NCBI GenBank assembly: GCA_020354555.1
Contig: CP070648.1
Location: forward strand, 4,467,716-4,504,391
Source: Armatimonadota bacterium
GTDB lineage: Bacteria; Armatimonadota; Hebobacteria; GCA-020354555; CP070648
DNA length: 36,676 nucleotides
Direction: 5' to 3'
A model generated the notes under the pieces. It was not told the DNA's origin, searched no databases, and saw only the letters and a program-made list of their open reading frames with translations. A program made the translations under genes and the position numbers. This document shows, piece after piece, positions 1 to 36,676 of this stretch (position 1 is the stretch's first letter; each line of letters starts with the position of its first letter).

Positions 1-135
1 GTAATGCCCGGGGACAACGTGACGATCACGGCGGAGTTGATCCAGCCGATCGCGATGGAGCCGGGGTTGCGGTTTGCGGTGCGCGAGGGCGGGCACACGG
101 TGGGCGCCGGCGTCATCGCCGACATCATGAAGTAG
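1..135 (+). CDS. tuf: Elongation factor Tu, C-terminal end (partial)
   Basis: The first 44 codons of the window, in frame 1 and ending with TAG at 133-135, encode the last part of EF-Tu domain 3, the GTPase that brings aminoacyl-tRNA to the ribosome. The signature near the end reads [10 protein letters not shown] followed by TVGAGVI, which is the standard EF-Tu C-terminus. The usual Arg of EGGRTVGAG is His here. The gene starts left of the window. rpmG follows after 12 bases with its own ribosome binding site, so the two are probably co-transcribed. The identity is near certain despite the short fragment, because the tail motif and the rpmG-secE-nusG context both fit. Confidence 0.93.
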
Positions 136-147
136 AGGAGCCCACTC

Positions 148-339
148 ATGCCGAGGCAGGGGCGAGTACAAGATCGAGGATTCTGGTTTGCGTGCAGCGA
201 ATGCAAGAGCCGAAACTACACGTCGGTGAAGAACAAGCGGAACGATCCAGACCGGTTGACACTGCGCAAGTACTGCCCGGCGTGCAAGAAGCACACCCCG
301 CACCGGGAGACCGGCATTAACGCAAAGGCGAGCAAGTAA
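148..339 (+). CDS. rpmG: Large ribosomal subunit protein bL33
   Basis: This 63-residue protein is the 50S subunit protein L33, located near the E site. It has the zinc-ribbon pattern with Cys pairs C16/C19 and C43/C46, and the family core [15 protein letters not shown] followed by LRKYCP. It is therefore the zinc-binding (C+) form. It is slightly longer than the usual 49-55 residues because of a basic N-terminal extension. The ATG at 148 is supported by an AGGAG sequence seven bases upstream. The secE GTG start directly follows its TAA stop, which suggests translational coupling. Confidence 0.95.
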
Positions 340-612
340 GTGGCGAGGGAGACGCCGAGAGTGGCATCGAGATCGGCGATTTCGAAGAAAGGCACGGCGG
401 GTCCGGAGCGACTGCCCGTGTTCACTCGCATCAAGCAGTTCCTGGTGGAGGCGTGGCTGGAACTGCGCAAGGTGCTGTGGCCATCCAAAGAGGAGGCCAT
501 GAGGTTCACCATGGTGGTGCTCGGGGTGATCCTGGTGGTCGCGCTCTTCATCTACGTATGCGACAAGGTGTTGACGCTGCTGAGCGAACCGCTGTTTGCA
601 TTGCGTCCTTGA
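340..612 (+). CDS. secE: Preprotein translocase subunit SecE
   Basis: SecE clamps the SecY channel in the inner membrane as part of the SecYEG translocon. The 90-residue product has the single-span bacterial form: an amphipathic helix with the motif ELRKVLWPSKEEA at about residues 43-55, followed by one transmembrane segment (about 58-80). The GTG at 340 sits directly after the rpmG stop and has no clear ribosome binding site. A second in-frame GTG at 361, with AGGGAG nine bases upstream, would shorten the protein by seven residues and is a reasonable alternative. nusG follows after two bases, the standard secE-nusG arrangement. Confidence 0.92.
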   Translation: MARETPRVASRSAISKKGTAGPERLPVFTRIKQFLVEAWLELRKVLWPSKEEAMRFTMVVLGVILVVALFIYVCDKVLTLLSEPLFALRP

Positions 613-614
613 TC

Positions 615-1226
615 ATGAGTGAGCAAGAAGAACAACGAGAGCAAGAGCCAGAAGAGGACGCTGGCATCGTCGGCATCAGCCCGGAGCCGGCGCGGGGCAA
701 GCGCTGGTACGTGGTCCACACGTTCACCGGTCACGAGAACAAGGTCAAGTCGAGCATCGAGCGGCGCGCGGCGTCGCAGGGGCTGGACGACAGGATCGGG
801 CGCATCCTAGTGCTTACGGAGGACGAGCTGCGCGGCACACGCCGCGGCAAGCGGCAGGTGCGGAAGCATAAGCTGTTTCCGGGTTACGTCATCATCGAGA
901 TGGAGTTGGACGATCAGACGCAGCACCTCGTGCGCAGTACGGCGGGCGTCACCGGGTTCATCGGGCCGGGTCGACAGCCGGTGCCGCTGGAGCAGACGGA
1001 GATACAGAATATCCTGTCCACTCTCGGCGGTGAGGAAGCGCCGCGCATGCGCGTGGCGTTCCAGCCCGGCGACATGATGCGCGTCGTCTCCGGGCCGTTC
1101 GAGAACTTCCACGGGCGCATCGAAGAAGTCAACGTGGCGAAGGAGAAGCTGACGCTGCTGATCTCCATTTTCGGGCGAGACACGCCGGTGGAGGTGGATT
1201 TCGCCGACGTCGAGAAGCTGCAATAA
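615..1226 (+). CDS. nusG: Transcription termination/antitermination protein NusG
   Basis: NusG binds RNA polymerase through its NGN domain and couples transcription to ribosomes or Rho through its KOW domain. The 203-residue protein has an acidic N-terminal tail (about 1-25), an NGN domain (about 28-135) with the RWYVVHTFTGHENKV start and the KLFPGYV motif, and a KOW domain (about 150-203) with GDMMRVVSGPFENFHG. The open frame extends further upstream through secE. The ATG at 615, two bases after the secE stop, is the start that matches the family. No strong ribosome binding site is visible, so translation probably relies on coupling to secE. Confidence 0.95.
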   Translation: MSEQEEQREQEPEEDAGIVGISPEPARGKRWYVVHTFTGHENKVKSSIERRAASQGLDDRIGRILVLTEDELRGTRRGKRQVRKHKLFPGYVIIEMELDDQTQHLVRSTAGVTGFIGPGRQPVPLEQTEIQNILSTLGGEEAPRMRVAFQPGDMMRVVSGPFENFHGRIEEVNVAKEKLTLLISIFGRDTPVEVDFADVEKLQ

Positions 1227-1249
1227 GCCGGCGCACCTCGCGCGTCGGC
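1227..1249 (+). other. Hairpin between nusG and rplK
   Basis: Immediately after the nusG stop an 8-bp stem (1227-1234 with 1242-1249, one G-U pair) closes a 7-base loop. There is no run of T after it, so it is not a classical terminator. In other bacteria the rplK leader carries the target for L1 feedback repression. This hairpin could belong to such a site, but I cannot match the L1 recognition bases with confidence. Confidence 0.35.
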
Positions 1250-1299
1250 GGGCGGGATGCGTCAGCGTTGGCAAGCCGCGAGAGCATTGGTAGCTGAAT

Positions 1300-1725
1300 A
1301 TGGCAAAGAAAGTCAAGGCGGTAGTCAGACTTCAGATTGAGGCAGGCAAAGCGATGGCGGGGCCGCCGGTGGGGCCGGCGTTGGCGCCGCACGGCATGGA
1401 TCTGATGGGCTTCATCAAGGCGTACAACGCGGCGACGGCGTCCCAGGTGGGAAGCATCGTGCCGGTCGAGGTGACGATTTACGAGGACCGTTCGTTCACC
1501 TTCGACCTGAAAACGCCCCCGGCCTCACAATTGCTCAAGCAGGCGGCAGGACTCGAGAAGGGATCCGGCACCGCCGGGCGAGAGACGGTGGGGCAGGTGA
1601 CGCGGTCGCAGGTGCGCGAGATCGCGGAGACCAAGATGCGCGACCTCAACGCGAATGATATCGAGCACGCCATGCGGGTCGTCGAGGGCACGGCGCGCAG
1701 CATGGGCATCGTGGTGGTGGAGTAG
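1300..1725 (+). CDS. rplK: Large ribosomal subunit protein uL11
   Basis: L11 binds the GTPase-associated centre of 23S rRNA and contacts translation factors. The 141-residue protein is full length. The N-terminal domain starts [18 protein letters not shown] and continues with PPVGPAL. The C-terminal RNA-binding domain contains [14 protein letters not shown] and ends [10 protein letters not shown]. One stretch is unusual: where most bacteria have LGQxGVNIM after GPA, this protein has LAPHGMDLM. That loop is near the factor-binding and thiopeptide-binding surface. The ATG is preceded by no obvious ribosome binding site. rplA follows four bases after the stop. Confidence 0.96.
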
Positions 1726-1729
1726 AGCC

Positions 1730-2437
1730 ATGGCCAAGCACGGAAAGACATACGTCGAGGTGGCAAAGACGATAGATCGCGACCGCCTGTACACGGCTCA
1801 GGAGGCGATCGAGTTGGTGTGCAACGGCCACCGTACGAAGTTCGACGAGGCCATTGACATCGCCGTGCGCCTGGGAGTTGATCCTCGCCATGGCGAGCAG
1901 ATGGTACGCGGGACTGTCGTACTGCCTCACGGCACGGGCAAGTCGCCGCGGATCGCGGCGTTCGCGAAGGGAGAGCGGGCGACCGAGGCGGAAACGGCAG
2001 GCGCGGACGTCGTGGGAGCCGAGGACCTCGTGCAGCGCATCGAGGGCGGGTGGAAGGATTTCGACGTTCTCGTCGCGACGCGCGACATGATGAGCATGGT
2101 CGGCCGGCTCGGCAAGCGCTTGGGGCCGCGCATGCCGAACCCCAAGGCCGGTACGCTCTCCGATGAGATCGGCAAGACGATTCAGGAGTTGAAGTCGGGT
2201 AAGCTTGAGTTTCGCATGGACAAGGCCGGGGTGATCCACGCACCGCTGGGCAAGCTGTCATTCGGCCCGGAGCGCCTGAAGGAGAACCTGGCGACCTTCA
2301 TCGCCGCGCTCCTGCGCGCCCGGCCGCCTGCGGCGAAGGGGCAGTTCCTGCGCAAGATCACCATCTCGTCCACGATGGGGCCGGGGGTGCACGTGGACCC
2401 CGCTGATGCAGCGGGGGTGGCCGCGGCGACCGAATGA
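1730..2437 (+). CDS. rplA: Large ribosomal subunit protein uL1
   Basis: L1 forms the mobile L1 stalk at the ribosomal E site and, in many bacteria, represses its own rplK-rplA mRNA. The product is 235 residues, the normal length. It contains the family signature MPNPKAGT at residues 135-142 and the conserved region LEFRMDKAGVIHAPLGKLSF before the end. The open frame extends back into rplK, but the ATG at 1730, four bases after the rplK stop, matches the family N-terminus (MAKHGKTY). Confidence 0.95.
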   Translation: MAKHGKTYVEVAKTIDRDRLYTAQEAIELVCNGHRTKFDEAIDIAVRLGVDPRHGEQMVRGTVVLPHGTGKSPRIAAFAKGERATEAETAGADVVGAEDLVQRIEGGWKDFDVLVATRDMMSMVGRLGKRLGPRMPNPKAGTLSDEIGKTIQELKSGKLEFRMDKAGVIHAPLGKLSFGPERLKENLATFIAALLRARPPAAKGQFLRKITISSTMGPGVHVDPADAAGVAAATE

Positions 2438-2479
2438 GAATGACGGGTAGGCTGAGTTGACGGTCTAGGGAGCATCCGA

Positions 2480-2575
2480 CCGGACAAATCGCATAGGGCC
2501 GACACACCGAAGACAGCAGGTGCGAATAGGCTTAAGGGGTCCGCAGCGACCCGCCTGCCGAGGTGACAAGGGCTG
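2480..2575 (+). ncRNA. Ribosomal protein L10 leader RNA
   Basis: The 259-base gap between rplA and rplJ carries the conserved bases of the L10 leader. CCGAAGACAGCAGGTG is at 2508-2523 and the paired CCTGCCGAGGTGA is at 2554-2566, with a variable hairpin between them. In characterised bacteria free L10, or the L10-L7/L12 complex, binds this structure and represses rplJ-rplL. The identification rests on recalled consensus sequence and on the gene that follows. Outer boundaries are approximate. Confidence 0.82.
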
Positions 2576-2593
2576 CGCCAGCGCGCGTTGGTG

Positions 2594-2618
2594 TCCCTCG
2601 CATCGGCGGGGGATTTTT
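2594..2618 (+). terminator. Attenuator-type intrinsic terminator before rplJ
   Basis: An 8-bp GC-rich stem (2594-2601 with 2606-2613, one T-G pair) closes the 4-base loop ATCG and is followed directly by TTTTTC at 2614-2619. It lies downstream of the L10 leader and about 80 bases before the rplJ start. L10 binding is therefore likely to favour termination, or to prevent a competing antiterminator fold, as proposed for the Bacillus-type L10 leader. Confidence 0.75.
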
Positions 2619-2696
2619 CTTTGGCAGTACGGCGGAGCCGCGCCGGCGGTTGTGCCGATTGTGATACGGATTCCCAGGAACAGCGGGGACAGAGCA

Positions 2697-3224
2697 ATGG
2701 CGAAACCGGAGAAGGAAGCCGCCGTCGCCGAGTTGGCGGCGAAGCTGCGCGAATCGTACGGGGCGATCGTGACGGACTACCGAGGTCTGCCGGTGAAGGC
2801 AATGGTGGAGCTGCGTCGTCAGCTCCGCAGCGCCGGCGGGGAGTACAAGGTGGTCAAGAACACGATGATGCGGCGCGCCGCGGATGAGGTGGGCATGCCG
2901 GAGATATCGGAGGCCGTGGCCGGGCCGACCGCGATGCTGTTTACCGGCGAGGACGCCGTCGGCCCGGCGAAGGCGCTGCTGGCCTACGCGAAGCAGACGG
3001 GCCTGCCGCAGGTGCGGGCGGGAATGCTCGGGGGCAAGCTCTATCCGCGCGAGCGCGTGCAGGAACTGGCGAATCTGCCGGGGCGCGAGGTGCTGCTCGC
3101 CATGTTCATGGGCGCGCTGGAAGCACCCATCGCCAACCTCATGAGCACTCTGGAGGCACCGGTGGCCGAGCTTGTGGCAACCCTCGAGGCGATCGCGAAG
3201 CAAGCGGAATCTGCCTCCGCATAG
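2697..3224 (+). CDS. rplJ: Large ribosomal subunit protein uL10
   Basis: L10 anchors the L7/L12 dimers to the ribosomal stalk base. The 175-residue product has the N-terminal rRNA-binding domain (about 1-135) with DYRGLPVKAMVELRRQLR and YKVVKNTMMRRA, and a C-terminal helix that holds L7/L12. The open frame runs upstream through the leader, but the ATG at 2697 matches the family start. It has a GGGG-rich ribosome binding site about eight bases before it. Expression is likely controlled by the L10 leader and attenuator just upstream. rplL follows 24 bases after the stop. Confidence 0.95.
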   Translation: MAKPEKEAAVAELAAKLRESYGAIVTDYRGLPVKAMVELRRQLRSAGGEYKVVKNTMMRRAADEVGMPEISEAVAGPTAMLFTGEDAVGPAKALLAYAKQTGLPQVRAGMLGGKLYPRERVQELANLPGREVLLAMFMGALEAPIANLMSTLEAPVAELVATLEAIAKQAESASA

Positions 3225-3248
3225 TGGATTGGACGACGGGAGGAAGAC

Positions 3249-3623
3249 ATGAACGTAGACGAAATGGTTGAGGAAGTCCTGAAGTGGCCGATGCTGGACG
3301 TGGTTGAGTTCGCGAAGAAGCTCCAGGAGCGGACCGGGGTGACGCCGATGGCGGCGATGGCCCCGGCGGCCGCGGCGGCGCCCGCCGAGGCGGCGGCCGA
3401 GGAAGAAGAGAAGACCACCTTCGACGCGATCCTGACCGGCTTCGGCGAGAAGAAGATCCAGGTCATCAAGGCCGTACGCGAGGTGACCACGCTGGGCCTC
3501 AAGGAGGCCAAGGATCTGGTTGAAGCGGCGCCTAAGGCGATCAAGGAAGGCGTCGCGAAGGAAGAGGCCGAGGCGATCAAGACCAAGATCGAAGAGGCCG
3601 GGGGCACCGCCGAGATCAAGTAG
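3249..3623 (+). CDS. rplL: Large ribosomal subunit protein bL12 (L7/L12)
   Basis: L7/L12 forms the flexible stalk that recruits and activates translational GTPases. The 124-residue protein has an N-terminal dimerisation helix pair (about 1-33), an Ala/Pro/Glu-rich hinge (about 34-57) and the globular C-terminal domain with [25 protein letters not shown] strong GGGAGGA ribosome binding site lies five bases before the ATG, as expected for a protein needed in several copies per ribosome. In most bacteria rpoB follows; here it does not. Confidence 0.97.
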
Positions 3624-3633
3624 GTCTGTCGGG

Positions 3634-3692
3634 TGCTCCGGGCGCCGCGTGCGGGGCCTGTGCCGCAGAGCGCCGGCGCGGCGAGCGGAGCA
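3634..3692 (+). terminator. Large hairpin after rplL, possible terminator
   Basis: Ten bases after the rplL stop, two 7-bp stems (3634-3640 with 3686-3692, and 3643-3649 with 3677-3683) separated by a 2x2 internal loop form a long hairpin. A smaller GCGG/CCGC stem sits inside its loop. No T-run follows. It could be a U-less terminator or a 3' end stabiliser for the ribosomal protein mRNA. The position supports a transcript end; the missing U-tract weakens it. Confidence 0.45.
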
Positions 3693-3762
3693 TCTGTGCC
3701 TGCCAAGGGCGGACGTCTCCGGCGCCTTGCCGATGTGACGGAAACCGGAAGTGTGGAATAAG

Positions 3763-3850
3763 GTCTGAGGAGAGTATCGGGTCACGCGGACGCTCGACAA
3801 CGTGTGCCCCGAGACCATACTCCCGACGGGCCGTGTGGTGCGACGGCCCG
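3763..3850 (+). other. Inverted-repeat-rich spacer upstream of the cysteine-rich gene
   Basis: The rest of the 297-base spacer between rplL and the next gene contains two further foldable elements. GAGTATCGGG (3771-3780) can pair with CCCG plus ATACTC (about 3808-3822, with a bulge). A perfect 8-bp stem follows at 3827-3834 with 3843-3850. Neither has a T-run. They could be part of a leader for the following gene. I cannot match them to a known RNA family. Confidence 0.35.
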
Positions 3851-3920
3851 GAGCGCGCGGCTTCCCATGAAGTCAGAATCCGCTTAGGGCCGACCCCGAG
3901 GCCGGCCGAGGACGTGGAGC

Positions 3921-4463
3921 ATGAAGGTTTCCGAGGAGTTCGAGCAGGCGCTGAGCAAGTTCCGCCAGGTCGTTCGGACCGGCTGCTGGACCCTGGTGAA
4001 CTGCGGCCCGGCCAAGTACCGCTGCGAGGCGTTCAAGGACGGGCACAGCTGCTTTCAACATCCGTCGACCCCGTGCTGCGACGTGAACCGGCGCCGATGC
4101 ATTAGCTGCCCGGTATTCATACGCCTGGTGGAACTGCCGAAACGTCCGCAGCGGGTGCTGGTCACCACCGATGGCCTGTGCATCGAGGCGACTTTCCACT
4201 GCCCCGTCGGCATGCGGATCCTCGACGCGCTCAACGTGGAGGAGCGCAGTTTCATCGCGCTGACGGACGTTAAGGTGTCGGGGCTCGGCGGCGACGGCGT
4301 GGAGCGAGAGGTGCCTTTCATGGCGCTGAGTCGCGATCAGATTCACACGGTGGTGCCGTTGAGTGGGGACCCGGAGCAGGGCGCGCACTGCGACGAAGAC
4401 GACGCGGCTGTGGACTGGGTGCTCGCCGACGACACCCTGCCGACAGTCTCGGACGCGGACTGA
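3921..4463 (+). CDS. Cysteine-rich two-domain protein (two-CW-like domain plus DUF6812-like domain)
   Basis: The function is unknown. The 180-residue protein has eight cysteines in residues 22-63 (C22, C28, C35, C44, C52, C53, C60, C63), in a pattern resembling the so-called two-CW motif: CW...C, then CF, PCC and CxxCPVF. Such clusters suggest zinc or iron-sulfur binding. The second half (about 75-150) has the pattern RVLVTTDGLCIEATFHCP, then SFIALTDVKV and VPFMALSRDQIHTV, which resembles a small domain I recall as DUF6812. It has no signal peptide or membrane segment and ends in an acidic tail. It stands alone between the rplL operon and a convergent gene. Both domain assignments are from memory and need a profile search. 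Confidence 0.75.
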   Translation: MKVSEEFEQALSKFRQVVRTGCWTLVNCGPAKYRCEAFKDGHSCFQHPSTPCCDVNRRRCISCPVFIRLVELPKRPQRVLVTTDGLCIEATFHCPVGMRILDALNVEERSFIALTDVKVSGLGGDGVEREVPFMALSRDQIHTVVPLSGDPEQGAHCDEDDAAVDWVLADDTLPTVSDAD

Positions 4464-4493
4464 CCGGGCCGCGCCCGCGCCACCGTTTGCCGG

Positions 4494-5297
4494 CTAGATG
4501 CCTACGCGCCTCAGCGACCGCAGTCCCTCCTGCGCCACCAGGTGCGGATCGGTCGCCCAGTATTCCTCGTTAAACAGCTCCAGCGAGAAGAACCCGCCAT
4601 ACCCCTTGTCGGCGAGAACCGCCGCGATCTCTTCAAGCGGGATGATGCCGGCGCCGGGGAAGACGCGATGGCGGTCCTCCAGCTCGGCAAGGGGGAGATC
4701 CGGGCAGTCGTTGGCGTGGACCAGGAAGACCTTGTCGCCGGTGACCGGTTCGAGGTCGGCGAGGTCCGAGCCACCCTTGTAGAAGTGGAAGGTGTCTATC
4801 ACCAGGCCGCCGTTGGGGGCATCGGCCATGTCTACTATCTGCCACGCCGTGCGCACGTCCTTCACTTGCTGCGCCCCACCGAGGAATTCGAGCGCGAGGG
4901 AGACACCGAACGGCCGCGCCAGGTCGCACAACTCTGCGAAGTCGCGGGCGGCGTCCGTGAGTTCGCCCGTGCCCCCCGCTGCGCAGGCGACAACACACTG
5001 GCAGCCCACGGCTTGCGCAACCCGGAACGCACGCTGCGCGCTCTCGTGGGCGGCCGCGCGCGTTCCCTCCTCGGGATACATCCACCCGCCGACGAAGCAC
5101 ATCTCGGCAGGGATCAACCCGCGCTCGCGCAGCCGCCTCGCGATGCCGTCAAGGCCTGCGGCGCCGCCCGCTGCCTGCTCGACCTCGCCTAGCCATAGCC
5201 CGACGCCGTCGTAGCCCGCAGCCTGGGCCAACTCGAGCTTCTTTTCGAACGGCGCGTCGCGTATCGTGATCAGATTCAGGGCGTGCTTGAACGTCAT
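4494..5297 (-). CDS. Sugar phosphate isomerase/epimerase (AP endonuclease 2-type TIM barrel)
   Basis: The 267-residue protein belongs to the xylose isomerase-like TIM barrel family, which interconverts sugars, ketoses or inositol derivatives using a divalent metal. Likely metal ligands and active-site residues at strand ends are E137 (LALEFLG), D168 and H171 (VIDTFHF), H194 (VHANDCP) and E240 (SLELFNEEYW). The spacing matches hydroxypyruvate isomerase, tagatose 3-epimerase and IolE/IolI relatives, but the exact substrate cannot be read from sequence. It is the last gene of the minus-strand block, 89 bases after a Gfo/Idh oxidoreductase, a pairing common in sugar or inositol catabolism. It converges with the cysteine-rich gene 30 bases away. 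Confidence 0.85.
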   Translation of the reverse strand: MTFKHALNLITIRDAPFEKKLELAQAAGYDGVGLWLGEVEQAAGGAAGLDGIARRLRERGLIPAEMCFVGGWMYPEEGTRAAAHESAQRAFRVAQAVGCQCVVACAAGGTGELTDAARDFAELCDLARPFGVSLALEFLGGAQQVKDVRTAWQIVDMADAPNGGLVIDTFHFYKGGSDLADLEPVTGDKVFLVHANDCPDLPLAELEDRHRVFPGAGIIPLEEIAAVLADKGYGGFFSLELFNEEYWATDPHLVAQEGLRSLRRVGI

Positions 5298-5386
5298 CGT
5301 CTCCCTCCTGCGGTTGATTTGCTATGCCTTCGTCGGTATTCGTGACCGCACCCAGGCGAGACGGCTCCGGGCGCACGGCGCCCGCG

Positions 5387-6418
5387 TCATCCCGCAACCA
5401 GGTTCTGGAACACGGCTTCACATACCTCGAGATCCTGCAGCGCGTCGGCGCCTGGGGTGAGCGGCTGTTGGTTGGCCTCGACGCATTCCAGGAAGTGCTC
5501 CGCCTCGGCGGCGAACGACCATCGCCACGGGGCGAGCGGCTCGACCACTTCCCGCGCATCCCCGGCGCGATACAGAATCACTCGGGCCGGCTCGGGGTGC
5601 AGCGGCGGCGGCGGGAAGATCCGCAGCCTCCCGCGCTCGAAATAGACGGTCATGCCTTCGTCCCAGCGGTGCGCGGGCAAGGATCCGGTTTCGAGCACCG
5701 CGGGAATGCCGGCGAAGTCCATCACCACGACGGTGACCCCACTGCGGTGTTCGGCGTGCTTCACTGCGGGCTGGCAGGCGAGAAACCAACGCAGCAGGTT
5801 GATGTTATGGCAGTAGACGTTAACGTACGTCAGGTAAGCGTCCTTGAGTTCGTCGGGCAGCCACGGTGGGGTTGTCCGCTCGGCCGTCGGAGGCCGTTCG
5901 TCCGTCGTCAGGAGCGTGGGCTTGAAAGCGGCGATCCAATCGCCGCCGAAGCAATGACCACGCGCGTAGGTAACGCGTCCCAGGTCGCCGTCGGCCACGA
6001 GGTGCTCCATCAGTTCCTTGGCGCGGCGGATGCCCGTATCGTAGCGCTTCATGTAGGCAGTCATGAGGATGCGATTGCTGCGCGCGGCCGCCTCGACCAG
6101 CGCCTGAGCGTCGGCGACGGTCGTCGCGAGCGGCTTCTCCGTGTAGACGTGCTTGCCCGCGGCGAGCAGCTCGCCGACCAAGCCGCGGTGGAACGCCTCG
6201 GAGCTGATCGCTGCGACCGCTGCGATCTCCGGGTCGCCGGCGAGTTCGCGGTGGCTTGAGTAAACGCGCGGAATGCCATGCTTGGCGGCCACAGCCTGGC
6301 CGAGGCGAGTGCGGGCCTCCGCCAACGCGACAACCTGGCAGCGATCGCTGGCGAGGAAGTTGGGGAGATGTACGCCTTGCCCCATGAATCCACAGCCGAG
6401 GAACCCGAGCTTGACCAC
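5387..6418 (-). CDS. Gfo/Idh/MocA family NAD(P)-dependent oxidoreductase
   Basis: The 343-residue protein has an N-terminal Rossmann fold with GFLGCGFMG (residues 5-13) and the family signature EKP at 94-96, where the lysine acts in catalysis. A C-terminal alpha/beta substrate domain follows. Members oxidise sugar, inositol or sugar-acid hydroxyls, or reduce related ketones. The substrate is not predictable here. It lies downstream of the uracil-DNA glycosylase gene (34-base gap) and upstream of a TIM-barrel isomerase. The two sugar enzymes may act in one pathway, but their attachment to the lysine genes is probably positional rather than functional. Confidence 0.88.
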   Translation of the reverse strand: MVKLGFLGCGFMGQGVHLPNFLASDRCQVVALAEARTRLGQAVAAKHGIPRVYSSHRELAGDPEIAAVAAISSEAFHRGLVGELLAAGKHVYTEKPLATTVADAQALVEAAARSNRILMTAYMKRYDTGIRRAKELMEHLVADGDLGRVTYARGHCFGGDWIAAFKPTLLTTDERPPTAERTTPPWLPDELKDAYLTYVNVYCHNINLLRWFLACQPAVKHAEHRSGVTVVVMDFAGIPAVLETGSLPAHRWDEGMTVYFERGRLRIFPPPPLHPEPARVILYRAGDAREVVEPLAPWRWSFAAEAEHFLECVEANQQPLTPGADALQDLEVCEAVFQNLVAG

Positions 6419-6452
6419 TTCCTGTCTATCCTCCCGATGCCGATTGCCGGCG

Positions 6453-7091
6453 TTAATCCATGTCGAGCAACCCGAGTTGCTGCGGGCGGTCGGGCGATGG
6501 GTCCGCCGTCTCCGACGGCGCCATGTCGTCGCGGAGCAACGCCGCGGCGCGCGCCATGTCCTCGACGATGGTCTCGCGCAAGCGCTCGTTGTGCAGCGCT
6601 GCGGCAGGGTGGTAGAGCGGGACGTAGACCATTCCGCTCTTACGATAAGCCTTGCCGTGAACCCGGGAGATCGAGGTCAGCTTCTCGTCAATCAGTGTCG
6701 CGAGCGCAAACCGACCGAGGGTGAATATCGCGCGCGGCTTGATGAGGGCGATCTGGGCGAGCAGGTACTCATTGCACGCGGCGATTTCCTCCGGCTTGGG
6801 GTCGCGGTTGCTGGGCGGCCGACACTTGACGACGTTGGTGACGAACACGTCTTCACGCCGGATGCCGGCGCGCTCGAGGAGTTCGTTGAGGAACTGGCCC
6901 GCCGCACCGACGAAGGGCAGACCTTGCCGGTCCTCGTGGTGCCCTGGGCCTTCGCCGACGAGCATGATGTCGGCGTCGTGTCGGCCGTGTCCGGGCACCG
7001 CATTGGTGCGTCCTCGCGCGAGGTCGCACAGCCGGCAGGATCGGATTTCGCGGTGGATATCCTCGAGCGCCGGATTAGGCTCCGGATTCAC
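6453..7091 (-). CDS. Family 4 uracil-DNA glycosylase ([4Fe-4S])
   Basis: This enzyme removes uracil from DNA, starting base excision repair of deaminated cytosine. The 212-residue product shows the family 4 pattern: four cluster cysteines C19, C22, C90 and C106; motif 1 GEGPG (46-50) followed by GLPFVG; TNVVKCRPPSNRDP around the third cysteine; and the YHPAA motif with H161. Length is typical (190-230). Family 4 enzymes are common in thermophiles and in lineages lacking Ung. Its start overlaps the end of dapA by 17 bases, so it is translated from the asd-lysC-dapA transcript. Confidence 0.92.
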   Translation of the reverse strand: MNPEPNPALEDIHREIRSCRLCDLARGRTNAVPGHGRHDADIMLVGEGPGHHEDRQGLPFVGAAGQFLNELLERAGIRREDVFVTNVVKCRPPSNRDPKPEEIAACNEYLLAQIALIKPRAIFTLGRFALATLIDEKLTSISRVHGKAYRKSGMVYVPLYHPAAALHNERLRETIVEDMARAAALLRDDMAPSETADPSPDRPQQLGLLDMD

Positions 7092-7986
7092 GACCGCCTC
7101 CGGGCAGCAAGCCGAGACGCCCCAACTCTCGGGTCAGCGCCTGGCGGCAGCCCTCCGTAGCCGGCAGGAGCGGCGACCTCGGGTTGCCGACAGGAATGCC
7201 CAACATCTCGAGCGCTGCCTTGACCGGGGTGGGGTTGGTCTCGTAGAACAGGGCCTTGACGAGTGGCAGCAAGTGGTAGTGGAGCTTGCGCGCCTCGGGG
7301 AGTTCTCCCGCCTCGACATGGCGCCACAGCTTGACCCACTGTTCGGTCGCGATGTGCGCCGCGGCCATGATGCCGCCATGCGCGGCCAGCGCGCCGAGCG
7401 GGTAGAGCAGGGCGTCATCGCCGGTGAGCACGGTGAAGTCCTCGGTGCCGGCGATGATGTGCATGATTTGTTCGAGGTCACCACTGGCTTCCTTGACGCC
7501 GACGATGTTCGGCACACGCGAGAGCTCGATCGTCGTCGCGGCCTCCATGTTGACGCCAGTGCGCTTGGGGATGTTGTACATGATCATCGGCAGCGACGTG
7601 GCGTCGGCGACAGCGCGAAAATGCTCGACCAGCCCCTGCTGGGTCGGCCGATTGTAATATGGGCAGATCACCAGCGCGGCGTCGGCGCCGACCCGTTCGG
7701 CGTGCTGCGTGAGGGCGATCGCCTCCGCCGTGCTGTTGGAGCCCGTTCCCGCGATGACCGCGCCGCGCTTGGCGGCCGCGCGCACGGTCGCCTCGATGAC
7801 CTGGCGGTGCTCGTCGTAGGAGAGCGTCGCCGATTCGCCGGTCGTCCCGCACGGCGCGATTCCGTTGACGCCGGCCGCGATGAAGCGATCAATCAGAGCC
7901 GCCATGGTCTGGGCGTCGAAGTCGTTCGCTTGGTTGAACGGGGTGACGATCGGTATATAGATGCCTGAGAACCGGGCTCTGGCCAT
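7075..7986 (-). CDS. dapA: 4-hydroxy-tetrahydrodipicolinate synthase
   Basis: DapA condenses aspartate semialdehyde and pyruvate, the first committed step to lysine and diaminopimelate. The 303-residue TIM barrel has the pyruvate-binding GTTGE loop (47-51), the catalytic tyrosine Y137 in MYNIPKRTG with R142, and the Schiff-base lysine K165 in VGVKEASGD. Some related aldolases (N-acetylneuraminate lyase, KDG aldolase) share this fold, but the lysC and asd neighbours and the Tyr/Arg pattern favour DapA. It starts 22 bases after lysC and overlaps the glycosylase gene. The ATG at 7986 is preceded by a GAGGAG-like site. Confidence 0.93.
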   Translation of the reverse strand: MARARFSGIYIPIVTPFNQANDFDAQTMAALIDRFIAAGVNGIAPCGTTGESATLSYDEHRQVIEATVRAAAKRGAVIAGTGSNSTAEAIALTQHAERVGADAALVICPYYNRPTQQGLVEHFRAVADATSLPMIMYNIPKRTGVNMEAATTIELSRVPNIVGVKEASGDLEQIMHIIAGTEDFTVLTGDDALLYPLGALAAHGGIMAAAHIATEQWVKLWRHVEAGELPEARKLHYHLLPLVKALFYETNPTPVKAALEMLGIPVGNPRSPLLPATEGCRQALTRELGRLGLLPGGGRESGA

Positions 7987-8008
7987 TGGCCGCTCCTCTA
8001 TCAGGGAT

Positions 8009-9289
8009 TCAGCCGTCCAGGCGCTCGTGGAGAACGCGCACCGCCTGCATCCGCTGCGCTTCCTTCATCAGGAAAGACACGTGGAGTTCGCCGTCCAAAG
8101 CCCCGAACGCCTGAATGTCAGTATCCTTCAGCGCCCGTTTGGCCTCCGTGTCAACTTGGGCGGTACGCCCACGCAAGCCTTCTCCCACCAGGGATACGAG
8201 GCCCCACGACTCCTCGCTGAAGTCGGCCTCGATGCCTCTGTCGAAGAGAATGTGCGCGATGATGGAGGTGACATCGCGATACTTGGCGGGCTTGACGGCG
8301 AACTGTAGGACATCTCTGTCGGCTGGCACCTGGTAGTGCAGAATCCGCTCCTGGCTCATTGCCCCGCTGAGCTGCCCTGCCAAGCGGTCGTCGTTCGACG
8401 GCACCGTGAGCAGAACGAGGTCGGCGATATCGCAGACGGCGGTCACCGGACGGCCGCTCGGCTTGCTCGTTGCGGGTGAGATCTCAGTACCCGAAATGTT
8501 GGTCTTGAAGTTCTTGACCACGAGCGCGAGCTGGTACTTGCGAGCCATAACCGCCGCACTGTGCTGAAGCACGTCAGCGCCGAGGGCGGACATCGTGACC
8601 ATTTCGTCGTAGGTCAGCGTCGCCAGCGCGACCGGGCCTTTCCCCTGGTCGAAATGCTTGGGGTTGGCGGTCATGACCCCGTCCACGTCTTTGAAGATCT
8701 GCAGCGGGGCGACGCGAAGCTCGTCGCCGAACGGCAGAGTCGGAGTCTGCGCGAGCGTGACCGCCAACGCGACCGCGGTGTAATCGCTGCCGCCCTCACC
8801 CAGCGTGGTGATGACGTGGCGTTCCGGCGTGACCCCCTGGAACCCGGCGACGAACACGATCCGCCCCTCCTGCAACGCTTTGAGCACCTCATCGGGGCGG
8901 ATGTCAATGATCTGAGCGTGGCCGTGGTAGTCATCCGTTATCAGCCCGACCTGGCCGCCGGACAGCGCGATCGTGTTGTAGCCCTTTGACTTCAGCAGAT
9001 GCGCCATCGCGACGGTGGAGATGATTTCGCCGCATGACATGAGAAGATCGAGCTCTCGCGGCTCGATCTTCTGGTCAATCTGGCGCACCAGTTTCACTAG
9101 CTCGGCGGTGGAATAGGGCTGCCCCTCGCGCCCCATGGCCGAGATCACCGCGACCGGCCACATCCCTTCGTCGCGGGACTCCATGATGCGTTCGGCGGCC
9201 AGGAGCTGATGCTCAGGCGACTCCGTACACGTGCCGCCGAACTTCTGCACTACGACATTGACGGCGCCCTGTTCGTCCAAGTAACTCAA
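8009..9289 (-). CDS. lysC: Aspartate kinase
   Basis: Aspartate kinase phosphorylates aspartate at the head of the lysine, threonine and methionine pathways. The 426-residue protein has an amino acid kinase domain (about 11-275), with VQKFGGT at 14-20 and the SAMGR region, and two C-terminal ACT domains (about 285-425) expected to bind feedback inhibitors. The start is TTG at 9289 with AGGTAGGG just upstream; the codons before KFGGT support it. Two unusual residues are seen: Cys21 replaces the usual Ser after KFGGT, and the loop normally GRGGSD reads GEGGSD, with Glu165 in place of a near-invariant Arg. It is 64 bases after asd and 22 bases before dapA. Confidence 0.9.
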   Translation of the reverse strand: MSYLDEQGAVNVVVQKFGGTCTESPEHQLLAAERIMESRDEGMWPVAVISAMGREGQPYSTAELVKLVRQIDQKIEPRELDLLMSCGEIISTVAMAHLLKSKGYNTIALSGGQVGLITDDYHGHAQIIDIRPDEVLKALQEGRIVFVAGFQGVTPERHVITTLGEGGSDYTAVALAVTLAQTPTLPFGDELRVAPLQIFKDVDGVMTANPKHFDQGKGPVALATLTYDEMVTMSALGADVLQHSAAVMARKYQLALVVKNFKTNISGTEISPATSKPSGRPVTAVCDIADLVLLTVPSNDDRLAGQLSGAMSQERILHYQVPADRDVLQFAVKPAKYRDVTSIIAHILFDRGIEADFSEESWGLVSLVGEGLRGRTAQVDTEAKRALKDTDIQAFGALDGELHVSFLMKEAQRMQAVRVLHERLDG

Positions 9290-9353
9290 ATGCCCTACCT
9301 CAGCTGGTTTGGATGACTCGAGTGCGATGGCTCGTCGAGTTGCCGTGGGAACT

Positions 9354-10397
9354 CTATCGCGTCAGAAGTCCCATCGCTATCACTTGCTCGGCGATCTGCA
9401 CCGCGTTGAGGGCCGCGCCTTTGCGCAGGTTGTCCGCCGCGACCCAGAGATTCAGGCCGTAGGCTACCGAGGCATCGCGCCGGAAGCGCCCCACGAAGAC
9501 CTCGTCCGTGCCGCTTACTTCAACCGGCATGGGGTAGCGTCCTGCGCTCGGCTCGTCCACCACGCGAATCGGCCGATACCCGTCGCGATAGGGCTCCCAC
9601 GTTGCCAGCAACTTCTTCGCTTTCGCCGGCGTCAGCTCCTCCCGCAGCTCCAGGTTGACGGCCTCGCAGTGCCCGTTGAAGACCGGAACGCGGCACGTGG
9701 TGGCGGTGATGCCGACCGAATCGTCGCCGAGGATCTTGTGGGTCTCTCGGGCGAGCTTGACTTCTTCGGAGCAATACCCGTCCTCGTCGAAACCGCCAAT
9801 ATGGGGAAACACGTTGCAGGCGAGCTGCTGTGGCAAAGTGTCGGCGGCCGGCAGCTTCTCGCCGCGCGCAACGGCGGCGATCTCCGCTTCGAGTTGGGCG
9901 ACCGCGCCCGCTCCGGCGCCGGAAGCAGCCTGGTAGCTCGCGACGACGGCGCGCTTGATGCCGACGGCGTCGTGAATCGGCTTGAGCGCGACCACCATCT
10001 GAATCGTCGAGCAGTTTGGGTTGGCGATGAGGTTGTCATGGCCGCGCAGCGCTTCGCGATTCACCTCCGGCACGACCAGCGGCACCGCCGGATCCATGCG
10101 GAAATCGTTGCCGTTGTCTATCACCACCGCGCCACGCTTCGTGGCCTCGGGGGCATACTGGACGGCGGCGCCTTTCTCGCCCTCGGTGCCCGCGAACAGC
10201 GCGATATGGCAACCGTCGAACTCCGCCGCCGCCGCGGGTCGCACCTCGTACGACCGCCCGTCAACTTCGACCGCCCCGGCGCTTCGCGCCAGCACGGTAA
10301 TCCTCGACGCGGGGAATGAACGCTGCGCCAAGACGCGCAGCAGTTCCCTGCCCACCGCGCCGCGGCCGACGACTACGACATTGTAAGCTTGTGACAT
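9354..10397 (-). CDS. asd: Aspartate-semialdehyde dehydrogenase
   Basis: Asd reduces aspartyl phosphate to aspartate semialdehyde with NADPH, feeding DapA and the homoserine branch. The 347-residue product has the nucleotide-binding GRGAVGRE (11-18), the catalytic cysteine C129 in NPNCSTIQ, SYQAASGAG, and the catalytic histidine H243 in VFNGHCEAV. The open frame extends to 10487, but the ATG at 10397 has GAGG five bases upstream and fits the family N-terminus, so the longer start is rejected. It is the first gene of the asd-lysC-dapA block and follows a promoter at 10471-10500 with a leader of about 67 bases. Confidence 0.95.
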   Translation of the reverse strand: MSQAYNVVVVGRGAVGRELLRVLAQRSFPASRITVLARSAGAVEVDGRSYEVRPAAAAEFDGCHIALFAGTEGEKGAAVQYAPEATKRGAVVIDNGNDFRMDPAVPLVVPEVNREALRGHDNLIANPNCSTIQMVVALKPIHDAVGIKRAVVASYQAASGAGAGAVAQLEAEIAAVARGEKLPAADTLPQQLACNVFPHIGGFDEDGYCSEEVKLARETHKILGDDSVGITATTCRVPVFNGHCEAVNLELREELTPAKAKKLLATWEPYRDGYRPIRVVDEPSAGRYPMPVEVSGTDEVFVGRFRRDASVAYGLNLWVAADNLRKGAALNAVQIAEQVIAMGLLTR

Positions 10398-10449
10398 TGC
10401 GCCTCGCTCGCCGTTGGCTCCCTCGTCACCGGGCTTGCCATGAGATGTA

Positions 10450-10483
10450 GCCATGCTACAGGCCGCGTGCATGATAGCATGGC
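10450..10483. promoter_or_regulatory. Perfect 9-bp inverted repeat, probable operator for asd
   Basis: GCCATGCTA at 10450-10458 and its exact reverse complement at 10475-10483 are separated by 16 bases. The right half-site lies inside the asd promoter spacer and touches the -10 element. The left half lies just past the predicted start point. This geometry, with about 25 bp (close to two and a half helical turns) between half-site centres, suits a dimeric regulator or a two-site repressor controlling asd-lysC-dapA. No regulator gene is adjacent. Confidence 0.55.
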
Positions 10484-10500
10484 GCAATTTTGGCTGTCAA
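10471..10500 (-). promoter_or_regulatory. Sigma-70-type promoter for asd-lysC-dapA
   Basis: On the minus strand TTGACA (10500-10495) is followed after 18 bases by TATCAT (10476-10471), preceded by TG one base upstream (extended -10). All six -35 bases and five of six -10 bases match consensus. The predicted start near 10464 gives a leader of about 67 bases to the asd ATG. Confidence 0.75.
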
Positions 10501-10613
10501 GGAAAGCGAAACAAGCGCGTTACGGGCTTGCGAACGACCGGGATGAGCATGTCCGCGCAGCCTGCGAGCAGCGGCAAGAGGTCGAGCGTTGGCTGACGGC
10601 GAATTCGGGAGAT

Positions 10614-12641
10614 GTGCTGCAGGCTCGTCTTCTCCGCCGTCTGGCTTGCCTTGCCCTCCTTCCCACGGCCTTGATGCTGGGAACGGCGTCCTTCGGGGCT
10701 GAGGGCGATCAGACCGGGGGGCCAGATGGCCCCGCGCCTACGCTGGCGGCGGTCCGTGTCGCAGCTCCGCCGACGATAGACGGCGTCCTCGATGATGAAT
10801 GCTGGCGCCTGGCCGACAAACGCTCGGGGTTCTACCTGTTCGGCCGCGAAGGATCAATCAGCGAGGACACCAGCGCCTACCTCTGCTATGATGAGCACAG
10901 CATCTACGTCGCGTTCGACTGTGCCGACGCCCATCCCGACCTCATAAACGCGGCTCAGCGCAAGCGCGGGAGCGATCTGAGCAGCGAGGATAACGTCGAG
11001 TTCTGGGTGGACCCCACCGGCCAGCACCGCGACTGGTACGTCTTCCAGGTGTCGCCGCTGGGCACGCAGGGCCACTCGGTGCCGGGGGGCAGCGCGTCCA
11101 AGGCCGAGTGGAAGGGCGACTGGTCGGCCGCCGCGCGCGTCACCGACGCCGGTTGGCAGGCGGAGATGGCGATCCCGTTTTCCATCCTGACCTACCCCGC
11201 GGGCGCGGGGAGTTTCTACGTCGCGTTCTCGCGGCATCTCGCTCGCGAGCGGGAGCGCTCAGTCTGGCCGTTCATTGCGCCGGGCTCGTGGCGCCCGGAT
11301 CGCCCGGCCGCGTGGACCGGGCTGGTCATTCCCCACCCGCGCCGACCGATGGTCGCGATGCCCTACGCCCTGGCTCGTCTGGGTGACGACGACAGCGGAG
11401 CCACGGTCGGCCTCGACGTCAAGACCACCTTCGCCAACGGAGTCACGGCGCTGTTGACCCTCCGCCCCGACTTTCGCAATATCGAACAGGACGTGGAGAG
11501 TATCGACTTCTCGTACACCGAACGCCTGCTGCCCGACAACCGGCCTTTTTTCATGGATGGTATGTACCGCTATTTCCCGAGATCACAGTTGTTCTACACG
11601 CGACGAATAGAGGAGCTCGACGCCGGGTTCAAAACGTTCGGCAAGATCGGTCGCCATCGGTTCGGCTTCCTTGCCGCAGGCGAGAACGGGCAGAGCGACG
11701 TCGAGGTCGCGCACTATGCCTACGAGCGCGACGCGGATTCAAGAGTCTGGGTTGACGCGGTCAACTACAGTTCCGCGGATCAGCTTCACAATCTCGCCAC
11801 GGGCGTGGGCATGCGCTGGCGTCGCGCCAAGCCGGGAGGCGATGTCTCGATCCACGCCGACCTCATGCACAGTTCGACGAGCGGCGAAGGGGAGGACGGC
11901 GCGGCCTACAGGATCCACGGCGGCCGCGACCGCGGCGATGGTCACGTCAGTTGGTCGCTGTCGGCGACCGGCATCGGCAGCGGCTTTGAGCCGGCCCTGG
12001 GGTACGAGCCCGAGCCGGGCCTGCACGAAGTCGGGGGCGGCGCGTACTACTCCCGACGCGTGGATACCGGCCCGTACTGGCGGAAATCATGGCACGCGTT
12101 CGTGGAATCGGCCACGACGACGGACGACAGCCGCTTCGGGGTGAATCTAGGCGGCGCGCTGTATCGCAGAAACGATACGTCTACCGAGGCGCGCGTCCAC
12201 ATCGGCAAGCGCGAGGGCTATCCGGACCGTACGCTGACGCTCAACTTCGCGTGGAATGATCGCAACCTCTACCGCTACGCGGGCCTCACCGCCTCGTTTG
12301 GCGAGAAGGCGGGGGGAACCTACCGGTACCTGGGGGTGACCAAGAACTTTCGGCCCAGCGCATACTTCTCGTCGCTTCTCGCCGTCGAGTTTCTCGATCA
12401 TGCGGCCGTGGAGGAGCCGGCCGAAGAGCACCAGATCGTGGCGCAAGCCACCTACGACTTCGAGCCGGAGAAGAGCGTCAGCGCGCGCGTGGTCGCTCAC
12501 AATGGCGATCTCAACGTCTTCGTCGCGTACCGGCGGGTAGTCCGCGCCGGTCTGGATACCTACGTGCTATTCGGCGATCCGAACGCCGAGACGACCCAGA
12601 GCACGGTCACCGTCAAGTTAGTCTCCGCCTTCATGTTCTGA
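10614..12641 (+). CDS. Secreted CBM9-like / DUF5916 protein
   Basis: This protein of about 675 residues starts with a probable signal peptide (basic LRRL, then a hydrophobic stretch ending near SFG-AEG). A family 9 carbohydrate-binding-like domain follows (about residues 40-225) with PPTIDGVLDDECW, YDEHSIYVAFDCAD, VEFWVDPTG and WQAEMAIPF. The remainder resembles DUF5916: RPDFRNIEQDVESIDFSYTERLLPDNRPFF, then repeated amphipathic strands ending in a C-terminal aromatic (FMF), which suggests an outer-membrane beta-barrel. The function of the family is unknown; binding or import of polymers is often inferred. The start is uncertain. The frame opens at 10440, and the GTG at 10614 is chosen because it yields the signal peptide; its GGGAG sequence is unusually close. 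Confidence 0.82.
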   Translation: MLQARLLRRLACLALLPTALMLGTASFGAEGDQTGGPDGPAPTLAAVRVAAPPTIDGVLDDECWRLADKRSGFYLFGREGSISEDTSAYLCYDEHSIYVAFDCADAHPDLINAAQRKRGSDLSSEDNVEFWVDPTGQHRDWYVFQVSPLGTQGHSVPGGSASKAEWKGDWSAAARVTDAGWQAEMAIPFSILTYPAGAGSFYVAFSRHLARERERSVWPFIAPGSWRPDRPAAWTGLVIPHPRRPMVAMPYALARLGDDDSGATVGLDVKTTFANGVTALLTLRPDFRNIEQDVESIDFSYTERLLPDNRPFFMDGMYRYFPRSQLFYTRRIEELDAGFKTFGKIGRHRFGFLAAGENGQSDVEVAHYAYERDADSRVWVDAVNYSSADQLHNLATGVGMRWRRAKPGGDVSIHADLMHSSTSGEGEDGAAYRIHGGRDRGDGHVSWSLSATGIGSGFEPALGYEPEPGLHEVGGGAYYSRRVDTGPYWRKSWHAFVESATTTDDSRFGVNLGGALYRRNDTSTEARVHIGKREGYPDRTLTLNFAWNDRNLYRYAGLTASFGEKAGGTYRYLGVTKNFRPSAYFSSLLAVEFLDHAAVEEPAEEHQIVAQATYDFEPEKSVSARVVAHNGDLNVFVAYRRVVRAGLDTYVLFGDPNAETTQSTVTVKLVSAFMF

Positions 12642-12681
12642 GGGCGACAGGAGATCGCCCGTCGCGTGCGTAATAGCCCCT

Positions 12682-12701
12682 ACCGGCGGGCCCCGGCCGG
12701 T
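12682..12701 (+). other. GC-rich hairpin between the DUF5916 gene and cbiM
   Basis: ACCGG at 12682-12686 pairs with CCGGT at 12697-12701 around a GC-rich centre that can extend the stem with one or two mismatches. It lies 41 bases after the stop of the DUF5916 gene. No T-run follows. It may help end that transcript. The 91-base gap holds no recognisable cobalamin riboswitch. Confidence 0.3.
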
Positions 12702-12732
12702 CCAGTGATTCGAGGGGGCCGCAGCCCGGCGT

Positions 12733-13464
12733 ATGACCCATCTTCATGTTCCGGACGGAGTGCTGCCGGTGTGGCTCTGGCTCGGCGGGGCCGGTGTGAC
12801 AGCGGTTCTCGTTGTCATCGCGGCGCGCATTGCGTCGGGCTCCGATTTCCGGCGTCGGCTCCCATTGCTCTCCATGACGGCTGCGTTCATGATCGTCTCC
12901 ATGAGCATCCCGGTGATTCCTGCGGTGTATCACGTGCAGCTCGCCGCCGTCGCCGGCATCATCCTCGGCCCCGCGCTCGGCATTATCGCGGCGTTCACCG
13001 TGAACCTCCTGCTCGCGCTGGTCGGGCACGGCGGCATCACCGTCGTCGGCCTCAACACGCTCGTCATCGGCGCCGAGATGGTCGCGGCGTGGGCATTGTT
13101 CGGTCTGCTGCGGCGCCTGCTCGCGCCGGCCGCAGCAGGCGCGGCGGCGGCGTTCCTGGCCATGGCCGTAGGCGCTGCGGTGATGATCGGCCTTGTCGGC
13201 CTCGCGTCACCGCAGCCGGGATGGCTGCATTTGACCCACGTCACGACAGCCGCCGCAGAGGAACACGCCGCGCGACACGGCGGCGACGCCGCTCAAGCGG
13301 CGGTATACGAGCATCTCTCGCTGCGGAGATTCGCTGCTCTCGTTATCGGCCTCGGCTTCGTGGGCTGGCTGTTGGAGGCGGCGGTCACGGGTCTCATCGT
13401 GCGTTTCGCGGCGCAGGTGAAGCCCGATCTCGTACGATGGAGCGCGGCGCATGAGCGAATTTGA
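12733..13464 (+). CDS. cbiM: Cobalt ECF transporter S component CbiM
   Basis: CbiM is the membrane substrate-binding component of energy-coupling factor transporters for cobalt (or nickel as NikM). The 243-residue protein has six or seven hydrophobic segments and the hallmark HVPDG near the N-terminus, plus H67 and H99 in the membrane region. In classical CbiM the protein begins Met-His-Ile-Pro-Asp-Gly and the N-terminal amine and His2 bind metal; here three extra residues precede the conserved His, which becomes H5. A loop at about 160-195 carries five histidines (H166, H169, H178, H182, H194). No cbiN is present. The end overlaps cbiQ by 14 bases. Confidence 0.92.
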   Translation: MTHLHVPDGVLPVWLWLGGAGVTAVLVVIAARIASGSDFRRRLPLLSMTAAFMIVSMSIPVIPAVYHVQLAAVAGIILGPALGIIAAFTVNLLLALVGHGGITVVGLNTLVIGAEMVAAWALFGLLRRLLAPAAAGAAAAFLAMAVGAAVMIGLVGLASPQPGWLHLTHVTTAAAEEHAARHGGDAAQAAVYEHLSLRRFAALVIGLGFVGWLLEAAVTGLIVRFAAQVKPDLVRWSAAHERI

Positions 13465-14176
13465 CATCGCCATACTGGATCATTGGTCCACCTCGGGGCG
13501 CAGTCTGGTGCATCGCGCGGGACCGGCGCCGAAGGTCATCATGGCGGTGTGCCTGGTGGCGGCGGTGGTGATTACGCGGCACATCGCACTGCTGGGGATT
13601 ATCTACGCGTTGTGCGTCGCGCTGCTGGCGACGGCGCGCGTGCCTCCGCTCAAGGTAGTGGTCATCGCGGCGTATCCGGCGCTGTTCGTGCTGCTCTTCG
13701 TGTTCAGCGCCTGGGACGGGACGTGGCAGACGCCGACGCTGCTCTTCGGCCGGGCACTGGCGGCGGCGATGACGCTGGTCACGCTCATGGCCACTACGCC
13801 CTACCCGCGGGTGTTCGGCATCTTGTCGCGCGCGTTGCCGCGGATCGTCGGCGAGTCGCTGTTCCTGACCTACCGCGCGCTGTTCATGCTGATCGAGATG
13901 GCGGGCGAACTCGTCACGGCGACCCGCGTCCGCTCGGGTTTGCGCTTGCGCCGCCCGCTCGCCAACCTGCGCAACCTGTCGGCCGCACTGGGAAAGCTCC
14001 TGATCCACGCCCTTGACCGCAGCGAACGCCAGTATGATATCATGGCAGTGCGCGGTTACGCCGGCCGCATCGCGGCGCCGGAGCGGGTGTGGAATACGCT
14101 TGCGACCGACGCCGTGCCGGTCGCTCTGGGCCTCGTCATGCTGGCGGCGGCGGTGATGCTGAGATGGAGCAGATAG
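13451..14176 (+). CDS. cbiQ: ECF transporter T component CbiQ
   Basis: CbiQ (EcfT family) is the transmembrane scaffold that couples the ATPase to CbiM. The 241-residue protein has a short cytosolic start, about five membrane segments (for example 28-60, 64-82, 90-108, 215-235) and a cytosolic helical region with the coupling motif AVRGYAG near residue 200 that docks in the ATPase groove. The first coupling motif, normally ARG-like, is only loosely kept (TRVRSGL). It overlaps cbiM by 14 bases and cbiO by 13, so the three are translationally coupled. Confidence 0.93.
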   Translation: MSEFDIAILDHWSTSGRSLVHRAGPAPKVIMAVCLVAAVVITRHIALLGIIYALCVALLATARVPPLKVVVIAAYPALFVLLFVFSAWDGTWQTPTLLFGRALAAAMTLVTLMATTPYPRVFGILSRALPRIVGESLFLTYRALFMLIEMAGELVTATRVRSGLRLRRPLANLRNLSAALGKLLIHALDRSERQYDIMAVRGYAGRIAAPERVWNTLATDAVPVALGLVMLAAAVMLRWSR

Positions 14177-15021
14177 TCAGGGTTAGCTGCATACGGCACG
14201 TGTATCCGGACCGCACCGAGGTGCATCTGTGCGGGCTGGATATGGTGGTCAACCGCGGCGATCGGGTAGCTATCGTCGGGCCCAACGGCGGCGGCAAGTC
14301 CACCATGCTGCACCACATCATCGGCCTGCTGCGCGCCCACGAAGGCGGGGTCGAGGTCTTCGGCGTTGACCCGTCGCAGGAATGGAACCGGATCCGCGAG
14401 CGCGTCGGCGTCGTGTTGCAGAGCGCCGAGGAGCAACTGATCGCGCCCACGGTGCGCGATGATGTGTCGTTCTCGCCGCGCAACTACGGCCATCCGCCCG
14501 AGCGCGTGCACGAAATGGTCAACTCCGCACTGGCCGAGGTGGGAATCGCGCACGTCGCCGACCGCATTTGCCATTACCTCAGCGGCGGCGAGAAGCGCAA
14601 GGTGGCGTTGGCCGGCGCGCTCGTGACCCGGCCGGAACTGATCGTCCTCGACGAGCCGTTCGAGGGCCTGGATCCGCGCAGCAAGCACGAGATTATAGAT
14701 CTGCTCAATCGCCTGCACGACGAACGTGGGCTGACCATCGTATACACGACCCACGAAGTCAACATCGTGCCGCTGATTGCGAATCGCGTGTACGTGGTGA
14801 CGCGCGAGGGCGTGATATTCGAAGGTGCGCCCGAGGAGACATTCGCCGAGCGCGACATGCTGTCTCAGGCAGGACTGGAGCAACCCACGCTCGCCAGTCT
14901 CGCATACGTCCTCCAGCGTCTGGGCGTCGAGTTGCCGCTGCCTGCACGGGTCGAGGATGCCGCTGGGGTAATCGCCGACGCCATCCGCGGGGGCGCGCGT
15001 GTCGGCGAGGCGAGGAGCTGA
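14164..15021 (+). CDS. cbiO: Cobalt ECF transporter ATPase CbiO
   Basis: CbiO hydrolyses ATP to drive cobalt uptake with CbiM and CbiQ at the inner membrane. The 285-residue protein has all ABC motifs: Walker A GPNGGGKST (39-47), Q-loop VVLQSAEEQLIAP, signature LSGGEKR (139-145), Walker B LIVLDEP (159-165) and H-loop H197. The Q-loop form with SAEEQLIAPTV is typical of ECF ATPases. The open frame extends back to 14089, but the ATG at 14164 inside the cbiQ end matches the family start. A small cysteine protein follows two bases after the stop. Confidence 0.95.
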   Translation: MEQIVRVSCIRHVYPDRTEVHLCGLDMVVNRGDRVAIVGPNGGGKSTMLHHIIGLLRAHEGGVEVFGVDPSQEWNRIRERVGVVLQSAEEQLIAPTVRDDVSFSPRNYGHPPERVHEMVNSALAEVGIAHVADRICHYLSGGEKRKVALAGALVTRPELIVLDEPFEGLDPRSKHEIIDLLNRLHDERGLTIVYTTHEVNIVPLIANRVYVVTREGVIFEGAPEETFAERDMLSQAGLEQPTLASLAYVLQRLGVELPLPARVEDAAGVIADAIRGGARVGEARS

Positions 15022-15023
15022 CT

Positions 15024-15302
15024 GTGCCGACATCTCGCGAACAGCATGACAGTGAGGAAATCCGGTGCCTGCAATTGGGCGGCCCGGTCACGTTTGCCTA
15101 CTGCCGGCGCGTCAATCGCGGCCTGCCCTGCAAGCTCATTATCGGCTGCTGGCACGGTCGGCTCGACGTCGTCGGCTTCCTCGCGGAGAGCTTCAGCGCC
15201 GAGGAGCTTCGTCAGGCTCTTGAGCCCGCGGCCGGGAGCAAACTCGAGCGCTTGGTAGGACTGGTCGAGCGCGCGAAAGGCGGCGGCGGGCCGGCCGGCT
15301 GA
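15024..15302 (+). CDS. Small cysteine-containing protein coupled to cbiO, unknown function
   Basis: A GTG at 15024, two bases after the cbiO stop and preceded by CGAGGAG six bases upstream, opens a 92-residue frame. The protein has four cysteines (C15, C27, C36, C42) in the pattern C-x11-C-x8-C-x5-C, with the local motifs FAYCRRVN, GLPC and IGCW. It then has a short amphipathic C-terminal half and no membrane segment or signal peptide. I recall similar uncharacterised small proteins with FxYCR..N.GLPC..I..CW, but cannot name a family. The spacing suggests a metal-related accessory or regulatory role in cobalt uptake, or simply read-through placement. Confidence 0.72.
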   Translation: MPTSREQHDSEEIRCLQLGGPVTFAYCRRVNRGLPCKLIIGCWHGRLDVVGFLAESFSAEELRQALEPAAGSKLERLVGLVERAKGGGGPAG

Positions 15303-15345
15303 GGACGCGGGCTGACGGGGGCATCTGTCCGCGGCACGTCCCGGG

Positions 15346-16119
15346 CTACCCGGCCAACGCCGGGAAGCACCGCGCCGCATTCTCCGACGTGATCTTCGCG
15401 ACCTCTTCCGGCGCGACACCCCAACATTGCGCAACGGCCTGCGCGATCAGGGGGAGATACGCGGGTTCGTTGGCCTCGCCGCGGTGAGGATGCGGGGCGA
15501 GGTAAGGACAGTCCGTCTCCAGGAGTATCCGGTCACGGGGCAGGTCGCGCACGATGGAACGCAGCCGCTCTGCGTTGCGGAACGTCACCGGGCCCGCGAT
15601 CCAGACGTAGAGCCCGAGGTCAATCGCACGTCGCGCCACGCCGGCGTCGCCGGAGAAGCAGTGCATTACCCCGTGCCGGCAGGGGCTTTCCGCCCAGATC
15701 GCCAGCACGTCGTCGTGTGCGTCGCGCGAGTGCACGATGACCGGCAGCCCGAGTTCCGCCGCCAACTCGAGGTGTGCGCGGAACGCGCTGGCCTGGGCGT
15801 TGCGAGGCGATCGGTCGCGGTAGAAGTCGAGGCCCGTCTCGCCGATGGCGGCCACTCTCGGCAGTTGGGCAAGGCGGCGCAGCTCCGCGATCTCCGCCGC
15901 GGCTACGCCCGAGGCGTCGTGCGGATGCACCCCCGGGGAATGCCAAACATGCTCGCTGTCAGCGGCGAGCTGTGCGCCCGTCTCGCTGGTTCGGAGGTCG
16001 AAGCCGACGGTGATGATGTGTGTGACGCCGGCGGTAGCAGCCCGCGCGACGAGGCCCGGGTCGCCGCGGTAGTCCGGATGCGTGAGATGGGCGTGCGTGT
16101 CCGTCAGTGCGAACGGCAC
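15346..16119 (-). CDS. tatD: TatD-family metal-dependent hydrolase (DNase)
   Basis: TatD proteins are two-metal TIM-barrel hydrolases with 3'-5' exonuclease activity, linked to DNA repair and turnover. The 257-residue product has the metal and catalytic residues in their usual order: DTHAH (D7, H9, H11), GVHPHD, E94 in GETGLDFYRD, H130 in VIVHSRDA, H153 in MHCFSG, and D203 in ETDCPYLAP. Length is typical. It starts two bases after the lipoprotein stop and is the last gene of the long minus-strand block. It converges with the small cysteine gene. Confidence 0.93.
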   Translation of the reverse strand: MPFALTDTHAHLTHPDYRGDPGLVARAATAGVTHIITVGFDLRTSETGAQLAADSEHVWHSPGVHPHDASGVAAAEIAELRRLAQLPRVAAIGETGLDFYRDRSPRNAQASAFRAHLELAAELGLPVIVHSRDAHDDVLAIWAESPCRHGVMHCFSGDAGVARRAIDLGLYVWIAGPVTFRNAERLRSIVRDLPRDRILLETDCPYLAPHPHRGEANEPAYLPLIAQAVAQCWGVAPEEVAKITSENAARCFPALAG

Positions 16120-16121
16120 GC

Positions 16122-17033
16122 TTACGGCGTCGCGCCCGGGACCGGGTCTTCGCGCTGGCCCGCCGCACGGAGAATGCGCATGCGGCGGAAGATGCTTTGC
16201 CTGTTGCCCGGCACCGTCTTGCCGCCGATGATGGCGCGGCCGGCGCGATCGGAAACCACGATGTACTCTGCGCGCAACCGGCGCCCCAGCATCTGGGCGC
16301 TGCCCGGGATATCGGTCTGCCCGATCATGGCGAAGGAGTACTCACCGTACGCATCGGATCTGACGGTGATATCGCCGCTGTACGACGCCGAGCCGAAACC
16401 GAATGCATAGTCGGGATCGAAGTAGGCGGCGGCATCCGAGTCCGGCCACAGGGTGACACGGTGGGCGGTGCTGCCGGCGTAGGCGCTCGCCGTGAAACCC
16501 CCCGTATCGCCGGGCGGGATCTGATCTCCGGGATCCACGGAGAAGAAATCAATCACCGGCGTATCGTCCAGCACCCAGCTTCGCTGGAGATACTCGGCCG
16601 CGAGACGCCACACGCCGTCGAAGTCCTTGATCCAGACCTGGTCGAACCAGTTGTCGGTGCGCACCCAGGCCTCGATGGTTGTCGGGTAGTCAAGGGCTGC
16701 GATGTCGGCGAGAAGGTCGGCCGCGAATTCCACCTGCACCGTCGCGATATTGGGGGACACGATCTGGGCGTGCTGGCGGACGAACGTGAGGTTCCTCAGG
16801 TACGGGAAGTCCTCGACGATGGCCGCGATGTGATCGGCTTTGCTCTGTTCGTCGAACGCGTAGTCCTCCGAGATATAGAGCTGGAGGTAACGCGAATCCT
16901 CCTGCACCCAGCCTGTCATCAGGCCATTGACGCTGTTGAGCAGGGCCCGTCGGTCAGGATCGTCATCGTCGCCGCATCCCGGGAGCAGCACTACTGCCAG
17001 CAGAACTACGAGCAACGGAACCCAGCGCTTCAT
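16122..17033 (-). CDS. Hypothetical lipoprotein
   Basis: No known family is recognised. The 303-residue product starts with a lipoprotein signal: MKRW, a run of Leu/Val, and the lipobox LLPGC with C20, followed by Gly and four Asp. The Asp next to the Cys may retain it in the inner membrane by the +2-type rule where that applies. The section after the signal (about 30-150) has helix then strand character with an FDGVWRLAAEY ending, which is compatible with an NTF2-like fold (inference). The second half is beta-rich. The open frame extends to 17093, but GGAGGTG eight bases before the ATG at 17033 fixes the start. Confidence 0.8.
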   Translation of the reverse strand: MKRWVPLLVVLLAVVLLPGCGDDDDPDRRALLNSVNGLMTGWVQEDSRYLQLYISEDYAFDEQSKADHIAAIVEDFPYLRNLTFVRQHAQIVSPNIATVQVEFAADLLADIAALDYPTTIEAWVRTDNWFDQVWIKDFDGVWRLAAEYLQRSWVLDDTPVIDFFSVDPGDQIPPGDTGGFTASAYAGSTAHRVTLWPDSDAAAYFDPDYAFGFGSASYSGDITVRSDAYGEYSFAMIGQTDIPGSAQMLGRRLRAEYIVVSDRAGRAIIGGKTVPGNRQSIFRRMRILRAAGQREDPVPGATP

Positions 17034-17209
17034 TCTATGGCACCTCCGCCTTTCGGGCACATCTCCGTGATTCGCGATAGCCGTCGCCAACACCTCTGAC
17101 GCTTGCGCGCTCGCGCGACATGAGACGGGTGCAAGCAGGCGTTTGCATTACGCGTTCGAGCACGTCCTGCGGCACGCGAGCTGTGCCTGTCGCCGGACGG
17201 GCTGGCGCG

Positions 17210-17686
17210 CTACTTCTCGGGCGAGCTTTCCCCGAGCACTCGCGCCATGAGCAAGGCGTCCTCGCCGCCCCCGTAGTAGCCGGCCAGCGTACGCTCCACG
17301 GTAAAGCCGAATCTCCGGTACAGCTTCTGCGCACCCTCGTTGTGCACGCTGACTTGGAGCACCAGGCGGCGCACCCCCGCGCCCTCGAGGTAGTCCAGCG
17401 CCTGACGGAGTAGCGCAGAGCCGATGCCGCGCCCGCGCATGTCCTCGCGCACTGCAAAGGTAGGGAGTTCCGCCCGCCTGCGGCGGACTGACTCCTGGCG
17501 CACGACGAGGTATCCGATGACCTCGCCGTCGTGCTCCGCAACGCGGAATCCCTCGCTGGCATGCAACAGGAGATAGAGGAGCATCCCGGCACCGAAGGCG
17601 TGGCGTCCGAAGTACAGCTTCTCCATCCCCGCGATGGCCCGCAGGTCACCCAACACCGCCTTGCGATAGTTCACTTCTTCGTTCAC
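17210..17686 (-). CDS. rimI: GNAT N-acetyltransferase, RimI-like
   Basis: The 158-residue product is a GCN5-type acetyltransferase most like RimI, which acetylates the N-terminus of ribosomal protein S18. It has the acetyl-CoA motif RGRGIGS (84-90), the following VSVHNEGAQKLYRRFGF segment and the RimI-type ending YYGGGEDALLM. The frame runs further upstream, but the GTG at 17686 overlaps the birA stop in a 4-base GTGA arrangement, so translation is coupled to birA. RimI-type enzymes are hard to separate from other GNATs, so the substrate is likely but not certain. Confidence 0.82.
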   Translation of the reverse strand: MNEEVNYRKAVLGDLRAIAGMEKLYFGRHAFGAGMLLYLLLHASEGFRVAEHDGEVIGYLVVRQESVRRRRAELPTFAVREDMRGRGIGSALLRQALDYLEGAGVRRLVLQVSVHNEGAQKLYRRFGFTVERTLAGYYGGGEDALLMARVLGESSPEK

Positions 17687-18450
17687 TCGATGACAACGCC
17701 GCGGCTGGTGGGAAGATGCGTGACGCGCTTGCCGATTCCCACGACGAGGCGGCCCCAAGAGTCAATACCAGCAGCCCGACCGTGCCAGCCCCCACCGCGT
17801 GCCGGTCGGACCTCCCGCCCCGGCGTCGAGTCCAGCGCTCGCCACAGCGCGAGGATCTGCTCGTCTTCTCCCGTCTCCAGCAGTTCGACAAGTATCCCCA
17901 CGCGCGTGCGGATCTCTGCGAGCAGCGCGTCTAGCGGAACAGTGTGCCCCGTCTCGTGGCGCAGTGATGTCGTGGTCGTTCGCAAGCGACGAGGCAGCAC
18001 GTCCAAGTGGAAGTTGGCGTTGACGCCGATGCCGATTACCGCCCACTTGGTCGTGCCGGCGGTGGCCGATGTCTCCACCAGGACGCCGCCGACCTTACGT
18101 CCGGATACGAGCAGGTCGTTCGGCCATTTCACGCGCGTTGCGGCACGGCACACCGATGACACGGCCTCTGCAGCGGCCACGGCGGCTGCTAAGTTGAGCA
18201 GGCCGGCCTGCGCGACCGACATTCCGTGCGGTCGCAGCAGCAGGGACGCCCACAGACCACCGGGCGGTGAGACCCAGCGGCGGCCGCGCTGGCCGCGGCC
18301 TTGAGTCTGCTCGGCCGCGACGACGACGGTGCCATGCGGCTCGCCGTCGCGCAGCAGGCGCTTGCCGACATCATTGGTCGAGGCAACGCTTTGCAGGCGG
18401 ATGATACGGCCGCCCATTCCAGGGCGGGGTAGGGGAGTAGGTCGAGTCAT
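17683..18450 (-). CDS. birA: Biotin--[acetyl-CoA-carboxylase] ligase
   Basis: The enzyme activates biotin with ATP and attaches it to the carboxyl carrier protein of acetyl-CoA carboxylase. The 255-residue protein has STND near 24-27, the adenylate-binding loop GRGQRGRRW (51-59), KWPNDL (108-113) with the catalytic Lys, and a GIGVN motif at about 145. The N-terminal winged-helix domain of regulatory BirA is absent, so this is the non-regulatory class I form. An inner ATG at 18417 (MGGRI) is an alternative start. It lies 10 bases after nadC and overlaps rimI by four bases. Confidence 0.92.
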   Translation of the reverse strand: MTRPTPLPRPGMGGRIIRLQSVASTNDVGKRLLRDGEPHGTVVVAAEQTQGRGQRGRRWVSPPGGLWASLLLRPHGMSVAQAGLLNLAAAVAAAEAVSSVCRAATRVKWPNDLLVSGRKVGGVLVETSATAGTTKWAVIGIGVNANFHLDVLPRRLRTTTTSLRHETGHTVPLDALLAEIRTRVGILVELLETGEDEQILALWRALDSTPGREVRPARGGGWHGRAAGIDSWGRLVVGIGKRVTHLPTSRGVVIE

Positions 18451-18460
18451 CGTGCCCCGG

Positions 18461-19303
18461 CTACGCGGAGATATCGAGCGCGATATCGAGTGCCGGCGCG
18501 GAATGAGTGAGCGCGCCGACGGATATGAAGTCCACGCCGGTCTCCGCGATCTCTCGCACGTTCTTTAGTGTGACGCCGCCGCTGGCCTCGGTAAGCGCGC
18601 GGCCGCGCGCAAGCTCAACCACGGCACGCATGTCGCGCGGGCTCATGTTATCCAGCAGCAGCGATTCGGCGCGCGCATCGAGGGCCTCGCGCGCCTGTTC
18701 CAGGCTCTCGACCTCCACCTGTACTCGCAGACGGTGAGGCGCGCCCTGCTTCGCTGCTCCGACTGCCGCGCGAACGCCCCCCGCCAGGCGCAGGTGATTG
18801 TCTTTGATTAGAATGCCGTCGTAGAGGCCGAAGCGATGATTGGTTCCGCCCCCGAGCGCCACCGCCCATTTATCCAGGCGGCGCAGGCCCGGGGCAGTCT
18901 TGCGGGTGTCGAGGATGCGAGCGCTCGTGCCTGCGACCGCGCTCACGTAGCGCCGCGTGAGCGTTGCAATGCCAGACATGCGCTGGAGGAAATTGAGGGC
19001 GGTTCTCTCCGCGGTGAGCACCGCGCGCGCCGGACCGCTGACTTCGGCGACGACGGCTCCCTTGTCCACCGCGTCGCCGTCCGCCGCCGACGCGCGGAAA
19101 TCAACGCCGGCATCGACCTCGCGAAACACAATCTCCGCGACCGCAAGCCCGGCGATGACACCCGCCTCGCGCATGGCGACGGCGGCGGCGCACTTCGCCG
19201 CCGTGGGAACGACAGCTTGGCTGGTGACGTCGCCGCGGCCGACGTCCTCCGCCAACGCCCGGCGCACGATTCGACGCAGCATGGGCAGCGTGGGTGTCGT
19301 CAT
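18461..19303 (-). CDS. nadC: Nicotinate-nucleotide pyrophosphorylase (quinolinate phosphoribosyltransferase)
   Basis: NadC converts quinolinate and PRPP to nicotinate mononucleotide with loss of CO2 in NAD synthesis. The 280-residue protein has EDVGRGDVTS near 19-28, ILDTRKTAPGLR, GGGTNHRFGLYDGILIKDNH and the C-terminal EASGGV then GVDFISVGALTHSAP, all family hallmarks. The gene is preceded five bases earlier by the nadX-like gene and 942 bases further by nadA, so the de novo NAD genes are together. birA follows after 10 bases. Confidence 0.96.
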   Translation of the reverse strand: MTTPTLPMLRRIVRRALAEDVGRGDVTSQAVVPTAAKCAAAVAMREAGVIAGLAVAEIVFREVDAGVDFRASAADGDAVDKGAVVAEVSGPARAVLTAERTALNFLQRMSGIATLTRRYVSAVAGTSARILDTRKTAPGLRRLDKWAVALGGGTNHRFGLYDGILIKDNHLRLAGGVRAAVGAAKQGAPHRLRVQVEVESLEQAREALDARAESLLLDNMSPRDMRAVVELARGRALTEASGGVTLKNVREIAETGVDFISVGALTHSAPALDIALDISA

Positions 19304-19308
19304 GGGTG

Positions 19309-20133
19309 TCAGGCCAAGCGCACCGAACTGACCAGCGAGCGCAGGAATCCGACGACCAAGCGGGCGATGGCTTCGGGCGCAATGGGCTCTCTGCCGGCAG
19401 TGGGCACGCGCGCGTGCGTGTTCGTCTGCTGCTGGTCGGTGTTGACGGTCAGCTCGATGTCCGTGGCGTCGCTGATCTGGTGGGCGCGTACGCGCACCAG
19501 CAACTCGGCTTCGCCGGTTCCTATCAGCGCCGCCGCAATCGGATTGGCGAGGGGGGGGAAGGCCGCCAACGCGTCGCTCGCCTCACCCTGGAACACGAGC
19601 TGCGGCTCCTCGCCGGGCTTCAGTTCGCGGCCGCGGACAAACGGCGAATCGGCCAGCACCGGCGGCGGACAACTGATGGTCAGCGTCGCGCTCGCGCCGG
19701 GCTCAGCCGCGGCCGCGTTGATCTCGGTCAGACCAGTGAGCATCGCGTTGACCGCATAGATCGTCAAGCCGCGGTCGTGAGCAAGGCGGGGAAAGTCGTC
19801 ACGCGCCAGTACAGCCGCCGCATTCGTCACCAGCACGTCCTTGCCGCCATCAAGCGCGGCCATGATGATGGGCGGCGCGGCGTGACGATTGGTCGCCTCG
19901 AGCACCATGTCCACCGACGCCACGAGGCCTTGCAGAGACATCGAACGGGTGGGGCGCCTCAGTTGAAACATGAGGTCTTGAACCTTGTCCGCCGTGGTGT
20001 CGCAGATCGCCGCGAGGTCCACGTGGACGCGCCCGCTGTCGATCGCCATGCTGACGACGCGCCCGACGCGCCCGCATCCGACGATGCCGATGCGCATGAA
20101 CGGCCCGAGGCTTGCAGTGTGATAGCTTGCCAT
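19309..20133 (-). CDS. nadX: Aspartate dehydrogenase-like protein (NadX family, divergent)
   Basis: NadX oxidises aspartate to iminoaspartate for NadA, replacing NadB in some bacteria. The 274-residue protein has a Rossmann start GIVGCGRVGR (16-25) and the family region with an FPPLANPIAAAL stretch (192-203). The nadA-nadX-nadC order is as in Thermotoga. However, the Thermotoga protein has PSGAIGGLD and a catalytic His in DHNIH; counted without gaps from the shared FP..N, the His position is Ile226 and the Gly-rich motif reads VNAMLTGLT. The enzyme is thus divergent at the active site and may have another activity. ATG at 20133 is used; an inner ATG at 20097 (MRIGIVG) is equally plausible. 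Confidence 0.72.
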   Translation of the reverse strand: MASYHTASLGPFMRIGIVGCGRVGRVVSMAIDSGRVHVDLAAICDTTADKVQDLMFQLRRPTRSMSLQGLVASVDMVLEATNRHAAPPIIMAALDGGKDVLVTNAAAVLARDDFPRLAHDRGLTIYAVNAMLTGLTEINAAAAEPGASATLTISCPPPVLADSPFVRGRELKPGEEPQLVFQGEASDALAAFPPLANPIAAALIGTGEAELLVRVRAHQISDATDIELTVNTDQQQTNTHARVPTAGREPIAPEAIARLVVGFLRSLVSSVRLA

Positions 20134-20244
20134 GATGGACTCAGACCTCGTCGGCTTGGCGCCCCTCGCAACTCGTACGTCGCCGGGCCTGATGCAGAAG
20201 CGCGGCCGAAGCGCATCCGATCAGCCCGACGCCCGCTCCGCGAG

Positions 20245-21177
20245 TCAGGTGACCTCCAACATGCGGTCGAGGGCCTTGCGCGCCCGCGCCGCGGTGTCGT
20301 GCGGCACGTGCACTTGCCCGGACATGTCCTCGAGCGACCAGAGCACTTTCTCCAGCGTGATCCGCTTCATGTTGGGGCAGACCGCGTGCCGCGAAACAGG
20401 GATGAAGCGCTTGTCCGGCGCCTCCTTGCGGAGCCGATGGATGATACCGAGTTCGGTGGCGACGATGATGGTCGTCGCGGCGCTGTCGCGGGCGTGGCGT
20501 ATTATGCCGCTGGTGCTCAGGACCTGGTGGGCGAGATCCAGGACCTCGGGGCGGCATTCAGGGTGGGCGACGACCTCGGCGTCGGGGTGCTGCTCCAACG
20601 CGCGGCGAACATCCTCGGGCATGATCTTGTGATGGGTGGGGCAGTATCCCGGCCACAAGAGCAGGCGCTTGCTCGTGTGTCGCTGCACCCATAGCCCGAG
20701 ATTGTGATCGGGGACGAAAATGATGTCGTCCGCCGGGATCCCTTCAACGACGCGAGTTGCGTTTGCCGACGTGCAGCAGTAGTCGCTCTCGGCCTTGACC
20801 TCGGCGGACGTATTGACGTAGCAGACCACCGGCGCGCCGGGGTGCTCATCCTTGAACCTGCGCAGTTCGTCGGCGGTGATCATGTCGGCGAGCGGGCAAC
20901 CTGCGAGGGGCTCCGGGTGGAGCACGACCTTGTCGCGGGACAGCACGGCCGCCGTCTCCGCCATGAAGCGGACGCCGCAGAACACAATGGCGCTCGCGTC
21001 AGTCTCCGCCGCGCGGCGGCTCAGGTCGAGCGAATCGCCGGTGACGTCCGCCAGGTCTTGGATCTCGCCGAGCTGGTAATTGTGGGCGAGGATGACGGCA
21101 CCGCGCAGGCGGCGCAGCTCGTCAATCCGAGCAGCGAGGGGGTCGGCTGCGTTGGTCGTCTGGCTGGTTGTCGTCAC
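20245..21177 (-). CDS. nadA: Quinolinate synthase NadA ([4Fe-4S])
   Basis: NadA condenses iminoaspartate with dihydroxyacetone phosphate to quinolinate using an oxygen-sensitive iron-sulfur cluster. The 310-residue protein has the three cluster cysteines C94 (AGCPLAD), C208 (HPECRPEV) and C267 (AVCPNMK), plus AHNYQLGEIQDLAD at 31-44 and the CGVRFMAETA motif. This is the compact class seen in many thermophiles and Gram-positives. The start is GTG at 21177, 18 bases after the panD stop, with a weak ribosome binding site. The 111-base gap before the nadX-like gene holds nothing distinctive. Confidence 0.95.
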   Translation of the reverse strand: MTTTSQTTNAADPLAARIDELRRLRGAVILAHNYQLGEIQDLADVTGDSLDLSRRAAETDASAIVFCGVRFMAETAAVLSRDKVVLHPEPLAGCPLADMITADELRRFKDEHPGAPVVCYVNTSAEVKAESDYCCTSANATRVVEGIPADDIIFVPDHNLGLWVQRHTSKRLLLWPGYCPTHHKIMPEDVRRALEQHPDAEVVAHPECRPEVLDLAHQVLSTSGIIRHARDSAATTIIVATELGIIHRLRKEAPDKRFIPVSRHAVCPNMKRITLEKVLWSLEDMSGQVHVPHDTAARARKALDRMLEVT

Positions 21178-21195
21178 AGGTGCTATCGCCGCGGT

Positions 21196-21588
21196 CTAGG
21201 GTTCGCCGGCGCGCTCGACCATGGTGCCCTTGACCACGTCGGCGACGCGGTTGCTGTCGTCCACGCGCACCACGGTCGGCTGCCAATCGCGCGCTTCGTC
21301 GGGCGTTACCCACGCGTAGGTTATGAGCGTGACCTTGTCGCCGACGTGGCCGAGCCGCGCGGCAGGCCCGTTGAGGCAGATCGTTCCCGAGCCGGGCTCG
21401 CCGACGATGACGTAGCTCTCGAACCGCTCGCCGTTGGCGTGATTGAGCACCTGGACGCGCTCGTGCGGCAGCATGTCGGCGGCCTTCATCAGTTCTTCGT
21501 CAATGGTAACACTGCCCACGTAATTAAGGTTCGCGTCAGTCACCGTGGCGCGATGGATCTTGGATTTGTACAGGTTGACCAGAGCCAT
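21196..21588 (-). CDS. panD: Aspartate 1-decarboxylase
   Basis: PanD decarboxylates aspartate to beta-alanine for pantothenate. It is made as a proenzyme that cleaves itself to form a pyruvoyl cofactor. The 130-residue protein has the cleavage site G25-S26 in YVGSVTID, K10, H12, and R55 in ANGERFESY, and the GPAAR motif. A strong GAGGAG site lies five or six bases before the ATG. panC lies upstream after a 123-base gap and nadA follows. The last two enzymes thus both draw on the aspartate pool. Confidence 0.96.
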
Positions 21589-21711
21589 GGTTCTCCTCGT
21601 GCGCGCGACTTATGCGCCGCAGCGGAGAGGCCGTGCTGCCGACTCTCCCCGCCGGCGTTGCACGGCGCGGCGGACGCTTCACGCATCCTAGCATTCGCGC
21701 TGCGCGACTGC

Positions 21712-22563
21712 TTAACCTCCCGCGATGATGAGATTGTCAATCAGGCGGACGCCGCCGACGTGAGCCGCGAGAGCCAATACAGCCCGCCCCGCGATGTGCT
21801 CGACGGGGGCGAGCGTCTCCGCGTCCCGCAACTCCGCATACTGGAGTGTTGCCAACGGCTCCGCCGCTACGATCTCGCGCACCCGCGCCAGGATCTGCTG
21901 CGCGTCACGGGCTCCGCTCGACGCCAGCTCTTGTGCCGCGCGCAACGAACGGTACAACACGGTGGCGGCCTCGCGCTCCTTCGGCCCGAGGCGGGTATTG
22001 CGGGAACTCATTGCCAGACCGTCGGGCTCGCGCACGGTTCGCACCGCGACAATCTCGACTGGCAGGCGCAGATCCTGCGTCAGCCGCCGCACCACAAGCA
22101 GTTGCTGGTAGTCCTTCTCGCCGAAGTACGCGCGGTTAGGGCGCACGATGTTGAACAGCTTCGTCACGACGGTGGCTACGCCGCGGAAATGGCCCGGCCG
22201 ACGAGCGCCGCACAGAACGGCGGTCAGCTCGCCTGTGACCTCGACGAAGGTCGCGTCGCCGGGCGGGTACATCTCGGCTGCCGACGGTGTGAAGAGCACG
22301 TCCACGCCCACCTCCTGCGCCATGGCAGCGTCCCGCTCGGGGTCGCGAGGGTATTCCTCGTAGTCCTCGCCCGGGCCGAACTGCGTCGGGTTCACGAAGA
22401 GGCTGACGACGACGACGTCATCGCTCTCGCGGCACTGGCGCATGAGTGACAGATGCCCCTCATGGAAGTAGCCCATGGTGGGCACGAGACCGATGCTCTT
22501 CCCTGCGCCGCGAGCCTGTGCAAGGAGCTCGCGCAGCTCTGCAACCGACGTGATAATCCTCAA
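21712..22563 (-). CDS. panC: Pantothenate synthetase
   Basis: PanC joins pantoate and beta-alanine with ATP, the last step of pantothenate synthesis. The 283-residue protein has the nucleotidyltransferase motif GYFHEGH (H34, H37) after LVPTMG, SLFVNPTQFGPGEDYEEYPR, FGEKDYQQL, and MSSRN near 187. Start is TTG at 22563, with GAGG nine bases upstream; no ATG fits and the next residues (RIITSVAELR) match the family start. It is followed by panD. Confidence 0.95.
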   Translation of the reverse strand: MRIITSVAELRELLAQARGAGKSIGLVPTMGYFHEGHLSLMRQCRESDDVVVVSLFVNPTQFGPGEDYEEYPRDPERDAAMAQEVGVDVLFTPSAAEMYPPGDATFVEVTGELTAVLCGARRPGHFRGVATVVTKLFNIVRPNRAYFGEKDYQQLLVVRRLTQDLRLPVEIVAVRTVREPDGLAMSSRNTRLGPKEREAATVLYRSLRAAQELASSGARDAQQILARVREIVAAEPLATLQYAELRDAETLAPVEHIAGRAVLALAAHVGGVRLIDNLIIAGG

Positions 22564-22669
22564 TTAGCGGACCTCGAGCGGCGAAATACTGCGGGATGAA
22601 TCCGCCCCGTCACCCGCCCGGCGGTACGGCCGTATTCGGCGCCCCCGCCGAGGCTGATGACGGCCGGCG

Positions 22670-23887
22670 TCACTCGAAGGCGCCGGACAAGGCTGCATCA
22701 TAGCCGGCGAAATAACCAATCCAGAACGAGATGACGTAGAGCCCGACCATGAACGCGACCAGCAGGTAGAACGCGACGCCTGCGGTCACGGCAGTCTGCT
22801 TGCTCGCGACGGCGGCCTCGGCCTCATAGTAGTCGGCCATCTTGTCGAGCATTCTCTCGATGTTGCCGCTGCGTTCACCGGTGAGCACCATGTCGATCGC
22901 CTGATCCGGGAACTCGCGCGAGTTGACCATGACGCTGCTCATCGGTTCGCCGGTCTGCACGCGCGGGATGTGGACTCGCATCGCTGCCGCCATCGCCTCG
23001 TTGCCGGTCGCTGAGGCGGCTGCTTCGAGACCTCGGCGCAGCGGCACTCCGGCGCGTATCAACATCGCCATCGAGCGCGCCCACCGCGCCAGCGAGTGAC
23101 GGCGGACGATGCCGCCGACCCACGGCAGAATCAGCTTGACGCGGTCCCATCCCTGCCGCACCGGCGGGAACTGCATCAGCAAACGCCAGGCGAACCACAA
23201 CGCGATCAGCGCCACGCCCCAGTAGCCGACCCGCTCCGCCACGAGCTGAAGGTACTTCCACCAATCGAAAGTCAAGCTCCCGAGGGTTTCGCCGGCCACC
23301 GCCTGTGGAATGGGCGGTATGAGAATGAACAGCGCCAGGACGATCTTGGGATAGAACGTCTCGGTGCGGTAGGCCATCTGGATTTCGTAGATCGAGTCGT
23401 GGAATGCGGCGAGTTGCTCCATCGTATCATTGAGCAACCCCGTCTCTTCGCCGGTCTGCACCAGGGCCTTGGCATACAGAGGGAAGACGCTCGGGTAATG
23501 GTCGAGCACCGGCGACAGCGGCTCGCCGCGCATGGCCTGCTCGGCGATCTCGCGCGTGACCTGTCGCAGCGTCCGGTTGCTGGTGCGCTCGGCGAGCGTG
23601 GCTGCGGCCTCGTGGAGGTTCATGCCCGCGCCGAGGAGATCCGAGAACGAACGGTACCAGATCGCGAGCGCCTTGGCGTTGACGCGGTGGAAGATGAACG
23701 AGAAGTAACCGCGAGCGAGGAACTGATGCCACGCGAGTCCTTCGCGTCGCCGCGCCTGCTTAACGCGCAGCACCCAGTAGCCCATCTGCCGGATCTTCTC
23801 GACCGCGCCGCGCTCGGTCTCAGCATCGAGGCGGCCGCGCACGACTTCGCCCGTTTCCGTCCTAGCCTCGTAGCTGAAAGTCTGCAT
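22670..23887 (-). CDS. Type II secretion/type IV pilus inner-membrane protein, GspF/PilC family
   Basis: GspF/PilC proteins are polytopic platform proteins for assembly of pseudopilins. The 405-residue protein opens with the FSYEARTETGEVVRG start and has two T2SSF domains (about 70-190 and 270-395), each with the conserved YxxxxxxLxxxGxxxxxA and GExxGxLxxxxxxLAxF-type segments. There are three likely membrane helices (about 180-200, 220-240, 370-395). No ATPase, secretin or pilin gene is nearby. It overlaps folK by 26 bases, and its GAGGAG ribosome binding site lies within folK. The system it serves is probably encoded elsewhere. Confidence 0.88.
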   Translation of the reverse strand: MQTFSYEARTETGEVVRGRLDAETERGAVEKIRQMGYWVLRVKQARRREGLAWHQFLARGYFSFIFHRVNAKALAIWYRSFSDLLGAGMNLHEAAATLAERTSNRTLRQVTREIAEQAMRGEPLSPVLDHYPSVFPLYAKALVQTGEETGLLNDTMEQLAAFHDSIYEIQMAYRTETFYPKIVLALFILIPPIPQAVAGETLGSLTFDWWKYLQLVAERVGYWGVALIALWFAWRLLMQFPPVRQGWDRVKLILPWVGGIVRRHSLARWARSMAMLIRAGVPLRRGLEAAASATGNEAMAAAMRVHIPRVQTGEPMSSVMVNSREFPDQAIDMVLTGERSGNIERMLDKMADYYEAEAAVASKQTAVTAGVAFYLLVAFMVGLYVISFWIGYFAGYDAALSGAFE

Positions 23888-24371
23888 TGACGTCCTGCTC
23901 CTCTTGCAGAGCGTTCGCCAACTCCGCGACTCGCCGCCCGCTTGGCAACCTCAACTCGGGCGCTATCTCCGCCAGCGGCACGATGACGAACGCGCGCTCC
24001 TCCATCCGCGGGTGGGGGAGAACGAGGTCGTCGTCCTCCACGGACAGCGAATCGTACATCAGGATGTCAATATCAATCACTCGCGGGCCCCACCGTTCGC
24101 CTGGGGTCCGGCCCAAAGCGCGCTCGATCCCCTTGACCGCCTCCAGCAGTACCCGCGGCGCCAGAGCGGTGTGCGCCTCGAGCGCCAGATTCGCGAACTC
24201 CGGCTGTTCCGTCACCCCCAGCGGAGCGCTGCGATAGACGCTGGATACCTTCGTCACGCGCACCCCTGCCGTCTCTTCCAGGCGCCGCACGGCGCGCTCT
24301 AGGCTGTCGCGCCGGTCGCCGAGATTCGATCCCAGGGACAGGTATACCAGCGCGTGTGCTCTCGGCGTCAC
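23862..24371 (-). CDS. folK: 2-amino-4-hydroxy-6-hydroxymethyldihydropteridine diphosphokinase
   Basis: FolK transfers pyrophosphate from ATP to the pterin, making the substrate for FolP. The 169-residue product has YLSLGSNLGDR at the start, QPEFANLALEAHT, and the signature RVIDIDILMYD followed by LVLPHPRMEERAFVIVPLAEI. The frame is open further upstream, but the GTG at 24371 has GGGAG five bases before it and fits the family start. A promoter lies at 24506-24534, and the leader between is rich in inverted repeats. folP is 252 bases upstream. Confidence 0.93.
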   Translation of the reverse strand: MTPRAHALVYLSLGSNLGDRRDSLERAVRRLEETAGVRVTKVSSVYRSAPLGVTEQPEFANLALEAHTALAPRVLLEAVKGIERALGRTPGERWGPRVIDIDILMYDSLSVEDDDLVLPHPRMEERAFVIVPLAEIAPELRLPSGRRVAELANALQEEQDVNADFQLRG

Positions 24372-24384
24372 TTGCGCTCCCACA

Positions 24385-24487
24385 TCGGGGCTTCGGCTGT
24401 CACCGAGAGAGCCGAAGCTCTTCGAGAACCGGGTTCGTGAATCCGGCTGTCCAGCCGGGCGCCCCTCCGGCAAGACACAAGCCCCAC
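24385..24487. other. Inverted-repeat-rich leader upstream of folK
   Basis: Between the folK promoter and start there are several pairings: GGGGCTT near 24480-24486 (minus strand) with AAGCCCC near 24387-24393, CCGGCT-loop-AGCCGG near 24450-24466, a 7-bp stem around 24437 that pairs better as plus-strand RNA, and an 8-bp CTTCGGCT/AGCCGAAG hairpin near 24390-24420. The closing GGGGCTT/AAGCCCC pair competes slightly with the last hairpin. It does not match the THF or ZTP riboswitches as I recall them. Coordinates are approximate to a few bases. Confidence 0.45.
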
Positions 24488-24505
24488 TTAGATGATACCG
24501 CGTAC

Positions 24506-24534
24506 ATCATACGTTCAAGCGCAAGCTGCGTCAA
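24506..24534 (-). promoter_or_regulatory. Sigma-70-type promoter for folK and downstream genes
   Basis: On the minus strand TTGACG (24534-24529) and TATGAT (24511-24506) are spaced by 17 bases, each with five of six consensus positions. The predicted start near 24499 gives a leader of about 128 bases before the folK GTG. This is the best promoter in the cofactor block and suggests that folK, the GspF/PilC gene and panC onward can be transcribed separately from folP. Confidence 0.68.
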
Positions 24535-24622
24535 GGTTTGGGAGCATGCCGGCATGTCGGCGGCGAGCGCCGGGCGGCATCCTGATGCGCGAGACGGCCG
24601 CTGCGGGAACTGATCGCGCGCG

Positions 24623-25849
24623 CTAGGCCCCCGCCCAGCCGCGCACGAGCGCGTCGGCCATTCGCACCGCGCGCAGCGCGGGCCGGACGTCGTGGACGCG
24701 CACAATATCGGCGCCGTTGGCCACGGCCAGCGCGAGCACCGCGAGCGTGCCCTCGAGGCGCTCGTCCGGCGGCAGGTCGAGGACATTGCCGATGGTTGAT
24801 TTGCGCGATGGTCCGAGCAGCACGGGGTGGCCCAGGCTCTTCAGCTCGCGCAAGCGACGCACGGTCTCCAGGTTGTGCTGTACCGTCTTGCCGAAGCCGA
24901 ACCCGGGGTCAATCACAACCTGATCGCCGGGAACCCCGGCGCGCTCGGCGAGGGCTACCGATTCGCGGAGATAGGCGGCGATCTCCCCCATGAGGTCGTC
25001 GTAGCGGGGGTCGTCCTGCATCGTCTTCGGCGTGCCCAGCATGTGCATGACGATGACGGGGACGTGCCGCTCGGCGGCTAGTCTGGCCATCCCTGGGTCG
25101 GACCGCAGCCCGCTGATGTCGTTGATAATGCCGGCGCCCGCGTCGAGCGCTGCGCGCGCCACCTCGGCCTTGTAGGTGTCAATCGAAATCGGGATGTTGA
25201 CGCGACCCCGGAGTTCGCGGATGACCGGCAGGACGCGCTCCATCTCGGCCCGCGCATCTGTGGCTTCGGAGCCGGGTCGCGTTGACTCGCCGCCGATGTC
25301 AAGGATGTCCGCGCCCTGCTCCACCATTTGCTCCCCGCGCGCGACCATCGCCCCCGCATCGCCCGCGAGCCCGTCGCCGGAGAAGGAGTCCGGGGTGGCA
25401 TTGATAATGCCCATGACCAGAGTGCGTTCGCCGATAGGCAGGACGTGTTCCCCGCAGCGCAGTTCGATCGCGAGGGGGTCGTCGAAAGCGGACAGCGCGC
25501 GCTCGATTTCCGCCCCGACTTGCGCGAGGTCCGGTCCTGCCTGGGCGAGTCTGGCGCAGAGATCACGGTGCTGCGCGAGCGTGCCAATGAGCAGGCAGCC
25601 AGTCTGGTCGGGATCTCTCCCGGCCGCCGCGTCGCCGCCGGCCGCCCGCATTGCGCGCTCGACCGTCTCGGCCGTCCTTGCCGCAACGGCGTCGAGCTTG
25701 ACCAGGCGCACGCTCGCGTTGGCTGCGAAGGCTTCGGGGATAGCGACGGCGCCGGCCCGCGTCATCTCGTCAGCGAGATCTCCCGGGTCGTTCAAAACGA
25801 GCACCCGGGCCCCCCAAGAGCCCGGGCCAGTTCTAGGCTGAGCGTTCAC
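24623..25849 (-). CDS. folP: Dihydropteroate synthase, long form with N-terminal extension
   Basis: FolP joins p-aminobenzoate to the pterin pyrophosphate, the step blocked by sulfonamides. The 408-residue protein has the DHPS barrel from about 143: LVMGIINATPDSF (144-156), DIGGESTRPG, PISIDTYK, NDISG, DPGFGFGKT, GPSRKS and the final RVHDV. Residues 1-140 form an extra domain with GGDAA (71-75) and LLIGTLAQ, as in the long clostridial and thermophile form, whose role is not known. The GTG at 25849 has GAGGTG five bases upstream. Upstream lie 95 bases containing the terminator of the TPR gene and a TCAGATCTGA palindrome. Confidence 0.93.
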   Translation of the reverse strand: MNAQPRTGPGSWGARVLVLNDPGDLADEMTRAGAVAIPEAFAANASVRLVKLDAVAARTAETVERAMRAAGGDAAAGRDPDQTGCLLIGTLAQHRDLCARLAQAGPDLAQVGAEIERALSAFDDPLAIELRCGEHVLPIGERTLVMGIINATPDSFSGDGLAGDAGAMVARGEQMVEQGADILDIGGESTRPGSEATDARAEMERVLPVIRELRGRVNIPISIDTYKAEVARAALDAGAGIINDISGLRSDPGMARLAAERHVPVIVMHMLGTPKTMQDDPRYDDLMGEIAAYLRESVALAERAGVPGDQVVIDPGFGFGKTVQHNLETVRRLRELKSLGHPVLLGPSRKSTIGNVLDLPPDERLEGTLAVLALAVANGADIVRVHDVRPALRAVRMADALVRGWAGA

Positions 25850-25905
25850 GTCGGCACCTCAACTCCGGTTGCGCGTATCCCCCAGGACATCAGATCTGAG
25901 ATGCG

Positions 25906-25935
25906 AAAAAGCACGACGCGCCGCGGCGGCGCACC
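25906..25935 (-). terminator. Intrinsic terminator after the TPR gene
   Basis: On the minus strand a 9-bp stem with two wobble pairs (25935-25927 with 25923-25915) closes the loop CCG. Four bases later comes TTTTT (25910-25906). It lies about ten bases after the TPR stop codon and would separate that transcript from folP. Confidence 0.6.
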
Positions 25936-25944
25936 CGCGACGCG

Positions 25945-27177
25945 TTAGTGGTACACCGGGGGATAGTCGTCCGATGCGGCCTGCTCGTCGTCGAGCTGTA
26001 TCTGCATCAGTGCTCCGAGGGCGTCCTCGCTGAGGCGGAAGCCGTATTCGAGCGTGGCAGCCACGGGGTCGCGCGTCAGCTTGACGCCAAACACGCGATC
26101 CTCCGCCGCGCGCAGCAGGATCTGGCGGATCTGAATCTCATCGAGGTTGGCGATGGCTTCGCGCGCGCCGTGCTTCGTGTCGGGATCCTCGGAGTGCATA
26201 GCGGCCGCCCGCGCATACTCATGCATTGCCTGGGCGAAGCGCCCTTGCTGCTGGAGCAGGACGCCGAGCTTGAGGTGATGGTGCGCCTCGCGCGGCTCCA
26301 GCCGAATCAGGCGGCGAACGGCATCCAGCGCCTCCGCAAGTCGCCCGCTCTGATGGTATCCGATCGCCAACAGCTCATAGGCCGAGGGGTTGCGCGGCGA
26401 CAGGGCGCGCATCTCCTTTGCCTGCTGGATCAGCCGATCGTATTCACCGAGGTCGGCATAGAGTTCCGCTAGCGACTGGCGCGCCTCAATGTTGTCGGGA
26501 AAGCCCGCAGCGGCGTCGCGCAAGCAGTCAGCGGCCTGACGCGAGAGGCCCTGCTGAATCAGGTTGCGCGCGAGGCCGAGGCGATAGTGTACGTTGTGGG
26601 GGTTGAGGCGAATGGCGTGCTGCAGCGCCGTCGCGGCCTGCGCGGCATTCCCTGTGCGCTCGCTTGCCACCGCCAACTCAACGTAGCCCGGCTCGTAATC
26701 CGGGTCGAGTTCGACCGCGCGGCGACAGGCACGGATGGCTTCGTCGTAGCGGTCCTGCTCCAGGTAATGGCCGGCGAGCCCCTTGTAGGCGCGGGCACAT
26801 CGGGGGTCGGAGCGGATCGCCTCGTGAAACAGCTCCATCGCCACGTCCGGCAGCCCACACTTCTCGCACGCGGCGGCCAGGGCGCAATAGGCGTCGGTGT
26901 TACGGGTGTCCAACTCGATGGCGCGGCGGAGGTAGCTCATTCCCTCCTCTGCCGCCCCGGCCTCAACGCAGCACGAGCCCAACGTCACAAGTGCGCGCAC
27001 GACAGCCGCATCCGGGCTTTCGGACTTCAACGCCTGGGCACGTTTGAGCGAATGGCGCAGCAAGGCAATTGCCGACGTCAGGTCGCCCTTGGCCACCAAT
27101 CGGCAGGCGCGTCGGTGCGCGCTCGTGAGCGAGGCCCGCTCGCGCCTGGCCGCACTGTTTGTCGTCTCTCTAGGCAT
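25945..27177 (-). CDS. TPR-repeat protein with a C-terminal DPxxA..GFxLS tail
   Basis: The 410-residue protein is cytosolic (no signal peptide) and contains about eight tetratricopeptide repeats in a row from roughly residue 60 to 330, with the usual Gly, Ala and Pro positions (for example YDEAIRACRRAVELDPDY). TPR arrays bind partner proteins. After the repeats, residues 358-390 read VFGVKLTRDPVAATLEYGFRLS-like, a pattern seen in Os/RiPP-leader-like and other short tail domains (F..L..DP..AL...GF.LS...L). No function can be assigned. The start is uncertain: ATG at 27177 or GTG at 27216, neither with a clear ribosome binding site. Confidence 0.8.
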   Translation of the reverse strand: MPRETTNSAARRERASLTSAHRRACRLVAKGDLTSAIALLRHSLKRAQALKSESPDAAVVRALVTLGSCCVEAGAAEEGMSYLRRAIELDTRNTDAYCALAAACEKCGLPDVAMELFHEAIRSDPRCARAYKGLAGHYLEQDRYDEAIRACRRAVELDPDYEPGYVELAVASERTGNAAQAATALQHAIRLNPHNVHYRLGLARNLIQQGLSRQAADCLRDAAAGFPDNIEARQSLAELYADLGEYDRLIQQAKEMRALSPRNPSAYELLAIGYHQSGRLAEALDAVRRLIRLEPREAHHHLKLGVLLQQQGRFAQAMHEYARAAAMHSEDPDTKHGAREAIANLDEIQIRQILLRAAEDRVFGVKLTRDPVAATLEYGFRLSEDALGALMQIQLDDEQAASDDYPPVYH

Positions 27178-27672
27178 ATGAAGCCACGGCGGATCTGCGT
27201 TGCCCAGGTCTTCCACGCGTGACCGCGCATTCCTGCTGCTTGATGATCTCGCAGACCTCTGGTTGCCGTTACCGGATTGGACGTGCGAGGTGCGGCCGCA
27301 CGTCGTCTGCCATAGATCCGGGATTCGTGCGAGCCCCCGTGATGCCTTGCCCCTGGCGCGCCGACGACCCGAGGCCGAGGATCGCCCTGCACGGCTTGAC
27401 GGCTTCGCGCCGCTTGCTCTACAATGATATCAGATCGATGGGTCCCTGCGATTGGCAGCGCGGTCGGGCCGCGCGCCTCCCTCGGGGCGCGACCATGCGG
27501 AGCGGCATTTGCGCCCGGCGGAGGGATGTTCCGTGGAGTGGACCGAGAGATGCGCCTCGCGTAGGCGAGGGCAAGCCGCCGGTGCCCGTCCGGAGAGTTC
27601 GACGGCGGTTGCGGGAACGGCACCCGCCCGTCCGCAGCGCTGGGGACTCGTGAGGTCATTCATCCGTTCGTA
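27178..27672. other. Divergent intergenic region between the TPR gene and the histidine kinase
   Basis: This 495-base stretch is the longest without a convincing gene. Its left half, up to about 27390, shows nothing I can name and should hold the minus-strand promoter of the TPR gene. The right half begins with a plus-strand promoter (27396-27425) and continues as a 240-base leader or RNA with several GC-rich inverted repeats. These include CCTCGC-GTAG-GCGAGG near 27555-27575, CCGCCG/CGGCGG and GGTGCC/GGCACC near 27580-27630. Open frames across it on both strands have no recognisable protein content. Confidence 0.5.
27396..27425 (+). promoter_or_regulatory. Sigma-70-type promoter upstream of the histidine kinase
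   Basis: TTGACG at 27396-27401 and TACAAT at 27420-27425 are spaced by 18 bases, each one base from consensus. The predicted start near 27432 would give a leader of about 240 bases to the kinase ATG, or could drive a short structured RNA. Confidence 0.62.
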
Positions 27673-29400
27673 ATGCGAGGTAGGACATTGCCTGACGAAG
27701 CCCAAGTTCAGGTCCGCGATCTGCAAGCGGAGATCGAACGGCTGCGCGCGCGGCTGGGTGAGCTGGAGCACAACAAGCGCGCTTTGGAGGAGCAACTCGA
27801 CGCGGCATCGGTGGCCACGGAAGCTCCCCCGCCGATCACGACGCAATCGGAGTTGCAGAATACGCTGCGCCTCTTCGTCAAGAAAGTGGCGATGATTCTC
27901 CAGGCCGACAAGTGCGTCATCATGCTCTACGACAAGGAGTCGGGAGAGCTTCAGGCGCAGGCGCCGGCTTTCGGCCTGACGGACGAGGAGGTGAGAACCT
28001 TCCGCGTCCGCGCGACCCATGGCGTTTCGGGGGAAGCGTTCCGGCAAGGCGAGCCGATCATCTGCGACGACATGATGTCCGATCCGCGCACGGTGAAGGA
28101 GAATGTGGCGCTGCTCAAGGTACGCAACGGCCTGACCGTCCCATTGACGCTCGAGTTCAAGGACGAGAACCAGGAGGTGATCGAGCGCCAGACGATCGGC
28201 GTCTTGCACGTCTTCAACAAGCGGGGCGGCGGGTCGTTCGAGGAAGAGGATGTCCGCCTGCTGACGGTGCTGGCGAGAAGCGCGGCGTCGGTCATCTCCA
28301 ACGCCCAGATCTTCATCGCCGTGACCAGCGCCAAGGAGCAACTCGAGTTCACGTTCCAGAGCATGCTGTCCGGGGTGCTCGTCGTCGACGTTGAGGGCAG
28401 GATACTCCTGATGAACTCGGCGGCGAGACGCATCTTCGGTGTCCCGCACGACGACGGCACCGGGCAGAGCCTGGTGAGCGTGGTGAGCAACGAGACGGTG
28501 CAGTCGCTGGTCAGCGCGTCGCTCGAGGACGCTGAGGAGAAAGCCCAGGAGGTGTCGCTGTACACGCCTGGCGAGCGCATATTCCAGGTGCAGACAGCGC
28601 TGCTGCGCGGCGAGAGCAGCGCGGTGACCGGTGTCGTTGCCACGTTCAACGATATCACCGAGCTGCGCAACGTCGAGCGCATGAAGACCGAGTTCGTGGC
28701 CAGCGTCTCCCACGAGTTGCGCACGCCGCTGACTTCGATCAAGGGGTTCGTACGGACGCTGCTGGACGACACCGACGGCTACTATGACCGCGACACGCAG
28801 GTGGAGTTCTATCAGATCATAGACCAGGAATGCGATCGTCTGGTGCGCCTCATCAACGATCTGCTCAACGTGTCGCGGATTGAAGCGGGCCGGGCGCTGG
28901 AACTCAACCTCAAGCCGGTGGACTTGCGTAACTTGATCGCGAAGGTGGTGGCGAGCCAGGAGTCGTACACGACGCGCCACCATATTCAGATGGATGTACC
29001 AGAGGCCCTGCCGACCGTGATTGCCGACGATGACAAGATTGATCAGATCTTGACCAACCTCATCAATAACGCGATCAAGTATAGCCCGGACGGCGGCGAT
29101 GTGGTGGTTTCCGCGCGAGCCACCGGCGGCAACGTGGAAGTGAGCGTCGCCGATCAGGGCATCGGCATTCCGCCGGACCACATGGACAAGATCTTCGCTC
29201 GGTTCCATCGCGTGGAGGGCGGAGATACGCGGCGCGCGGGGGGGACGGGGATCGGGCTCTTCCTCGTCAAGCATCTCGTGGAAGCCCACGCCGGACGCAT
29301 CTGGGTCGAGAGCGAGCCGGGCAAGGGGTCCACGTTCACCTTTGCGATACCGCTCAAGGCACCGGCGGAACCGGGCGCAGCCCCCGAACCTTCGGAGTAG
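27673..29400 (+). CDS. Soluble sensor histidine kinase (coiled coil, GAF, PAS, HisKA, HATPase)
   Basis: The 575-residue protein has no membrane segment, so it senses a cytosolic signal. Domains in order: coiled coil (about 12-45), GAF (58-212), PAS (226-332), HisKA with the phospho-accepting His347 in SVSHELRTPL, and HATPase_c with N box (N462-N466), G1 DQGIGIP (494-500), F box (507-512) and G2 GGTGIGL (523-529). The GAF domain, with conserved C81 and C131, could bind a small ligand or haem, but this is not decidable. No response regulator lies nearby, so it is an orphan kinase. The ATG at 27673 lacks a good ribosome binding site; GAGG is about 17 bases away. Confidence 0.93.
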   Translation: MRGRTLPDEAQVQVRDLQAEIERLRARLGELEHNKRALEEQLDAASVATEAPPPITTQSELQNTLRLFVKKVAMILQADKCVIMLYDKESGELQAQAPAFGLTDEEVRTFRVRATHGVSGEAFRQGEPIICDDMMSDPRTVKENVALLKVRNGLTVPLTLEFKDENQEVIERQTIGVLHVFNKRGGGSFEEEDVRLLTVLARSAASVISNAQIFIAVTSAKEQLEFTFQSMLSGVLVVDVEGRILLMNSAARRIFGVPHDDGTGQSLVSVVSNETVQSLVSASLEDAEEKAQEVSLYTPGERIFQVQTALLRGESSAVTGVVATFNDITELRNVERMKTEFVASVSHELRTPLTSIKGFVRTLLDDTDGYYDRDTQVEFYQIIDQECDRLVRLINDLLNVSRIEAGRALELNLKPVDLRNLIAKVVASQESYTTRHHIQMDVPEALPTVIADDDKIDQILTNLINNAIKYSPDGGDVVVSARATGGNVEVSVADQGIGIPPDHMDKIFARFHRVEGGDTRRAGGTGIGLFLVKHLVEAHAGRIWVESEPGKGSTFTFAIPLKAPAEPGAAPEPSE

Positions 29401-29440
29401 CGAGCGGCAGCCGGGTCGAAGATGCATGCGCTCGCTGTCA

Positions 29441-29465
29441 GGCGCGCGGGGCGCACCGGCGCGCC
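29441..29465 (+). terminator. GC-rich hairpin after the histidine kinase gene
   Basis: GGCGCGC at 29441-29447 pairs perfectly with GCGCGCC at 29459-29465 around an 11-base loop, 41 bases after the kinase stop. No T-run follows, so termination is only possible, not shown. The rest of the 198-base gap to rpiB holds nothing I recognise. Confidence 0.33.
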
Positions 29466-29598
29466 GCCGCGATGCGCCAACGACGTGAGTGCTGCGAACG
29501 GGGGCGGACGAGGCGCAGTGCGTGCAGTCTGGCGACCTCGACCTGCGGCGCGGCGCGAACGCCGAGACCGCGTCACCCACATCCTCAGCGAGAGACCG

Positions 29599-30054
29599 AT
29601 GACGACGATTGCGATAGGGTGCGACCACGCTGGCTTTGAACTCAAGGAGCAGTTGAAAGCGGCACTCATTGCTTGGGGGCACACCGTCACCGATTACGGC
29701 GTGCACGGCACCGAGCCTTCTGATTATCCCGATCAGAGTTTCGCCGTGGGTCGCGCGGTTGCCGCTGGAGATAGCGAGCGCGGATTGCTTGTCTGCGGGA
29801 CGGGCATCGGCAGCCAGATCGCCGCGAACAAGATCCCCGGTATCAGAGCGTGCGTGTGCCACGACTGTTACTCCGCGCGCGTTGCGCGTTCGCACAACGA
29901 CAGCAACGTGCTGTGCCTGGGCGCGCGCGTGGTCGGTGGCGAACTCGCGAAAGAGGTTCTGCGCGTCTGGCTCTCCGAGCCCTTCAGCGGCAAGGAGCGC
30001 CACGTGCGCAGACTCGCCAAGATCGCCGCGCTGGAGCGCGAGCGAGGCGCGTAG
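29599..30054 (+). CDS. rpiB: Ribose 5-phosphate isomerase B
   Basis: RpiB interconverts ribose 5-phosphate and ribulose 5-phosphate in the pentose phosphate pathway. The 151-residue protein has IGCDHAGFELK (6-16), the catalytic cysteine C66 in VCGTGIG, AANKIPGIRA, and the HNDSNVLCLGAR segment. The usual GMSIAANK reads GSQIAANK here. The frame extends upstream to 29422, but the ATG at 29599 matches the family. LacA/B galactose-6-phosphate isomerase relatives are less likely given the sequence length and lack of a lac-type neighbourhood. The transferase gene follows after seven bases. Confidence 0.94.
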   Translation: MTTIAIGCDHAGFELKEQLKAALIAWGHTVTDYGVHGTEPSDYPDQSFAVGRAVAAGDSERGLLVCGTGIGSQIAANKIPGIRACVCHDCYSARVARSHNDSNVLCLGARVVGGELAKEVLRVWLSEPFSGKERHVRRLAKIAALERERGA

Positions 30055-30061
30055 GCGATAG

Positions 30062-31012
30062 ATGCAAGGCTCGGCGCCACTGTTGATTGCTCTGTGCTTT
30101 CTCACCGCTGCCGCAATCGCCGCAGCGACGACCCCGCTCGTGATCGCATTCGCCTGGCGCGCCGGAGCGGTGGACCAGCCACGCAGCCGTCGCGTGCATC
30201 TGGCCCCGATGCCGACGTGGGGGGGCCTGGCGATGGTCGTTGGCTTCGGGATAACCATGGCCGCTTTGCTGTGGCGAGGCGGGGCGAGCGGCGTGCCGCC
30301 GGCCCAGATCGGTGCCGTGGTGGGCGGGGGATTCATCATCGCGCTCGTGGGTGCGATAGATGATCGTTTCGATATGCGAGCCGCGCCCAAGTTCCTCGCC
30401 CAGGTCATCTGCGCCGCGCTGTTGATACCCTTCGGCGTGAGCATCTCCGGGCTGGCAGGTCACCCGATTCCGCCGTGGTTGGGAAGCGTGCTGACGGTGG
30501 CGTGGGTGGTGAGCATCGTCAACGCCGTGAACTTCGTTGACGGACTCGACGGTCTCGCGGCAGGCGTCGTGGGCATCGCGTCCCTCGCGCTGGCGGTGGT
30601 TGCGGCGGCTCGCGGCCAGTTGGGGGCGGCGGCCCTGTCCGCTGCTCTCGCCGGATCCGCCGCCGGGTTCCTGCCCTACAATTTCAACCCGGCCCGGATC
30701 TTCATGGGCGACCTGGGGAGTCATTTTCTGGGCTATACCGCGGCCGCCACTGCGGTGCTGGGGACTTTCAAGATCGCCGCATCGGTGGCGCTCCTGGCGC
30801 CGGTGGTCGCCTTTGCCGTGCCCATCTTCGACACCCTGTGGGCGATGATCCGCCGTTATCGCAACGGGCAGTCCATAGCGCGCGCTGATCGCAACCACCT
30901 CCACCACCGCTTGCTCGACCGGGGGCTATCGCAGCGCCAAGCGGTGCTCATCATATACGCGATCAGCGCCGTGTGCTCGGCGGTCGCGATCGTGATGTCG
31001 CTGCCAACGTGA
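30062..31012 (+). CDS. Undecaprenyl-phosphate GlcNAc-1-phosphate transferase (WecA/TagO type)
   Basis: This membrane enzyme moves a sugar-1-phosphate from a UDP-sugar to undecaprenyl phosphate, starting synthesis of teichoic acid, O antigen or other glycans. The 316-residue protein has about ten membrane helices and the family motifs: RRVH at 43-46 with PTWGG, the metal-binding DD (100-101) in GAIDDRFD, NFVDGLDG (157-164), FMGDLGS (214-220), and the HLHHR loop (279-283) that marks the WecA/TagO branch rather than MraY. UDP-GlcNAc 2-epimerase follows 69 bases later, giving a typical pair for ManNAc-containing polymers. Confidence 0.9.
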   Translation: MQGSAPLLIALCFLTAAAIAAATTPLVIAFAWRAGAVDQPRSRRVHLAPMPTWGGLAMVVGFGITMAALLWRGGASGVPPAQIGAVVGGGFIIALVGAIDDRFDMRAAPKFLAQVICAALLIPFGVSISGLAGHPIPPWLGSVLTVAWVVSIVNAVNFVDGLDGLAAGVVGIASLALAVVAAARGQLGAAALSAALAGSAAGFLPYNFNPARIFMGDLGSHFLGYTAAATAVLGTFKIAASVALLAPVVAFAVPIFDTLWAMIRRYRNGQSIARADRNHLHHRLLDRGLSQRQAVLIIYAISAVCSAVAIVMSLPT

Positions 31013-31081
31013 GATTCGATCGGACTCCGCTGTGGGCGATACGCGCACGTCGAGCGTTGCGCTCACGGCAGAATCGAGCGC

Positions 31082-32257
31082 TTGTCGGTGAGCAACAGGA
31101 CGGGCGAACGGAGACGCATAGCTCTGGCAATGGGTACGCGCCCGGAGGCGATCAAGATGGCGCCGGTGGTGCGGGAACTGCGGCGCTTTCCCGACGTCTT
31201 CGAAACGCGCGTCATCGCAACCGCGCAGCATCGGCGGCTGGCGGACGAGGTGCTGGATCTGTTCGACATAGAGCCGGACTACGACCTCGACGTCATGACG
31301 GCCAGGCAGAGCCTGACGCGAGTCACATCGCGTCTGCTGCAACGCCTGGAGCCGGCGCTCGCCGACGCGCGGCCGCACTTGGTGCTCGTGCAGGGGGACG
31401 CGGCAACCGCGTTCGCGGGGGCGTTGGCCGCTTATTACCAGCAGATCCCGGTCGGGCACGTCGAGGCGGGCCTGCGCACACGCGACAAGCATAACCCATT
31501 CCCGGAGGAGATCTTCCGCCGTTTGGTAACGCCGATTGCAGATCTCCACTTCGCGCCGACGAGCGGGGCGCGCCAGGCACTGATCGGCGAGAACGTGGAC
31601 CGGGGATGCATCCACGTCACCGGCAATACCGTCATAGACGCGCTGTTCTCGGTCGCCGAGCAGGATCATCCGCTCCCGTCGAAAGTGCGCCACGCCCTCG
31701 GAAGAGCCGACCGCCGTATCATTCTGGTCACCGCGCATCGCCGCGAAAACTGGGGCAAGCCTCTGCTCCAGATATGCGGCGCACTGCGCACGCTGGCCCG
31801 AGACCACCCGGACCTCCTCATCGTCTATGCGCTGCATCCCAATCCGGCGGTATCGGAAGCCGTGCGGGCGCAGCTCGCGGGTGAGAAGCACGTCGTGCTC
31901 ATCAAGGCGCCGCCGTACGAGCGCTTCGTATCGCTCATGAAGCGCTCGTACGCCGTGCTGACGGATTCCGGCGGCTTGCAGGAGGAGGCGCCGGCGTTGG
32001 GCAAGCCGGTGCTCGTGCTGCGGCGGACGACGGAGCGGCCGGAGGGCATCGCCGCCGGTGTGGCGAAGCTCGTCGGCGTCGAGCAGGACACAATCGTGGC
32101 GGCTGCCGGGCGCTTGCTGTCCGATGGCCGGGCCTACCTGCGCATGGCGCGGGCGAGCAATCCCTACGGCGACGGCAGAGCAGCCCAGCGCATCCGTCAG
32201 GCGATCCTCCACCACTTCGATCTCGGTGTGCGGCCTCGCGATTTCAAGGTCGCTTGA
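31082..32257 (+). CDS. wecB: UDP-N-acetylglucosamine 2-epimerase (non-hydrolysing)
   Basis: The enzyme converts UDP-GlcNAc to UDP-ManNAc for cell-surface polymers. The 391-residue GT-B fold protein has GTRPEAIKMAP (18-28), GHVEAGLRT (124-132), NTVIDAL, TAHRREN, ALHPNP, LTDSGG, and the TERPEG motif, as in WecB/MnaA. The start is TTG at 31082 or GTG at 31088, both without a clear ribosome binding site; the longer is given. No ManNAc dehydrogenase or glycosyltransferase follows, so the polymer cannot be named. Overlapping plus-strand frames at the 3' end belong to the next gene's open frame and are not separate genes. Confidence 0.93.
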   Translation: MSVSNRTGERRRIALAMGTRPEAIKMAPVVRELRRFPDVFETRVIATAQHRRLADEVLDLFDIEPDYDLDVMTARQSLTRVTSRLLQRLEPALADARPHLVLVQGDAATAFAGALAAYYQQIPVGHVEAGLRTRDKHNPFPEEIFRRLVTPIADLHFAPTSGARQALIGENVDRGCIHVTGNTVIDALFSVAEQDHPLPSKVRHALGRADRRIILVTAHRRENWGKPLLQICGALRTLARDHPDLLIVYALHPNPAVSEAVRAQLAGEKHVVLIKAPPYERFVSLMKRSYAVLTDSGGLQEEAPALGKPVLVLRRTTERPEGIAAGVAKLVGVEQDTIVAAAGRLLSDGRAYLRMARASNPYGDGRAAQRIRQAILHHFDLGVRPRDFKVA

Positions 32258-32333
32258 CCTGATCCGGCCCACTGTGGACGATGTTTGCAGGAGGCGCGTT
32301 CGGCCTGCGCGACTAACACTGCGCGACACTGCC

Positions 32334-34130
32334 ATGTTCTACCTTGCGCGATTGCTGGGCCGGCCGGTCAGGGACGCTGAGGGCCGGAAGGTCGGATGGA
32401 TCAGCGATTTCCTCGTCGCCACCGCTGACCTGTTCCCGCGCGTGACCGCGGTGTCGGTCGCGTCGCGGAGCCGCCGTCCGATGCTCGTGCCGTGGCGTTA
32501 CATCGTGCGACTTGACGAGTCCGGGGCTCAGCTTTCTGCGGCGCTCGCAGATATCGAACCCGCCGTTCCGACGGACAATGAAGTGCTGCTGGGGCGGCAG
32601 CTCCTCGATCGCCAGATAGTTGATCGGGCGGGGCGCAAAGTGGTGCGCGTCAACGATTTTTCGCTCGCGCCCACGGATCACGAGTTGCGACTGGTGGGGG
32701 CCGATGTGGGGGTGCGCGGGCTGCTGCGGCGCCTGAACGTCGAGCGACCGCTCGATCGCGCGGCGAGACTCATCCGTCTGCGCTTGCCCGACAGCCTGAT
32801 TGCGTGGAACTACCTGGAGCCGCTGGAGGCGAAGTGGGATAGATTGCGCCTGCGCATGACCCATCAACGGCTCGGCGAGATGTTTCCCGCGGATCTAGCC
32901 TCTATTCTTGCGCAATTGGAGCCCGAGGCGCGACCGGCGGTGCTCGAGGCGATTGACGATCGCAAGCTGGCCGATACGCTCCCCGAGTTGGGGGATGAGC
33001 TTGAGCGGGAGATACTGACGGATATGAGCCGGGAGCGCGCCTCCGACGTGCTCGAGATGATGCCGCCGGACGAAGCCGCGGACGTCCTCGGCGACATGCC
33101 TGAGCCAGTCGCCGACGACTTACTGTCGCGCATGGAGGAGGCGGAGTCGCGAGAGCTGGAGCAGTTGCTTGCCCACCCCGATGAGACCGCGGGGGGCCTC
33201 ATGACGCCGGACTTCGTGTCCCTGCGCGACGATCTGACGGTGCAGCAGGCGATGGCGGAACTGCGCCGCATCTCGCCCGACACGGAGGGGGCCTCTTACG
33301 TCTATGTCGTGGACGAGGCGGGGCGGTTGAGAGGCGTGATATCGCTTGACGCCCTGTTCGTTGCAGCGCCCGATACGCACATTGCGGACATCATGCGGGC
33401 GGACGTCGTCGCGGTGCCTCTCGATATGGATCAAGAGGAAGTGGCCGTGACGATGTTTAAGTACAATTTCCTCAGCCTGCCGGCGATAGACGAGAACGGT
33501 ATCCTGCGCGGCGTGGTGACCGTTGACGACGCGCTGGAGGTAATGCAGGAGGAATCTGCGGAAGACCTCGGGCGCCTCGCGGGGGCGCCCAGCGATATCG
33601 GCGGACGCCGGGCGTGGGTTCTCGATGCGCTGTGGCGAGTGCCGTGGCTGATCGTGTGCGCGGCTGCGGGGCTACTCGCCTCGGCGATGATGGGCCGCGC
33701 AGCCGGGCTCGCGGAGATCGGCTGGCGGGCGGCGGCGGCGCTGCCCCTCGTCCTCGGACTGAGCGTGCGGTCCGCCAGCCAGTCGTCGGCCGTCGTGGTG
33801 CGGGCGTACGCGCTGGGCGAAGAAAGACTGCGCGATTTCGTTATCCACCTATTGGGTGAGGCCGCGGCGGCGCTCCTCGTTGGCGGGATCGCGGGCGCCA
33901 TCTCGGCGGCGGCGGCACTCAGTTGGGGCGAGCCGGCCATGGCCGGCGCACTGGCAATAGCATTGCCCCTCGGGCTCGTGGTGGGAGCAGTGATCGGGTC
34001 GGTGCTGCCAGTGGCGCTGTGGCGCCTGCGCATGGATCCGGCGGTCGCCTTGTGGCCGCTCGTGGCAGTCACGACGACCCTCGCGACGGTGCCGATCTAT
34101 GTGGCATTGCTCGTGCGAGTGAGTGTGTGA
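32334..34130 (+). CDS. PRC-barrel / MgtE-like membrane protein with CBS domains
   Basis: The 598-residue protein has two PRC-barrel repeats (about 1-75 and 82-150), an MgtE N-terminal superhelical domain (about 178-285), a CBS pair (about 290-405) and a five-helix MgtE transmembrane domain (about 430-595). MgtE proteins are magnesium channels gated by cytosolic magnesium. Here the pore motif is degenerate: counting from DPA at 568-570, the Thermus D432 position is Thr582 and N424 is Trp574, and the GGNxGTQS segment reads SVRSASQS (478-485). Magnesium conduction is therefore doubtful; a sensor or a changed specificity is possible. ATG at 32334 fits the first PRC repeat. No strong ribosome binding site is seen. 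Confidence 0.85.
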   Translation: MFYLARLLGRPVRDAEGRKVGWISDFLVATADLFPRVTAVSVASRSRRPMLVPWRYIVRLDESGAQLSAALADIEPAVPTDNEVLLGRQLLDRQIVDRAGRKVVRVNDFSLAPTDHELRLVGADVGVRGLLRRLNVERPLDRAARLIRLRLPDSLIAWNYLEPLEAKWDRLRLRMTHQRLGEMFPADLASILAQLEPEARPAVLEAIDDRKLADTLPELGDELEREILTDMSRERASDVLEMMPPDEAADVLGDMPEPVADDLLSRMEEAESRELEQLLAHPDETAGGLMTPDFVSLRDDLTVQQAMAELRRISPDTEGASYVYVVDEAGRLRGVISLDALFVAAPDTHIADIMRADVVAVPLDMDQEEVAVTMFKYNFLSLPAIDENGILRGVVTVDDALEVMQEESAEDLGRLAGAPSDIGGRRAWVLDALWRVPWLIVCAAAGLLASAMMGRAAGLAEIGWRAAAALPLVLGLSVRSASQSSAVVVRAYALGEERLRDFVIHLLGEAAAALLVGGIAGAISAAAALSWGEPAMAGALAIALPLGLVVGAVIGSVLPVALWRLRMDPAVALWPLVAVTTTLATVPIYVALLVRVSV

Positions 34131-34190
34131 GCGTGAATCGGAGAGTTCCTGGTATTGCCGCGTTGCGGCGCTGCGCCCCGCTCTGCGACG

Positions 34191-34208
34191 CGTGACGGCC
34201 GCGTCACG
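34191..34208 (+). other. Perfect hairpin between the MgtE-like gene and the NRAMP-related gene
   Basis: CGTGACG at 34191-34197 and CGTCACG at 34202-34208 pair perfectly around GCCG. It lies 60 bases after the MgtE-like stop in a 208-base gap. No T-run follows. I see no M-box or yybP-ykoY riboswitch core here. It might be an mRNA 3' end or an operator. Confidence 0.35.
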
Positions 34209-34338
34209 GATGCCCCCCGGCCGCTCATCGCCCCAGGGACTCGTGCCGGAACGGGTTCTTGCCACCCCGCTGTGCCCGCCGGTATTCATGCGTCGAGGGC
34301 AAGGACCCGCCAGTTGACGGGCGAGGAGAATCCGGCCG

Positions 34339-35592
34339 GTGCACAGGATCCTCTTATTCCTGGCCGTGATAGGTCCCGGGCTGATTACCGCCTTCAGCGG
34401 GAACGACGCGGGGGGCATCGCGACCTACACCGTCGCCGGCGCCTCGTTCGGCTACCGGCAGCTCTGGGCCTTGCTCGTTGCGGCGCTCGGCATGATCGTC
34501 ATCAACGAGATGAGCGCCCGCATGGGCGCCGTCACCGGCAAGGGCCTGAGCGACCTGATCCGCGAGCAGTTCGGAGTGCGCTGGACCCTGTTTGCCATGA
34601 GCGCACTCCTCATCGCCAACACCGCGACCACTGTCGCCAATGTCGCAGGACTTGCGGCGAGCGCCGAGATCCTCGGCGCTCGCCTGCCACCTGTCGCCCA
34701 CTGGCTTGTCGCGCGGGCCGTGTCCGTGCCTTTGCTCGTCGCCGCCGTATGGCTGTTGATAACGCGCACGGGTTACCGCGCGGTCGAGCGGGCGTTTCTC
34801 GGCTTCACGGTCATCTTTGTGTCCTACATCATCGCCGGCTTTGCGGCACATCCGTCCTGGGAAACCGTCGTCGCGACGATGTTCGTGCCCTCGCGGCAGT
34901 GGCTCGCGGCGGACGCGCAGTTCATCCGGGTCGTGATCGCGATCATTGGCTGCACGATCGCCCCGTGGATGCAGTTCTATCTTCAGTCATCAACCGTGGA
35001 GAAGGGAATCCACGAGGCGCAGTTCCGCATGGCGCGCGTAGATGTCGTGACCGGCGCTGTCGCGGCTAACATCATCGCGGTATTCATCGTCGTCGCCGCT
35101 GCGGTACGCCTTCATCCCGCGGGCGCGGCGGTCACCACGGCTGACCAGGCGGCACTTGCGCTGGAACCGGTCGCCGGAGCCTACGCCAGCCTGTTGTTTG
35201 CCGTCGGGCTCTTCGGCGCCTCGATGCTGGCCGCGGCGGTGGTTCCGCTGTCGACCGCCTATGCCGTGTGCGAAGCCTTCGGCTGGGAGAGCGGACTCGA
35301 CCGCCGCCTGGGCGAGGCGCCGCGTTTCTTCGGGATCTTCACCGGTGTGCTGATCATTAGCGCCGTGCCGACCGTCATCCCCCGCGCCCCGCTGATTGAT
35401 CTGATGGTGTTGTCGCAGGTGGTCAACGGGTGCTTGCTGCCCGTGATCCTCGTCTTTATGCTGCTGCTGGTGAACCGTCCGTCCATCATGGGCGCGCGCG
35501 TCAACAGCCGACTGCATAACGCGATCGCGTGGGGCGTGGCGGGGGTGATCATGGGGCTCATCGCGGCAATGCTTGTCGTGGAATTCGCGTAA
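34339..35592 (+). CDS. NRAMP-related divalent metal transporter (NRMT-like)
   Basis: The 417-residue protein has about 11 membrane helices in the NRAMP/LeuT pattern. In helix 1 the canonical DPGN reads DAGG (D23, G26) followed by IATY. In helix 6 the canonical MPH reads APW (A208-W210) with QSS after. Loss of the Asn and Met metal ligands and the IATY and APW forms resemble NRAMP-related magnesium transporters (NRMT), so Mg2+ or Mn2+ rather than Fe2+ is the likelier cargo. The GTG at 34339 has GAGGAG ten bases upstream. It follows the MgtE-like gene on the same strand, which supports a magnesium link. Confidence 0.86.
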   Translation: MHRILLFLAVIGPGLITAFSGNDAGGIATYTVAGASFGYRQLWALLVAALGMIVINEMSARMGAVTGKGLSDLIREQFGVRWTLFAMSALLIANTATTVANVAGLAASAEILGARLPPVAHWLVARAVSVPLLVAAVWLLITRTGYRAVERAFLGFTVIFVSYIIAGFAAHPSWETVVATMFVPSRQWLAADAQFIRVVIAIIGCTIAPWMQFYLQSSTVEKGIHEAQFRMARVDVVTGAVAANIIAVFIVVAAAVRLHPAGAAVTTADQAALALEPVAGAYASLLFAVGLFGASMLAAAVVPLSTAYAVCEAFGWESGLDRRLGEAPRFFGIFTGVLIISAVPTVIPRAPLIDLMVLSQVVNGCLLPVILVFMLLLVNRPSIMGARVNSRLHNAIAWGVAGVIMGLIAAMLVVEFA

Positions 35593-35609
35593 GCGTCTCG
35601 CTGGCGCGG

Positions 35610-35625
35610 ATGCCGCGCGCGGCAT
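35610..35625. terminator. 16-bp perfect palindrome between convergent genes
   Basis: ATGCCGCGCGCGGCAT is self-complementary and lies 18 bases after the NRAMP-related stop and 110 bases from the end of the convergent DUF4432 gene. It would form a tight hairpin in either transcript. No T-run is present, so its role as a terminator is a guess from position. Confidence 0.35.
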
Positions 35626-35734
35626 GCAACGGAGCACAAGGCCTACTGAGCAGGAAGGGCTGAATGAGCTGCGTCAAGGCACCTCCGGGCGCACCGGGAA
35701 TGGATGCCGACATCTCTCGCGGGACGTGCCGTGC

Positions 35735-36676
35735 CTAACGCGCCCCTTTGAGCGCCTTCTGTACGGCATCCTGGAACCCGCGAATCGCCTCGGCGTTGTC
35801 GAGCACGCCGATCTCCGCCTCATACTCTCGGCGCTCGCCGGGCTCGAGGAACTGCAGTGTGCCGCGCTCTCGCTCCCGGGCGCGCCCCTCGACCAGGCAG
35901 TTCGCGGGCTCCATGCCGACCACGTAGTCCACCTGGCCCATCATTTTCCATTCCGTGAAGCGCGGCAGCTGATCGGCGCGGTAGGTGACGTAGAAGCCGA
36001 AGCCATGCCCGCCCGCGAAGCCCTCATTGATGAGAGCCGCGCGGATGCGGCCTTCGGCGTCCGGGGCCATGTTGTGGTAGTACACCTTCTCGCGATAGTC
36101 AGGCACCGGCGCGGAGAACTGGGCGTACTCCTCCTTGCCGATCTCCGCGTCGGCGTCGCGCGGCGTCGCGTCGAGTGTGGGGGACACGAGCTTGCCGCCC
36201 GGCGCCACCGCCGGGTAGCCGCCGTTGATGTGGTACAGTATCATGTGTTCGGTGGTGCGGTAGCCGACATTCTCCACGACGTCACGCCACCAGAACCGAT
36301 TCTCCCCGAGGCGCGTCGTAATCTCGCGCGTCAGGAGCACGTTCTCGCCGAAGATAACGGCCTCTTGCACCTGTCCGCGTACGCTCATGACGTAGTCGTC
36401 GCCCTCCCAGCGCTCGCTCGTGGCAACGCCGCTCGCTGGCAGCGTGGAGAAGCGCCCGTGGAGTCCGAGCTCCTTGCCCTGATCCACGGAGGGCGCGCCG
36501 GCGGTGGTGAGACCGCAGGTGACGACGAGGCCGCCATAGAACGTTCGCAGCCAGCCCAGTCCTTCGGGTTCGAAATACCACGGGCCCGATAGTCCGCTCG
36601 GCGAGCGCCATGCCAACGGAATGCCGCGACAGTCGGCGTCGGCAATGTCGAGGCCCCGACTGATGAGGACGCGGAA
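35735..36676 (-). CDS. DUF4432 aldose-epimerase-like protein (partial)
   Basis: The 313 residues visible run from the right edge to a TAG at 35735-35737. The start lies outside the window: reading in frame from 36676 gives SRGLDIADADCRGIPLAW followed by SPSG, which is conserved family sequence and precedes any candidate start, including the TTG at 36616. DUF4432 proteins share the galactose mutarotase-like beta-sandwich; their substrate is not established. Conserved features seen are the RGLDI turn, GGL.VTCGL, LHGR and EPANC. Neighbouring sugar metabolism genes may lie to the right. It converges with the NRAMP-related gene. Confidence 0.83.
   Translation of the reverse strand, partial: FRVLISRGLDIADADCRGIPLAWRSPSGLSGPWYFEPEGLGWLRTFYGGLVVTCGLTTAGAPSVDQGKELGLHGRFSTLPASGVATSERWEGDDYVMSVRGQVQEAVIFGENVLLTREITTRLGENRFWWRDVVENVGYRTTEHMILYHINGGYPAVAPGGKLVSPTLDATPRDADAEIGKEEYAQFSAPVPDYREKVYYHNMAPDAEGRIRAALINEGFAGGHGFGFYVTYRADQLPRFTEWKMMGQVDYVVGMEPANCLVEGRARERERGTLQFLEPGERREYEAEIGVLDNAEAIRGFQDAVQKALKGAR

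Follow-up and report, generated by a model that had tools for sequence, protein, structure and literature searches.

MgtE of Thermus thermophilus (2yvx/2zy9) consists of an N domain, a CBS pair, a plug helix and a five-helix membrane domain. In its pore D432 is described as essential both for the transport of Mg2+ and for the selectivity (PMC3435302), and the Mg1 site is impaired by the exchange D432A (PMC5882242). N424 is a residue of the cytoplasmic gate, and N424A raises the uptake (PMC8104411). SLC41A1, a eukaryotic MgtE relative, has retained the filter aspartates (D263 and D487), and mutating them abolishes function (PMC3435302). A different arrangement was described by Shin et al. (2014), who found an MgtE-like fragment, which is cytoplasmic only, beside the permease NrmT and proposed a feedback regulation (PMC4072509). 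Co-expression of the fragment from Acidobacterium capsulatum was without effect on NrmT function, and this NrmT carried mainly Mn2+ (PMC4072509). For EleNRMT the positions of the site have been described (PMC8806188).

The window, i.e., the whole stretch of 36,676 nt from an Armatimonadota bacterium that was analyzed here, contains a complete frame (ATG at 32334, the stop ends at 34130) for an MgtE-like protein with an additional N-terminal domain. The gene and its parts are:

32334..34130, plus strand, PRC-MgtE_N-CBS-CBS-MgtE gene, 598 aa
32334..32519, plus strand, PRC-barrel domain, residues 1-62 (Pfam PF05239, E=2e-9)
32883..33185, plus strand, MgtE_N domain, residues 184-284 (Pfam PF03448, E=2e-21)
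33381..33548, plus strand, second CBS domain, residues 350-405 (Pfam PF00571, two stretches), with the first CBS domain immediately upstream
33522..33581, plus strand, plug helix region, residues 397-416, with E407, E410 and D411 retained
33615..34124, plus strand, five predicted membrane helices, residues 428-597
33744..33782, plus strand, P471 to Q483, the place of the PX6GN pore motif, with V478-R479 instead of G-N
34035..34079, plus strand, D568 (D418 in Thermus) to T582 (D432), with W574 at N424

MgtE_N, the CBS pair and the MgtE domain (residues 471-591) all exceed the curated cut-offs of Pfam, and the protein also clears the TIGR00400 MgtE equivalog cut-off of NCBIfam (265 vs 232.75 bits). 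Together with the predicted helices (428-456, 470-493, 499-530, 534-564, and 569-597) this bears out the five-helix MgtE domain, which had been claimed in the sequence-only reading. The top fold matches of the predicted structure are MgtE, with a plug helix followed by five membrane helices; the model is a monomer of modest confidence (pLDDT 69.5) and therefore gives no information on the dimer pore. As judged from these data the protein is by descent a member of the MgtE family, but the filter Asp and the GN motif that mark the pore of an MgtE Mg2+ channel are missing. It shares with T. thermophilus MgtE the domain order from N domain to membrane domain as well as the Mg2+-sensor residues, the DP motif, P321, Q333 and other scaffold positions, but differs by the N-terminal PRC domain and by the exchanges of D432 to Thr, of GN to Val-Arg and of the gate residue N424 to Trp. 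Like SLC41A1 it has an MgtE-type membrane domain, but no equivalent of the filter Asp.

The placement of the pore residues was obtained by a phmmer alignment to MgtE of T. thermophilus (2yvx, E=7e-63, aligned span 174-592), which pairs D568 with D418, W574 with N424 and T582 with D432, and sets SVRSASQ against GGNTGNQ. Two MAFFT alignments concur, and the Thermus sequence used in them matches the 2yvx sequence over the aligned part. When the translation was read directly, no Asp or Glu was present from residue 569 to the C-terminus, so that the loss of the pore Asp is independent of any alignment and an alignment slip concealing it could be ruled out. Among 25 ordinary-pore MgtEs from many phyla D432, D418, G328 and Q333 are found in 25/25 and N329 in 23/25. 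The window protein carries Thr582 at the place of the filter Asp, and of the PX6GN motif only P471 is retained. Position 424 is variable in the same 25 proteins (Gly in 16, Ala in 5, Thr in 2, Ser in 1), with Asn only in Thermus. The exchange of N424 to Trp was thus rejected as a proof for a lost Mg2+ ligand, as the site varies and belongs to the gate. Because D432 is essential and N424 is a gate residue, T582 and the lost GN bear the argument, and W574 shows only that the gate is changed.

These results confirm what the sequence-only reading had stated on Thr582, on the altered GGNxGTQS segment and on D432 as key residue of the pore, the last in agreement with the literature cited above and with the invariant Asp of ordinary MgtEs. 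Its placement of Trp574 at N424 was also correct, but not the weight given to it. The observation is somewhat stronger than first stated for D432 and somewhat weaker for N424.

Searches of 61 genomes and of 291 genomes of the window's phylum yielded full-length PRC-MgtEs in six genomes of three families and one further copy, which is cut by a contig end. The GN motif is absent from 6/6 of these full-length proteins and the pore Asp from the 5/5 that are readable at 432, where they have T (window), L, A, A, and A, with one unreadable. At position 329 they show R (window) and five times Q, at position 424 W (window) and four times R. As the relatives have the same loss, an error in a single sequence was ruled out, and none of the readable full-length PRC-MgtEs carries the canonical residue. 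The shared feature is the loss of Asp and GN across the branch; the Thr and Trp of the window protein, for which conservation had been considered, are not shared, as the replacing residues differ. Since the pore Asp and GN were lost by the group as a whole, the PRC-fused full-length branch is unlikely to act as standard Mg2+ channel, as had been proposed from the window protein alone.

In a tree of the cytosolic domains the window protein clusters with the full-length proteins of family f2 (97/91), and all PRC-bearing proteins are separate from the PRC-less MgtEs (96/95). With regard to an origin by joining of a soluble PRC protein to an MgtE membrane part from elsewhere, the membrane-domain tree showed long branches with weak support. 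In a scan of named genomes with short exact peptide seeds almost all matches were ordinary MgtEs, and outside the phylum no PRC form of full length was detected. Open literature searches found no article that names both MgtE and the PRC-barrel, and a membrane-bound form of full length whose filter is lost appears to be undescribed so far.

The cytosolic and the membrane part were compared for their conservation. Of the positions that ordinary MgtEs conserve, the window protein keeps 41/44 in its cytosolic part (35-44 in the ordinary proteins themselves) and 16/24 in its membrane part (20-24 in the ordinary proteins). Pairwise identity among the full-length PRC-MgtEs is 53% in the cytosolic vs 35% in the membrane part, and in ordinary MgtEs 39 vs 36%. 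The acidic residues of the cytosolic Mg2+ sensor and the plug (D91, D95, D214, E216, D247, E255, E258, and D259, of which the last three form the plug set) are present in all six full-length proteins; deviations of the window protein are D250 to Glu and D226 to Asn. In its membrane scaffold R285, P287, W288, P321, R340, G405, P409, D418, P419 and P425 are retained. Soluble PRC-MgtE_N-CBS relatives end before the plug, D214 is gone in most of them, and most of the D214/E216 site is missing; they may therefore sense Mg2+ differently. At the place of the MgtE plug helix the soluble proteins that accompany an NRMT (L040-L058) have a short basic tail, often WKKRLPR-like, which could be a contact site.

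The region around the PRC-MgtE gene contains the following genes:

27673..29400, plus strand, sensor histidine kinase gene, 82% identical in G001
30062..31012, plus strand, tagO/wecA-like gene, 72% identical in G001
31082..32257, plus strand, wecB-like gene, 73% identical to its G001 counterpart
34339..35592, plus strand, NRMT-type Nramp permease gene, 417 aa (7qia E=1.6e-101, Pfam Nramp)

The permease gene follows the PRC-MgtE gene on the same strand after a gap of 208 nt. Its best PDB match is 7qia over the full length, which we take to be the NRMT of Eggerthella lenta (EleNRMT). Alignment to 7qia shows GNDAGG, TIAPW and SQ..NG in the window permease, i.e., Asp and Gly in helix 1, Ala replacing the Nramp Met in helix 6, and Gln in helix 10. 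The permease is clearly a relative of the NRMTs and keeps the site Asp, Gly, Ala and Gln of EleNRMT (PMC8806188). Unlike the known NRMT system (PMC8806188), no M-box precedes the gene, and an Rfam scan found none anywhere in the window. The only Rfam match in the window is a Ribosomal protein L10 leader (RF00557, 2489-2628). A promoter and terminator scan of the gap between the two genes gave nothing.

In the genome G001, which belongs to the same family as the window genome, the equivalent site holds an NRMT and a soluble PRC-MgtE_N-CBS gene as an inverted pair, with 48 and 43% identity to the window genes, respectively. A PRC-MgtE and NRMT module is thus present at this site in both genomes. 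The window and G001 NRMTs as sisters were rejected (p-AU 0.006), with the window NRMT on a long branch; for the window PRC-MgtE and the soluble G001 protein a sister relation was not rejected (p-AU 0.128). The permease, at least, seems to have been replaced at the site. As the site is the same, a soluble or a full-length version may be able to fill one role. The histidine kinase of the flank has a relative with 48% identity in G017 (L057:10229-11500), which lies ~4 kb from a soluble PRC/NRMT pair.

In 14 of the loci fetched from relatives, a soluble PRC-MgtE_N-CBS gene adjoins an NRMT. The full-length form adjoins an NRMT only in the window and is located elsewhere in five other genomes; in two of them, G028 and G014, a soluble PRC protein is already paired with the NRMT, and the full-length PRC-MgtE is present in addition. 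In a MAG labelled Nitrospira japonica a soluble PRC-MgtE_N-CBS gene is directly followed by an NRMT (L083:4971-7468), so the module may extend beyond the phylum. The arrangement resembles the fragment associated with NrmT (PMC4072509) in the combination of PRC, MgtE_N and CBS in this phylum, the order of sensor and NRMT, the G001 site and the position of the gene next to an NRMT. However, the published fragment is cytoplasmic only, whereas the window protein has a plug and a complete predicted five-helix membrane domain; the soluble PRC-MgtE_N-CBS proteins, too, differ from it in that they end at the second CBS with the short basic tail.

A second MgtE is encoded outside the window in the same genome (G000:C1 about 3371088-3372474; L072:4559-5974). 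It is PRC-less and, in contrast to the window protein, has kept D432 and lost D418; its GN motif is gone, too. The gene is adjoined by deoC, as are its relatives in L166 and L070. All 7/7 genomes with a full-length PRC-MgtE gene (one contig-cut) also hold such a PRC-less pore-altered MgtE. Profile searches detected no further member of either type in the 291 genomes; as the profiles were made from these very sequences, the gap in the scores is in part a consequence of how they were built. For the membrane part of the PRC-less paralogue a dN/dS of about 0.09 (one species pair, 97 codons) shows purifying selection, so there is a reason for the retention of such domains. As one CorA is encoded in the window genome as well (MgtA gave nothing above cut-off), Mg2+ uptake need not rely on either MgtE. 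A tandem pair of MgtE-like frames was seen on a contig of a Clostridiales bacterium (L147:4959-7418).

The sequence-only reading had offered a sensor, a regulator of the neighboring permease or a transporter with a new specificity. Of these three the regulator gains most from the NRMT neighbor and the soluble module in G001. Our preferred reading, held tentatively and with not quite even confidence, is that an MgtE-derived membrane dimer without standard conduction serves as Mg2+-responsive regulatory partner of the adjacent NRMT; it is preferred mainly because PRC-MgtE and NRMT form a module at one site in the window and G001. Further points in its favor are the filter residues lost from all readable full-length PRC-MgtEs, the retained sensor next to a more divergent membrane part, the 14 loci with a soluble partner and the feedback regulation that Shin et al. 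had proposed (PMC4072509). The dimer would sense cytoplasmic Mg2+ via N domain, CBS pair and plug, and its pore without Mg2+ filter would have lost standard Mg2+ conduction. At high cytoplasmic Mg2+ the sensor would close up, and this signal might reach the NRMT through contact, perhaps via the PRC domain or the membrane helices, and slow the uptake. Several points speak against it: the full-length form lies beside an NRMT only in the window, the NRMTs of G028 and G014 already have soluble PRC partners, and these partners are without the plug and may sense Mg2+ in another way. In addition, co-expression had no effect in A. capsulatum, whose NrmT carried mainly manganese (PMC4072509), and the window shows no M-box and a 208-nt intergenic gap. 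The alternative of a gated channel or transporter with a changed substrate, with plug and gating ring working as in MgtE and a filter not made for hydrated Mg2+, would explain why the plug residues are kept in 6/6 full-length proteins and lost from the pore-less soluble relatives. Much of the membrane scaffold is retained as well, so the domain probably folds and couples to the plug. However, the different residues at 432 and the Arg at 329 (window) or 424 (others) look more as if a cation filter had been lost than as if a new common one had formed, and we consider this alternative unlikely.

The co-occurrence in 7/7 genomes, the complementary copies of the window genome and the purifying selection on the paralogue (one species pair) would also fit a pairing with the second, PRC-less MgtE to an unequal dimer, which as a whole would have its own pore or sensing role. 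This is quite improbable, as only three families are involved and common ancestry could account for the co-occurrence, the genes lie >1 Mb from each other in the window genome and the gap in the profile scores is partly built in; elsewhere neither copy has D432, and pairing would thus not restore the filter. That the protein is an ordinary, perhaps weaker, Mg2+-conducting MgtE, in which the filter residues are dispensable, agrees with the TIGR00400 score and the retained D418 and plug. It is nevertheless very unlikely given the essential D432 (PMC3435302), invariant in ordinary MgtEs, and the Arg at the pore Asn. Least probable is a decaying membrane part that merely anchors the sensor or is idle: its divergence greatly outpaces that of the cytosolic part, but the frame is intact, five helices are predicted, 16/24 membrane positions and all plug residues are kept and the branch is old enough for three families.

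Going further than the preferred regulatory reading, and held with clearly less confidence, the full-length MgtE clade might have become a membrane Mg2+ receptor that has no Mg2+ pore, controls an unrelated LeuT-fold metal permease and takes the place of the soluble PRC-MgtE regulator at the site. An automatic annotation as magnesium transporter, which would follow from passing the NCBIfam equivalog cut-off, is probably incorrect. Should the regulatory reading be true, a channel was converted to a sensor for another transporter, and the locus would offer a route to the role of the MgtE-like fragments that were reported beside NrmT in 2014.
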